A stretch of DNA of 64,000 bases from Castor canadensis (Eukaryota; Chordata; Mammalia; Rodentia; Castoridae), in contig NC_133401.1 in the NCBI RefSeq assembly GCF_047511655.1, positions 47,697,570 through 47,761,569 of the forward strand, in the 5' to 3' direction. This document shows positions 1 to 64,000 of the stretch, piece after piece. The notes beneath the pieces are model-generated. The model saw nothing but the letters and a program-made list of their open reading frames with translations. It had not been told where the DNA came from and did no database searches. The translations under genes and the position numbers were made by a program. Each line of letters starts with the position of its first letter. The first letter of the stretch is position 1.

Positions 1-245
1 AGGTACCAGCAGATTTGGTGTTTGTTGAGGGCTCACTACTCAGTTCATAGATTGCTGTTTTCTTGCTGTAATGACAGAGGGGATGAAGAATGTCTCTGGA
101 GACTATTTTACAAGGGCACTAACCCCATTCACAAGGGCTCCACCCTCATGACCCAATCACCTTCCAAAGCCTCCACCTCCTAAAACTATAATTTTTATAA
201 ATTTTTGGGTAGGGGAGGCACAATCATTTAGTCCTTAATAGCAGA
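1..245. repeat. Relic of a dispersed old mammalian repeat
   Basis: The phrase around 85-190 (ACTAACCCCATTCACAAGGG...CACCTCCTAAAACTAT) resembles a common old repeat also seen at about 61920-62060. I cannot name the family with certainty. The piece is cut by the window start. Confidence 0.4.
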
Positions 246-1111
246 CTAAAAAGGTTCCAGGTTGCTCAGCCAAGTTCTGAATGGTAACCAGTCCCCTCCA
301 GAATTACTTTTCTACTAGGTGTTGCACTTATTAAAATAGAAGGCCTTAAAGAAATTGGATCAAGCCCTGAATGCCTCCTTTTCCATTGGATTAACATTAT
401 ATCCTTTCCTAGGCTTCTGGTCAATTTCCAATCACAGGTTCTTGGAGAGCAATGTCTACACAGCAGCATTCTGAAAACTGCTTTCCACAAACGTTGGAAA
501 ACCTGGCCTTTGGCAGCCTTTGGGGATGTGGTGTTTATTCAGGCATTAATTTGTAAGCAAACAGTCTTGTCCATCAATGTCTAGGTTACAATTTAATCCC
601 ATTTTCATAAAAGCAAGGTATTAGGACAAAACTGAGCTATGGTGTAAAAAGGGATGTCTCATCGGGGGACAAAATTGGAACCAATGTGTGGTCATTCCAA
701 ATTAAGTAAGTCTAGGAAGAAAGGAGCTATTATTTGCATAGGTATTTGGAATTGGGCCATACCCCTCCCTCCTCAAATCTATTTATGTCTACTGACCTAA
801 ATGGAGGCTGGGGGGAAAATGTATCCACAGTTGGATTCAGACATGGACAGACAGAATTGACAGTCACCAGGGCTCTGACAGAAGCCAGCTTCTGGGCTCA
901 GAGGACCTTCAAGTGTGAGTTTCTCATTTTGAAGCAGCCTGGCAGACAAGGCAGCAAGCCTTCCTTGCCAGAGGTAAGTGGTTTGGGATAATGACACTTG
1001 AATCCATCTTGATCCAACTGCTTAGGAGCGTACTGCACTGGGGAGAACGGCTGCCCCACCCCAACTCCAATGCTCCAGAAACTATGCCCTCCATAGGAGT
1101 GTTCATCTGTC
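246..1111. other. Intergenic DNA, nothing recognised
   Basis: No gene, RNA or clear repeat. The open frames here are short, overlap on both strands and have no recognisable product. Confidence 0.6.
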
Positions 1112-1202
1112 TTTTTTTTTGTTTTGGTGGCACTTGGATTTGAACTCAGGGCTCCATACTTGCAAAATAGGTGCTCTATTGCTTGAGCCATCCCTCCAGT
1201 CC
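1112..1202 (-). repeat. ID-like tRNA-derived SINE
   Basis: Oligo-T start then ...TTTGAACTCAGGGCTCC...GCTTGAGCCATCCCTCCAGT, the reverse of the tRNA-derived SINE unit seen throughout the window. Confidence 0.85.
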
Positions 1203-1796
1203 TTCTCCACAGAGGTGGAGCTGCAGAGAGAGCATAGTGGGTGTCACAGCTATGACATGCTAGGGAGGCATCACGGAGACCTGTGCTCTGTGTAAGGATC
1301 ACTTTCATAATAAACAGAGGGTCACAGTAACATGACATTTCATCTTAGAAATGGTGAGCTGCCTAGTACTGGAAGTATCTTAGCAGAGACTGAAAAATCC
1401 ACATAGGATGGAAATTTGACCCATTGAGGGACCTAGGCTTTCTGGCTACAAAGTTGACTTAAATGTGCCTCTTTTCTTTACCACCTTGTTCAACTTACAT
1501 GTATGACAAAAATCTAATTTTCCTACTTTATTGTACTGCTGTGATAGTTAATTAAATGTCAGTTTGACTGGACTACAGGGTGCCCAGATATTTGTTCAAA
1601 TGCCTTCCTAAGTACTTCTGTAAAGCAGTTTTCAGATGAGACTAGTAGAAATAGTAGATTTTGACATTAGGTTATATTGACATGGGTAGAGTAAAGCAGA
1701 TCACCCTCCAAGAGGATGGACCTCATTTAATCAGCTGAAGGCTTAGCTAGAATAGACCAACCCTTGTGCATGTAGGAAAGAAACCCTCTTCCTAAA
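1203..1796. other. Intergenic DNA, nothing recognised
   Basis: AT-rich; no supported feature. Confidence 0.6.
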
Positions 1797-2142
1797 GTAG
1801 GCAAATACTCTACTACTTGAGCCACACTCCCAGCTCTCCTGCTTTGGTTATTTTTGAGACAGGGTCTTGCTTTATTCCCAGCCCATTTTGGACCTTGATC
1901 ATCCTATTTATGCTTCCTATGTAGCTGGTACATGCCACCATGCTCAGCTTTTACTGGTCAAGATACAGTCTTGTGAACTTTTTGCCTAGACTGGCTTCAA
2001 ACCATGACTGCTCTTGATCTCTGCCTCCAGAGTAGCTAGGATTACAGGATTAAACCACCATGCCTGGCCAGTACTGGGGTTTGAATTCAGGGCTTCACCC
2101 CTGCTACGCAGGTGCTCTGCCTCTTGAGCTCTGCCCCTAGCC
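1797..2142 (-). repeat. Composite B1-like/ID-like SINE next to a second ID-like unit
   Basis: 1797-2068 holds an ID-like end (TTGAGCCACACTCCCAGC) and a B1-like body ending GATTACAGGATTAAACCACC. 2069-2142 is another ID-like unit (GGGGTTTGAATTCAGGGC...TTGAGCTCTGCCCC). All are in reverse orientation. Confidence 0.8.
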
Positions 2143-2374
2143 CTTGTGCTAAAGATTCAGATTCTCTGCCTCCAAAATCCTGCGGGCAAATTCCCTATAA
2201 TAAATCTTACTGATCTGCTTCTCTGGAGGACCGTGGCTGGACAACTGCTTTCTCAGAATTCTTTGCTGACTCTATTTCCACTTCCCAATCTCTAAATGGT
2301 AGGAATATTCCAAATCTTGGTCCTCAGCTCTCTTCTCTATGAATCTCTCCATGAGATCGACCAGTGTGTGGCTT

Positions 2375-3540
2375 TAAATATGATTTTTTTTAATTGTTGT
2401 ACTGGGTGTGGGTACATTGTGGCATTTACAGAAGTTCTTACAATATATCAAACATATCATACTTGAATTCACCTCCTCTATCAATCTCCTTTATCCCCCC
2501 TCTCCTGATTCCTGGAATAGTTTCAACAGGTCTCATTTTTCCATTTACATACATGTGTACACAGTATTTGCATCATATTCACCCTCCTTCATCCTTTCCC
2601 ACCACCTCCCTCTTCCTACTGGTACCAACCTCCTCCCCCAGGCAGGACCTGTTCGACCCTCCTGTTCTCTGACTTTGTAAAAAAATTTTTTTAAATGACA
2701 TTTTTGTTTGTTTAAGATAGATAGCTACACAGGCCAGGCACAGGTGGTTCACACCTATAATCCTAGCTACTCAGGAGGCAGAGATCAGGAGGATCACTGT
2801 TCAAAGCCAGCCTGGGCAAATAGTTCATGAGACCCTATCTCAAAAAAAAAAAAAACCACCACAGAAAAGGGCTGGTGGAGTGGCTCAAGGTGTAGGCCCC
2901 GAGTTCAAACCCCAGAGCTGCAAGAGAAAAGAAAAAGCTACACAGGAAGTTACCTTGTTACATTTCCACATATATATATATATATATATAACCTGAATTG
3001 ATTTATCTCTATTTTTCTTCTTTCTACCTTAGTCCCTTTCCTACAGTGATCTCAACGGTTTAAAAATTCTATGTTCATTTTTGTATAGAGAGTACATACA
3101 TCAAGCATATTCACCTTCTTAACTTCTTCCTTTTACCTTCCTCCTCTTGTATGTGACCTCCCCTTAGCGTGAACTGTTTTTCATAATATTGCTGTATTTG
3201 TTTTAGGCCTATATTCCACACATGAGAGAAAACATGCAGCTCTTGGCCTTCTGAGCCTGGCTAACTTCACTTAAGGTGATGTTCGCCAGTTCCATCCATT
3301 TACTTGCAAATGACAAAATTTCATTCTTCTTTGTGGCTGAGTAAAATTCCTTTGTGTATAAATACCACATTTTCTTAATCCATTCCTCACTAGTGGGGCA
3401 TCTTGGCTGTTTCCATAAGTTGGCTATTGTGAATAGTGCTGCAGTAAACATGGGTGTGCAGGTGCCTTTATTGTAACCTCACTCACATTCCTTCGTGTCT
3501 ATCCCTAGGAGTGGAACTGGTGGATCATACAGCAGTTCTA
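2375..3540 (-). repeat. L1 3' end: ORF2 C-terminus and 3'UTR, split by a SINE
   Basis: 3209-3451 on the minus strand encodes the L1 ORF2 C-terminus (WIKKMWYLYTKEFYSATKKN..., then a WMELANITLSEVSQ stretch). Sequence to its left is L1 3'UTR, and its tip (TACATTGTGGCATTTACAGA) recurs at about 9600. The block is interrupted by the SINE at 2734-2935 and a (TA)n run at 2970-2990. Dead copy. Confidence 0.8.
2734..2935 (+). repeat. Composite B1-like + ID-like SINE with 11-bp target duplication
   Basis: B1-like half (CCAGGCACAGGTGGTTCACA...), A-rich linker, ID-like half (GGGCTGGTGGAGTGGCTCAAGG). Flanked by AGCTACACAGG at 2723-2733 and 2936-2946, so it inserted as a unit into the L1. Confidence 0.92.
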
Positions 3541-3559
3541 TTAAATAAATTTTCTATAC

Positions 3560-4310
3560 ATTGATGACTTCTAAATTCACATCCAGCCCAACCTTGCATT
3601 GAAATTGTGGATTGGCCTACACCCGACATTTCTTCTTGGATTCCTAATAAGATCTCAGACTTTTCATAGCCAAAGCAGAACTCTGTCCCCCACTTCCACT
3701 CCTCCCTCCACTCACCCATCCAATTGCTCAGACTCAATGTCTGGAAGACATTCTCAAATCACAGATAACATCGAATCTTTTAGCACTATCTCTCAGTTTT
3801 ATCTTCAAAATAGACCCCAAATCTCCCCACTTCTCACCATCTTTCCTCTTCCTCCCTGCTTCTACTATTGCTTCCCTCCATCTCTTCTCAATGGAGAGAT
3901 AACTGATTTTCTTAAACCTGAACCTGATCGTGTCACTTCTGTACTCAACACACTCCAAGGTTTCCCACGTGCTCAGAATAATATGCAAACTCCTCCCCGG
4001 CTTCAAAGGCAATACATGTGCTTCTGCTGCTCTCTGACCTTATGTCCTCCCCCTCTCCCTCAGTTGCTTTTCTGCTATTTCTGGAACATCTGAGCCAGGT
4101 TTTGCCAAAGGCCTGTACATTTGCTGTACCTTCTGGCTGAGCATCTGTCCTCAAAGCGCCACAATGGCTTTTTTCCCACAGAGAGCATTCAGAACTCAGC
4201 TTAAGTGTCACCTCTTCAGAGGGACCTTTCCTAACTACACTGTCTATCCCTTTCTCCCCTACCTTCCACCTCTAGGGCTGCTGTGATTTCTTTGTAGGCC
4301 AGCATTGTTT
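3560..4310 (-). repeat. Old L2-type LINE relic
   Basis: The run of phrases (ACTTCTGTACTCAACACACTCCAAGG, ATGCAAACTCC, TCAGCTTAAGTGTCACCTCTTCAGAGGGACCTTTCC) matches the usual look of L2 3' regions in reverse. The 164-codon frame at 3599-4093 lies inside it and is not a gene. Confidence 0.55.
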
Positions 4311-6421
4311 GAGCCATGTTGGCCTCTGCGTGGAATTTCTACTGCTTGCTTCCTGCAGCCAGATCTAGGGACTTATCTACAGAAGAGTCTGGGCCTCCAG
4401 ACCACGGAAAACTTACCTAGAGTCAGTGCCAAAGGAAGTGCTGCCTTAGACCTGTTTAGCTCCGATAGCAAGGAAGAGACACAATCTCCTGGAGTGCATG
4501 TGGGCTCTGGCCTGGCCCAGGTGTGCTTACTGTGTGAGTTACAGAATAATGGAGAACACGCTTGTCCTGAAAGCAGGCTGACCAGAGAGAAACCTGGGTT
4601 GAGTCACCATACCCTACAACCAGATAATTACTTCTTCTTTGGAGTACGGATGGACAGAAGACGGCTGGTGGTAGAATATCAGGGACTACAGCTAAATGTA
4701 ATAATTATTTCTTAGTGTAATAAAAATAGTTTGAGGTGACTGGCTAGTATGCAGTAATTGACTATTTTATCTCTCAAAGACCCTCCTCCAACTGTGACCC
4801 AATGCTAGAAGAAATGCAGCATCAGTGGTGACATCCAACACCTTACTATTTTATAGAGAACGTTGTTCACAGCTTACTGGTACCTTACTTGTGGTAAATT
4901 GGAGCACACGCTGCCTAACACCCATCCCCACCCCCTACCTCACTCCACCACCCTTCTACATGAATTTGGTTGCGTAAGTTAATTATCTTCCTACTCCTGT
5001 CTTTCATGTCATTTACAAATTAAGTTGCCTTTCTCTTCAATGGCTATAATTTTCTTGTGCATTTCTTGCTAAAACTGTAGGTTCCTCATTTCAACCAAGG
5101 AAGCATCATGGTAACCACAGGCTTATTGTGCAGAATGACAAATATTGGAGATGTTAAAAAAAATAGTAGAGAAAAGAAGAGCTGAATAGCCTTTCCTTCT
5201 CCTGTCTTCCAGAATGAACCCACATCACTCTCCATGTGTTGAAGGATAGGCTAGGGCCTGCTCAGGCCCTGAGAAAAGGCACACGCCTTGCACGGCTCAT
5301 CATCTGAATGGCCCTTGTGAGTTTGAGCTGGGGTCCTACCGTTCTCTTGACAGAACATCATGGGCGAAAGAATGACATTTTAATGACTTGTGAATACAGT
5401 CAAAACCAGAAAAGGCAACATGAGCTGAATATGGACCTTCAGAAACTGTATAAGACATATAGTTGCTCTTGTAAACCAAATGTGAAGAAAGCTTTTAGGA
5501 GTAAGAGCATCATTGCTTTCAATGAGCACAAAAAGTGTCTGAGAAAGTCATGGGAACTGATGTGACATCGAACACCATTTCTAAACACACAGATGCTAAA
5601 CATAATTACCTCTGAAGTCATGGCTAAAATTAGGCCATCAGCAAAAAATCTCTGCTGGCATTCATTCTTTTGCTCAAACAGTTTTTTATTAAAACCAGCA
5701 CTTTTATGAAGATATGTAATTTAACTGTGTTTCAGCTAGGATTCTGCATTTGCAAGCAATGGAAGCCAACACAAAACTTATCAAAAATAACTAACTTTGC
5801 CAAAAAAAAAAAAAAAGGGGGGGGGAGAATTTATTACAAGAATTTGGTACTCATTGAGAAATGGCTGAAGAACCAGGTAATGGTGGGCACAGGAAACAGG
5901 CTGTTCTGGGAATTGAGGTAGTTGGAACCAACAGGGGATCTCTTAAAGATACCATTATTGAGTTTAATGAGTGCCAATCATTTTGTAGTGTTTGTATTAA
6001 ATCAGATTTGAGTTCCTACCTGAGGGACAATCCCACTAAGACTATAACCAGTAGGAGAGCAGTTAGTCTCCAGACAAAAATCATCAGCTGTTACAAGAAG
6101 ACAAAGACAGATGCTAGGGTTTGGGAGGTGGGGTGGGTAGAGAGAAGATTGCCCCTTCTGCACCACCAGTAAGGTGTTTTCATCTTCATGTAGACTTTTA
6201 TGTACTAATTTTGTGACAGTGACTAGTTAATACACAGTGCTAATGTAGTGTGCCTATATCAGCACATTTCTTGCTTAAACTGTAGGTTCACGTTGTCGTT
6301 GGCTATCATTATGAAGTACACAGGAGTGAGTGCTCAACATTCCACTGAAGATGTGTCTCCCTTCCCCCTTCCCCTTTATGGCACAGATTCTCACAGGATT
6401 CATTCATACTTATTTTATGTT
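4311..6421. other. Intergenic DNA, no gene; one short internal duplication
   Basis: Holds a poly-A/poly-G run at about 5802-5825 and two similar ~27-bp phrases (CATTTCTTGCTAAAACTGTAGG at about 5060 and its near copy at 6264). Small open frames have no recognisable product. Confidence 0.55.
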
Positions 6422-6499
6422 CTTGCTCTTTTGTTGTTGTTGTGGGGATCACCTCCAGGACCTGGAACATGCTAGGGAAGTGCTCTACCACGGAGCCCC
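6422..6499 (-). repeat. ID-like SINE with 11-bp target duplication
   Basis: Reverse ID-like unit (GGGATCACCTCCAGGACCTGG...GCTCTACCACGGAGCCCC) flanked by TATTTTATGTT at 6411-6421 and 6500-6510. Confidence 0.8.
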
Positions 6500-6510
6500 T
6501 ATTTTATGTT

Positions 6511-6984
6511 TTCTTTAACACGCAGGTGCACCTAAATCTCACCATTCTTGGATACCCATAAGTTAAGTATTGTTACATATTTGGAGGAAATACCTGTATT
6601 TCACCCATGGATGTCTTAATGATTCCTTCAAGAAGTCTCTAAATAGACCAACATTTTTTTTATTTGCTTTTTCATTATGGAGTTTATTTTAGGGCTCCAT
6701 GTGAACCAATAGTCATGCAGAGTTCATTCATTTATGTCCTTGGATCTTTCATTTTAAGATTCTGACAGCTAAAGCAGTATTTGCTCTTCCCTTTCCATGG
6801 CAAAATTGAAATAATAATTTAAAAGGACACATTTTAAAGCCTCATTTTTAAAAGTCCCATCAGCACCAACACGGGTGTAAACCCTGGCATCCAGGGCTGC
6901 TGTGCTTCAAGGAAGGGCAGAAATGCCTGGGTGATTATCGACTGGGTGGCTTTGTTTTACAACTGGTAAGAAAGTGACACACGT
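6511..6984. other. Intergenic DNA, nothing recognised
   Basis: AT-rich with no supported feature. Confidence 0.55.
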
Positions 6985-7620
6985 TTGTTGAGCAGCCCTG
7001 ACTCTTCTTCCTCTCACTCTCCTCATCAGTCCATCAGCCATCCTCTGGAACCACCACTAAGCATCAGCATGCATTCTTGTTTCTCCCCATTTCCCTCGCC
7101 AGTGGATAGCAGTGAAGTCTCCTGCAGATACCCAGCTTCCACTCACAGGCAGCGGCCAGTTATCCTTCAACAACACAGAGCGTGACACTTCCAGGCCAGA
7201 GCCCTCACATGGCTTCCTGGCACCCCCAGAATAAAATCCTAGGTCCTCCCTAGAGCCCACCTCAGGGCATGTATGTGCAGCTCTCTCTGCCGCCCACCCT
7301 CAGCCCCCAGGAGTTCTGCACAACTTGCTCCTTCCTACCTTAGGCTCCGTTCTCATGCAGGTGTCTGGAGAGACCACAGGGATCCATCCCCCTTTTTATG
7401 CCCCAGCCAGCCCCATTCCCACTCACTCTTCACCCCTCCACACCATACATAATATAAGCTGCAGAACACTCAGTCTGAAGTTGTCACATCACTCCTCCAT
7501 GGGGAGATAAGCAACATCAGAATAGGAATTGAGTCTGAATTGCTGTTGATCCTCAGCCCCTCACATGCTGCCTACATCCTCCATTAATTCTTGTTGAATG
7601 AATTTTCCTACTTCTGAATA
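6985..7620 (-). repeat. Old L2-type LINE relic
   Basis: Phrases such as CCCTCACATGGCTTCCTGGC and the terminal TTAATTCTTGTTGAATGAAT are typical of L2 ends. Heavily eroded. Confidence 0.5.
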
Positions 7621-9578
7621 CAAAATGTTAGTTCCTATGAGCTAGTTATGAAGCCAGTTTTCATGATGGAGACAATTGATGTGAGTGCTGAAGGTGAAAA
7701 GGCTTTATAAAAGACTCTGGAGATGCCAGTCATCTCAGTGGCCTCCTGTATGATACTAGGTCATATTTTCACCGAAGAACTGTCTGTATTTCAGCAAGAT
7801 CAACAATGTCAATGTTAAAAAAAATTTAGTCTTTAAAAAATGTTATGATATTTGCTGGCTATTTTTCTTTAGTTTTAGAAATTAATGAAAATGTCATACC
7901 TTTCCTTTTTTTGATCATATATTATTGCTAAGTCTAACGGATTGATTTTTCAACATTGTGCCTGCCAATACTTATAAAATCACATATAAGTGTCCAAATG
8001 AATCCATATTGTTGGCTATAATCTTGATCATGCCTTCATTTCTTCTTTCTGGGGGGAAAGGTATTATGACAGCCTTAACATATTGTGCTATTGATTAACT
8101 TTCTATGAATTATTAAATGGTTAAATTATATGCCACTTAAATTTATTTTATTATACCATCAATAGCTGATTAAAAAGAACTAAGTATTTCTAGAAAGAAA
8201 AAAAAACCAAGATAATGAGAAAACACCTGCTCTCTAGCAAACAGAGGAAACCAGGCCATCTGACACCTCCAGGCCTGTGTCTGGATATCATGGAGCTAGC
8301 CCCATCTCCTCAGCAGCTGTGGTCTGACCCCAGCCTGCCTCAGTCTCCAAAAGTGGAAGTGGATGCCTAACATGCACAGAGTCAAGAGCCCTGCACAGAG
8401 GTTCAGAAGACACAGGCTTCAGGTTCTGAGTGCTGACACTCCTGGTCTTGTGACTGTGGCTGTTTTTAATGAACTAACTCCTCCTCTCATCTGTAACTGA
8501 AAATAACACACCTCCTTCACAGGTGATGGTGGAGAGGCTGTGAGATGCGGTTGCTACAGAGCTCAGCCCCACACTTCTGTAGAAGTGCTCAGAGCACATT
8601 AGTTCCCTTTCAGCCTTCCAACGCTGGAGGTCTTTTCCTTTTCAACGATTGAGCACCAATGGCCAGACTTTTAAGGTTTGTCTTCTGAGCCTCATATATC
8701 AGATGAGTTACATTTAATAAACCAGAGATGCAGTTTTTCTTGGTTATTGACAGTCTTAGGTTTTGAAGATGCATTGCCTTCACTGCATTTTAGTCTCAGT
8801 ACATCACTAAAGTGACAAGCAGCTTTCCCCAGAATGTATCAGGAATTCTGTTTCTTAGCAACGCCCTTCCCACAGGCGAGAAAAGGCAGAACACAATTCC
8901 CTTTGGGCATTAGGAGTCTGCTCATAATACTGAACATGTGGCCAACGTTCCCTCAGATGCAGAATAAGAAACCAATTCCCCACCTTTGAATTGCCATCCT
9001 TCAAAGGAAAGCTTTTGAGAAGTTTAGCACATTTCTCATCCAGGGCATGCTATTTCAGGGCTTATTTTGCAAGATATTACAGAATTTTAATGTATTAGGT
9101 CTCATGGTCTTGCTTGTTATGATTCAGAACCAAGAATGAAGCTTTTCTAATTCTAAGCTCTTCCCTCCTACTACCTCCCAAGTTCATCGAAAGTATACAA
9201 CTTGCTTGTTCCAAATACCAGCTGAGCTCTTCAGTTTTATATTCTAGAGTTCAGAAAATAAAAATTTTTTAGTTTTGATCGAGCATAATTTCAAGTCATT
9301 GTGAGTGTGAGGTTCATTTAAGGGCTAAAAATCTAAATAAATCTAGTATTTAAAATATTTTATTGATTTATTTTTCTACCAAAGGATAATAGCTAGTATA
9401 TTTATTAAGAAATGACATCCCAGGTACCCTGCTGCGTCTTTTGCAAAGTTTTTATTTATTTATTTATTTTGGGGTGAGAACTTAGGGCTCTACTGATTCT
9501 TATTTATGCCCCATAAAAGTCTTGTGAACAAGCATTAATTCTCATTAACCAGGGAACTGAAGCCTAGAAAAGTTAATT
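7621..9578. other. Intergenic DNA, no gene seen
   Basis: About 2 kb of unremarkable DNA with a (TTTA)n run at about 9451-9469. No RNA gene or clear repeat found. Confidence 0.55.
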
Positions 9579-9644
9579 TTTTTTATTAATATGTACTGGG
9601 GTACATTGTGACATTTACCAAAGTTCTTACAATATATCATAGAG
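9579..9644 (-). repeat. Very short L1 3' tip
   Basis: Oligo-T then TATGTACTGGGGTACATTGTGACATTTACC..., the same 3' tip as at 2390-2440, flanked by AAGTTAATT on both sides (9570-9578, 9645-9653). A severely 5'-truncated insertion. Confidence 0.7.
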
Positions 9645-9743
9645 AAGTTAATTATTGAACTCAATGTCACACAGTAAACAGAGCCATACACTTGAGTAAC
9701 ATTGATCTTTGCTCTCTTATATTTTATCCATTAGTTTCCTTTT

Positions 9744-9831
9744 ATTTATTTTTTTGGCAGACTAGGGTTTGAACTCAGGGCCTTGCACTTGCTAGGCAAG
9801 TGCTCTATATTTGAGCCACAACCCTAGCCTG
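9744..9831 (-). repeat. ID-like SINE with 10-bp target duplication
   Basis: Oligo-T then GTTTGAACTCAGGGCCTTGC...TTGAGCCACAACCC, flanked by GTTTCCTTTT at 9734-9743 and 9832-9841. Confidence 0.88.
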
Positions 9832-9841
9832 GTTTCCTTTT

Positions 9842-11800
9842 TATAAAACTATTTTTGCTTTGTGTTCTGCTCATGGCTCCCTTTGCTCTATTTTGCTGAA
9901 TCTAATCAAATGAATACATAAAACCACATGTAACTTTACATTTCTAAGAAAGATGGTGCTCAGTAGTTACCCAGAGGAACTTGAATCCATCCAGAATTAA
10001 AACTTAGTCCTTTCACACATTACCTGTATATGGGGAAAGTATGTTGTCAATGCAATAAAAAAGAACCAATTAGTTGTGAGTTATTTTCTGAGCACATAAC
10101 TTTCTTACCACTGAGCCAAACTATTTTTCAGCTGTTTGATAATCATGGTAATTGACCACACCTTTTATGTCTACAATTTTGTTGTGCTCCATGGGTTACT
10201 AGGTGACTAGCAAGCAAAATAAATATGGTCACATTTATTTAAAGTGTGTTCTCATCTGATGGATCTAATTTTTTCTTAGACACCTGACACTTGAATGGCT
10301 GCCATATTCTATGACTAAAAACAGTCTCACCATTATAATTTAATAAACTAACCCTTAGTGACCCTTAACAGTCACATGGTCACTCCAGCAGATACACTAT
10401 CTGTTATGCTTTTGGCTCAATCCAATAACATGCATTACCATTCAGTTACATATAAAGTAGAATCTTGGGAAGGACTGTTCTCTTTCTACATACAGAAATG
10501 TATGCATGTGGATAAATATCCATGTATGTATATATTAAATGGAATGTCTTAGGGCCTGATGCACAACATGTAGTAGGTAGGGTGCTTGTGATGAGAGGGT
10601 ACATTAAATACACATTGCTTTTAACTACTTCAAGATATCAGTTCATTGTCTGAGACATATAGTCTTATCTTAAGGGCTATTAAAAAGCAAATTCTTCACA
10701 TACAAATAAATAAAAGTTGTACTTTGTACATGAAAATAAAAATGAGAGGAAATGGATTATGCAAACTTTCACCCTCCTCTCAGGCAGGCTTACTTGAGCT
10801 GGGCTGACAGTCTGTGACTACAGAATGGAGACAGGCTCAGTGGCTCCAACAGTTCTCAGTCCCAAATTGTGGCCTCAGTAGAGGTTGCTTCAGGCCACTT
10901 TGTGTTCTATTGTGCAGAGGAAAGACAATGTTCGCATTCAGAACTGAATTCCATGGGTGTACTCAAGGTCATATATGATTCTCAGAACAGTTAAAATTCT
11001 GATCTGTTATCAAAGTATAACTGAATTCTAGGGAGAATGTCAATGACCTTGAATCACTCTAATTTATAAAATAGCAAATCTCTTCATAACTTTGGTAGTT
11101 GTGACCCAGCACAATTTAAAATAAGAATGATAGACTAGCTTTATACAGATTAGTTCCCATTTCAAACACAGAGAAATGCTGGATAAATACAATTTTAAAA
11201 AAATTATTACATAGTTGAGCTTGAAAGAAAAATCCTTAAGTTTCAAAAATGAAAAGGGGAATTCAAAGCAGGTTACACCACTATTGATGGGTAGATGTGT
11301 CTGAGGGCAAGGGCTGTGGGTTCAGCACCTACAGGAGGCAACTGCTTGAGTCCCAGTTAGACAAGGAACTAAAATCCACACATAATGTCAGGACCCCTGG
11401 AAAGACCTTTCTTTGAGTGAAGGGGACCAAGAAAAACCTTCAACTTCTAAGGTACAGTGGGGGAACATTTGCTATCTGCCTGTTACTCTGGGTTGAGTCA
11501 AAAACCAAAATGCTCCCATGAGAAACAGGAACTGCAAGCCTGCACTTTACAGAGAATCCAGATTAGCTCCATACTCTTCATATAGGATGTCCAAAGTTGG
11601 AATTTAACATCAAACACTCATTTCTGGAACCCCTGGGGTTATTCTATGGGGAGACTCCCAAACGCAGGTTTTTCATGTGAGAAAAACCAAGTGTTGACCA
11701 CAGAATTAGAACCCCCATGAAGAAAGGGTCTGACATGGAGCGAGCACCTAACAGGAGGCTTGGCACCCTAAGAACCTGAAATAGGACAAGCAAAGAGGAG
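9842..11800. other. Intergenic DNA, no gene seen
   Basis: AT-rich. Short open frames at about 10358-10552 and 11064-11246 have no recognisable product. Parts of 11260-11800 may belong to the L1 relic that follows. Confidence 0.5.
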
Positions 11801-12500
11801 CAGGAAGTGGGGGTGTTGAAAATGATATGTTATGTGGAAACTGAAAAAAAGAACAGGCAACTTGACAAAAAAGCAGAACTTGCAGAAATAAGAACGTAGG
11901 CACCGAAATTTAGAAACTCAAGAGATAGTTAACACAGTAGATTCAATAGGAGATAATTTGTGAATGTGAGAAAAATTTAAGAAAATCGGAGTCTAGTATA
12001 GAGCAGTGGGAAACATGGAGTGGGAGTTTCAAAAAGAAATGATTAGGAGAATGAGAAAGAGTCAATAGACAAAGATATTAATGGGTCATCACTTGCTAGA
12101 ACCAGAGTGAAGAATCATACTGAAGTTACAAGCAGGATAAGTAAATCCAGACATAGTCATGTCATAACGCAATTACAGAATACCAGACAGAGAAAAACCC
12201 AAAAGGAAATGAGAAAGAAAAAGTGATTACCCATGCTGGAACGAAGAAAGACAGAACACAGCAGCACTACAGGCTCAAAGACAAGGGGTGGGCATGGTTC
12301 AAGTGGTAGAGCTGGAGGCGCTCAATCCCTAGTACCTCAAAAAAAAAAGAATTATCTTCCAAACCCTTAGGAAAAAAAGTGTCAGTGTCACGTAGTTTAA
12401 CACACACACTACCCTCTTTCCCCTGCCTCCCGAAGAAGAATATTAAAGGAAATACTTTAGAAAAAATAAAATTTTTCACAGAATTGGGTACAAGTAATGA
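11801..12500 (+). repeat. L1 5'-type relic, split by a SINE
   Basis: Purine-rich sequence with phrases such as AATACCAGACAGAGAAAAACCC and AAGAAGAATATTAAAGGAAA resembles the 5' region of old L1M-type elements, as at 26.9-27.9 kb. The ID-like unit at 12285-12350 interrupts it. The edges are uncertain. Confidence 0.4.
12285..12350 (+). repeat. ID-like SINE (worn)
   Basis: GGGGTGGGCATGGTTCAAGTGGTAGAG...CTAGTACCTCAAAAAAAAA; about 20 bp of the usual unit is missing or altered in the middle. Confidence 0.7.
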
Positions 12501-12639
12501 GTAGTGCTACCAGCAAAACATTTGAGTGCAGTCCATGGGGGTGGGGACAGGTTTAAAAGCAAATTCACAAACGCCTTGGATTTGTGTGACAAGAGTTAGG
12601 CCACTCTAAGCTGCGCTAAGTATAGCTGTTAAGATGCAT

Positions 12640-13720
12640 CATTTTCCCAGTATGATCATAACAAATACTTCAAATTTGACAGCTTAAAGAACAGAAATTT
12701 ATTCTGTCCTGGAAGCCACAAGTTCAAAATAAAGGTGTTGCTGGGGTTGGTTCCTTTTTTTTTTTTTTGGTAATAGCTTCACCATGCGGTGGGTCAAATG
12801 GGATTACATAGTGTGCCTGTTGTCAGGCACTATGATTACTTTCCCATCTGGCTTCTTTTAGTTGAATGTTTGTAAGGTTTCCCTATGTGGTCCTACATAG
12901 TTATAATCTGTTCATTATCATTGCTGTGCTGTCAGGTTTTGTGAGTACACTCAAATTTGGGGTACTTCCAGCTGGGACTACTATATGGCTTTGAGTCATA
13001 AGTATTTCTGTATTTGCATCCTGATAAGCCTGCACCTGAGTTTTTTTTAAAGCAGTGATTCCCATATTTCTTGGTATCAAAATCTCAAAAACTGAAAAGT
13101 TTTTAAATTAAATTTTTTAAATGATAAATTGAGATTTATTGGATCATTCATTTAAAAATAAGCCCAATATATGTTACTTTTGTTTCCTGAGGATCCCATA
13201 ACAAATTACCACAGGTTTGGTAACTTAAAACTTAAGGAGCTGGGAGCTCATACTTACAATTCAGCTACTTAGGAGGTGATCAGGAGGATGGAGGTTGAAG
13301 GACAGCCCCAGCAAAAAGTGAGTGAGACTCCCATCTCAACAAATAAGCTGGGTGTGGATGCATGCAACTATAATCCCAGATATATGAGAGGCATGGCCCC
13401 AGGCAAAACCAGGAAACCCTATCCAAAAACTAAATATAGCCAAAAAGGGTTGGGGGTGTGGCTCAAGTGGTAGAGCACCTGCCTAGCAAGCTGAGACCCT
13501 AAGTTCAAGCCCCAGGACCACCAAAAATAAATAAATAAAAATAAAAATGATTCTCTCACAGTTGTAGAGGTTGAAATCCAAGTGCAGCCAGGGTTGGCCC
13601 CTCCCAGAGGCTCTAAAGACACAGATCTGTTCCTCTCTTCCAGTTCCTCAGCCCTCAGCACTCCGTATCTTGTAGCTACATCACATATCACAGACTGTGG
13701 TCTCCTCCTCTTCACCATCT
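12640..13720. repeat. Old dispersed repeat pieces flanking a composite SINE
   Basis: 12650-12745 (ACAGCTTAAAGAACAGAAATTTATTCTGTCC) and 13190-13230 plus 13550-13720 (ATAACAAATTACCACAGGTT; CTCACAGTTGTAGAGGTTG) carry the well-known phrase of a common mammalian repeat that I cannot name surely. A composite SINE splits the second copy. Confidence 0.5.
13238..13548 (+). repeat. Composite B1-like + ID-like SINE
   Basis: B1-like parts, a second B1-like half (AGCTGGGTGTGGATGCATGC) and an ID-like half (GGGTGTGGCTCAAGTGGTAG...CAAGCCCCAGGACC) ending in an AAATA-rich tail. Confidence 0.8.
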
Positions 13721-14174
13721 TCCTCAGTGCCCAGGCTTAGCATGGGGAAATGCACTCACATGTTCATATGCTCAAATCATTTTTATCTGTGACAACATTA
13801 AGACCAGACTAAAAAGAGGCTACAGAATTAAAAGAAAAGAAATCCCTTTCAAGCTAAATGTCCCTCTGGTAGCTAAGGAATTGGTTTTCTGAATCAGTTT
13901 CATGGAGTTTTTTGTTTATTTGTTTAAGTACAGACTCTAGATGGCTAAGAAGATTAACAAAGTTTGAAATTCTAATGTTTACTTTTGATTCCCTACTCAT
14001 TTTTCTTCTTTGGGAATACCACATTCAACAATAACGATAAGTTCTTTGAAATTCCTGACTACAAAGAACAGAGCTTGTTACAAACCTATTGGGTTAAGAT
14101 TTTTAATCTTGGGAGCACAACATCTGAATGCACAGCAGGGGATACAATTCTGATCAGTTAAGAGTACAAAAAAA
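13721..14174. other. Intergenic DNA, nothing recognised
   Basis: No supported feature. Confidence 0.55.
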
Positions 14175-14280
14175 GGGGCTGGTGGAGTGGCTCACATGGT
14201 TAAGAGCACCTGCCTAGCAAGTGGGAGGCCCTGAGTTCAAACCCCAGTGCCCCTGTGTCACCAAGCAAAAAAAAAAAAAA
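14175..14280 (+). repeat. ID-like SINE
   Basis: GGGGCTGGTGGAGTGGCTCA...CCTGAGTTCAAACCCCAGTG followed by an A14 tail. Confidence 0.9.
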
Positions 14281-15050
14281 TCCACTTGCAAACACACACA
14301 AAAGATAGTGCTACAATTTTATGTAAGGCAAAATACAAGTTGCAAAATAAAATGCAACATACAATTTTTGAGCATAATGATGTCCAAAAAATGAAGACAA
14401 TTCAGTCAATAGACTATGCAGTTTTCTCATTTTAAGGAAGATGTGGTGCTATGCAGCGCTCGCGGTGTGAACTGTTTAAAAAGTGGACAATGTAATATAT
14501 AAGAATTTTAATTTAAGAACTGCTTCAATTCTTATTAAACCTAAAAATCAGAAAACTGCCCTCAGAACATAGTTGAAAATGAGCTTTGCTTGCCTTCTTC
14601 CCACTCCCAAATACTGCCCGTTTCAACCACAAGATCAAATCATTCATCTTTTCATCCCTGACTTACTCCATAAATAAATTTGTTGAATGTGTGAACTCCC
14701 TTGATAAACCCCTCCAGACTCACTTCTCTTGAGTCATGGACACTGTCTCCCTATCCAACACTTCAGGCCAGAAGGGGTGAAGTGCCCAGGTTCTGACCCT
14801 ACAGTATTCTTTCACATCACCTTCCAGAACAAAATGGCTACAACCTAAGAAAAAGCAACACATTCAATATAGAGCACTGAGGTGTTATAAAGGTAACCAG
14901 CAATTCTCTTATTTTGATTTTCAGGACAAATTGACTCAGATGGTTCATTATTCAAACATGGGGAATAATTTCAATAAAAACTTAAAAAGATAATTCAAAG
15001 ACTCTTCCTAACCTCACTCCCTCTACCCCTGACAATGACTACACTTCACA
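14281..15050. other. Intergenic DNA, nothing recognised
   Basis: No supported feature. A CpG-bearing 10-mer at 14456-14466 is isolated. Confidence 0.55.
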
Positions 15051-15229
15051 TTTTTTTTTTTTTTTGTGGTGCTGGGGTTTGAACTCAGGGCCTACACCTT
15101 GAGCCACTCCACCATCCCCTTTTGGTGATGGGTTTTTTTGAGATAGGGTGTTGCGAACTGCAATCCTCCTAATCTCTGCCTCCTACCTGGGTAGCTAGGA
15201 TTACAGGCGTGAGCCACCAACACCCAGCA
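15051..15229 (-). repeat. Composite SINE, reverse
   Basis: Oligo-T(15), ID-like half (GGGGTTTGAACTCAGGGCCT), then B1-like half ending GATTACAGGCGTGAGCCACC. Confidence 0.92.
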
Positions 15230-15653
15230 CATTTCTAAGGCCTTGTTTAAAACGGCAGAAAGACAAATTTCACCTAATGAAAATTTTTGTTTCTATTTCA
15301 GTTATCACAAGTTCTAGATTCAAAAGAAAGCAAATCCGCAAAAGCAATGAAGATTAACTAGACTTAGATTTGCGGAGCCACCAGAGACAAGATGAAGAGA
15401 GTAACTTAAAGTGGCAACATGTTTCTAGTTCAACTTTCTTTCACTGTTGTTGATGATGGTGACAGCTGGTACTCAGACTCCTACATCACCAAAAAGTCAT
15501 TTTCTTTGATGTCTATGATGCCTATTTTAAAATACTCCTTAAAAAAGGGTTGTTGGGAGAAAGTTTTGCCTTAAAAGTTTTTGCCTTAAGTAACTCTGCA
15601 GTATCTGTTTTGACTGGATAATGTAAGGTTGAAGGCAAAAAGAAAAGTCCATA

Positions 15654-15880
15654 AAAGCTGGGTGTGGAGATTCACACTCTGTAATCCCAGCTACTCAGGT
15701 GGCAAAGGCAGGAAGATCTTAATTAAGTACAAAGCCAGCCTGGACAAAGCTAGTGAAAACCTTTCACAAAAACAAAATCAAAATCAAAAGGGCTGTGGGT
15801 ATGGCTCAAGTGGTAGAGAACTTGCCTAGCAAGCATGAGGCCTTGGGTTCAATCCCCAGTTACAATCCCACCCCCCCCTC
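15654..15880 (+). repeat. Composite B1-like + ID-like SINE
   Basis: AGCTGGGTGTGGAGATTCAC...GGGCTGTGGGTATGGCTCAA...GGTTCAATCCCCAGT. Confidence 0.9.
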
Positions 15881-16014
15881 CCCGGCCCAACACAGCCTAT
15901 ACTCTACTCTAGGAGAATATGCTAGGTGAGCAATTCTGAAGCTTCTGTATATGTGAACTGGGGTCCAAAAATAACCAGTTATATATTGTAGGTAATGGGA
16001 ATTAGGTTTCCCGG

Positions 16015-16125
16015 TGGTGAGAACAATTGCAAAGGAGCCAAGAGGATCACCATTTTGAGACCAGCGTGGGCAACACAGTAAGAGACCCTGTCTCAAAAAG
16101 CTAAACAAACAAACAAATAAAAAAA
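16015..16125 (+). repeat. Partial B1-like SINE
   Basis: GCAAAGGAGCCAAGAGGATC...AGACCAGCGTGGGCAACACA...GAGACCCTGTCTC and an A-rich tail; the 5' third is missing or eroded. Confidence 0.65.
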
Positions 16126-17589
16126 GGCAGTGAAAGGGGAAAGTTAGTGAATTCCATGGGGCTGAATTAGGAGCTAAAGCTGAAGATATCAGTATGAACT
16201 GATTTATTTTACATACAGATATGGACACCATTATAGATGTGTGCACAAGCGTGTTCATGCACATTCTGTATTTCACAGTTCTGCTTGCTGAGATCAAGAA
16301 GCTGTGACACACCACCAGCAGTGACCACATCCAGCACCCAGATCTTGGATTCAAATGCTGTTTTCCAACGAAAGGAACAGGTTTTTGGAGAAATGGCTGA
16401 TTCTAAAGCTAGGGCAGAGGAAATAAAAAATGAGCTTAGAGCACTTTTGGTGGAGGGGTTGAGTCAGGGACCACCACAAGGGCACAGTTACCTGTTAAAA
16501 GCATAAGTAACTCTCTTTTGTATCCATCCCAGTGGAATAGCTTGGTCATAAAACACCAGATAAGGTTAAAGGCTATAATTTACAAAGTTGAAGCCCCTTA
16601 TGACTAGACTGACTAAAACTGAGAGTTCAAGATGGTCATACAAATGACCCTAAAAGATACCAAATCCCTCAAGATCAATGGGTAAACAAAGACAAGGGGA
16701 ATTATTACCAAGGAAAACCCTGTCCCATAAAATGCCTTCAGGAAAGTCCCCAGAGTCAACTCAGATGTCAATGTCAGAGCAAAATCACAGCACCTGCTCT
16801 TATTTTACTTAAAAAATCACTAATTTTGGAGGTCATACAACTGGGCAACACATTAATTTCCCACTAGCTTTACTGCAGAAAACACTTCTGACATACGGGT
16901 TAAACTAACAGTTGTGTAAACTTAAGTTACTTTGCAAAAATGAAAATGCCAATTTTGCTACAATTGGTAACTTCATTTGAGTCTGCAGGTATCTACTGGG
17001 TGACTAAAACAGGATAAAAGGATTGACATATCTGTCTTCACATTTTGTCTGGCCTGTTTGCTGTCTTAACTCTTGGATCAGATTCTACTCAGTTCTCCTT
17101 CTGGACATACTGATCATTTAAAAATACTTTGTCCAAGACATAATACAGGCAAACTTGGCTTATCGTCCATTAAGGGTGGTGTTTCTTTGTCAGCAGCTCA
17201 AGCGCCTAGCCCCTCAGTCTTATCCTAAAAACCACACCAAAGCAAGAGCCACAGTGTTTACGCGGGCTAGTGACACCAGCTGTGTGAGCAACCCAGCAGT
17301 TTCCAGGTTAACTTGACCACTCATTAACCTACAAACTCCAAGGCCCGAATGCTACGCACAAAAATGAAAACATCTTTTCAAACTGTGTCCACAGACAATG
17401 AACCATCACCGAACTTCAGCCCATCCCCCCAGTCAATAAAATAAAATGCTCGATTTTAAGTTTCCTACATTCTAACATACTGTTTAATTCTTGACCTAAT
17501 TCTTATTTTCAGAACTTACCTGTGTAACTGGGAGGTTAGACAGGAGGCCTTTGTGACATGGCGCTTGGTACTGCAGGAACTGTTATTGA
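16126..17589. other. Intergenic DNA, no gene seen
   Basis: An 89-codon frame at 16237-16506 has no recognisable product. Part of it (AGAAATGGCTGATTCTAAAG) looks like an old dispersed repeat, but I cannot name it. Confidence 0.5.
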
Positions 17590-18325
17590 CTGAACCCTAA
17601 ACTGGTTATTACTTTTACTAAAGAATCAAGGTGACTATGGCATCCCAGAGCCGACTCCCAGCAGTCTGCTGAGCTGGTAATGAGGTTGTCTTGGCTGGGT
17701 GCTACCCAGAACCCTGGGAGAGGTGACAAACAAACCAGGGGGAATTGAATGCTCATGATGTTTGGAGCCAAAGGATTTCCTGAATTTTCTGAATCAGACA
17801 ACCTTTTCAAACAGGTAGGGGCCATCCCTGGAGCAATCCCTACACTATATGAAGACCTGAGGTGTAAGCTCTCCCTGGAGGGCTCCATTGGCTTCACCTA
17901 CAACACACCCACATGAAGCTCCACATGCTGCTCCACATGCCCTGCTACCACTATGTGGATACCCAGGTAATATCTTCTGCATACTTAAGGACAAGGACTC
18001 TACTCTATGACTTCAGGATCATCCTGCTATCCATCCACAGCCTGTCGGAATCCAACACACACAACACTTTCAACACTAATGGTGCTGGACTATGGAGTCA
18101 CTATACAGCCTGTAAGCCCCTGTGAGAAACCTGCTCACAGCATGTTACCTGACCTAGCTTATCCAGACTCTCTCCCTGCATTGTCTTTTCATTTTCCCTT
18201 ATATGGTCCTTTCTTTGGTTTCTGTACCTTAAGCCAAGGTTTTATTTTTCTGTTTTTTAATTGTCCCCAATTGAGTCTTGTGGTAAATACATTAAAAAAA
18301 ATTGCCTTTAAAAAGAAAAAAAAGG
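17590..18325 (+). pseudogene. Possible decayed processed retrocopy of an unidentified mRNA
   Basis: The stretch is GC-richer than its surroundings and reads as protein-like fragments split over frames (for example FGAKGFPEFSESDNLF, SIGFTYNTP, HYVDTQVIS). It ends with ATTAAA (about 18292), some 15 nt of sequence and then an A-rich tail at 18308-18322. GAATC-containing 11-mers near 17625 and 18324 could be a worn target duplication. I do not recognise the parent gene. It could also be an old repeat. Confidence 0.3.
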
Positions 18326-19739
18326 AATCGGAGTGCCACATTTTAGAGCTACTCTGGATTCCAAGTATCTTTGTAGCTTTATAATCTACAAAGACAACTT
18401 TAGAGATAGAGAAGATTTTAAAAATAAATACCAATCCTAAGCCCAATTAGTGTTATCAAGGAGAAAAACCTGCTATTAAGAAAATTGTATTTGGTATTTA
18501 GAAAAAGAAAAAAGTAGAAATGCCCAAAATAAATCAAGTAGAACTCATTTTATCATAGACACTAGGAAATTTTATAATTCTTCTATAACAGACTGAATCA
18601 TATTCCCATTGTTAGTTTTGGCAATAATGTCAAATACTTTAAACAACTTCACCTCCAACTTACACCAAATAATACAGTGGTTAACAGGCATTTTGACTGT
18701 ACTTGTGGAACCACTACACATCAAATTCTTCTTTAATGAGAACATGTGTTTTATAGTTCTTATATAAGCATAAATGTTTAAGGCAGGAAGCTTTATATTT
18801 GACTTTTGGGATCAAATGTAAACCAAATATTAGGAAAATCCACTAAACTGATATAGCTATAAAAAACTGCAATTTTATGAGAAATTCTTACTTACAAGAA
18901 ACTTTATCATAAACACACAATAAGGTAATGTAGCACCAAAGGAATCAATTATTTCACTTAACTCCCAAAGCCCTAAATTTCTCAACACATACCATTTTAC
19001 CCAGTAGCTCAGAGATGAAAAAGATGAAATGCAGACCTTGGAGAAACAGAGTATCTTAAGGGCCTGCTAAGACTTTTTTTGGTTTGGATCCTTAAAAATA
19101 CAATATTCTTTTCCTTATAAATCTGATAAGATTTCTTTTTAAATATCTGTGGTGGTAGTGGGGGCAACCACAGAACTGGACCTTGACAAGAATGACAAAG
19201 CCCAAACCTATCACAGGCGAGGTACACTGATGACTCACGAAGGACAAACCCATGACACTGTGTTTTGATTTATGCTAAATTTAGAAATTATGACCAACAC
19301 ATTTTCTGGATTAAAACTTTTTGTATTACATAACTTAGACATAAGGAAAAGACAAGAACTACCTTGATTTTGTGATTTAAAAGTAACAGAAATAATTATG
19401 TGAAACTTACCTTCATTGCAATACATATTACTACATATACTTCTGAAACTTCATCTCAAACACTGAAAAACAAAATCAGTTAAAAGTAGTCTTGCATCTA
19501 TGCACTTCATCAGTCTTCCTGTATCTTTAGTTTCTATGGTCTTCACTAGAAAAAAAATCAGAATAAACTATACACAAATGATTTTTATATAGCAGAATTA
19601 ATAATAAATGCTATCTCTTAAATTCTAAGTAATCAAGTAAGTGGGTTTTTTTTTTTTTTTTGAAAAAAGGAGTTCAGGAGTCCACTATCAAATACTTCAA
19701 GATAGCACCCATCAAGAATTAAAGAATTAATACACTTAA
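18326..19739. other. DNA downstream of FEM1C, nothing recognised
   Basis: AT-rich, repeat-poor, with a T15 run at about 19647-19661. It could contain more distal FEM1C 3'UTR isoforms. Confidence 0.5.
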
Positions 19740-22700
19740 GTTTGGTGCAAGTTTAATTTTATTAAACCTTACAATGAATGTTGTGGCATAGCATTTTCCA
19801 CTGTGTGACAATTTATTGGCTGGCTTCTAAATACAGTACTTCTTTTGAAATATACACAATGGTAACTGACGAAAGGGAGAGAAACTAGTTGTTTAGTGAT
19901 ACGTGAGGACAAAAAAAAAAGAAAGAAAAAGATGATGACCAATTAAAGTAGTGTCCTTAGTTCCAAGCAAGAGTGCTGTTATAGTGTATAAGAATATGTT
20001 ATTATCTCATCCAGTCCCTGCAATTCTAAGAAAATTAATTACAAGGATTATTATATTTACAAATCTAGCCAAGGGTTTTTGCTGGGCAATATGATTTTTA
20101 AAGAGCTACTTTTTCAAATAGAACCTACACAATTTTTCAAGTTACAGTAAATGGGGGTTTCTAAAATATAAGAGATTAAGGTGGTCTCTTTACAAGTGAG
20201 AGACCTCTTAACTTCAAAATCAAGAGTATCAAATTATCTTTGTTTATTTGGGCTTATGCTTGCCAGATTTAAGCAGCTGAAAAATAACCATCTGAAAATC
20301 TGTAAGCCATTTGTCTTTAGAAAGTAGACTAGCATCTGAGTAAATGATCATTAACAGTGGACCATCTCACACTCAAGAGGCCCAACAGGGCATTTTTGTA
20401 GAAATGTGACTAAAACTTACACCTTAACTCCAACCAATCATGCTACAGTGTACAGTTCAGTTTGTCTAAAGTAAGTACAACTGGTTCATTAAATATTTAA
20501 TTTACTCATCTGCCATATAAAAACCCACAAATTTAAGAATTTTATTTTATTCAATCTTACAATTTTGAGAATACTTTCTGATGAAGGATTTAACAGTACC
20601 TGAGGTCACGTTTATAAACCAACTTTCTCTAAAATATTATCAAGGACAATTTTGATCTATTAAATAAACTGAATTTTCAAGAGCTCCCAACGGCGTTTGT
20701 GGACAGAGCAAACAGAGAAGGGAGAATTACATCCTAATTAAATTATGGCATTGCAGTTATCAAGACTGAGGACTAGTTCCACTAGTTCTAAGTTATCTAT
20801 TCTTAGTGGCAGAACAATGCTATTTAAAGAAATCCTTATTCTACACTAGGGTTAAACAATTCAAGTTCACCTGCAAGAGAATTTAGATGTGCCTTACTCT
20901 AAGAACATATAAGCCCTACTCACTCCCCCAAAAAAGGAGGAGAGACTATTAAGTCACTTAAAAACCCACCTATTATCTTTTACCCGCAAACTGAATCAAC
21001 CAAAGTAGATTTACGATACTGGCAAGGTTTTCCTTTTTGTAAAAAAGTAATTCATGCATATATACTTCTCATACCACAAAGTTAGAGGCAAATGATTTCA
21101 AAATATTAATGTTTGATATTTCTAGAATACCTATCTAAGTCACAAATTATTCTTAATATATGTGGCAGTTAAAGTATTTCATAAAATTTGTTCATAGTAA
21201 ATAAGAGAGTAAAACGTCTTTGTCAAAAGGTTGGAAAGTGCCCATTAACAGCTAATTCATTTTTTTCAGTGATGAAATTAAGTTTATGACCCAGTAAAAT
21301 GAGTAAGGATACATTTTTAAAAATTAAGCCTCAATCATTTAACCCAACAGTGTAATGTTCTTTATTTACTACTCTTCATTACAAGTTTTTGCTGGAAATA
21401 AAGATGAAGATAAATCTAATGAGGTTTGCCATGATGACTTAAAGTAGCATTACATCAACCCTCAGAATAAAACGTCAACACAAATCCAAGTGAGTGATAC
21501 CAGTTCATTAAACTCACAGGTAAACTGAATTTTTCTCAACTCAATAAGGAGTATTTTATTCAGAACAATTTCATTAAGACATTTGCAGGGCAAATATACC
21601 ATCATAAATTTTATCCTGAATAACAATAAAGTGCTGAATGATAATTACCTGAATCTTTTTTAGTACTTTTCAGTAATCTTTTCTTAAGTTAAAAGAGCCC
21701 TTTCTGTGGCATTAGCACATCTGTAGAGGGAAGGAGGAGGGAAGAAAGAAAAGCTAACTTTCAGTGAGGGAACAGAAAGCACTGTGCAACCTTTTGTGTT
21801 TAATTGGGGTGACAAATAATTGAGACCAAAGTAATTCATGCAAGTTATCTTTAAAAGGTATACATAAACTTGAAGAAAAAAAAACACTGTTACTGACCTT
21901 TGATACTACAGCATAATTTGAGTTCTAAAATGCCTTAATTATCCTAGATGCCTAGATCTGGCTTGGCAAGCATCATGCCACTGACATGCTTTAGCTCTTT
22001 TTGTAAGTAAAAGTGATTTGCAGTTCAATGACTGAATATTTCAATGTGACTTGTTAAGCTGTGTGATACTTTAAGGTTAAATTGAAGCAAATTCTCTACA
22101 CCTAGTCACACCATCAGCACAAGCAGGACAACGCTGCAGCAGCATGAAAGGCGGGTCACTTTAGAAAGAGTCTTCCTTTTGCATGATATATTAAGATGAC
22201 AGACCTAAATTTCAACTGGGTTAATGAGTTGTAATAGTTTCCCAAATTTAGCACACAAAAATTTCTGTGGATTAGAGAAAGAAACCTCGGATGTGAAGAA
22301 AAGCCAAAACCAAAAAAAACTTGAGCTCTAACCTGCAGCTCTAAAACTTCTCATGCTACAAGAGTACTTTCATAAAATGAACTTTGTAACAAACTTAAGA
22401 AAACAGTGTTTTTAGTTGAAGTTGACCAACTGCTGCATAGAAATTATGCTAACATACAACAGTCAAGTTTAAGCCGGTGCATAGAGAAGATAAAGCACTT
22501 ATGGTAACTGCAAATGGTAACAAGTTCATAAAATTTGTATGACCTAGTATGGGTCAATAAGGGGAAAAACTGTGGTAGAAATGGTCAGGGAAAAAAGTAG
22601 AAACAGGGGCGAAGCTTGGAGAAGGAAGAAGCAGGAAAAAAGGACTTTCAATTTGTATAAAATTCACAAACTAGCAAGTATAAAGACACCACTGAAAAAG

Positions 22701-23001
22701 TTAACTCTGTCCCAAACACTCAACAGCAAACAAAACCAGAATGAATAAGCCTTTGGCAGACATTTTTAGAAATTTGGGTATGACATTACATTTCTCAATA
22801 ATTCACAAACAATATATTATGTGGTATATTTATATTAAATACTGGGAAACCAACCCTGTAAATTTGATGCTTAAAATGTGTTAGCCAATGAGAGCACAAT
22901 GTATCAAGCTAAATGAATGCTGGTGTTATCACAACAGTGCTCATTTATGAAACAACTGTTACCAATTCGTGCTTTAACAGTGTTAAAATACAGTCAGATT
23001 A
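19740..23001 (-). other. FEM1C: FEM1C 3'UTR (long, repeat-free)
   Basis: From the stop codon down to about 19740 the DNA is AT-rich, lacks the SINEs found elsewhere at roughly one per 1-2 kb, and has no long open frame. That is what a long, conserved 3'UTR looks like. The distal end is set by a canonical poly(A) signal on the minus strand at 19763-19758. Shorter isoforms using other AATAAA or ATTAAA hexamers within it are possible. Confidence 0.6.
19758..19763 (-). promoter_or_regulatory. FEM1C: Candidate distal poly(A) signal of FEM1C (AATAAA)
   Basis: TTTATT on the plus strand reads AATAAA on the minus strand and is followed by an AT-rich, then T-containing stretch. Cleavage would fall near 19740. 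AATAAA is frequent in AT-rich DNA, so position relative to the repeat-poor block is the main support. Confidence 0.5.
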
Positions 23002-24311
23002 TCATCTATGAAGTGAAACAAAGGTCTCTAGCTTTTCTGGGATATGCCCTTTATAGTATATTCTATGATTCACGATGACACGAGCAGCAAGACACTGCAA
23101 TGTGGTATGATTTATGGGCTGGATCAAATTTTTAGCTATTTCCTTCTCGTCCAGCAAGTCACTAGCAGTTTGTTTGTGCAAGTTTGTAGCATCAAAATGT
23201 GCACCTGATTTAATAAGGAGATTCATGATGTCTGGATGGTTGTTCAGAGCAGCAATATGTAGGGGACTGTTGTCATCAGAGTCTCTGACATTCACATCAG
23301 CACCGCATTCTATGAGAATCGCGGTAACTTGCAGAGATGGAAATTTACAAACAGGGTACCGCCCGACACATGTAGTATTCTTGTCCACAGCCAGATGAAG
23401 AGGGCTGAAGTTATTCTTCCCCCGTGGATGCAGCTTTAGAAATCTGTAGATAGTCTGCTTCTTGAAATGGTCCTGTTCTAGAGTACAAGGAACTTTTTCT
23501 AATAAGCAAATTAAGTGTAAAATGATGGAAAGAGCCTTATTTAACTGCAATGGGTCTGCTGGACACTGAGTTTGTTTGATAGCTCGCTCAATTTCAAGGA
23601 CACTTTTGCACAGTATGCCCATCAAATCATCGAATGTAACAGTAGTACCCAGTAAACCTTTAGCCCTATCCTGGAGCATAAAGGAGAACAGTTCTGCAAA
23701 AGACAGTAAGCTACTGGCAGTCATTGGGCTCAAAGGGTCCAAATTGTTCTGCTGCATATCCAAAGCATACTTCCACAGGTTGATACAGCGTTTAAAATTT
23801 CCAGAGTCTGCATAGACAGCGCCTCTGTATCTGATATAGTAAGAGGTATCAGGATGAGAAGGACCGAGAATACGTTCTCTAATCAACAGTGCTTGCATTC
23901 TCATCTCATCAGGGTCAGCAATAAGACCTTCCAGCTCTTCTGCACTGTTTACCTCCTTGGCATAATCATAAGCCATTATTAGTGTCTGTGGCACTGGTTT
24001 GCTAATTATATTAGTCCTGTCACTGTATCTCATGTTCATTGCCTTTTTCCAGTATTTCAAAGCCCCAAGTAGATCTCTTTTTTTGTCTACAAATGTAGCT
24101 CCCAGAAGCTCTAGTGCATTGATACGTTCTGTCTTGCTGGTCTGTGCATGGTGTGTCAGAAAATCCACAATATTTGTGTGGCCAGTCACACTTGCTGAGA
24201 GAAGAGGAGTCATTCCATAGCCATCCTTTTCCATCCTGGCACAATACATAAGAAGCATCTTCATGATGTCCAAACTTCCAGACTCTGCACAATCATGCAA
24301 TGCAGTATTAC
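23002..24311 (-). CDS. FEM1C: FEM1C coding exon 2 (residues 182-617), C-terminal part
   Basis: This exon encodes the last 436 residues of fem-1 homolog C and ends at a stop codon at 23002-23004. The acceptor AG is at 24313-24312. The exon starts with GT, which completes a split glycine codon with the last G of the previous exon, giving 544 + 1310 = 1854 nt, that is 617 codons plus stop, the full family length. Visible parts are the end of the N-terminal ankyrin array (NTALHD, GYGMTPLLSA), a TPR-like middle region around YYIRYRGAVYADSGNF, two C-terminal ankyrin repeats (FSPLHLAVD, NSPLHIAALN) and a VHL-box-like tail (TLQCLAARV). Known from the family: FEM1 proteins bind Elongin B/C and CUL2 through the tail and recognise arginine-type C-degrons with the N-terminal ankyrin domain. 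No disabling mutation is seen. Identification rests on recognising the protein. Confidence 0.97.
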
Positions 24312-26380
24312 CTTTAAGAGAGGGAAAAGAAGAACGCACTTTGAGGGACCAAGTGTAACATAGAACACATACAGACTTCAGAACCTAACTCAAAGCTGCC
24401 TTTAAGTAGGACTGACCTAATTTGATTACAAAGGAAAAAACAACTATCCTCAGCACCTGAAATCAGTCTCAAACACACAGCAGGAACTGAAGAAAGTATC
24501 TGTTAAACTTAGTGAGTAAATAACATGACTGAATTGGTATGAAAAGAAAAAACCCAAAGCCATCAGACAAAACTCAAAATTAATCCATGGCTTCTTGCTA
24601 TTTTTCATTAATGTTTTCAAGTGCATATTCTTTGACTAAAAACAGATTAAATAAAATTATCAAGCTAACTGGAGTTTTGATGACAGTCACTTAACTTTCA
24701 GGGTCAGCCTTCACATTCTTGAGCAAGGAATCTAGTTTACAGTATCTAAGACTCTTCCGTTTGATTCTATTAAGGAACAGAAATTATTGTTTCATATTTC
24801 TGATTGTCAAGTGAGTGTGAGCTGTTTTAGCCAAAATTCTTGGTTACAAAGTACTTTCTCCAAAATGTTTCAAGAAAAAACAAGTCCATTGAAATCTGAA
24901 AAATATGTGGGTGGTTCAATATGAACTTTAAAAGGAGACATTTGAAATGTCCTTTCAGAATGGATTATTTCCCATTGTAATTTAGTTTTTTTAAAGAATC
25001 TTTTTAGATGTACTAAATGTTCTAACACTGTCCTGTTCTTCCCACACATAAATGAGAACTGACAACAGGCACTGGCATGTTAGTAAAAGCCTATATGAAA
25101 CATATGAAGACATTACAAACATCAGGTATTTTAACTAATGAAAAACACTTCACTGCTCATCAAAAGAAAAATTATGCAGACCCTTGATATGTATGTACAA
25201 TGTTTGTAGAAAGTTCAACAGTGAGTCATTTCAGGCACATCTACAGAAAGGTGTTAACACAGCAGGCTGAGATGACCATGCTTGGAAAGACGTCCATGCA
25301 AGGTTGACCTTTGGCATCTGGGAACTCGACTGGTACAAACAGTTCTCTACACTGATATAAACCTTTCCCTAAATGATAAGGGTGGCCCACTCTCCCAAAA
25401 CTGTAATTTATTGTTCAACACCTGGTTTCCTTCTAGGGATCTGAAATTCTATGTGTGTTAGGGAAAGGACATCTATGAGACTAGTCCCTAATAATAACCT
25501 TAAAGTGCTGAGTCTGTTATGGGTTTCCATAGACAAAAACATCATGCATATTTTCATGGTTGGGGAAGAGTGTACTCTGTGACCCTTCATGAAACTGAGA
25601 GAGAATAAAGCCTGCCTGCACACATTTCTCTACCTTAACCATGCCTTTCCCCTATGTGTGTCTTTATAACATCACTGAGTTAAATCTTAGCCATGAGTAT
25701 AATGCTATGGGGAAATCACCTTCAAACATGAGGGCAGCTTTGGGGACCCCCCCCCCACAGCATGTGTACCAGAGAGTAGTTTAAACCTGAATGCTTCAAA
25801 TAACAAATCTACTCTATAACTAAAGTTAGAAACATCAATCTTTTCCTAAATTTACCTTGATTGAATCTTCTTGGTATCCATAAGGAATATTCATTGCGAC
25901 CTAGAATTTCATTGATCTACGATGAAATGGTGTCTGATAAAAATGTTTTTAAAATGTATATGGTAACCAAGCACTGAGAGCACCCAGAACTTCTGTTTAC
26001 TGATGTTCATTTGTCCAAAATCATTTCAATCAAATATGACCACTATACCAAATATGTTTCTAAGAGTTGAACTGAATCCCTCTATTCCCATTTTTTCCCT
26101 AAGAAACAGGTAATTAGGTAAAGAGAAATCTGAACAGAAAGAGAAGGCTGACATAACATTCTTTCTCTATTCAGAGTGACATAAAGATAAGACTGCAACA
26201 AAAGTCAGTTTTAGAATTGACTCGATATCTGTATTTCTTGGAAAACAGACAACATGTATACTTTGAGTAAACCCATATATAAGGGACAAAAAGTGACTTA
26301 AAAATTAAAAAACAGAAGACTTTTACATCAGTAATGGCAGAAGGAAGAAATATGATCACCCTGTGCTAAGAACTAGAAGA

Positions 26381-26610
26381 GCTAGGCATGGTGATGCACA
26401 CCTATAATTCCAGCATTCAGGAAGCAGAGGTAATAGGATGGTGAGTTCAAGGCCAACCCAGAAAAAGAGTTTTTTTTCATCTTTCTCCTTATTTGTTTTG
26501 CTTGTTTTTGTTTTTTGAGGCAGGTTCTCACTATGTAGCTCAGGCTGGCCTTAAACTTATAATTCTCCTGCCTCTACCTACTGAGTGCTGGGTGTATATC
26601 ACCATAACCA
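26381..26610. repeat. Two B1-like SINEs head to head
   Basis: A plus-strand B1-like unit at 26381-26461 (GCTAGGCATGGTGATGCACA) is followed by a minus-strand B1-like unit at 26467-26610 (GAGGCAGGTTCTCACTATGT...CTGAGTGCTGGGTGTA). Confidence 0.8.
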
Positions 26611-26929
26611 ATAAAAAAGTTAATTTAAAAAATCTGCTTGACAACATGTAAGAGACAACAAGGGAACAATGTCTAGGTGAATGACAGCTAGAAAAAGTCC
26701 AGAATTTGGGGTGTCTTTCCTTCAAGGGCTCTGAAGAGTTCTGAAAGAGATAACTGAAAGACTGAGGACTTCTGCTAGCTTTGCAGGGCTAGAGAGGGAA
26801 GCTGGGGTCCATAGCCCACCAGGAAGGGAACGTGAAAACTCCTCACCCTGTAGCTAAGCTCCACAAGGCTAACCTAGGAACCTCAGGTGAGCTCCAACAG
26901 TCACATGGGAGGTGAAACAAAACTCAATG

Positions 26930-27870
26930 AAAGAATCCAGGATTGCTGGTACATGAAATCAAAAACCAACAGCAATAATACCAATTAGAGAAGACATTGT
27001 TATACTAGAACTCAAATCACTTTTCATATTCATCATATAAAATTGTATGTCCAATCAAAAGTTAACGGATGGAAGAGTAGCTGCCAAAATAGCTCAGTTG
27101 GGAATGTTAGACTGAAAAATAATAAATAGAGAGAAAACAAAAACTAGAACAAAAATAAAAAAAGAAGAGAAATGAGAGCTGATAGAAAAGCTCAACAAGA
27201 CATTCAGTTCATAGAGTTATCAATAGATTTTCAAATCATTGTGCTTACCATATTCAATTTTTTTTAAACTGAGAATTCAACAGAAAACTGGAAACCACAA
27301 AAAAGAATCAAATGGACATTCTAGAACTGAAAAACACCGTAGATAGCTTTATTCACTGCTAAACAGAGAATTCGTGAACTAGAAGTTAATTTAAGTCAGA
27401 TGAAAATAAAGAAAAGTTGGGGCTGGAGGCGTGGCTCAAGTGGTAAAGGAGCTGCCTAGCAAGGTGAAGGCCCTTGTCCAAACCCTAGTACTGCCATAAC
27501 AACAAACAAAAAAAAGGTGCAAACTATAGAGAATGGCATGGATAGAAAAGCAGACGAATGCAAGAGGGGTCAACATTTTTAACACCAGAATTCCAGAGAA
27601 AGAAAATAAGACAAAAGCAGTAAAGAGATAAATCTGACAAATTTTTGATCCTTCCACAAATTTAATGTTTTACAAACACCAAGGATACAGAAAAGGGAAA
27701 CATAGTGAAGCACAGTATAGCAAAACTGCTAAAAATTAGGAACAAAGAGAAAAGTCTTAAAAACAGAATTGGGGGGAATCAGCTATCACACGGCAACAAT
27801 TAGACCAACAGCAAAGTTCTCACTGGGAAGGACAGAAGGCAAAGGACACAGGATGATCTTAGGCACCGAG
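26930..27870 (+). repeat. Old L1 5'-type relic, split by an ID-like SINE
   Basis: Phrases such as AATCAAATGGACATTCTAGA, CTGAAAAACACCG and CAGAATTCCAGAGAAAG follow the usual order of the 5' part of old L1M-type elements. An ID-like unit lies at 27419-27516. Confidence 0.5.
27419..27516 (+). repeat. ID-like SINE
   Basis: GGGGCTGGAGGCGTGGCTCA...CTAGTACTGCCATAACAACA with an A-rich tail. Confidence 0.88.
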
Positions 27871-29206
27871 AAAGCAAGTGGATAGGAGGACAATGAGGAA
27901 GAAATCTTTAGTTTTAGAAAGCACTTTATGTGAAGTAAAACTCAATCTGGTGAGTGGGGACACACATGATACATTTTGGGATGTGGACTTTACAAGCCAG
28001 AATTATTTCCCTACCCTGCTTCTCCAGCCTCACTTCTTATCATCTCTGGGAATGATACTCCATGAATCTAACCCAGAGGCTGGCAAGGGCTGGAGTACTT
28101 TTAGGCCATACATCATGGTGTTAACTGCTATATTCTGCCATGTAGCATGAACGTATCCATAAACAACATGTTAAGTCAATGGACATGACTATATTCCAGT
28201 AAAACTTTACTTATGGACTCTGAAACTTGATTTTCATGTAATTTTCAAATACCACAAAATACTTTTCATTTCGCTTTTTTCCCTGACCACTAAAAGAATG
28301 TAACTCAGGTAGTACTAAAATAGAGACAGGACACACCAGTTTTGACCCCTGAGACAGTTTGCCAACACCTGCTCTGACCTCAGAAGACATTATCATATCA
28401 GTCCCCTTTCACGTGCACAAGACAGATTCCACTTGTTGTAAGAATAAGAATTTCTCCTGGATCAGTTCATTTCCATGTCGGGCCTCTGCTCTTGGTTTTC
28501 TCATAATGCACTTTTTCTTTATTTTTTATACTTCCTGTCCTTCAAGTTTCATAGAAACTTCAGCTAATCAAAGGCCTTCTTGGTTATACTATATCAAATT
28601 TGTTATTTTTAAAATGACTGGTGAATCACAGTATATCCCATCCTGGTAGATGATAACAGTTAACACCTGCTACTTTAATATTCTATAATACTTACAACAG
28701 CACAATGTCACTGCTTTACAAATAGGTTTTCTTAGCTGCCTAGTCCTCTCCCCTACAGATCCCATATTTCTTTTGTATTCTAAAATCAACTAGTACATGG
28801 TGAAAGCTAAGATAGTTTCTGAGTTTTTAATACCTGGTATCACAAAAAGTGATTTTAACTTAGCTTCTGAGAAAATAAATTCAAAATGCAAAATTAGAAG
28901 GAGGGCACCTTCTTAATTACATTATGGGTTAAGTATACAACCACTATACTTTCATGCCCTAGAAGGCCCTAAAGGTAAATATTTGTAGAGCCTGGAATAT
29001 TACTTCAAGTTTGGGAAAGAGGCTTTTCTTTTGTTAAAAACCCAATTTTAAAGCAACTATAACTTTTGGGTTGTTTCTCCAAGTCTTTTTATGTGTATGT
29101 TTGACCAAGTTAAAATCAGTCTATACACATCTTGGGCATCTTCTTGTGCTGAGGCTACTAGAGAACCTGCACAGCCCCTATCAATTCACTTTTAAAGGGA
29201 TCATTT

Positions 29207-29282
29207 TTTTAGTAGCTCAGTCACAGAGCACTCACCTATCATGCACGAGGCCCTGGGTTTGATCCCTAGTATCACAAAAATT
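29207..29282 (+). repeat. ID-like SINE (worn)
   Basis: AGTAGCTCAGTCACAGAGCA...GAGGCCCTGGGTTTGATCCC with an A-tail. Confidence 0.75.
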
Positions 29283-29409
29283 ATATCAAAGCACTAAATA
29301 TTTTTAAAAGTTTATTTTTATAGTATTCTTTCTAGCACTGAAAATTTTTTTACGTTTACATTGTTATGCCTAGGTAACAAGAACATTTTCTCATGTCTAG
29401 TTACAAACT

Positions 29410-29483
29410 TTTTTTTTTTTGGTTTTAACTCAGGGATTCACTCTTGCAAAGCAGGTGCTTTACCACTTGAGCCACACCCCCCA
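29410..29483 (-). repeat. ID-like SINE
   Basis: Oligo-T then TTTTAACTCAGGGATTCACT...CACTTGAGCCACACCCC, flanked by similar TTACAAACTT/TTAAAAACTT. Confidence 0.82.
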
Positions 29484-31329
29484 ATTCTATTTAAAAACTT
29501 TCTAAAATCTAATGACATGTCTATGTTTAAGTTTCTGGGATTAGTCTGTGTATGAGCACTTTATATGACAGCCAGATGTTTATTACACTTACTATAAATA
29601 ATTTGGCATATAAGTAGTTTATTCAAGAGTGTCAGATATTCTGTTAAATATTAAATATAGTTTCTTTCAAAAATTATTATAATACCCAAGTTTAAAAATC
29701 AAGTTACTATGTTCTTCTGAGTAATCTGTGTTAAGTTATATGCCAAAGACTATTAATATCATATTTAAGTTTCGATAGGCAACATCACTAATTTACACTT
29801 TTGATACACAGCAACACATGACAATTAATATAGATTCGACTCAGGCATGTTCCCTGGGGTTTAGTCCTCTTAAAAATGCTCCCGTAATACAATGACTGTA
29901 CTTCCAAAAGATTTTGTATGGTCACCACATTATCTACTCTTTTTGTATTTTCAAAGTAAGAAAGACAATAAAAAAATAAAACAGAACACCATGTCCTAAG
30001 ACAAAAACTACTAAGCATCCAAAATGAAATTAGGGGGATTGAGCACTGGAATTTAATGAATTTACCTTTAAAAAAAAAAAAAACAAAAAGAAAAACATGT
30101 TGAATTATACAATTCTACAATTCTCAATGCCTGACCAAAAAAGTTCATTTGAAAAACAATTTTTTCTGGTATGGATTCATAATGGAAAATTATGATTTCT
30201 CAAAAGCCATGTCTATTAAACAGACACTTCTTTAAAATCAAGCTAATAACATTAAGAATCAATCAAATTAAGGCATTTCTGTAAAACACTAAAATAGTAT
30301 GATGCAAATACAGTAACTGTCAAGTGTAGTTTAAGAAACACTCTATTCTTTGGGATGCTTCTGGGATGGGGATTAAGGGTAGGACATTATGAGGAGTATT
30401 CCTGCTTTAAGGCACAGCAACATTCCTCAGAAAGTATATTTTGGATCTAAGCTAATTTGAGCCTTAAGAATTCTCTGGGGAAGAAGGAGAGGTGGCCAAA
30501 TAACTTATACACATGTAAGTAAATGTAAAAATAATAAAATAAAACAGAAAAAAGAATCCTTTGTATCCAAATCAATGTTTTGGGTTTGACTGAATGACAA
30601 AGAAGGACAAGTGACTGTTACTGACTTACATCTAAAAGAACTTCAACATAGCATTTTGACTATCTCCACTTGAGGCTAAGATTACTAAAACTCCAGTAGA
30701 GAATTATTCGATTATTTAAAAAAAAAAGTCCTCATAAGGACAATAAAGTATTTAACAAATACAAAATCCTATCATAATTTAAACTGCTTCCCTAACAGTA
30801 ACAATTCAATAGATTTTGCTGTATGTAAAGTCCTCACATAGTTCAAATGTTGTGTGTGTGTATGTGTGTGCATTTAATGTTAAGTATAAAGCTGTGCTCA
30901 AACTTTTATGTACAGGTGCTAATCCCTTGAACAAGGAAATAGAGGAAGAATATTTTTTCTTCTTTGTTATATGGATATGCACCATAAAATTAACATGTCT
31001 ATAGTTATATAAACATATGTTTTAAAAGACTGTGGTCATAGCCCTGTTTTATATCATATAGAAATAAAATTCCATCATTCTTATTTATTCTAAATTCTAA
31101 ATTTAAACATATGCCAAAGCAAGAATAGGGTGTGTATTGCAAACTAAATTACACAGTTTTATCCATGGAAGAGTTCTTAGGAAGTAAGTGATATTTGTGA
31201 GCCCTATCATCTGTTCTTAACAATTTTCTTGTTTAAGTCAAATATTACGTAAATGGTCCTCCATAGTCAAAATGAAAAACAATCAGACTGTAAAATTAAA
31301 ATCTAAATAGCTATAGCCAACACCATCAA

Positions 31330-32560
31330 AAGTGAAAAAACAGTCCACAGGATGGGAGAAATATTTGCTAATCATCTGATAAAGCACTTGTATTCTAATG
31401 TTGTTGTATATAGACAACTTTTAAAGGTAGGTAATGAAAGGAGAAATAACCTAATTTAAAAAGTGCAAAATCCCAATGAGGAAACATTCACACAACTTAC
31501 TACCTATCCCAGCCCCAGAGCCTGTAAAGGTGAACCTACTGGGGCTATACTTCTCCAAAAGATGGCCAATAAGCATATGAATTAAATACACAAAGGATGC
31601 TAAAATCATAAGCCACTGGAGAAATATGAAACAAAAATCCCAGTGAGATAAATACCAGGTCAGACTTCCTGTATTGCTGCATTTAAAAAGAAAACAATAA
31701 CAAGTGCTGGAGAGAGTACATAAACAAACTGGGACCCTCCCACACTGTGACAGGAATGTGAATGGTGCAGCTGTTTTGAAAAACAGTTTGGTAGTTCCTC
31801 AAAAGGTGAAACAAGAGAGTTACCACATGGTCCAACCACTCTACTCCTAGATATTCTCCGGAAATGAAAACATACATTCACAGACTTTTTAAATAAATGT
31901 CTATAACAGCATTACTCATAAAAACTAAAAAGTAGCCTGGCGCCGATGGCTCACACCTGTATTATAGTTACTCAGGAGACAGAGATCAGGAGGATCATGG
32001 TTCGAAGCCAGACTGGGCAAATAGTTCTGTGAGACCCTATCTTGAAAAACCCCTCACAAAAATAGGGCTGGTAGAGTGGCTCAAGATGAATGTCCTGAGA
32101 TCAAGCCCCAGTACTGCAAAAAAAAAAAAAGCTAAAAAGTAGAAATAATCAAATGCCCATCAGTTGATGAATAGATAAAAGTATATCTAAATAATGGGAT
32201 ATTATTCAGCAATAAAAAGTATTCATACATGTACAAACTGAATGATCCTTGAAAATATTACGCTAAGTGAAAGAAGTCACAAATGACCACATATTATAAT
32301 TCTACTTACATAACATGTCTAGAACAGGCATATTTGGAGACAGAAAGGAGAGTAGTGATCACCTCAGACTAGTTTAGTTTTCAGTAGAGGAGTGGGATGT
32401 AACTGCTGATGGACATGGGTTTGTTTTTTTGTGGGGAGAGGAAGTGGAAAATTTGCAGTGATAGCTACACAACTCAGTGAACATACTTAAAAAACCCACT
32501 GAATTGAATACTTTAAATCAGTAACAGTATGTGATTTATTAACACTGTTAAAACATGCAA
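31330..32560 (+). repeat. Old L1 3'-end relic, split by a composite SINE
   Basis: Phrases in L1 3' order: ATGAGGAAACATTCACAC, AAGTGCTGGAGAGAGTACAT, AAACTGGGACCCTCCCACAC, CCCATCAGTTGATGAATAGA, ATGGGATATTATTCAGCAAT. Dead copy. Confidence 0.75.
31936..32131 (+). repeat. Composite SINE with 11-bp target duplication
   Basis: B1-like (GATGGCTCACACCTGTATTA), linker, ID-like (AGGGCTGGTAGAGTGGCTCA), A-tail; flanked by CTAAAAAGTAG at 31925-31935 and 32132-32142. Confidence 0.92.
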
Positions 32561-33469
32561 TTAAAACCAAAACTTATTTTTCCACTAAAAACACAGTTCT
32601 AACTAACAGAAGCAGCAATTAAGGGTCATGTTATAATAGATCTGTCAGGAAATATACAAAAATAACTCTCTCCTCTTCTGCCTACTATGCTTGGCACCAA
32701 CCCACTCTTCTTCAACTTTGTGGACAGGCTGAGTAGAGTTCAGAAGTCATTCACAAATGAAGATGGGGATGGAGGCAGGTGTAGTTCAACTGCACAATAA
32801 TGCAGATCCAAGCATTTCATTCCCTACAGAATTAATATGGGTGCCTTGAACTAGGTGAGAGGGGTAGAAAAAAACAACTTAGGATGTTAAAATGGTCTGA
32901 ATGTTCCCCTTCCCCTATGCATATTCTATCATGGAATATACTCAAGAACAAGAATTTATTAAAAAGGAAAAAACAAAAAGGAATTAATGACAAACTGTGC
33001 CAAGACTACTACATAGTAGTAGTCATTAATTAATGATTTCCTTCATTAATTCTTTGAATGAGGCACTGAACTAGAAACAATATAAAAATGTAGCAACACA
33101 GGTCCTTAGGCTCACAACAAAATTAAATACTAAAAAAAGTTTGCATCCACAAGTTAAGATACAGGATGAGGAACTGCTTTAAACATGGGTATTAAGGTAA
33201 TATTGAATTTTCAACTCTGAGGAAACTGGAGCTAAAGGATAAAGACTTCAAAAAAACTAGTATCTGTAAAAAGTGCATCTAAAGACTGAACACTGTGATT
33301 CAGACATCAATCCAATTCCTTTTCCTGGACATTCTAGTTCACAGACTCCCTACTTAATTACAGCTTTTCCCAAAGGGAGAGAAAAATGGAGGAAGAGAGG
33401 CATTTTGGTCAGACTTATATCTGTATCACTTCTTTTTTTTTTTTTTTACAGACTTAAAATTAGACTTAA

Positions 33470-33725
33470 TGTGCATATATATATATAAGTATACATGTAC
33501 ATATATAAACATATATATATGTATTCGTGTATATATGAAAAGAGGAAAAAAAGGAGGGGTGAGAGAATGTACCATTATTTTTTTTTCATTTTTTATTTAT
33601 TTATTTTTTAAATTGTTTTATTATTCATATGTGCATACAATGCTTGGGTCGTTTTGTATCACTTCTTTATCTGGGTCTGTTCCTACCTTCCCACCTCTAC
33701 CTTCCATCACATTTATTCCTGACGT
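33470..33725 (-). repeat. (TA)n-rich run and short L1 3'UTR piece
   Basis: 33473-33535 is TA-rich. 33570-33720 (TTTTATTATTCATATGTGCA...) looks like an L1 3'UTR in reverse. Confidence 0.5.
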
Positions 33726-35072
33726 CTGAAAAGCATAAATCTCTAGAATGCCAACAACTTCCTAAATTGTAGGCAAACAAATTTAATAAATCATTGAAAA
33801 TCTGCTTGGCATGAACGCAGTGAGGGGACTAAATGCACATGAAGCTCAATATGTAAAACTTAACCTCTTAACAGCTTGGAAACAGCAGTACTGTCCAGCA
33901 TTGCTCCTTCTCACCAACCTCAGCTTAATTCTGTAGGATCCACAGTTCAAATTTCAATCCCCAGGGACAGAGAACCACATGACTGTTTCCCTATTAAGCT
34001 CAATTTACACTTTATCTACAACTTAACTTATCCAACTAGCATGCCAAGTCTACTGAGGACACAGAGAAATGTGCCAGGAGACGCAAGAGGGAAAAGAGCA
34101 TACAACAACTTGAAGATCTGGGATTAAAATGGTAAAGAATTCAACTATCCTATATGTGAACTTTATTATTAAATCAAAATAAAACCAGATATATCACAGA
34201 GTAGAATGAAAATTTAAGCCCTTCCTCCCCCTGTTACTTTCCCTCTACAAGCAGCACATATTGAGATAATTATCAACTGCTGACAGTGTTCACAAAGTCA
34301 AGAATAAACAGAGAACTTCAGCTTCAGCACTCTCAGTACTAAGGTACACTACCTGTCTACCACATCTTGGTCTATTATCTTAATACCAACAATTTTTAAT
34401 GTGCAGGGAGATTTTCTTATTTGGATTCCTGTGCTATTTATAGTGATGAAAAATAGGATTTTTTAAAAACAGAAATATGGGGAGGGAGGTGGCACAAACA
34501 ATGTATACACATGTAAGTAAATGTAAAAACGATAAAATAAAAGAAGCAAAAAAACCTGAAATACATTCATACCCTAAAATGCCCATGCTATGGAAGAGAA
34601 ATAATATAGTGCTTGAGTTTGCTCCAAACTACTTCAGAAAAGAAGTTGAGAGAAACCTAGTTTTTAAAAAATTTGGCCAAAGTGGATTACTGTTGAAAAA
34701 AGGTGATGGAAGGAAGTGGTTCAGTGTATTCTCACCACTTATGTATGTTGGGAAGTTTCCATAATAAAAAAGGTTCAGAAACAAAACAAAACAAAACCCT
34801 ACCGAAATGAGCTACCTCTCGAATCTTTTTACACTAACTATACCTGCCACATACCTACACAGATTTCTTCCTTTTCTGAACCCTTACAAAATTCCACCTA
34901 AGTTTCTATCTCATTTTGTTACTTCAAATCTTCATCTATCTGTTTATCTCCTTACTGAAAGGACTGTAAAACATGGTGCTTGCCATCAAGGAGCTGATCA
35001 TCTTTTTCTCTCTAAAATCTAACTTGTGCATTCAATAAATTCCCACCATGGACCAGATACTCTTCTCAATGT

Positions 35073-35163
35073 GGGCTGGGATGTAGCTCGGTGGTACAGC
35101 GCTTGCCTAGCATGCTGGGTTGGATCCCAGCACCAAAAAAGAAAAGACAAAAAAAAAAAAAAG
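35073..35163 (+). repeat. ID-like SINE
   Basis: GGGCTGGGATGTAGCTCGGT...GCCTAGCATGCTGGGTTGGA...CCAGCACC with an A-rich tail, close to the classic rodent ID form. Confidence 0.85.
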
Positions 35164-35209
35164 ACCTCTCCCCAATGCACAGTACAAAAACACCAGGTCT
35201 CTGGCAAGA

Positions 35210-35620
35210 CTCACAACAGCAGTCATTCCTCTGCTGAAAAACTTTTGCTGGCTTACCATTGTATGGCAAATAAAACTAAACTCCTTTACCTAGAATTCAA
35301 TGTGTTTATAATCTACCCCTGCCTGCCCTTTGGTCCATATCAGCCTACTTTGCAATTCTTGAACCTCCAAGCATATTTCTTGAAGCATTTTTTATTATTC
35401 CATTTTCCATGCCTGGAAAACCCTATCAAAGATAGCTTTCTGTAGATCTGAGACCCACCAGTCCTTCAAGGCACACTTTCTACTTTCTCCATGCAGCATT
35501 CCTAGTATGTACACTCACTTATATCATTCCTTTAACTGTTAACAAGTTTAACACCCTATACCTCACAGCCTCCAAAATGTCAACACAATGCCTTCCCTAT
35601 ATAAGGTGCTATATTAATTA
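35210..35620 (-). repeat. Old L2-like relic
   Basis: Phrases (AAAACTTTTGCTGGCTTACC, ATTCAATGTGTTTATAATCT, AGTCCTTCAAGGCACACTTT) have the pattern of L2 in reverse. The 139-codon frame at 35026-35445 spans this and the SINE and is not a gene. Confidence 0.45.
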
Positions 35621-36530
35621 TCATATTACCAATTTACCTAATTACTTTGAGTATCTAAAATAACTGACCTATGTATGAGTCAAGATAGAATGTGTTCTAG
35701 GCCCAGTCTCCTAATCCCAACCTTGACAGCTAATGTTACTGGTCTATAGCACTAAATTAGGCACTGGTCAATTCCCAGTAGAATTTGGGTGTTTTTACTT
35801 AACTTCAGATCTACAGAGTCCTATTGAATCCAAACAAAACAAAAATAGTCCTAAAACAAACAAAATAACCAAAGAGAGTTAACCATGAAGTGCACGATAG
35901 CTCTGAGAAGGGTTTACCTAATCTCTTCTGATTTTGGGGGGTGGGGAGGGTTTTAGTTTTAAATAGGAATCAATTCCTATCTCAAAAATTAACTGTTATG
36001 TTAAACTAGAGAGAAAAACCTGAATATCTCAAAGATTTTCTCCCCTTAAGGAATCCTACAGGAAAAGAAGGAACCTAGTGTCTTTTTAGGTCATATGTTA
36101 TGAGGGATACAGCATTTCAAATATCAAATAGAAGAAAGCACTACTGTCTCAGTTACCATAAAAGTATCTGCTTATGAACCTGTCTCTTCAATCAAACCTC
36201 AGATCAGGGAATCAAGGACTGGATATCTGGTCTTATCTTTGTATATCCTAAGTCTAACAGCCTGACACACTGAGGGACTCAAGAAATGCTCCCTCAATAA
36301 ATCAATAAATTCCACCTTAGGTTAAAACATGTTCAAAATGCCAACAGCCTGTTAAAAAGTAACAGAAAGAGGTTAAATTATATATTCAATTGTCAACTGC
36401 CTGTTAAAAAGTAATGGAATTTCAAAGTCACATGCATTTTATACTTAAGCAGACCAAGCACAATCTATAGGCATTTTCTTTTTTCAGAACTATTTCCAAT
36501 GGATAACATGTAAAGTGCCCTAAGAAACTG

Positions 36531-36606
36531 GGATGGGGATGTAGCTCAGCAGTACAACCCTTGCTAGGCATGTAAAAAGACCTGGATTTGATTCCCTCCA
36601 CATCAC
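36531..36606 (+). repeat. ID-like SINE
   Basis: GGATGGGGATGTAGCTCAGC...CCTGGATTTGATTCCCTCCA. Confidence 0.8.
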
Positions 36607-36793
36607 AAATTTGCAGAAAGAGAAAGAGAAGGAAACTTTCCCATTTTATCACTAGTCTTATCAGGACTGTCCACTTTTTGGATGGGCTGAAAATGTGGAG
36701 ATGCTTCTTCACTGATACATCTGATACTTTTCCTGTGCCTGCCTCAGTTTCAAATGGCTCCTGATTTTTTTTATTACCATTCACTCCCCCCAC

Positions 36794-36797
<4 letters not shown>

Positions 36798-36863
<66 letters not shown>
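36798..36863. repeat. (CA)n microsatellite
   Basis: About 32 uninterrupted CA units. It explains the Val/Cys-repeat frame on the minus strand, which is not a gene. Confidence 0.98.
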
Positions 36864-36867
<4 letters not shown>

Positions 36868-36967
36868 CACCCAGACAATTATCAAAGAATCCAAGCTTCA
36901 GGATCATAGTGGAGGATGTATACACACATTCATAAGAAATCACATTTGAATTTAAATGGCTCCATGA

Positions 36968-37048
36968 AGGGCTGGAGGCATGGCTCAAGTGGTAGAGTGC
37001 CTGCATAGGAAGCACAAAGCCCTGAGTTCAAACACTAGTACCAAAACT
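36968..37048 (+). repeat. ID-like SINE
   Basis: AGGGCTGGAGGCATGGCTCA...CCCTGAGTTCAAACACTAGT. Confidence 0.88.
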
Positions 37049-38214
37049 AAGTAACTGGTATCACTTAAAGGTAAAACTACTGCAAAGTGATTAAATCTCC
37101 TAGATTTATTTCTATAAAATTGAGGTTATCTGAAAACAATTCTTGGTATGAAATTGTCTTTTTATATTATTTGTACTTAATTTTTTTTAAAGACACATGT
37201 ATTAGAGATTGATAACAGGTGAAATGAGCAGTGCATTTGGCATAAAGAGGGAACATACACATCCTCACAAAAAAAGGTTGTAAGGAGATGGTGGGCATAG
37301 GGACATTCTTCTGAAACAGTGCAAAAGTAATCAAGTACTGCTCACAGATTATTAGGCAGAAGTGCTGACAAAAATATACGCTATTTATACTATAGTTCTT
37401 TCAGACACCATACACTGTACCCCCAGAAGTAGATAAAGCAGCTTTGAAAAACGTAAGAGAAACAGTACTTATACTCAACTCATAAGAGTTTAAAACATAC
37501 CCCAATTTAACTTAAATAGGTGATTTATCAACAATCCAGGCACCATAAACAAAAAGCCCAAATTAAAAAACGAAAAATCCAACAAGTCGAAAGAAGTAGT
37601 CACAACTTTTAACTCTTCCAATTCTGGTTATTTCAACATTCCCAAAGCCAACTTCATTAAACAGTAATTTGTTCTCTTAATACAATTCTGTGAAAGCAGA
37701 AATGATGGTTAAAAAAAAAAAAGCCATGTTATCTTTTTAACCGACAACCTACCTCTAAAGATAATCAGGATCAAATAAAATCACTTAAAAAAATGTTTAC
37801 AGAAACACTGTTTACCATATAGAAAAACTGGAAGCAATGTAAACTCCATTAGAAGAGTGTGCAGCTCTTGAAATTAAAGAACTATAATTAGTCACCCTAA
37901 AGATAACACTTTATTAAGCTAAAAAACAGGTTATAGAACAGCATATAAAGCAAAACTGCATGCACATATCTGCATGCAAGGATGTCACAAACACCCTTGG
38001 AAGTATCATTTGAGTGCTGGGATTTTTTGAGATTTTTGCACTTGTTCTGAAAATATTTTCAGAAAATCACAATGATCCTGTGTCATTTTATAAATAAACT
38101 TTAAAAAAATGTTATCTTCAGTAAATATGCTCAGTAACTATAAAATGCCCCATAACTGTGTGGTTTACCCTTTGTAAGGCAATCCAGCACTATCACAATT
38201 ATAAATGCCTATCA

Positions 38215-38470
38215 CTTTGATTCAGCAATTCCAAACACAGGTATTTACTATTTTTGCAGAAGTGTGCAAAGACATGTTTTTGTTCAAGAATGTTCATAGC
38301 AGCATTGTTTATATTGGCACAGCACTGGATGTGACCCAAATATCCATCAATAGAGACTAGATAAATTATATACATTCAATGAAATACTGCAGAGCCCTGA
38401 AACAAGAATGAGGTAGTTATGTGTGCTGGAATTAACAACATCCAAGGTAAAAGTTAGGGGTTAAAAGAAC
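38215..38470 (+). repeat. L1 3'-end relic
   Basis: GTTCATAGCAGCATTGTTTA, then CCAAATATCCATCAATAGAG and ATACATTCAATGAAATACTG follow L1 3' order. Confidence 0.65.
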
Positions 38471-39247
38471 ATACAACTGTATGTATCAAGCAACAGTGGG
38501 GGGGGGAAGGAGAAGGGTGCCCAGACACCCAGACAAGCAGGTTTATATTTGCATGGACTATATCTCTAGAAGGACAAAGAAATGCCTGTAAATAGTGGAG
38601 GTCTACACATGAGGAGTAATAAGACATTTTTCATTGTAAAAAAAAAATGTAGACCAATTTATACTATTTGAAAAAAATTTAACAGGTAGTTATGCTACTT
38701 TTAATAACTTTAAAAATCAGTGAATTAATTTGTTGTTGTATAGATTTAAGAAAAACAGAGTTTTCAAGTGTCAAAACTATGCTATGGTAGTTGCTTCTAA
38801 GGCCTTAAAAAATTCAGCCAGCTATCATTAGCTGCTTTTAGTTTATTACAATAAATGAAAATCATACACTTCTCACATCTATGCTCCTTCTGGACAAAGG
38901 TCTTTACACTGTTGCTAGCCAACAGATCCCCATTTGTTTAAACTAGTCCCTGTTTTGCTCTCAGTATTGAAGCAATGTTTAAAACTGTTTTCTCTCTTGC
39001 TACATTCAGTACTTGTTCTACATAAAAGGATTTTCTAATGGCCACAAAACTGTGGAATCAGGGAACAGGTAATTGTCCTTCCTGCTGATACTAATCCTTT
39101 CAAGTCAGTGTGGCCTAGCCTTACCTAACAGAGTAACAAATGAAATGCCTGCCTAGAACAAACATGGTGATGACTCACTAAATATAGTAGTTTCTACTCC
39201 AAGACTGTTCTTTAAAAACAAAAAGGCCTAAAAAAATGTATTCCATT

Positions 39248-39277
39248 AGCTTCTCGGCCTTTTGGCTAAAATCAAGT
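39248..39277 (+). pseudogene. U2 snRNA fragment (5' end only)
   Basis: AGCTTCTCGGCCTTTTGGCT followed by AAAATCAAGT matches the first ~30 nt of U2 snRNA with one change (AAGATC to AAAATC). The match then stops. A 30-bp truncated copy is a retropseudogene fragment in the FEM1C intron and not a working gene. Confidence 0.75.
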
Positions 39278-39620
39278 AAAAATGTATTACATTTAACTAT
39301 ACCCCCAAGCAGATGAAATGATAAGCCTGAATCAACACTGAGTACTACCAGGCTCTGCTGCTCTGGGAACCAATTTCCAGGAGGTGGAAATTACTCCAAG
39401 AGAGAAAATGCTGCTTAACACATAAGGCTTTATCGCACTTGTTCACTGTATTACTAAGTAACAGAGAAATTCAACAAGGTAATCCTGGAAGGGTTACCTA
39501 ATCAAAACACGTCTGTCGTTGTTGGCTTACTCAACACCAATGCCTGTAATTATGTATCAAACTTCCTGAAAATAAGTGGGAGTCACTTAAAACAACTCAG
39601 AACAAAGCAGCTGAACTCAC

Positions 39621-40164
39621 CTTTAACACTTTTTCTATTGACATCTGCCCCCTTTTCAAGTAAATACTGAGCAATCTCCTTATGTCCTTTGTAACAGGAA
39701 ATCATCAAGCACGTGTGCCCGTGCCGGTTTGACACTTCCAAATCAGCTTTGTGCTCTACGAGGTACTTCACTATTTCCAAATGACCATCAAAACACGCGG
39801 CGCGAAGAGGAGTCGAGTTGGTCAAAGTCGTGTTGTTGACAGATGCCCCATGATTTAACAAAGACTGTACCACCTTCAGATGTCCTGCTGCGGACGCGGC
39901 CCACAGAGGCGGCGCCCCCTCGATGGTCTCGCCGTCGAAGTTGACGGAGCCCCCGACCTCTATGGAGGCACTGCACTGCTCCAGGAGGAACTCCACCATG
40001 TCCAGGTGCCCATACCTGGCAGCCATCAAGAGTGGCGTGGCCCCGTTGGTCTTCTCGGAGATCAAGGAGGAAACCTCCTCTTTGGATTTGCTTGCCAACA
40101 ATTTGGTGAGAAGCCGGAGTTTGCCATCCCGCGCTGCGTTGAACACTGCTGTCTTTAGATCCAT
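39621..40164 (-). CDS. FEM1C: FEM1C coding exon 1 (start codon, residues 1-181 plus split codon)
   Basis: The start codon is at 40164-40162 and the exon carries 181 full codons plus one base. It encodes the N-terminal ankyrin repeats (TPLLMAARYGHLDMVEFLL, PPLWAASAAGHL, TPLRAACFDGHLEIVKYL, TCLMISCYKGHKEIAQYLL), the domain that in FEM1 proteins forms the pocket for C-terminal degrons ending in or containing arginine. The donor is AAAG|GTGAGT at 39621/39620; the open frame running past it to 39583 is intronic read-through and is not coding. The start MDLKTAV distinguishes FEM1C and FEM1A from FEM1B, and the rest fits FEM1C best. The exon is GC-rich near its start because it lies at the edge of the promoter CpG island. 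Confidence 0.97.
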
Positions 40165-40336
40165 CGATGTCCTGTCACAGGCTGCGCTGTATTATTGATC
40201 CTACAAGGCGACGCTCCAGCTTAACTCTACCAGACCCAAGTTCAATGTCAGTCACTGCACCCCAGAACAGATATAAAGCCACGGGGAGGATGTTCCGTCC
40301 TACTGCATTTCAACATCTGACAAGTAGGGCTGCAAA
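40165..40336 (-). other. FEM1C: FEM1C 5'UTR part of the start-codon exon, with splice acceptor
   Basis: Reading the minus strand, a long pyrimidine run ending in CTTTCTGTAG lies at about 40337-40355, an almost ideal 3' splice site. Exonic sequence would begin at 40336, 172 nt before the ATG. FEM1C orthologues are known to have a noncoding first exon, so this acceptor fits. Other AG dinucleotides nearer the ATG (for instance before 40184 and 40172) lack a comparable pyrimidine tract. Confidence 0.65.
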
Positions 40337-41089
40337 CTACAGAAAGAAAAAAGTAGGTCTGAATCTTCCATAAGTTAAAAACAGCAAAAAACATCATTTA
40401 GGCTTTCTTCATTTCTAATTATGTAGGAAGAAGGGAGTTAAAAAAAAAAAAGAAAAGATGTACTTTGGAGGCTATTTTCCCCCTTCGCCCCCCGCCCAAA
40501 AAGTGGGAAAGGGAACTACAAAAGGGTCACAGCGGGACCCAAGCACTCCAAGACACCTGGTTCTGTCCCCAGCTTTGTTCTAGTGTGGCTCTGCCCACGC
40601 CCAGGGACAGCAGAGAAATGCTGGTCGTCCTCGCATCTGCAGAGAAGAGCGGCCAAGGGCGCGGGGCTGCAAGGCCTCATGGTGGCCAGGACGAGTTTCG
40701 AGGAGGAACAACAAAAAAAGGCCGGCCACAGCAATCCTCGGCCAGCCAACGCCAAAAACTAGCCCGACAGCCGTCCGTCCTACCCAACCACTCGAGGCTC
40801 ACAGGAAATCCGGCTGCCTCTGGCCGTGAACTTCGCCCGCCCCATTTTGCGCCCCCCACCCCTTCAAGGCTCCTCCACATCCCCCCAAAAACCACGTAGC
40901 CGCCACGGCCGTCACCTCCTCCGTGGATACCGGGGCCTCCCCAAGCCCCATGGCCCCACCACGGCGCCTCCAAGGGTCGGGCCGGTCCGGGGCCTCCAGC
41001 CGGCCGCCTCTTCCGTCCCCGCCGCCCGCCTTCCCGCTCAGGCCTTCCCGAGAGCCCCCGAGCCCACCTGACCCGACCGCCGCCACTAC
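40337..41089 (-). other. FEM1C: Predicted FEM1C intron 1 (5'UTR intron)
   Basis: The acceptor at 40337-40340 can pair with either of two donors in the CpG island: CAG|GTAGTG with the exon ending at 41090, or CAG|GTGGGC with the exon ending at 41068. The intervening DNA is GC-rich and holds no recognisable repeat. Long open frames on both strands here are a product of GC content and low stop-codon frequency, and I do not call them genes. Confidence 0.45.
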
Positions 41090-41750
41090 CTGCCCGGGGT
41101 CAGTGCTCCCGCCGCCGGCAGCCGCTCGGGCTCGGGCCGCCCCCCTTCAAATGGAAACCGTTGTCCCTGCCGCCGCCCCAGCCGCCCTGCTCCGCCTGCG
41201 GCCGCACAGCTCCTCCATGCCCCGCGCCCCACAGGAATGAATCCGGCCGCGCTGCTCGCCTCGCCCCGCCCCGCCGAGCCGCCTCCCGCCCTCTCAGGCT
41301 GCTCGGGCCGCAGCGGCTGCCTCGGCGGATGGTGTAATGGGCTGCGGGCCGGGGGCCGGACAAGCCCGAGCTCTGCTTCACATTACTGACGCGGCAGCCG
41401 AGCCATTGGGCCGGGGGAGGGCGGCGGCCGCCTGGAGCAACCGCCTAAGGGCGGGACAGGCCACCGCGGCCTGGGCGGGGAGCCGTGAAAGGGGCGGGGC
41501 GCCTTGGGGGCGGAGCCACCGCGAGTTCCGCGAAGGACGCGCCTGCGTGTGGTGGGCGGGGGGGGGAGGGGGTGCCGTGAAGGACGCGCCTGCGCGTGTC
41601 GGGGGGGGGGGCGCTGTGACAGGGCGGGGCGCAGTGGGGGCCGGGCCGCCTTGAGCTCCGCGAGTGACGCGCTTGCGTATGGCTGACCGTGGGCGGAGTG
41701 CTGTGGCGGGGCGGGGTCAGAAACCGCGGAAATCTCGCGGCACCACAACT
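40480..41750. promoter_or_regulatory. FEM1C: CpG-island promoter of FEM1C
   Basis: About 1.2 kb of very CpG-rich DNA stands out from the AT-rich surroundings on both sides. It contains several GGGCGG/CCGCCC Sp1-type boxes, for example in 41440-41520 and 41620-41720, and three spaced copies of a GACGCGCyTGCG-type motif at 41535-41550, 41582-41599 and 41664-41682, which resembles NRF1-type sites. It overlaps the 5' end of FEM1C. A divergent transcript to the right is possible, but no gene is seen there. Confidence 0.85.
41090..41400 (-). other. FEM1C: Likely FEM1C noncoding exon 1 and transcription start region
   Basis: The GC-rich sequence upstream of the donor at 41090/41089 is the natural place for the noncoding first exon. 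There is no TATA box, as usual for CpG-island promoters. The exact start cannot be read from sequence, so the right edge is only a guess. Confidence 0.4.
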
Positions 41751-42775
41751 TTCAGGATTTTCCTGCTCTAGCTCGGGGGATCCTTAGGTACCGAGCCAGA
41801 ACATCCCAAGAATGTCGACCAGTGTTGCTATCCTACCCACAGGCGCACTCTCAGGTTAGTATACCCAGCTCGTAACTGCACGTGAAAACAAAAGCACTCA
41901 AGACCGAAATTTCAGAAAATGAGATTAGTTCTGAAGGCCACCAAACATGACATTTAAAAAAAGACACGTCTTTGAAAAATATGAAGACTGCGAGGAATGG
42001 TAAACCTAAGAGCAGTATAAAACCAACAGGGTGTTCTGGAATTTTGAACAATAAACCAAAAGATGAAAGAAGAGCCAAATAGTTTACATGAATGAAAGGA
42101 ATTGCTACTATAGCAGGAAACAAATTTATGGAAATCGTGACGTTAAAATCTGAATGGACGGGATTAAGCTACTTTGAAGAAGAGTTTAAGTATGTTTGAG
42201 AGGAGATTAGTGCAGAATGAACTTCATGGACAACGAAAAAAAGTGTAAAGTGGGAGAGTTTATTGGTATAGAAAAGTGTTAAGTGGGAGAACCAAACCTC
42301 TGGGGGAGGTTCCCAAGAGAAGGTGCCAGAGAAGTGACCAGATCTGAGGTTTTTTTAAGCCATTCTTGGCAGGGCGTTGAGCAGCATTTTGGTTGGCTGT
42401 GCCTGCAACGTTCTGATTGGTGCGTCCTGATCCTCACATGGTCTGTCCTGCCTTTCCTTCTTTTCACCCTTCAAGGTCACAGGGAGGTCATAATGGAGGT
42501 TTCCAAGGGCTCTTCTGTCTCATTTGGAAAATAACACCTGTAATGAATCATGAGAAACAGACCTTCAATCTCTTAAACACTTGATTTAGTGGAACTTGGA
42601 TTCACACAATTACTTAGTACCACTGGGGAAAAGGGAATTTTAGAGTACATTGACCTTCAGAATCATAGATGTCATCATCACCATTATACACAAGCCATGC
42701 AACACTAAAAACATTTTATAAAAAGTCACTTCTTCATTGTCTAGAAGTTTATGTACTTTTACATAATTGACTCAT
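41751..42775. other. Upstream flank of FEM1C, no gene seen
   Basis: Between the CpG island and the SINE holding the provirus. Open frames at 41851-42123 and 42279-42534 have no recognisable product. Confidence 0.55.
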
Positions 42776-42966
42776 TTTTTTGTTGGTGGTGATGGAACTA
42801 GGACTTGAATTCAGGCCTTCTTGCTTTCAAAGCATGGACTGTACTGCTTGAGCAACACCTCCAACCCATTTTGTTCTGGTTACTTTGCTGATGGGGTCTC
42901 ACAAACTATTTGGCTCAGCTAGCCTCAAACCACAGTCCTCTCTATCTCAGCCTCTCAAGTAGCTAG
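42776..42966 (-). repeat. Composite SINE, left part, interrupted by the provirus
   Basis: In reverse orientation, the tRNA-derived half (CTTGAATTCAGGCC...TTGAGCAACACC) is followed by most of a B1-like half ending at AGTAGCTAG, where the provirus is inserted. The SINE has its own duplication TTGACTCAT at 42767-42775, matched at 51526-51534 beyond the provirus. Confidence 0.9.
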
Positions 42967-43375
42967 TGTTAGGACCCGGAATCCTATTCCCCCGAGAGAC
43001 AGAGAGCCAGGCGTGAATGCAATCAACAAAGCAGAGTTTATTGGACTGGCTAGCCAGGGTCGAGCTCCCACACGGACACGCAGGACCGGTTAGGAAAGCA
43101 AGACCCTGAGCCTCTTAGGGGGAAATCTTATATAGACTGCAGTGGCGTGCATATTTTTGTTATCAACATTAGACAAGCAGGCAGAGCACATCCTGCACGT
43201 ACTTCACATCTTGCTCGTATCTCACATCTTGCTCGTATCTCACATCTTGCATTCCTCACATTCTATATGCCCTAACTGAGCCCTGCCTCATTGCTTATCT
43301 TATCTACATGGGATGTTTGGTACTGGTTTCTCCAACAAGGGGGTTGGGGCCCGCTGAGACCTCATATTCCTTTCA
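42967..43375 (-). repeat. Proviral 3' LTR (409 bp)
   Basis: Identical copy of the 5' LTR at an offset of 8116 bp. The TATA-type box is at 43134-43127 and the AATAAA at 43042-43037, the latter ending the viral transcript. The 18-bp U3 repeats are at 43205-43222 and 43223-43240, with a partial unit at 43241-43250. Its promoter points leftward, toward the FEM1C CpG island about 1.2 kb away. Confidence 0.96.
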
Positions 43376-43389
43376 TTCCCCCCTTTCTT
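43376..43389 (-). other. Polypurine tract of the provirus
   Basis: The minus strand reads AAGAAAGGGGGGAA directly before the TGAAAG start of the 3' LTR. It is the expected primer site for plus-strand DNA synthesis and has the standard gammaretroviral form. Confidence 0.92.
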
Positions 43390-43394
43390 ATGGC

Positions 43395-45284
43395 CTAAAT
43401 TGAGGAATCATCCTCGAGAGGATGAAGAGCCTGATATTGTTGGCGGAGGACCAGAAGTTGGATAGTATTAATTCGACTTTTGACAAAAGTCATAAGTCGG
43501 TTTAGAATCCAGGGTCCTATGGTAACAAGCAGTAGGATGATTATTATTGGCCCTGCCAGTGCAGATAAAAGGGTAGCCAACCATGGGGACTGGTTAAACC
43601 AAGACTCGAACCAGCTTTCCCCTGCCTCTTTTTCTCGTTTTCTTTGTTCCAGGCTCTTTCGGAGTTTAGACATGGAGTCACGAACAAGTCCGGTATGGTC
43701 AGCGTAAAAACAACATTCTTCCCCTAGAGCAATGCATAGTCCCCCTTTTTGGAGGAACAACAAGTCCAGACCTCGTCGGTTTTGAAGTACTACCTCAGAC
43801 AGGGAAGTGAGGGATTTTTCTAGGTGGCTAATGGAGGTTTCTATTCTCTCTATATCTTCATCTATGGCTGCGCGCAGCGAAGACATCCCTTTATGTTGAG
43901 TAGCCAGGGAGGCTATGCCGGTCCCTGCCCCAGCCACCCCTAGGCTAAGTAGGGTAGCAATGGTTAGTGTAGAAATAGGCTCTCTCTTCTTTCTCTCACC
44001 TGTTCCTATATTCCAGTATGAATATAGACTTTCCTCCGAATGATAGAGGATGCGGGGCAGCACAACCACTATAACACAGAATTCTTTAGAGCTGTTAAAC
44101 ACCTTAGTTGATAGGCATGGGGTGAGTCCGGACCGCGAGCATAGCCACCACCCATTGTCCTTTGGAATTACCCATTTAATAGCATTTCCCCAGGTAGAAC
44201 TGGCGTTAATAACAGTACATAAGTCCCGTCTGTTCTTTGGCACTTTTCCTAAGCAGGTTCCTTGGCCGTTTACCTGCTGTATGGTCAGACCTCTCTTACG
44301 GTCTCCCCAGGAACATTGACTAGGGTTTTCCTCAGATGAGGTATCGTGAGTGGTGTTTAGCCCTATTGCCTCATAGAATGGGGGCCTCACATCATAACAT
44401 AACCAACAGGAGTTAGTCATGTTAGGGTTGGTGTGGTTTAACGTCAGGAAGGCAGCACCCACTAGCTCCCAGAGGGGGTCTTTAGATGCGGTCATGAGAC
44501 TGGGCCTCACCAGGGGAGGGCTGGTTTCTGATGGTCTTGGAGTTGTAACATTAGCCCGAGCTATGGTTGAGGGAAGGTGGTGAGTTGTGGAAGGTTGGGG
44601 AGATGGCTTTACATTGGGCGGCCTAAGTACCTTATTGGGGCCTACTGCTGTGGACGGTGGCCCTATGGGCTCAATTTTTAATCTGACCACTATGGTCGAG
44701 CCAGCATGTCCACCATATTTATAAAATACCAGTCCCCATACCTTACCTTGTATCCACCCAGGGGTGTCCTTCTTGCCAGTTTCAGTGAAAGTGACCTTGA
44801 TTCTATCTAGATCCGTGGGCTGGCATTTATGGGTGGGTATTGGAATTCTGTGCCCCCTTAATATCCCATTTACAAAGGCAAATTTGACTAGGTCTGATTT
44901 TGATATCCCCCATTTCCATTCACTATCATTGGATGTGACACATGCCCATGACCTACAGAAGGAGTATTGTATCCCCCCACATTCCTGGTTCTTTTTGTGG
45001 CCGGGGCAGGCATAAAACCCATAACGTCGGGCTGACTCCGGGGCAGTAGACTTGTAGGCAGGATTGATGTCTCTGAAGCAGAACTGAAGCTCCGGCCACC
45101 AAGTTCCTATGGGGGCAGTGCGAGTAGTCTCGTTGAGGGTGGTATGAGTCTCCCCATCGGTGAGTATCCAGGTTTGCTTATAGGGCTGGTGAGGGTTGGT
45201 TTCTGCGAGGCTCCCGCTCTGGGCATTGAGCAAGATCAGAGCGATCAGCCACCCCATCCGTGGCTGCTCCTGAAGGCTCTGCAT
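43395..45284 (-). CDS. env: Envelope glycoprotein (SU and TM), intact frame of 629 residues
   Basis: A hydrophobic signal peptide lies near residues 10-27. SU carries an NPHQ motif (30-33), a proline-rich linker (about 208-262), the CWLC isomerase-type motif (293-296) and several N-glycosylation sites (for example N51, N245, N310, N360). RKKR at 431-434 is the furin-type cleavage site. TM follows with a hydrophobic fusion-peptide stretch (about 437-460), a heptad region, the CX6CC motif (C517, C524/C525) that pairs covalently with CWLC, a membrane span (about 570-592) and a short cytoplasmic tail. This is the gammaretroviral type of Env. Translation would be from a spliced RNA. The start could also be the second Met at residue 10, which gives a more compact signal peptide. 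No stop or frameshift is seen. Confidence 0.95.
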   Translation of the reverse strand: MQSLQEQPRMGWLIALILLNAQSGSLAETNPHQPYKQTWILTDGETHTTLNETTRTAPIGTWWPELQFCFRDINPAYKSTAPESARRYGFYACPGHKKNQECGGIQYSFCRSWACVTSNDSEWKWGISKSDLVKFAFVNGILRGHRIPIPTHKCQPTDLDRIKVTFTETGKKDTPGWIQGKVWGLVFYKYGGHAGSTIVVRLKIEPIGPPSTAVGPNKVLRPPNVKPSPQPSTTHHLPSTIARANVTTPRPSETSPPLVRPSLMTASKDPLWELVGAAFLTLNHTNPNMTNSCWLCYDVRPPFYEAIGLNTTHDTSSEENPSQCSWGDRKRGLTIQQVNGQGTCLGKVPKNRRDLCTVINASSTWGNAIKWVIPKDNGWWLCSRSGLTPCLSTKVFNSSKEFCVIVVVLPRILYHSEESLYSYWNIGTGERKKREPISTLTIATLLSLGVAGAGTGIASLATQHKGMSSLRAAIDEDIERIETSISHLEKSLTSLSEVVLQNRRGLDLLFLQKGGLCIALGEECCFYADHTGLVRDSMSKLRKSLEQRKREKEAGESWFESWFNQSPWLATLLSALAGPIIIILLLVTIGPWILNRLMTFVKSRINTIQLLVLRQQYQALHPLEDDSSI

Positions 45285-48200
45285 GTTCCCGGGGCCACAA
45301 AAGCTTTAGCTTTAATGGGTTGTCTGGGTGCCGCCGTACAGTCCACTCCTTGACCCCTTCTTGTTTTTGATGATTGGCTCGACGCACGTGGGAGTGGTGG
45401 ATCCAAGGTCCGATGCCATCAACCTTGAGGGCGGTAGGGGTAGTAAACAGTACAACATAAGGTCCTTTCCATCTAGGCTCTAGGGTTTTGGACTGATGCC
45501 TTTTAACCCATACCATGTCACCCGGGACTATGCCATGTTCCGGAGCCGGGTCCCTCTTAACAGCGTGGTATGCTTGAATTAAGGGCCAAATCCATTGTTG
45601 CACTTTAGCTAAAGCCTGCAACATGGTCAGGTAATTTGGGGCCAGATCACCTAGTTCTGGGCTTAAGGTCCTCTGAATGATGGGGGGTGGAGCCCCATAC
45701 AGGATCTCAAAGGGAGTTAGCCCATGGACATAGGGGGAGTTCCGGACTCGGAAGATGGCCAAGGGAAGGAGCGTCACCCAATCACCGCCAGTCTCCAGGG
45801 CCAATTTGGCTAAAGTCTCCTTTAGTGTCCTATTCATCCTTTCTACTTGCCCTGAGCTCTGGGGGTTATATTCACAATGTAGCTTCCAATTGGCCCCCAT
45901 AGTCTGGGCTAGTCCCTGCAGGACCTTACTAACAAAAGCCGGACCGTTATCTGACCCAATTGCCTCAGGCACCCCATATCTGGGTATGATTTCCTCTAGC
46001 AAAGCCTTTGCCACTACCTGACTCGTCTCCTTCTTTGTAGGAAAAGCCTCCACCCAGCCTGAAAAGGTATCTATGAATACCAGCAAATATTTGTACCCAA
46101 ACTTTCCCGGTTTTACCTCAGTAAAATCCACTTCCCAACTTCTTCCCGGAGCCCTCCCCCGTTCCCGAGTACCTGTATGGTGCCCCTCCCTTCGTCCTGG
46201 TTTCATGATTGTGCAGCTGGCACAATCTTCCACAATTTGGCGGACTGCTATGGTCTGGTTCGGAAATCGGAGCTGCGCAGATGTCAACAAGTCTAGTAAT
46301 TTTCTCCGCCCCAAATGGGTGGACTTATGTAAGTTAGCCAACAGGAATCGTCCGAGTTTTTCAGGCAGAATTAACTTGCCTTCCAAGTCGCTTTTCCATC
46401 CGTCTTCCCCTTCTCTAAAGGGGGAGTGGGCTCTCATCCAAGTGAAATCCTCTGTGGAGTATTCTGGTCGGGGGGGTAGCGGAGGGAGCTCTGGGACCGG
46501 CACGTCTATCGCCGCAACCGTGGAAGGTTGCCCTGTCTCCATGGGAGGACTCACCATTGCTACTCTCTTTGCTTCTTGATCTGCTCTGTTGTTACCGACA
46601 GCTTCCGGCGTCTTGGCAGACTGGTGGCCTGGGACATACATCACTGCCACTGCCTTCGGTTTTTCCACTGCCATTAATAGACGCTGGACTTCGGCTAGGT
46701 TCTTTAGATGTTTTCCTTCTGCTGTGCGGAATCCTCTTTCGCGATAGATGGCCCCGTGGACATGGATGGTACCGAAAGCATAGCGGCTATCGGTGTAGAT
46801 ATTGACTCGCTTTCCTTTTGCCCTCTCCAGGGCCTCTGCCAAGGCAATTAATTCCGCTTTTTGGGCTGATGTTCCGGGTGGGAGGGCGCTGCTCCATACC
46901 GTACTTCCTTCTTGGTCGACTACAGCTGCCCCTGCCCTTTGGGCTCCATCTTGGAAAAAACTGCTTCCATCCGTGTACCAGTTTAATTTGCAGCCGGACA
47001 GGGGGGTATCCTTTAGGTCAGCCCGTACCTGTGTAACTTCGGAGAGGAATTCTTTGCAGTTATGGACAGGTGTCTGCAGTTCCCGGTTAGGCAACAAGGT
47101 GGCAGGGTTCAGGATTACGGGATCTGTGAATGTGATCCGAGGGGAATCCAACAAGAGCCCCTGGTAGTGGGTGAGCCTGGCATTCGTCATCCATTTCCCA
47201 GGGGGTTGTTTAAGGATTCCCTCCACCGGGTGAGGGGCCGTTACCCAGAGGGCCTGTCCAAAGGTTAGTTTATCGGCTTCTCTCACCAGCATGGCAATGG
47301 CCGCTATGATGCGGAGGCAGGGGGGCCATCCTGCCGCTACTGCGTCTAATTTCTTGGAAAAGTATGCCACTGGTCTCTTCCAGGGACCTAGCTGTTGGGT
47401 CAAGACTCCTTTGGCTACCCCCTTTTTCTCATCTACAAACAGAGTGAATGGTCTTGTAGGATCTGGCAAGGCTAAGGCAGGGGCCTGCAAAAGAGCGTCT
47501 TTTAGCTGATCAAAGGCCTGTTGTTCTCTCTCTCCCCAACTCCAATCTGGAGCTTCTTTGGTGGCCTCATATAGGGGTCTGGCTATTTCCGCAAATCCTG
47601 GAATCCAGAGTCTACAGAACCCCGCGGAGCCCAGGAATTCTCTCACCCCCCTAGTGGATGTCGGGGATGGGATAGCCAGAATAGTCTGTTTCATGGCATC
47701 AGTCAGCCACCTTGCCCCATCTGCAATCCGATAACCCAAATACGTCACTGACCTTTTACAGATGTGAGTTTTCTTGGCACTTGCCCGATACCCCAGCTCA
47801 CCTAATTCCGTTAGCAGGTGTTCAGTAGCCTTGATGCACTCCTCTCGGGTTTCTGCCGCTAACAGTAAGTCATCAACATACTGTAATAGAGTGACTCGTG
47901 GGTGGCTCCGACGAAAAGGTTCCAGGTCCTGGCTCAGGGCCTCATTAAACAGGGTGGGAGAGTTTTTAAATCCTTGCGGCAGTCTGGTCCAAGTGAGCTG
48001 TCCGGATTGGCCCCCATCTTCTTGCCATTCGAAAGCAAATAGCGGCTGACTAATTTCTGACAATGGAATGCTGAAGAAAGCATCTTTCAAATCAAGGGTT
48101 GTATACCATACTTGCGAGGGGGGTAGGTGGCTGAGCAAGGTATAGGGATTTGGAACGGTGGGATGAATGTCCTCCGTCCGCTCGTTTACCTTTCGTAGGT

Positions 48201-48900
48201 CTTGCACAGGCCTATAGTCCCCGCTTCCCGGCTTTCGGACAGGGAGCAGAGGAGTATTCCAGGCAGACTGACAAGGTCGCAGTATTCCTTCCTTTATTAG
48301 CCTGTGGATATGAGGGGCTATGCCTCTTCGGGCCTCCTCAGGCATAGGATACTGTTTCACCCGAATGGGGAGAGCAGAAGCCTTCAATTGTATAACTACG
48401 GGCGGGAGGTGTTTGGCGAGGCCGGTTCCCGCAGTCTCCGCCCAGGCCGTGGGAAATCTTTTTACCCAATGAGTCATGTCCCCTCCTGGTTCCTGTTGAC
48501 TCTCAAACAGACGATGCTCGTCAGCCAATGATAGGGACAAGACATGAATCGGGCTCCCTTCTCGATCAGTCACAATTATTCCATCTGGTTCAAAATGGAT
48601 ATGGGCCCCTATTTTGGTGAGTAGGTCCCGTCCGAGCAGGGGAGCGGGGCTCTCAGGGACGACCAAGAAGGAGTGTGTGACCTGGTGTTTTCCTAAGTTC
48701 ACCTTTCTTTTGGTAGTCCATGTACATAACTGCGTACCGGTGGCCCCCTGAACAACACTTGTTCGTGCCTTGTTCAAAGGTCCATGTGCCTTGTTTAAAA
48801 CCGAATATTGGGCGCCGGTATCCACCATGAACCCCATCGGCTTCCCCTCCACATGCATTGTTACCCAGGACTCGGGGAGGGGGTCTGAGCCCCGTCTCCT
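45178..48900 (-). CDS. pol: Pol polyprotein: protease, reverse transcriptase, RNase H, integrase (intact frame)
   Basis: Open from the codon after the gag TGA to a stop at 45178-45180. Numbering from the first Met (48858), 1226 residues. Protease shows VDTGAQ (12-17) and LLGRD (74-78). Reverse transcriptase shows LPQGF (293-297), catalytic D256 and YVDD (327-330). RNase H has D630, E669, D690 and D760. Integrase has the H844/H848/C879/C882 zinc site, the D911, D970, E1006 triad with the classic 35-residue spacing, and a C-terminal GPY module (about 1132-1134). All catalytic residues that I looked for are present. Like other gammaretroviruses, it should be made as Gag-Pol by stop-codon readthrough. 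Its end overlaps the env start by 107 nt in another frame. Because of the upstream gag break, this copy cannot make a normal Gag-Pol. Confidence 0.95.
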   Translation of the reverse strand, partial: RRRGSDPLPESWVTMHVEGKPMGFMVDTGAQYSVLNKAHGPLNKARTSVVQGATGTQLCTWTTKRKVNLGKHQVTHSFLVVPESPAPLLGRDLLTKIGAHIHFEPDGIIVTDREGSPIHVLSLSLADEHRLFESQQEPGGDMTHWVKRFPTAWAETAGTGLAKHLPPVVIQLKASALPIRVKQYPMPEEARRGIAPHIHRLIKEGILRPCQSAWNTPLLPVRKPGSGDYRPVQDLRKVNERTEDIHPTVPNPYTLLSHLPPSQVWYTTLDLKDAFFSIPLSEISQPLFAFEWQEDGGQSGQLTWTRLPQGFKNSPTLFNEALSQDLEPFRRSHPRVTLLQYVDDLLLAAETREECIKATEHLLTELGELGYRASAKKTHICKRSVTYLGYRIADGARWLTDAMKQTILAIPSPTSTRGVREFLGSAGFCRLWIPGFAEIARPLYEATKEAPDWSWGEREQQAFDQLKDALLQAPALALPDPTRPFTLFVDEKKGVAKGVLTQQLGPWKRPVAYFSKKLDAVAAGWPPCLRIIAAIAMLVREADKLTFGQALWVTAPHPVEGILKQPPGKWMTNARLTHYQGLLLDSPRITFTDPVILNPATLLPNRELQTPVHNCKEFLSEVTQVRADLKDTPLSGCKLNWYTDGSSFFQDGAQRAGAAVVDQEGSTVWSSALPPGTSAQKAELIALAEALERAKGKRVNIYTDSRYAFGTIHVHGAIYRERGFRTAEGKHLKNLAEVQRLLMAVEKPKAVAVMYVPGHQSAKTPEAVGNNRADQEAKRVAMVSPPMETGQPSTVAAIDVPVPELPPLPPRPEYSTEDFTWMRAHSPFREGEDGWKSDLEGKLILPEKLGRFLLANLHKSTHLGRRKLLDLLTSAQLRFPNQTIAVRQIVEDCASCTIMKPGRREGHHTGTRERGRAPGRSWEVDFTEVKPGKFGYKYLLVFIDTFSGWVEAFPTKKETSQVVAKALLEEIIPRYGVPEAIGSDNGPAFVSKVLQGLAQTMGANWKLHCEYNPQSSGQVERMNRTLKETLAKLALETGGDWVTLLPLAIFRVRNSPYVHGLTPFEILYGAPPPIIQRTLSPELGDLAPNYLTMLQALAKVQQWIWPLIQAYHAVKRDPAPEHGIVPGDMVWVKRHQSKTLEPRWKGPYVVLFTTPTALKVDGIGPWIHHSHVRRANHQKQEGVKEWTVRRHPDNPLKLKLLWPREHAEPSGAATDGVADRSDLAQCPEREPRRNQPSPAL

Positions 48901-48903
48901 TCA
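48856..48903 (-). promoter_or_regulatory. Gag-pol junction: in-frame TGA with possible readthrough structure
   Basis: TGA at 48903-48901 is the only stop between the nucleocapsid frame and pol. It is followed by an 8-nt purine-rich spacer (AGGAGACG) and then GGGCTCAGACCC..., which can form a GC-rich hairpin whose loop CUC could pair with a downstream GAG. Murine leukaemia virus uses a stop, an 8-nt spacer and a pseudoknot for readthrough. The pseudoknot here is inferred and has not been folded. Confidence 0.6.
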
Positions 48904-49036
48904 GTCCTCTTCTCCGGCTAGTAGGACTCTGGCCTGCTCTACTGCTCGTTCCCTTTCCCTGTTTTCCCCCAGTCTCCTTCCAAACCCTCTTCTTCCCTTT
49001 AACTTAGGACATTCTCTCTTCCAATGCCCCGTTTCC
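48901..49036 (-). pseudogene. gag: Out-of-frame remainder of nucleocapsid, up to the gag-pol stop
   Basis: The frame that continues downstream of the gag break shows the second half of a retroviral zinc knuckle (KETGHWKREC) followed by a basic stretch (KLKGRRGFGRR) and ends at TGA (48903-48901). The cysteine that should close the first CX2C pair is absent in either frame at the junction. This indicates a small deletion that is not a multiple of three rather than a designed frameshift. The remainder is in the same frame as pol. Confidence 0.88.
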
Positions 49037-50599
49037 TTAGTAAAAACAGTGTTCCTTATCCGGGGTCCTGGCGTGGCCCCCTCCTCTGGGTTGGTCCCGG
49101 ACACCCGCTAGGAAAATACGAGCCATTTCTCTCTGTTGCTTTCGGTTTTCCTTAGCCTGGAACTCCCGGTCCTCCTTTCTCAATTTCTCCTGGGCTTCCC
49201 TGTCTTCCTTTCTCTGTCTTTCCTCCCTTTCTTCTGGAGTTTCCCTAGCGGTAAAGACCTTTTCTGCTACCTGTAGCATTTCCCTTATAGTCATCTCCCC
49301 TAAGTTTTCCTGTTTATTGAGTTTTCTCCTAATGTCTGGGGCTGCCTGATTAATGAATGAGAGTACCACAGCAGACCGGTGGAGGTCCGCCTCAGGGTCA
49401 ATTGGGGTGTACTGACGGTATGCCTCATAGAGGCGCTCTAAGAAACCGGCTGGGCTTTCGTTTTCCCCTTGAATGACTGCTTTTACTTTTGCAAAATTGG
49501 TGGGCCTTCTAGCGGCCGCTCGGAGACCGGCCATCAGAGTCTGGCGGTAGATCCGAAGACGCTCCCTACCTTCTGCGGTCCCGAAATCCCAATCAGGGCG
49601 GCGTAGGGGAAAAGCCTCGTCTATGGCCGGTTGGAGAGTTGTGGGTCTCCCATTATCCCCCAAGACATTCTTCCTCGCTTCGTTGAGGATGCGCTCTCGT
49701 TCCTCCGTCGTAAAAAGAGTATTGAGCAGCTGATGACAGTCATCCCAAGTGGGGCGGTGTGTATGCATGATGGACTCCAGGAGATCTATGAGACACTTGG
49801 GGTCTTCAGAAAAGGGCGGGTTCTGCGTCCTCCAGTTATATAGATCACTGGAGGAGAAGGGCCAGTACTGAAACTGTTGCCCTCCTCCCGGTCCCCCTTG
49901 GCCCACCATCCGGACTGGAAGTGTAGGGACAGTTTCCTCCCCCTGTGTTGATGAGGGGGGCCCGTCTTCCCCCTCCCTTTCCCGGATCCCTCGGGGGCGA
50001 AGTCTTCGACCCATTCCTCCTCCTGCTGCCAGTCCTGTTGAGGAGGATGAGGAAATTTCCTCCTCCGGGGCACTGGCTTGGCCAGGGGGAGTCACGTATG
50101 GAGGCGGCCGATCTTCCTCTGCCCCTGCGAGGGATGGGTAAAGGGGGGAACTCTCTGGTAAGACCGGAGATGGTGAAGGAGATGCCCTAATTTGAGGACC
50201 GGTCAAGGTGGGAAGAGGAAGTTTTTCCTCCTCCTTTATGACCAAGGCGGGCGTGACTGGGGTTTTAGCCCCGGGGGCCGAACTGGAGGGGTGGGTCAGA
50301 AAAACTGTTAACCAAGGGGGAGGGTTCCTCACCAGATCCTCCCAAACCAAAATGTAAGAAACTTGGTCTGGATGGCCTCGATTGTCTGGCTGAAAAATGA
50401 CTGCTTTAACCTTAGTGATCAGGTCTAGGGAGAGGGAACCTTGAATGGGCCACCCGACTCCAAAGGTGGGCCACTCTGCAGAACAAAAGGTGTCGAACTT
50501 ACCTTTCTTGATGACCAGACCCGCATTTAAGGCCCTTTCTTTAACTTCTGGAAAGTGAGAAAGGATCAGAGACTTTGGGGTTGTTTGTCCCTGTCCCAT
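49037..50599 (-). CDS. gag: Gag polyprotein (matrix, p12, capsid), frameshifted in nucleocapsid
   Basis: The chosen start at 50599 gives MGQ..., the N-terminal glycine expected to be myristoylated. The open frame is 520 codons. Matrix occupies roughly residues 1-115. A proline-rich p12-like region follows, with late-domain-type motifs PLYPSL (152-157) and PPPY (165-168). Capsid begins near PVRMVG (228), with the gammaretroviral YWPFSSSDLYNW signature at 245-256. The major homology region lies at 377-395 (QGENESPAGFLERL...). A charged, coiled-coil-like helix spans 452-490. The frame ends at a TAA (49039-49037) right after the first cysteine of the nucleocapsid zinc knuckle, and the rest of the knuckle is in another frame. 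Gag assembles the particle at the plasma membrane and packages RNA through nucleocapsid, so this copy should be defective for packaging. Confidence 0.93.
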   Translation of the reverse strand: MGQGQTTPKSLILSHFPEVKERALNAGLVIKKGKFDTFCSAEWPTFGVGWPIQGSLSLDLITKVKAVIFQPDNRGHPDQVSYILVWEDLVRNPPPWLTVFLTHPSSSAPGAKTPVTPALVIKEEEKLPLPTLTGPQIRASPSPSPVLPESSPLYPSLAGAEEDRPPPYVTPPGQASAPEEEISSSSSTGLAAGGGMGRRLRPRGIREREGEDGPPSSTQGEETVPTLPVRMVGQGGPGGGQQFQYWPFSSSDLYNWRTQNPPFSEDPKCLIDLLESIMHTHRPTWDDCHQLLNTLFTTEERERILNEARKNVLGDNGRPTTLQPAIDEAFPLRRPDWDFGTAEGRERLRIYRQTLMAGLRAAARRPTNFAKVKAVIQGENESPAGFLERLYEAYRQYTPIDPEADLHRSAVVLSFINQAAPDIRRKLNKQENLGEMTIREMLQVAEKVFTARETPEEREERQRKEDREAQEKLRKEDREFQAKENRKQQREMARIFLAGVRDQPRGGGHARTPDKEHCFY

Positions 50600-51187
50600 T
50601 GTGGAAGGAGACTCAAACACCAAGAGAGATAGAACAAAAAGGGTAAAGGCAACAATAATTCCACACACACACAACACTCTCCAGCACTCGCTCGGACCGG
50701 TCCTTCTCTCACACTGGTGCGCACCCCATTCAACCTCCTCACCGTCCAACTGGGATATCAGGCCGAAAGGCGTCCACTTGACGGGTGGTCGGTCAACTAG
50801 CTCAATTAGTTCTTCACCTGGCGCCAGGGTTCCTAAAATGCTCGAGCCCAAATGAGAGGAAAGCCTCTCCCAATAGGACCCTGTGGTCCTCCTTGCGAGA
50901 TTCCCAGAATGAATCTCCCTGGGGATTGGCCGAATCCCCGCCGCGGCCCAAATGGAACACTCAAGTTCCTCCAAATGAGGGTCTGGGATCCCCTCCCAAC
51001 GCCTAGGACTTGGGATCGCCCCTGCTTTCTCGCAGGCAGGTTCTGTCTCTCGAGAAAATGAAATCTCGGTGGGACCTCCAAATGTTAGGACCCGGAATCC
51101 TATTCCCCCGAGAGACAGAGAGCCAGGCGTGAATGCAATCAACAAAGCAGAGTTTATTGGACTGGCTAGCCAGGGTCGAGCTCCCAC
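50600..51187 (-). CDS. Open leader frame in phase with gag (glyco-Gag-like extension)
   Basis: The gag frame stays open for 196 codons upstream of the gag ATG, back through the primer-binding site into the R region of the LTR. There is no in-frame ATG, and the track start at 51187 is a GTG. Just before the gag start is a strongly hydrophobic run (codons at about 50677-50615, about 21 residues rich in Val, Leu, Ile, Phe and Cys) flanked by charged residues. This matches the layout of the CUG-initiated glyco-Gag leader of murine leukaemia viruses, where a membrane anchor precedes a full Gag. Which non-ATG codon would start it cannot be read. Openness over this length in a GC-rich leader could be chance, but the membrane segment next to gag makes function plausible. 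Confidence 0.5.
50812..50820 (-). other. Candidate major splice donor in the proviral leader
   Basis: CAG|GTGAAG on the minus strand (exon ending at 50818, GT at 50817) lies between the primer-binding site and gag, where a donor for spliced env RNA is expected. Other donors are not excluded. Confidence 0.35.
51063..51080 (-). other. Primer-binding site for tRNA-Gln
   Basis: Two bases after the 5' LTR, the minus strand reads TGGAGGTCCCACCGAGAT. Its complement matches the last 18 nt, including CCA, of mammalian tRNA-Gln as I remember it (acceptor end ...GGTGGGACCT plus CCA). Glutamine sites are known among endogenous murine leukaemia viruses, whereas many other gammaretroviruses use proline. 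Confidence 0.88.
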
Positions 51188-51491
51188 ACGGACACGCAGG
51201 ACCGGTTAGGAAAGCAAGACCCTGAGCCTCTTAGGGGGAAATCTTATATAGACTGCAGTGGCGTGCATATTTTTGTTATCAACATTAGACAAGCAGGCAG
51301 AGCACATCCTGCACGTACTTCACATCTTGCTCGTATCTCACATCTTGCTCGTATCTCACATCTTGCATTCCTCACATTCTATATGCCCTAACTGAGCCCT
51401 GCCTCATTGCTTATCTTATCTACATGGGATGTTTGGTACTGGTTTCTCCAACAAGGGGGTTGGGGCCCGCTGAGACCTCATATTCCTTTCA
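51083..51491 (-). repeat. Proviral 5' LTR (409 bp)
   Basis: On the minus strand it runs from TGAAAGG (51491) to CCTAACA (51083). A TATA-type box TATATAAG is at 51250-51243 and an AATAAA poly(A) signal at 51158-51153. Upstream in U3 lie two exact 18-bp tandem units (51321-51338 and 51339-51356) plus a 10-bp partial third, a usual form for retroviral enhancers. This copy would drive the viral transcript. It is identical to the 3' copy. Confidence 0.96.
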
Positions 51492-51525
51492 CTAGGATTA
51501 CAGGAATGAACCACCAGAGCCCAAC
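51492..51525 (-). repeat. Composite SINE, right part, resuming after the provirus
   Basis: After the CTAG duplication the B1-like sequence continues as GATTACAGGAATGAACCACC, exactly where the left part stopped, and ends before TTGACTCAT. Confidence 0.9.
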
Positions 51526-51540
51526 TTGACTCATGATTTT

Positions 51541-51629
51541 TGTTGGAAATGTAGGCCCCAAGAGTGACCACGTGGAGAGGAGTGATCTGACCAAGAGATT
51601 GTTTATTGCCAAGTGGGAGAAGGAGAGAG

Positions 51630-51680
<51 letters not shown>

Positions 51681-51696
51681 CCCCTCAGTGAGAGCA
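51541..51696 (-). mobile_element. Inverted LTR fragment of an old class I retroviral element
   Basis: Read on the minus strand, this ends GGGGCCTACATTTCCAACA, nearly the same as the end of the plus-strand LTR at 53548-53799. It also shares the TATA-side sequence (CACTGAGGGGTATT versus CACTGAGGAGTATT). It retains a poly(A) signal (AATAAA at 51607-51602) and a (GA)n run. It points opposite to the element's internal coding remnants. Confidence 0.75.
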
Positions 51697-52170
51697 GAAA
51701 AACAAAAGATCATTTTCCTCCTAGACAGTGGAGCCCATTTCTCTGTTTTACCTTTTTCTCCTTGTCCCTGGTCCAATGACAAAAGTTATCGTTTGGGGCA
51801 AATCTGGCTAGCCCCTAGAGCGCTAGTTTACCTGGCTCTTGGGGAGACCTCTTCTGTCACTTTTTCCCCATAGTACCAGTGTCCCTGCTGGGACAGGATT
51901 TACTATCTCAATTAAAGCTCAAATTGTCCTCCTCCCAGGCAGCTATCTCTGCTACCCTCTCCTTCAGGAACAAATAGATCCCACAGTGTGGACTGATGAG
52001 ATGAGTGTAGTGTGAGCCAGGACAGCCCTCCCTATTCAAATAAAACTCAAAAAATCCCTCACAGTTTCCACACCCAAAACAATATCCCCTCAAGCCTGAG
52101 GGATGATGAGGACTTATGCCTATTCCTTAAAACAACAAGGGCTACTAATTAGTTGTTCCAGCCCCCTATA
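51697..52170 (+). pseudogene. pol: Decayed protease and reverse-transcriptase start of the old element
   Basis: Plus-strand translation shows LLDSGAHFSVL (protease D-S/T-G region, 51711-51743) and, after stops and a frame change, a stretch resembling LLGQDLLSQLK (about 51883-51915). An RT-start-like region follows (KQYPLKPE, about 52076-52099). Several stops are present, so it encodes nothing. No gag remains between it and the LTR piece. Confidence 0.7.
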
Positions 52171-52819
52171 ATAAATTTAAAATTCTTATAAAAGTTAATT
52201 TTAAAATACAAGTTACAAAGTAAACAACTGGAAAGGATATAGATAGTTAATAAATGTATTTTTTGGGAAGTTAAAGGAAAAAGGAATGGTTTTTTGGATG
52301 AGAAGGGATCTTGGAAAGAAGGGTTTGTCCTAAAGATTGTTTCAAATAGGAAGGATAAGGACAAACCATCAAAGGGTTTAGTATGTTGTATAAAGGTCTA
52401 AGTAAGTTTTAAAAGTGTATAATAAAAAACTCCAGTGTGTGATAAAGTTAAAGTTGAATATAATCTAAGAGTTGCCTAAAAGATTTTTAGGGTCATGTCA
52501 AACTAAAATCAAATCCTCTATGTCTATGAAATAATAAGGTTATCTTAATATTGTTCTGCTCTGAGTAACATCTACAAAAAAACATTACAGAGAAAGATTT
52601 TATCAAAGAAATTACTCGTGTTTTCTGCTGATCTTGTCAAGCTTTTAAGTACTACTAAATCAGAGTTCATTTACATATTTGCTTATGTGTCTTAAATGAC
52701 CATCTTGTAACAGTGTTATCTGAATATGGTACAAACATTTAAAAGGTTAAAAGTGTCAATTTATATAAAATAATGAGCTAAAGCTCTCTTTTATCCAAGA
52801 GTGTTACATTTAAATCCTG
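52171..52819. other. AT-rich interior of the old element, unrecognised
   Basis: About 650 bp of AT-rich sequence lies between RT-start and RT-connection remnants. It may be eroded pol or a later insertion. I see no retroviral motif or known repeat in it. Confidence 0.4.
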
Positions 52820-53547
52820 ACAGCCCCTGCCTCCCACAGGTCACCTACCTAGGTGTGGCCTTAAAGGGACAGACTCACTCCCTGAGTCATAAATGCATCA
52901 ACCTAATTTTCCATTTCCCAACCCCATACCATAAGACAGCTTACAGCTTTCCTGGCAGTTATAGGATATAGGATTTTGCAGAATTTAGATCCCTAGGTAT
53001 GTAGTCCTTGAACAGACACCTTTTTATGCTCCTCCTAATAGTCCTATTTGGGTCTTAGATAATGTATGGCCACCCATTTCTCTCTCTGTAATTGGAGGAC
53101 TCTTGAAATTGTCTAGGGAACAACATTTCACAGTGGTTCTCCTGGCCAATGCCCTTCTTAATGCCTATGTCCTTGCTCTCCTATTCTTAAGCTTCCTCCC
53201 TTGTGTCATACTGCATGTCTGCTCTTGCTAATCAAAAATTTAACCAGTTGTACCTCCAGGGATACCAACCTCTCCAAAACGCCAGGATAGTTGGCTGATA
53301 CCCACCATTCGGAGCTCGGAGGATTGGCTTGAGACTCTTTACGACCTATGGCTACAAGGGACCTTCATCAACTTCAGGGAAGAGGAAATCTTCATTTTCA
53401 GAGCCTGGGTGTACGCCATCATGAGGCTCAGCACCCCAACATTGTTTGCCAACTAACCCTCCCTTCTCCTATGCCACCCCTTGCCAGCTCAAAGAAGCCA
53501 GAGCGAACACAACACCCCTCTTCCTTAACAAACAAAAAAGGGAAGAA
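52820..53547 (+). pseudogene. Decayed RT-connection and downstream remnants, ending in a polypurine tract
   Basis: QVTYLGVALKGQTHSLSH (about 52838-52891) matches the RT connection region of class I elements in frame, followed by eroded sequence with no clear integrase. The piece before the LTR could be a relic of the env end, but this is weak. AAACAAAAAAGGGAAGAA (53530-53547) is a good polypurine tract just before the LTR start at 53548. Confidence 0.65.
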
Positions 53548-53742
53548 TGTTGCCAATAATGGTGCCGATAGGTTTCGGTTCTTACTGCACCCTTAAGCTT
53601 CCCTTTCCCAGGGTCAGGGTCCTGCCTCAAGTCTAGCTTGAATCCTCCTGCCCCAACCTCCAATCAGCATGAACCATAAGATCCTAACCAATCAGATCAT
53701 GCTGAGTCCCACTGAGGAGTATTTAAGCCCCTGCCCTTCCTG

Positions 53743-53782
<40 letters not shown>

Positions 53783-53799
53783 GGCCTACATTTCCAAAA
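53548..53799 (+). mobile_element. 3' LTR of the old element (shortened)
   Basis: Starts TGTTGCCAATAATGG right after the polypurine tract. It carries two CCAATCAG-like boxes (about 53660 and 53687), a TATTTAAG TATA box (about 53721) and a (CT)n tract, and ends TTGGGGCCTACATTTCCAA. Compared with the inverted copy at 51541-51696 it lacks the AATAAA-bearing R/U5 segment, lost within or next to the (CT)n run. Confidence 0.75.
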
Positions 53800-55870
53800 A
53801 TTTTGATACAAGTATGTATTTTGCTTTTTTCCTTTGCTATATTCAAAACATTTCTCATATTTTTTACAATCTTAATGATCATTTTGAATGGGGCATAATA
53901 TTTCCCGTAGGTAGTATATACACTCAACATCAGATCCTCAAAATTAAAGTTGAGGTTGTCACCACAAGAAAGAAAATAGAAGATATCAGCCATCTGTAAA
54001 CATTAACCAAGAAGACTGACTTTTATCCCCAAGGCCTAATCTGAACTGACTTCTCTCTCATCTAATTCAATAAAAACAGGTAAAATTTTGTATCAGCAGT
54101 CTTCAAACTTAAGTGTTTGTCCTCCAAAGGGTTTTTAAGGGCAGATGGACACTTAGTTTGAGGGCCACCAATTTCTGAATCTTCAATTCACACCTATATT
54201 CTTTCCTCAAGTCCATCTGTTAGTGAAGGATGCATAAAGATGTCTTGATAGTTAATTTTCTGACTTTTTCATAATAGCTTTATCTTTCTCAATTTGCAAA
54301 AAGAAAGGCAGGCATTTCATTCATTGAAAATCTTAAAATGATGCATTACTCTGGAATGTAAAAACCTCAGGGAGCCTTTTGTCAGTTCTTTTATCAATTT
54401 AAAATACTGAGCTGTATGAGAAAGTATGTCACAAGTCACATGCTTTCCAGATAATTGCTTTCAACCAAGTGTGACCTCAATGCCACTAAGTGAGTTAATA
54501 AATTGGAAGTAGTTTATAGAATGGAGTGACATTGATATAAATTCCTTGTAGACCTATCTACTTATTAATGTGAAAACATTTTCTCAGAATTTATAAAAAT
54601 TAAGAAAACATTGATGCTGAATTCTGTCTCGTTCTTGTAAGAAGTAATATTTAACAAAAAATACATGCACTAACTGTAAAAAACCACATCTAATAATTTA
54701 AAAAATTTGTCATATATTCTGTATTATTACTTCAGAAAGATACAATAATGTGATTAATTAAAAGCATTCAAACATAAAAATTCATTAATTAGGACATACT
54801 CTTGAGGAATGGAGATATGAAATGGAATTATGGTGTGAAGACGTCCTGTCAGTGAACCTTGCTCATGTGACTGTAAATGGTTGTTGGTAGGGATAATTGC
54901 TATAGTATTTATTTCATCTGTTTCATTTGTAAGTACAACTATTTTACTTTTAAAATTTTAACTTTTATAGAATGTGGGAAATTGCATACTTGGAAATTAC
55001 TTAAACTTACGATTAAAAAAGTTTTGGGTATCAATTGAAAAACATGCAAGAAGTGGGTTTTAATGTATCAAGGAAAAGTGAGAGCCATTGGTTTATTCAT
55101 CAACTCTTGCAGGTTTTTCCATTCCTAAAGTGTATGGCAATATTGTTCTTTCAATCGCTCCCTTCCTTCTTTCCTTCTTTTCCTCCCTCCCTCCTTCCTC
55201 TCTTTCTTTTACTTAAATTGAAACTCAACTACAGTTTCTTTTATGCAAAAGACCTTACGTTGGGTTTCCAAATACCTGCCTCATCTTTATCCTTTCACTG
55301 AAAGTCCAGAGAAGACACTGCTCCACAGCTAGAGGGTTGTAGGCGAAGGTCTTACTAAAACAATGAACATTTTCAAGTATATAAGTTGCTTTCTTCTTTT
55401 TACATCTTGCCTTGGGATAAATTTCCAGGAGCTGGTTACAGAATGTCTTTCTGGCTTCTCACACAAGTATTGTCATACTGCTTCCCTGAGAGCCATGCCT
55501 CTAACAAAGCAGTGTGTTTGTTGCCTTCACCAAAACTTCTCTCCACTTGATGGTTATTCTTGCTAGCTTAGTATGTGTAAAGTGGTACAAAGTTTCCCAC
55601 GTTTGCCTGGCTACCTTTTTGATTTTTTTTTTTTTTTGTCCATACAATCTCTAGTTATTAGTAGAGTAGTCCTTCCACAGTCTTCCTCCCAGGGATTTTC
55701 AGTTGTTTAATTCCTGTTTGTATTGATAACAAACCTCAGAGAAACCTTTGCAGTTTTGGTCAATGTGGGAAAAGGCCAGAATAGACTTACAAATACTTCT
55801 ACCTTTTAGTATGTAATCAAGCAAAAGTTTAATTTTAAAAAGTTTGAAAGGGACCTACTTTCAAGAAATT
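53800..55870. other. Intergenic DNA, no gene seen
   Basis: AT-rich with a pyrimidine-rich run at 55160-55210. No RNA gene or repeat that I can name. Confidence 0.55.
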
Positions 55871-55871
55871 G

Positions 55872-55937
55872 ATAGTCTGAGCTCAGTAGTAGAGTACTTA
55901 GCAAGCACTAGGCCCTGAGTTCAATCCCCAGCACCAC
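55872..55937 (+). repeat. ID-like SINE, partial
   Basis: GAGCTCAGTAGTAGAGTACT...CCTGAGTTCAATCCCCAGCA. Confidence 0.8.
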
Positions 55938-56893
55938 TAGGGGAGGCAGGGAGCAAGAGAGCTCATGAGAAGGCCCCTTTTTACTCCCCACTTCCTCCTC
56001 ACAAAGTAGACTGTGGTATCCCAAGTTACTCTGTGAATTTGCAAAGTCCCCTCTCCCTGCCTCCAAGTGCATCCTAATGTGCTCAGCCAGAATCCACATG
56101 TTCTCTGTGCCACTGCTCTTACACTTTTAGGAGTGCACTCTGATAAAATTATCTCCTGAAAGCAAAAATATTGTTTTTTGGGTGCTAGCATTTAGAAAAG
56201 TAAACTTGTGAACCCAAATGAATCTTAAAATTGTAGAACTATGCAGGGCAGAATTCTTTTAGTAGAGGGACTTCTGAGTTACTCTTGTGTATTTTGGTCT
56301 AGTGTCTACTCTCTGAATGATGTAAGACAAAGAACTCAGTCACCCAATTCTGACCATTTTCTCGTAGCTCACTTTCCCTTTTTGGTGGCACTGTCATTTC
56401 ACTCATCACATTTTCACAGCTACAAGTTTTGGCTATTGTGAAGGCATCTGTTCCTTTGCTTATCTCCTGGAGTTATCAGCCCCTAACTCTAGCTCCCTAG
56501 GAGCAAGAGATGAGAAAGCATCTAACAAATAAGAGTCAGCTTCCACCCATTGGTCATTTCCCCCTTCCCATTCCTCTCCAGCCCACCAAAGATTGTCCAA
56601 CCTTTCTGGCATGCAAACCCAAATTTCCCAGAGAGATGAGGATGTAGTTGGAAACTTGGGAGCAGAGGATCTATTCTCAGGATTCTTTACAACTTAAAAG
56701 AGTCTCCCAGCTTGAGATAGATGGAGTCCAGAGTCACCCCAGATACAAAGCCACTGTCAGCAGCAGAGCCCTAGTCCCCATGAAATGAAAAATCCATCTC
56801 CACCTGCTGAAGCAGAATGGGCCTCTACATCATTGTTTCTCAGAATGAGTTCCACAGATCTCAAGTACAAGAACCATTTAAGAAATCTGTTTA
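55938..56893. other. Intergenic DNA, nothing recognised
   Basis: No supported gene or RNA. Confidence 0.55.
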
Positions 56894-57094
56894 AGCCAGG
56901 TGCAGGTGGCTCACGCCTGTAATCCTAGCTACTTAGGAGGCAGAGATTGGGAGGATCGAAGTTTGAAGCCAGCTGGCGCATATAGCTCCATGAGATCTTA
57001 TCTCGAAAAACCCTTCACAAAAATAGGGCTGGTGGAGTGGCTCAAGGTGAAGGCCCTGAGTTCAACCCAGTACCTCAAAAAAGAAAAGAAAAAA
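56894..57094 (+). repeat. Composite SINE with 13-bp target duplication
   Basis: B1-like (GGTGCAGGTGGCTCACGCCT) plus ID-like (AGGGCTGGTGGAGTGGCTCA), flanked by AGAAATCTGTTTA at 56881-56893 and 57095-57107. Confidence 0.93.
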
Positions 57095-57126
57095 AGAAAT
57101 CTGTTTAAAATTCAGACTCACTAGTT

Positions 57127-57342
57127 TTTGTTTTGTTTTTGGCTGTACTGGAGTTTGAACTCAATACTTTCACACTTGCTAGGCAGGTGCTGTACTAATT
57201 GAGCCACACTTCTGGCTTTTTTTGCTCTGGGTATTTTGGATATAAGGTTGTGCTTTTTGTCCAGGCTGGCCCAGATCTACGATCCTCTCAATCTTAGCCT
57301 CCCAGGTAGCTAAGATTGCAGGCATGAGCCATGGTGCCCAGC
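57127..57342 (-). repeat. Composite SINE, reverse
   Basis: ID-like half (GGAGTTTGAACTCAATACTT...TTGAGCCACACTTCTGGC) then B1-like half ending GATTGCAGGCATGAGCCATG. Flanks CAGACTCACTAG/CAGATTCACTAA are a worn duplication. Confidence 0.88.
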
Positions 57343-58100
57343 CAGATTCACTAATTCTTAGGTGAAATACTAGCATTTTTAACAAATCCTAGAGATGATC
57401 TTACGCCTTCTAAGTATGAGACCCATGGCCTTATAGATCCCTGTCCTTCAACTTTCTAAAGAGAAGGTAACATCACAGGTGAATCAGTCACATGTCTGGA
57501 TACTATGGATCCCAGCCATGTTTCCTCCTTAGTAATAAGACTGCTCATAGGACATGTTGGAGAAAACCTAGGATTGCTGTAAAGCTCATTAATGTAGGCC
57601 CAGGGGCATATTGCTTTTGAGTGAGTTTATTGACCTAGTCTACAGCCTAATGAGCCACATCCTAAATGAAGTCTTGAGTTTTGTATCATCACCCAGACTG
57701 ATGTGTCTGGGTGGGCCAGGTTCTTATCGGTTGCAAACATGTGAAACCCCACCCAAAGTCATAGAACCCACACTCTCTTAGAGAAGGAAGAGTCAGATCT
57801 CTTCCAACCCAGTAGTCTACCTAGGACCTTACACAGAGCAGGGAATCCCTGTTGCCACTCCTGCTTGGGTCTAGGGTACTTCCAGGCCTTCTCCCAGCCT
57901 GTGGGGGTAGTGGGGAGGAATGGTCAGTATCTGAGCCACTGCAGCAAAGCCCCTGTTGGCCAACCCCTAAGCACTTGAGTGCTCTTCTGGGTCTCTTCCT
58001 CTTCCAGAGTCTGCAAAATGAACTTTGCTTTCACAATCTCATTCCTTTGGCATCTTCCCATCCTGTCCCTGTCCCCCAGGCTTATTTCAAAGTTGCTGTC
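57343..58100. other. Intergenic DNA, nothing recognised
   Basis: The 245-codon frame starting at 57852 runs through the next SINE and has no recognisable product, so I do not call it a gene. Confidence 0.55.
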
Positions 58101-58205
58101 CTGAGCTATCGATGTAACTCAGTGATAGAGTATTTACCTAGCATGTGTGAGGCTCTGGGTTTTGTCTTTACCACTGAAAATAACAATAATAATAAAATAA
58201 AATCT
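58101..58205 (+). repeat. ID-like SINE with AAT-rich tail
   Basis: GAGCTATCGATGTAACTCAG...GGCTCTGGGTTTTGTCTTTA and an (AAT)n tail. Confidence 0.8.
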
Positions 58206-59152
58206 GTCTTTCCAAATATCCACCAATGCCATCCCCATACAGAGGCTCCCAGACAAGTCCTCAGACACTCAGTTGGCCCTCTTCCTAAGCATCGAGTGAC
58301 TGCATCTGCTGACTTCAAGCCTCCCACCCCAACTTTAGCTTCCTCCTGCACAGACCCAGCATGTTTCATAGCTGACTCCTCTGAAGAGGTCAGTGCCTCA
58401 GAAGAGTCACTTTCCCTGACCTCAGTCCTACCTGCTTCTCTGCCTCCTGTCTCCTGCTACCAACTGTCAGTCTCAACATGTCTTATCCTTTCCCTAGCAC
58501 TAAACCTGACCCTGTTGGGATGGACCTTCCTGTTCACTTTCTTACTGGATCCAGCCAATAGTTGTGATTGGAAACCACCTTTTCTATAGTTGTCTGATTG
58601 TATCTGATAGGGTTGGATCCTGTCTGGATCTTCCATTGGCATTATTCTCTGCTACTTGGTTACTAAGTAGGCCTCATGCCAAGTCTCAGCTTCTCTTCTT
58701 GCCACATGTGTACAGAGGAGCCTACCATTCTTACACTCAAATGTTGAGATATAATTCCTAATCAGAAGGGGATGAGCCCCTTAACGTCACTTTGGTGAGT
58801 TCAGTACTTTTGCAGGGCACCCTGAGAAACCATCTGAAGACTGACATTGGTGGTAGATATTTACTATAGATTTAAGGGACCTTGAGAAGTATAGATCAAA
58901 TATCCAGGAGCAAGCTGGCAGATGTGTCCTTGAAAATAAATACTGCTGTGCATCTGCCCTATTTGGGCTCAGACTAATCAGTTTGACAAGACTTACTTTG
59001 TTTTGGTTAAATCAGTTTGTTGCTATCTTATTTTAACAAATAAGTTTTCTCATGTCTTTTAAATATGCAGTCCAAGGATACCAGAGACATGCCTCACCTT
59101 CTAAATCCCTACTGAAAGTAGCCTTCTGATTGACCTTTGTGGAAGACAATCA
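58206..59152. other. Intergenic DNA, nothing recognised
   Basis: No supported feature. Confidence 0.55.
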
Positions 59153-59330
59153 TTTTTTGCGGTACTGGGACTTGAACTCAGGACCTTCACCTTGAGCCAC
59201 TCCACCAGCCCTGTCTTTGTGAAGGGTTTTGTCTGTGTGAACTCTGCGCAGGCTGGCTTTGAACCATGTTCCTTCTGATCTCTATCCCCTCAGTAACTAG
59301 GATTACAGGCGTGAGGCACTGGTGCCTAGC
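59153..59330 (-). repeat. Composite SINE, reverse
   Basis: GGGACTTGAACTCAGGACCT...CTTGAGCCACTCCACCAGCC then B1-like half ending GATTACAGGCGTGAGGCACT. Confidence 0.9.
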
Positions 59331-59809
59331 TGACAGTCATCTTTTATCGATCCATCCATTCACTGACTCATTCATTCAGGTACTCATTCTTTCAGTAGAT
59401 ATTTATTGACTCTTTGCCTTGCCCAGTGATGAGCATGGGAATACGGTGAGCATGAGAAGATCGTGTTGTCCATGCTCTCCTGAGGCATTTGAAGCACTGC
59501 ATTTGGGTTGGGCTTGGGGTAGGGGAGGAAGACTTCCCAGAGGTAGTAATGACTACACAGAAGCCGGGGGTGAGTAGGTGTTTTCACAGATGAAAAGGTT
59601 TGAAGAAAGTTCCAGGTTGAGAAATGCTCAGAGGCCAGAGAAGGACTGGATGCTGAGGAATTAAAAGAAGTTCCTCATAAGCCTAGCACTATACATCTTC
59701 TCAAGGGACACTGCATAAGGTGTACAGAAAAACTATGAACTATTCTTGCCAAAATGTTAAACTTGAAAGCAGCTGGTCCTTTAGACTTCACTTCTGGTTG
59801 ACAGGGATT

Positions 59810-59861
59810 TTGTTTTTGTGTTTTGGTGCTAAGGATTGAACCCAAGGCCTCATGCATGCTA

Positions 59862-59898
<37 letters not shown>
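59810..59898 (-). repeat. ID-like SINE fragment joined to (CA)n
   Basis: TGGTGCTAAGGATTGAACCC...CATGCATGCTAAGCA runs into about 16 CA units. Confidence 0.8.
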
Positions 59899-59899
<1 letters not shown>

Positions 59900-61438
59900 A
59901 ACACCCTCCCAGATAAGTTTTAAAAACTTGAATACAACCTGGATATTAGACAGTATTAAGTAAATGTAGCATTCTTTGGTGGGCTATGGTAATTGTGCTT
60001 AGCAAAAGAATGTCTTCATAGGAGACGTGCTGAGGTTTTTAAAGGGTAAATATCATGATATCAACACTTGGTTAGAAAGAGTCAGCCGCCAAAAAAAAAA
60101 GGGGGAGTAAGGGACAGATGAATAAATGAAGCAAATGTAATTAACTGTTTTCTAAATCTGGGTAATGATGTATATTTTTATATGAGTGAGCTTTCTTATA
60201 TTTTTTAATTGTTCATAATAAAGCATCTTAAAATATATATAAATATACTATATATTTTAAATTGTTCATAATAAAGCATTTTTAACATATATGTATATAT
60301 ACAGATATACATATATATTATAAATTAATATAAAGAAGTTCCTTGCAGCTGAAAAATAGCATGCACTGAGCAGCAGTGAGAAGTGAAAGCAGAATTCTTA
60401 TGGAGCATCTTAGGAAATCGTGTTGAATTGTTTGAACTTGATGCTATGATAATAAAATTTTCCCCAAGTAGAGCCCAACCCTGAGCAAATGCAGCAGGGC
60501 CAGACCCAGATTCTGCTAGTTTTGAGGGAGGGTACCAAGGAAAAATCAATCTCTGGCTTTTCTTAGAGCAGGCTAGACACAATGCTGAACTCTGGCTAAG
60601 CCATGGGCTCCACAGATCTTAAGCTCTGCCTTCTGATCAGTGAATTTATTTCTCTTTCTCAGAAATAAAATCAAGAGAGAAACCTCAACAAAAATCCCAC
60701 ACCCAAATGTAATCCAGTGGATTTATTTATTTAGTAGGTCTGGCACTAGAATCCTGAATCTTCCTTGCTGCAGTTCTGCTTCATCTTGATGTCACAATAA
60801 ACCATAATGCCCAGGGTGTGTTTGTTTTGGTCAAACCATCAACTTGGGTCTCTTAAGTTTCAATGATGCGAAGTTCCCACCCCTGTTCCTAGAGAAGCAT
60901 GCTAACACCCTGAAGGAAAATGTTAGATGTGTTGGGAAAGTAAAATGTTTAGAGCATGCTCTGGTTCAGAGGCTAGGGAAGGGTGAAAGAGAAACCTCTT
61001 CTAGAGGGCTAGATCAAGGACTTTGCCTAAAATGTTGTTTGCTCTTAAGTTGGTTTTGATTTTATTGGCATTGGTATTGTTGTATTTGGAGTAGCTTGGA
61101 AGGCTTAATGGAAGCAGAAAAGTCAAACAAAGTCCTTTGGTGGAAGATTTGCAAATCATCCCTTTGCGTGAGAACATTGGACTGAGAGCTACAGACTCCC
61201 AGTTGATCTTTTGTTGTCCCTAGATTGTTTTTGTCCCCATCTGTGTCCAGAAGAGAAAAATGATGAAAATGTGTGTTTGACCTCTTCCTCAGACTGATAG
61301 CACTCTTCGTCCACAATCCTGTTCCCAACAAGGATAGGCAGATGATCACCAACAAGACCCTGATGCCAGATGATCATGAAGATGACTGCTACTTTTGAGA
61401 ACTGGTTGTTTTCCATTCATAAATGCTCTGAGAAAGAC
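59899..61438. other. Intergenic DNA, no gene; AT-rich duplicated block
   Basis: 60200-60320 is TA-rich and carries ATTGTTCATAATAAAGCAT twice (about 60208-60226 and 60261-60279). Frames at 60844-61059 and 61062-61416 have no recognisable product. Confidence 0.55.
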
Positions 61439-61632
61439 AGTTTTTATTTATTTGTTTATTTATTCATTTTTGCAGTGCTGGGAATCAAAACCTAGGGTCT
61501 CAAGTATGCTAGGCAAGTGTTCTAACATTGTGCACTTAACTATGTATATATATTTTTTTTGTGGTACTGTGGTTTGAACTCAGGGCTTCACACTTCTAAG
61601 ACAGGTGCTATACCACTTGAGCCACTCAACCA
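61439..61632 (-). repeat. Two ID-like SINE units, reverse
   Basis: 61439-61530 (GCAGTGCTGGGAATCAAAAC...) and 61549-61632 (GTGGTTTGAACTCAGGGCTT...CCACTTGAGCCACTCAACC). Confidence 0.8.
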
Positions 61633-62536
61633 GCTGTATTTGACAATCTTGTTTGTAGAGGAAACAGTCACAAAAACATATATATTTGCACGTTTTCTGC
61701 TCTCCCATTTCATGAGAGAAAGGGGAGGAGTATCTATATGCAATATTTGTCAGTTTTCATTTTGGATAATAAAATATCTGATATAATTAACTTATAAAGA
61801 GGAACGGTTAATTTTTGGTCAGAGTTTTAATATATAATCAGTGGGGCCCCAACTGAGCAAAGCTGTTCATCTCATCAGACAGGAAGCAAAGAGAGGACAG
61901 ACCAGGCTCCATAATCCCCTTTGAGGGGATGTTCCCTATGATGTAAGGACCTCACAGAAAGTCCCACTTCCTGAAGATTTCATTGCTTCCCAATAATGTC
62001 ACCTTGGGGACCAAGCCTTTAACACTTGGGCCTTAGGAGGACACTCATCTAAATCATAGCACATGTTCACTCAGGGTGGGTCCAGCCCACTCAACCTCTG
62101 TATCTCCCTGTCCTAAGTGGATGCCACCTGATGTCCTGACTACTTCTCCTGAGCCCATTGCTCCTGTTGTACCCTTTAATCTCTTTTTTCAGGATCCTCA
62201 TGATACATTAAGTATCTATGTCCTTTGTACAGCTGAAGGCCAAGAGGGCAGGGACTATTTTTGGATATACAATTCTGAATCATCATAATTCAGCAGAGTG
62301 CCTGGTATATAAAATGCATTCAAGCCGAGCACCACTGGCTCAAGCCTGTAATTCTAGCTACTTGGGAGGCTGAGATCAGGAGGATCATGGTTCGAGACTG
62401 GCCCAGGCATATAGTTTAGGAGAACCCATCTCCAAAAAATAAAACAGAGCAAAATGGACTGGAGGTGTGACTCGAGTGGTAGAGCAAAGCCCTGGATTTG
62501 CTCCCCCCACCCCACACCCCCCGCAAAATGCATTCA
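61633..62536. repeat. Old repeat relics split by a composite SINE
   Basis: 61920-62060 resembles the unnamed old repeat at the window start. 62075-62310 and beyond 62525 reads like an L2/MIR-type end (AGGGCAGGGACTATTTTTGG, AGAGTGCCTGGTATATAAAA). Confidence 0.45.
62323..62524 (+). repeat. Composite SINE with 12-bp target duplication
   Basis: B1-like (CGAGCACCACTGGCTCAAGC) plus ID-like (GGACTGGAGGTGTGACTCGA), flanked by AAAATGCATTCA at 62311-62322 and 62525-62536. Confidence 0.92.
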
Positions 62537-63796
62537 GTGAATATTTACTAAGTGAAAATACATGAGTGGATGTGGAGACTCAGTCTTTCTCTGTATCAGG
62601 TACCAGCTGGACCTTATGCAGAACGGCTGAGCCTCTGCCCGAGTTCTCAGCCAAACTAGATACAGGGCCAGTGCTCATCAGACCAGGACCTCTGGAACAG
62701 GTCAGCCCCCAACCTCAAGGAAGGAGTGAGGGAGCTGAGATCTGGAGGGGTTTGGAAGGTTTAGCAGCTGTAGAGGAGGGACAGGGGGTTCCAGGCACAG
62801 GAAATGCCTTTTGCAGGGTCCTGCAGGAGAGAAGGGGCAGGAAATTCAGAGCTAGCACCTGAGAGCTCTGGTGCTGATCATGGGTTTCCAACTTGTTCCT
62901 CAGTCTCCTTTGTTGCTAGTTAGTACTGTAACTTGCTGCTGCTGACAATAACAGAGGATTTGTTCCATGTTTCTGTGCAAGGGGCTGTGCAGAAAAAGCT
63001 TTAGAATTGCTGCTTTATTTAATTATCAAGCATTGGAGGCACTCTTCCATAAATGGAGAGCAAGGGGATAGAGCAACTTGAGCAAAATCCCATGGCCATT
63101 AAGTGGCAGGGTGTAGTCTGCATCCACACATCCGATGGAACATAGATATAGTGTTTGTTCTTCAAGTTTCCACTCTCCGTGCTCACAAGGTCCCAAGGTC
63201 CTGGGGCTGAGCTCTGCTGCACACAGTTGTCTTCTTGAAGGTGGACTGCACTCTCTACAACTTGCCCTGCAGCTAGCAAGCCCACACCTGCATTGCTGGG
63301 GAAATGTCAGTGAAAACAGGCCACTCCATCTTAGCCTTGCTCATGGTTTATATCCTGAGTTGTTCCCTCTACTTGCTTCCCACCGGGCATCTTCACCTAT
63401 TCCTGACTTGGAGAGTCTTGATGGCTAGCTTCCCTGCCCTCCTACAGACTTACCTGCTCTTCAGATCTGACATGTGACCATGTTCCACTGGAATATCTGT
63501 GGATGAACCTGGTTAGCACTTGACCCTTTCCTTTTGCTGCTTCCGGCTTGCTTAAGTTACCACCTCACCCAGGAAATCCCAACTTTTGAGCTCTATCCCC
63601 TATGATAGGCCTCCAGAAGCATGTCCATGCCAGTGAGGGAGCTGGATGTCAGATACTCGTCTGTGGTCAGGGTAAATCTGAAACATCTTTGTGCCCAGTT
63701 GACTTTACCCAAAGGTGGCCTTAGTGAGCTGCAGGGGCTAGATGGCAGAGGTTATGGTCAAGGTTCTTTATCTATTCTATGCTTTGTTTCCCATTC
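62537..63796. other. Intergenic DNA, nothing recognised
   Basis: Small open frames on both strands have no recognisable product. Confidence 0.55.
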
Positions 63797-63910
63797 AATG
63801 ATTTTTTTTTTCTTTTTCTAGACAGCATCTTGCTATGTAGCTCAGGTTGACCTCCAACTGGTGATCCTCCTGCTTCAACCTCCCGAATGCTGGGAATACA
63901 GATGTGTATA
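63797..63910 (-). repeat. B1-like SINE, reverse
   Basis: Oligo-T then AGACAGCATCTTGCTATGTA...CCCGAATGCTGGGAATACAG. Confidence 0.8.
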
Positions 63911-64000
63911 TCCATGACCTCACTCCTCAATGAATCTTTATAGAGTATTTCCCTCTATGTCAAGCACAGGGCTAAACATTAGAGATTTAGTCTCTGCTCA

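What the first reader, a model, noticed from the sequence alone, without database searches (positions are those of the whole stretch)
42967..51491. Full-length gammaretroviral provirus with two identical LTRs
I aligned both 409-bp LTRs by eye and found no difference. They are identical at integration and drift afterwards, so this copy must be very young, perhaps still unfixed in the species. A 4-bp CTAG duplication, tRNA-Gln primer site, polypurine tract and open pol and env support recent activity of the family.
Basis: partly seen in the sequence, partly recalled or inferred. Interest (0 to 1): 0.93.

Follow-up and report, generated by a model that had tools for sequence, protein, structure and literature searches.

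The report
Young provirus from an erupting family
A recently inserted mouse-leukaemia-type retrovirus copy, broken in one gene, belongs to a family with hundreds of copies in this animal's genome, many of them very young, and one sister copy has been multiplied into a huge repeat block beside what looks like a centromere.

Summary
Two 409-bp LTRs with no difference bound an 8,525-bp gammaretroviral provirus on the minus strand, with CTAG duplications. Its primer site matches a host tRNA-Gln(CUG) gene. pol and env are open, but gag is not: a two-base gap, found in no other exact match in the assembly, breaks the nucleocapsid zinc knuckle, so this copy alone should not replicate.

Near-identical LTRs are the rule here. 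Of 20 sister pairs taken in chromosome order, 17 had no substitution; 5 changes in 8,540 sites give about 0.07-0.13 My at assumed rates. Of 100 listed LTRs (of 237) with the window's allele, 96 lie in provirus-sized pairs. Fixation was not tested.

Outside the coordinates: the provirus lies 1.1 kb upstream of the FEM1C CpG island, in the gene's orientation. On contig C1, a sister insertion in satellite DNA (duplication AGCG) has become a 1.37-Mb block with 35 satellite/LTR edges and head-to-tail proviruses sharing LTRs, beside satellite that looks centromeric. Kangaroo KERV is the nearest precedent found.

The parts
42963..42966 (.). target-site duplication CTAG (left)
42967..43375 (-). 3' LTR, 409 bp (sense strand is minus); TATATAA at LTR position 242, AATAAA at 334, 18-bp repeats in U3
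43376..43389 (-). polypurine tract AAGAAAGGGGGGAA next to the 3' LTR
43395..45284 (-). env from the first Met to the stop; SU CWLC, RKKR cleavage site, CX6CC, YxxL near the C-terminus; Pfam TLV_coat
45178..48900 (-). pol, open: protease DTGA, RT YVDD, RNase H, integrase with MLVIN_C
48842..48903 (-). gag/pol readthrough site, Rfam GP_knot1 (52 bits, below the gathering score 67.7), with TGA instead of TAG
48904..49038 (-). rest of nucleocapsid, in pol's frame, cut off from gag by the lesion
49037..50599 (-). gag from MGQ... (MA, PPPY, CA/p30) to a stop inside the zinc knuckle: broken
51063..51080 (-). primer binding site TGGAGGTCCCACCGAGAT, complementary to the host tRNA-Gln(CUG) 3' end
51083..51491 (-). 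5' LTR, identical to the 3' LTR
51492..51495 (.). target-site duplication CTAG (right)
42839..42966 (.). left part of the target SINE (B1-like plus tRNA-like halves; names recalled)
40700..41850 (.). CpG island, taken as that of FEM1C, 1.1 kb from the 3' LTR
39583..40191 (-). FEM1C first coding exon (Met at 40164)
23002..24384 (-). further large ankyrin-repeat exon on the same strand, taken as FEM1C (Pfam only)

Best explanation
A germ-line insertion of a gammaretrovirus family that was amplifying by reverse transcription until very recently, probably within the last 0.1-0.3 My. Shown: provirus anatomy, 4-bp target duplication, tRNA-Gln primer match, identical LTRs, and many sisters with the same features at other sites. 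Shown: this copy's gag is interrupted in nucleocapsid, and the exact broken stretch occurs nowhere else in the assembly. Inferred: the lesion arose during this copy's own synthesis or after it landed; the copy can still give pol and env messages but cannot alone package RNA; its integration near the FEM1C CpG island reflects the usual BET-protein steering of gammaretroviral integrase; its 3' LTR, reading towards FEM1C, could act as an extra promoter.
For: LTR and TSD; domains; readthrough pseudoknot; host genes called tRNA-Gln(CUG), tRNA-Gln(UUG) and tRNA-Thr(UGU) whose 3' ends match the three PBS types seen in sister copies; 568 LTR|PBS junctions (older subfamily included) against 0 for the reversed control; 237 LTRs with the window's allele, 48 pairs and 4 singles among the 100 listed; 17 of 20 order-sampled LTR pairs without substitution; 32 of 35 pairs with 4- or 5-bp target duplications; lesion stretch found once, in the window; CpG island and FEM1C.
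Against: No reads and no second individual: LTR identity could in part reflect assembly or gene conversion. 3 of 20 order-sampled pairs have substitutions (3, 1, 1) and 4 of 20 differ in 18-bp repeat number. The pairs required an exact 35-base match in both LTRs, which leans slightly towards identity. That 35-base allele also occurs in LTRs that align less well to the window's (L174, L175), so 237 is not purely the youngest clade. 3 of 35 pairs show no target duplication. Rates are assumed, not measured for this host. BET steering rests on one insertion site here. No pol tree was made.
Confidence: 0.9

Rival explanations
1. An older insertion whose LTRs were made identical by gene conversion or by the assembler.
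For: A single pair cannot exclude it. LTR-LTR exchange does happen in this family.
Against: Dispersed pairs are mostly alike within pairs (17 of 20 without substitution) yet differ between pairs in 18-bp repeat number, PBS type and substitutions, which a collapse to one sequence would not give; single LTRs are few (4 among 100 listed).
Confidence: 0.05
2. The copy is a DNA-level duplicate thrown out of the C1 tandem array rather than a retroviral insertion.
For: Same young subfamily; the array is a large pool of copies.
Against: The window copy has its own CTAG duplication in a SINE, lacks the array LTR allele (103 forward, 0 reverse hits; all 100 listed lie in the C1 block), and its LTR differs by 3-7 substitutions from 20 of 20 sampled array LTRs.
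Confidence: 0.02
3. A provirus kept by selection for a host use (Env or a FEM1C promoter).
For: pol and env open; LTR upstream of and co-oriented with FEM1C.
Against: Youth alone explains open frames; no conservation test is possible without other species.
Confidence: 0.03

Closest known systems
Murine leukaemia virus group (Gammaretrovirus)
   Same: Gene order, Pfam Gag_MA/Gag_p30/RVT_1/rve/MLVIN_C/TLV_coat; among the best solved-structure matches are entries named for Moloney MLV or XMRV; GP_knot1 readthrough pseudoknot; 4-bp duplication.
   Different: Readthrough codon is TGA; PBS is Gln or Thr rather than Pro (the MLV state is recalled); young LTRs of 391-463 bp with an 18-bp repeat of variable number.
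KERV arrays in kangaroo centromeres (Ferreri 2011; not read; known only from passages of PMC11899658 and PMC10815390)
   Same: Retroviral units in tandem sharing LTRs, in centromeric DNA.
   Different: Here 35 left edges and 5 of 5 sampled right edges share one insertion site in satellite, the block is assembled over 1.37 Mb, and the family also has many young dispersed copies (237 LTRs with the window's allele).
HERV-K111/K222 in human pericentromeres (PMC4425911, abstract read)
   Same: One provirus multiplied by recombination of pericentromeric DNA.
   Different: K222 is spread over nine chromosomes and about 25 My old; here the array edge was found on one contig only.
Tandem LTR-retrotransposons of plants (PMC11899658, passages read)
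   Same: Units sharing an internal LTR.
   Different: Mammalian retrovirus, tens of units, inside satellite.

Membership tests
Gammaretrovirus-type endogenous provirus | TG...CA LTRs, short target duplication | tested here: met
   in sisters 24 of 35 have 4 bp, 8 have 5 bp, 3 none found
Gammaretrovirus-type endogenous provirus | gag-pol-env with gammaretroviral domains | tested here: met
Gammaretrovirus-type endogenous provirus | gag and pol in one frame with a readthrough stop and pseudoknot | tested here: met
   (52 bits, E 9.9e-11, below the curated gathering score; TGA); in this copy gag is broken just upstream
Gammaretrovirus-type endogenous provirus | position in a pol tree among gammaretroviruses | not tested
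   no reference set: protein database off; viral contigs gave no relatives
Gammaretrovirus-type endogenous provirus | tRNA primer | tested here: met
   host tRNA-Gln(CUG) for the window copy
Replication-competent provirus | all genes intact | tested here: not met
   gag stop inside the zinc knuckle
Insertion still polymorphic in the species | empty allele exists | not testable with these tools
   one assembly; joined-flank searches unanswered
Centromeric retroviral tandem array (KERV-like), for the C1 block | head-to-tail units sharing LTRs | tested here: met
   14 of 20 sampled LTRs lie between PPT and PBS; 49 of 89 spacings are one unit
Centromeric retroviral tandem array (KERV-like), for the C1 block | location at a functional centromere (CENP-A) | not testable with these tools
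   only satellite structure seen

The most novel reading that the evidence does not exclude
A retrovirus caught in two kinds of expansion at once: a germ-line burst of reverse-transcribed copies that is at most a few hundred thousand years old, using at least three host tRNA primers, and in parallel the birth of a retroviral macrosatellite, in which one insertion in (peri)centromeric satellite was multiplied through LTR-LTR exchange and copied with its satellite flank into a 1.37-Mb higher-order block.
Probability: 0.55. Interest if true: 0.82.

Novelty: new member of a known kind. Interest (0 to 1): 0.62.

Why it matters
It gives a mammal in which a gammaretroviral invasion is young enough that most sampled copies still have LTRs without substitutions and few have collapsed to solo LTRs, so polymorphism, silencing and loss can be followed directly. 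The C1 block makes the question of how a mobile element becomes a satellite testable, because the founding insertion (TSD AGCG) and segments of one or several units are still legible. The tRNA-Gln to tRNA-Thr difference in primer sites among sister copies points to primer switching within one burst.

Tried and rejected
Relatives by protein search: database off for both queries. Four scans of viral contigs with RT (two), Env and capsid pieces found no relative. So no pol tree was built.

Copy from the C1 array: rejected on flank, TSD and LTR alleles. Older element with converted LTRs: unlikely.

Host species: the SINE next to the insertion looks to me (recall only) like the B1-ID type of squirrels, beavers and kangaroo rats; beaver is a guess. 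A search for beaver gammaretroviruses returned no paper holding all three terms, and another gave four papers, off-topic by title. Passages of two beaver papers (PMC5335264; PMC5295618) did not settle it.

A SNORD22-like match at 31471-31598 first suggested the SNHG1 locus (recalled); the neighbouring exon is FEM1C, so it is probably a stray copy.

Full report
Observation. The two LTRs at 42967-43375 and 51083-51491 are 409 bp, with no mismatch, and identity ends exactly at the LTR borders; the host flanks carry CTAG on both sides. The provirus is 8,525 bp long and lies on the minus strand, so 51083-51491 is the 5' LTR. LTR features are a TATATAA box at position 242, AATAAA at 334, and an 18-bp repeat in U3. 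The PBS is TGGAGGTCCCACCGAGAT and the polypurine tract AAGAAAGGGGGGAA. The joined flanks read as one continuous SINE matched by four other copies in the window at 70-80% identity.

Genes. Pfam finds Gag_MA and Gag_p30; protease, reverse transcriptase, RNase H, integrase and MLVIN_C; and TLV_coat for Env. Solved-structure matches include entries named for Moloney MLV and XMRV for RT, RNase H and capsid, and 'Endogenous retrovirus group S71 member 1 Env', MLV-related Env and syncytins for the transmembrane part. pol and env are open, with DTGA, YVDD, CWLC, RKKR and CX6CC present. gag is not intact: its frame meets a stop inside the nucleocapsid zinc knuckle, and the rest of the knuckle continues in the frame of pol. 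The gag/pol boundary is a readthrough site of Rfam type GP_knot1 (52 bits, E 9.9e-11 in the short search; below the family's gathering score of 67.7) with TGA as the stop. One fetched sister stretch, L093, lacks the two-base gap, and the exact 33-base lesion stretch occurs once in the 2.81-Gb assembly, here; a copy with the same lesion and one more change would have been missed. So a form without the gap exists and the lesion is, as far as tested, private. By general knowledge of nucleocapsid function, this copy should be defective for packaging by itself.

Place. The exon at 39583-40191 (minus) is FEM1C (best match Protein fem-1 homolog C, E 3.1e-125). A further ankyrin/TPR exon lies at 23002-24384. 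A CpG island covers about 40.7-41.85 kb. The provirus begins 1,117 bp upstream of it, in the same orientation as the gene. Gammaretroviral integration near start sites and CpG islands through BET proteins is described (abstract starts of PMC3848119 and PMC6974304 in the listing); here it is one site and only consistent with that.

Age of this copy. Zero differences in 409 bp bound the age at 1.66 or 0.81 My (95%) for assumed rates of 2.2e-9 and 4.5e-9 per site per year. That alone is weak evidence for 'very young'.

Family. The window lies in G000:C16:47,697,570-47,761,569 of a 2.81-Gb, 181-contig assembly. The 40 LTRs scored there, of 1,360 first-look candidates, are 0-2 substitutions from the window's. 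The LTR|PBS junction (up to 2 mismatches) occurs 568 times, against 0 for the reversed control; this count includes the older subfamily. A 35-base LTR stretch with an allele carried by 29 of the 41 young rows of the LTR alignment, the window included, occurs 237 times (122 forward, 115 reverse). The 100 listed form 48 pairs (spacing 6.4-8.5 kb) and 4 singles. Of the singles, two are solo LTRs with target duplications (L042, L174), one has neither PBS nor PPT but no exact duplication (L173), and one is a 3' LTR whose partner lacks the allele (L175). L174 and L175 align less well to the window LTR (scores 349 and 345 of 409), so the allele is not confined to the youngest clade. Twenty pairs taken in chromosome order gave 17 without substitution (15 fully identical, since 4 of 20 differ in 18-bp repeat number, two of them within the 17) and 5 substitutions in 8,540 aligned sites, about 0.07-0.13 My with 95% upper bounds of 0.14-0.28 My at the same rates. 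Five pairs within that stretch of the list were passed over because already fetched; they had 1, 0, 0, 0 and 0 substitutions. The 15 pairs first fetched for their likeness gave 13 without substitution and 2 with one; they are biased and not used for the age. An older subfamily on C1, 24-32 substitutions from the window LTR, has 1-11 substitutions within its 8 fetched pairs, five of them with a 3' LTR cut short or ill-bounded by my fetch window. So the family has an older layer and a very young burst.

Primer switching. Among 35 young pairs (15 chosen for likeness, 20 in order), the PBS types are 19, 9 and 7. A degenerate 20-base tRNA 3'-end pattern matched three places in the genome, one for each type, which ARAGORN calls tRNA-Gln(CUG), tRNA-Gln(UUG) and tRNA-Thr(UGU). 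The Thr type occurs at 40 junctions on 16 contigs. A count of the Gln(UUG) type did not complete. Target duplications are 4 bp in 24, 5 bp in 8 and not found in 3 of the 35 pairs; one of the three is explained by a tandem copy on C3.

The C1 block. Of the 100 junctions listed (of 568), 90 lie at C1:106,764,467-107,984,531, all forward; 49 of 89 spacings are one unit (8,081-8,118 bp, internal part plus one LTR). Of 20 LTRs fetched there, 14 have the polypurine tract on one side and the PBS on the other, that is, they are shared by two units; 6 begin at the same satellite sequence, one of them with a single-base difference in 40. That satellite|LTR edge (31 bases) occurs 35 times, with no mismatch, all on C1 between 106,764,050 and 108,122,127. 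Right edges are identical in 5 of 5 sampled and start with AGCG, matching the AGCG of the left edge. An allele of the array LTR occurs 103 times, all forward, with all 100 listed inside the block. The simplest reading is one insertion in satellite, unequal exchange between its LTRs, and copying of the whole with its flank. The block spans about 1.37 Mb; unit number was not fully counted. Two 2-kb viral samples there are 99.7 and 99.25% identical to the window provirus. The flank is a 175/350-bp satellite; the neighbouring stretch sampled at 108.2-111.0 Mb is another 175-bp satellite, 98-99% identical between some distant samples and about 75% between others. Of 20 samples outside about 106.74-111.0 Mb (96-122 Mb), 19 have neither; one at 105.0 Mb matches at 72%. 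This looks like a centromere, but no functional evidence was available. A smaller tandem with a shared LTR lies at C3:126.06-126.08 Mb.

Precedent. Tandem retroviral units sharing LTRs are described for kangaroo centromeres, with LTR exchange as the proposed mechanism (PMC11899658, passages; KERV also in PMC10815390, passages; the 2011 paper itself could not be read). K222 spread through human pericentromeres (PMC4425911, abstract). My searches for a rodent or gammaretroviral case (15, 12 and 10 papers listed) showed none by title or by the abstract starts, and I read none of the rodent papers listed; this is not proof of absence.

Verdict. The finding is correct as an observation and mostly right in reading. 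The copy is young but defective and is one of a large burst. The wider surprise is the burst itself and the satellite block made from a sister copy.

Noticed in passing
G000:C1:106764068-108130520: 1.37-Mb block with 35 satellite/LTR left edges and head-to-tail proviruses of the same family sharing LTRs, readable as one insertion with TSD AGCG.
   Followed up: yes
G000:C1, samples at 106.74-111.0 Mb: 175/350-bp satellites around the block, one with 98-99% identity between some distant samples; centromere-like.
   Followed up: partly
L134, L146, L148, L154 and others; one search places: 40 junctions carry a PBS matching tRNA-Thr(UGU) instead of tRNA-Gln: primer switching within one young family.
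   Followed up: partly
window 48901-48903: The gag/pol readthrough codon is TGA, not the UAG given for gammaretroviruses in the abstract start of PMC4178896.
   Followed up: no
LTR U3, window 43187-43251 and 51303-51367: 18-bp repeat whose number varies between copies (young LTRs 391-463 bp) and within 4 of 20 pairs.
   Followed up: partly
window 51710-51873, strand +: Protease-like LLDSGAHFSVL stretch beside the provirus, probably an old, different ERV (Pfam RVP E 0.072, below cut-off).
   Followed up: no
window 31471-31598, strand +: SNORD22-like sequence (72 bits) away from its usual host gene (recalled); probably a stray copy.
   Followed up: no
G000:C3:126062070-126078341: A second, small tandem with a shared LTR and Thr-type PBS; next to its outer PBS only the last 37 bases of an LTR were found.
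   Followed up: partly
G000:C1:141004405-141029109: Two separate young proviruses within 25 kb in the same orientation with different target duplications.
   Followed up: no
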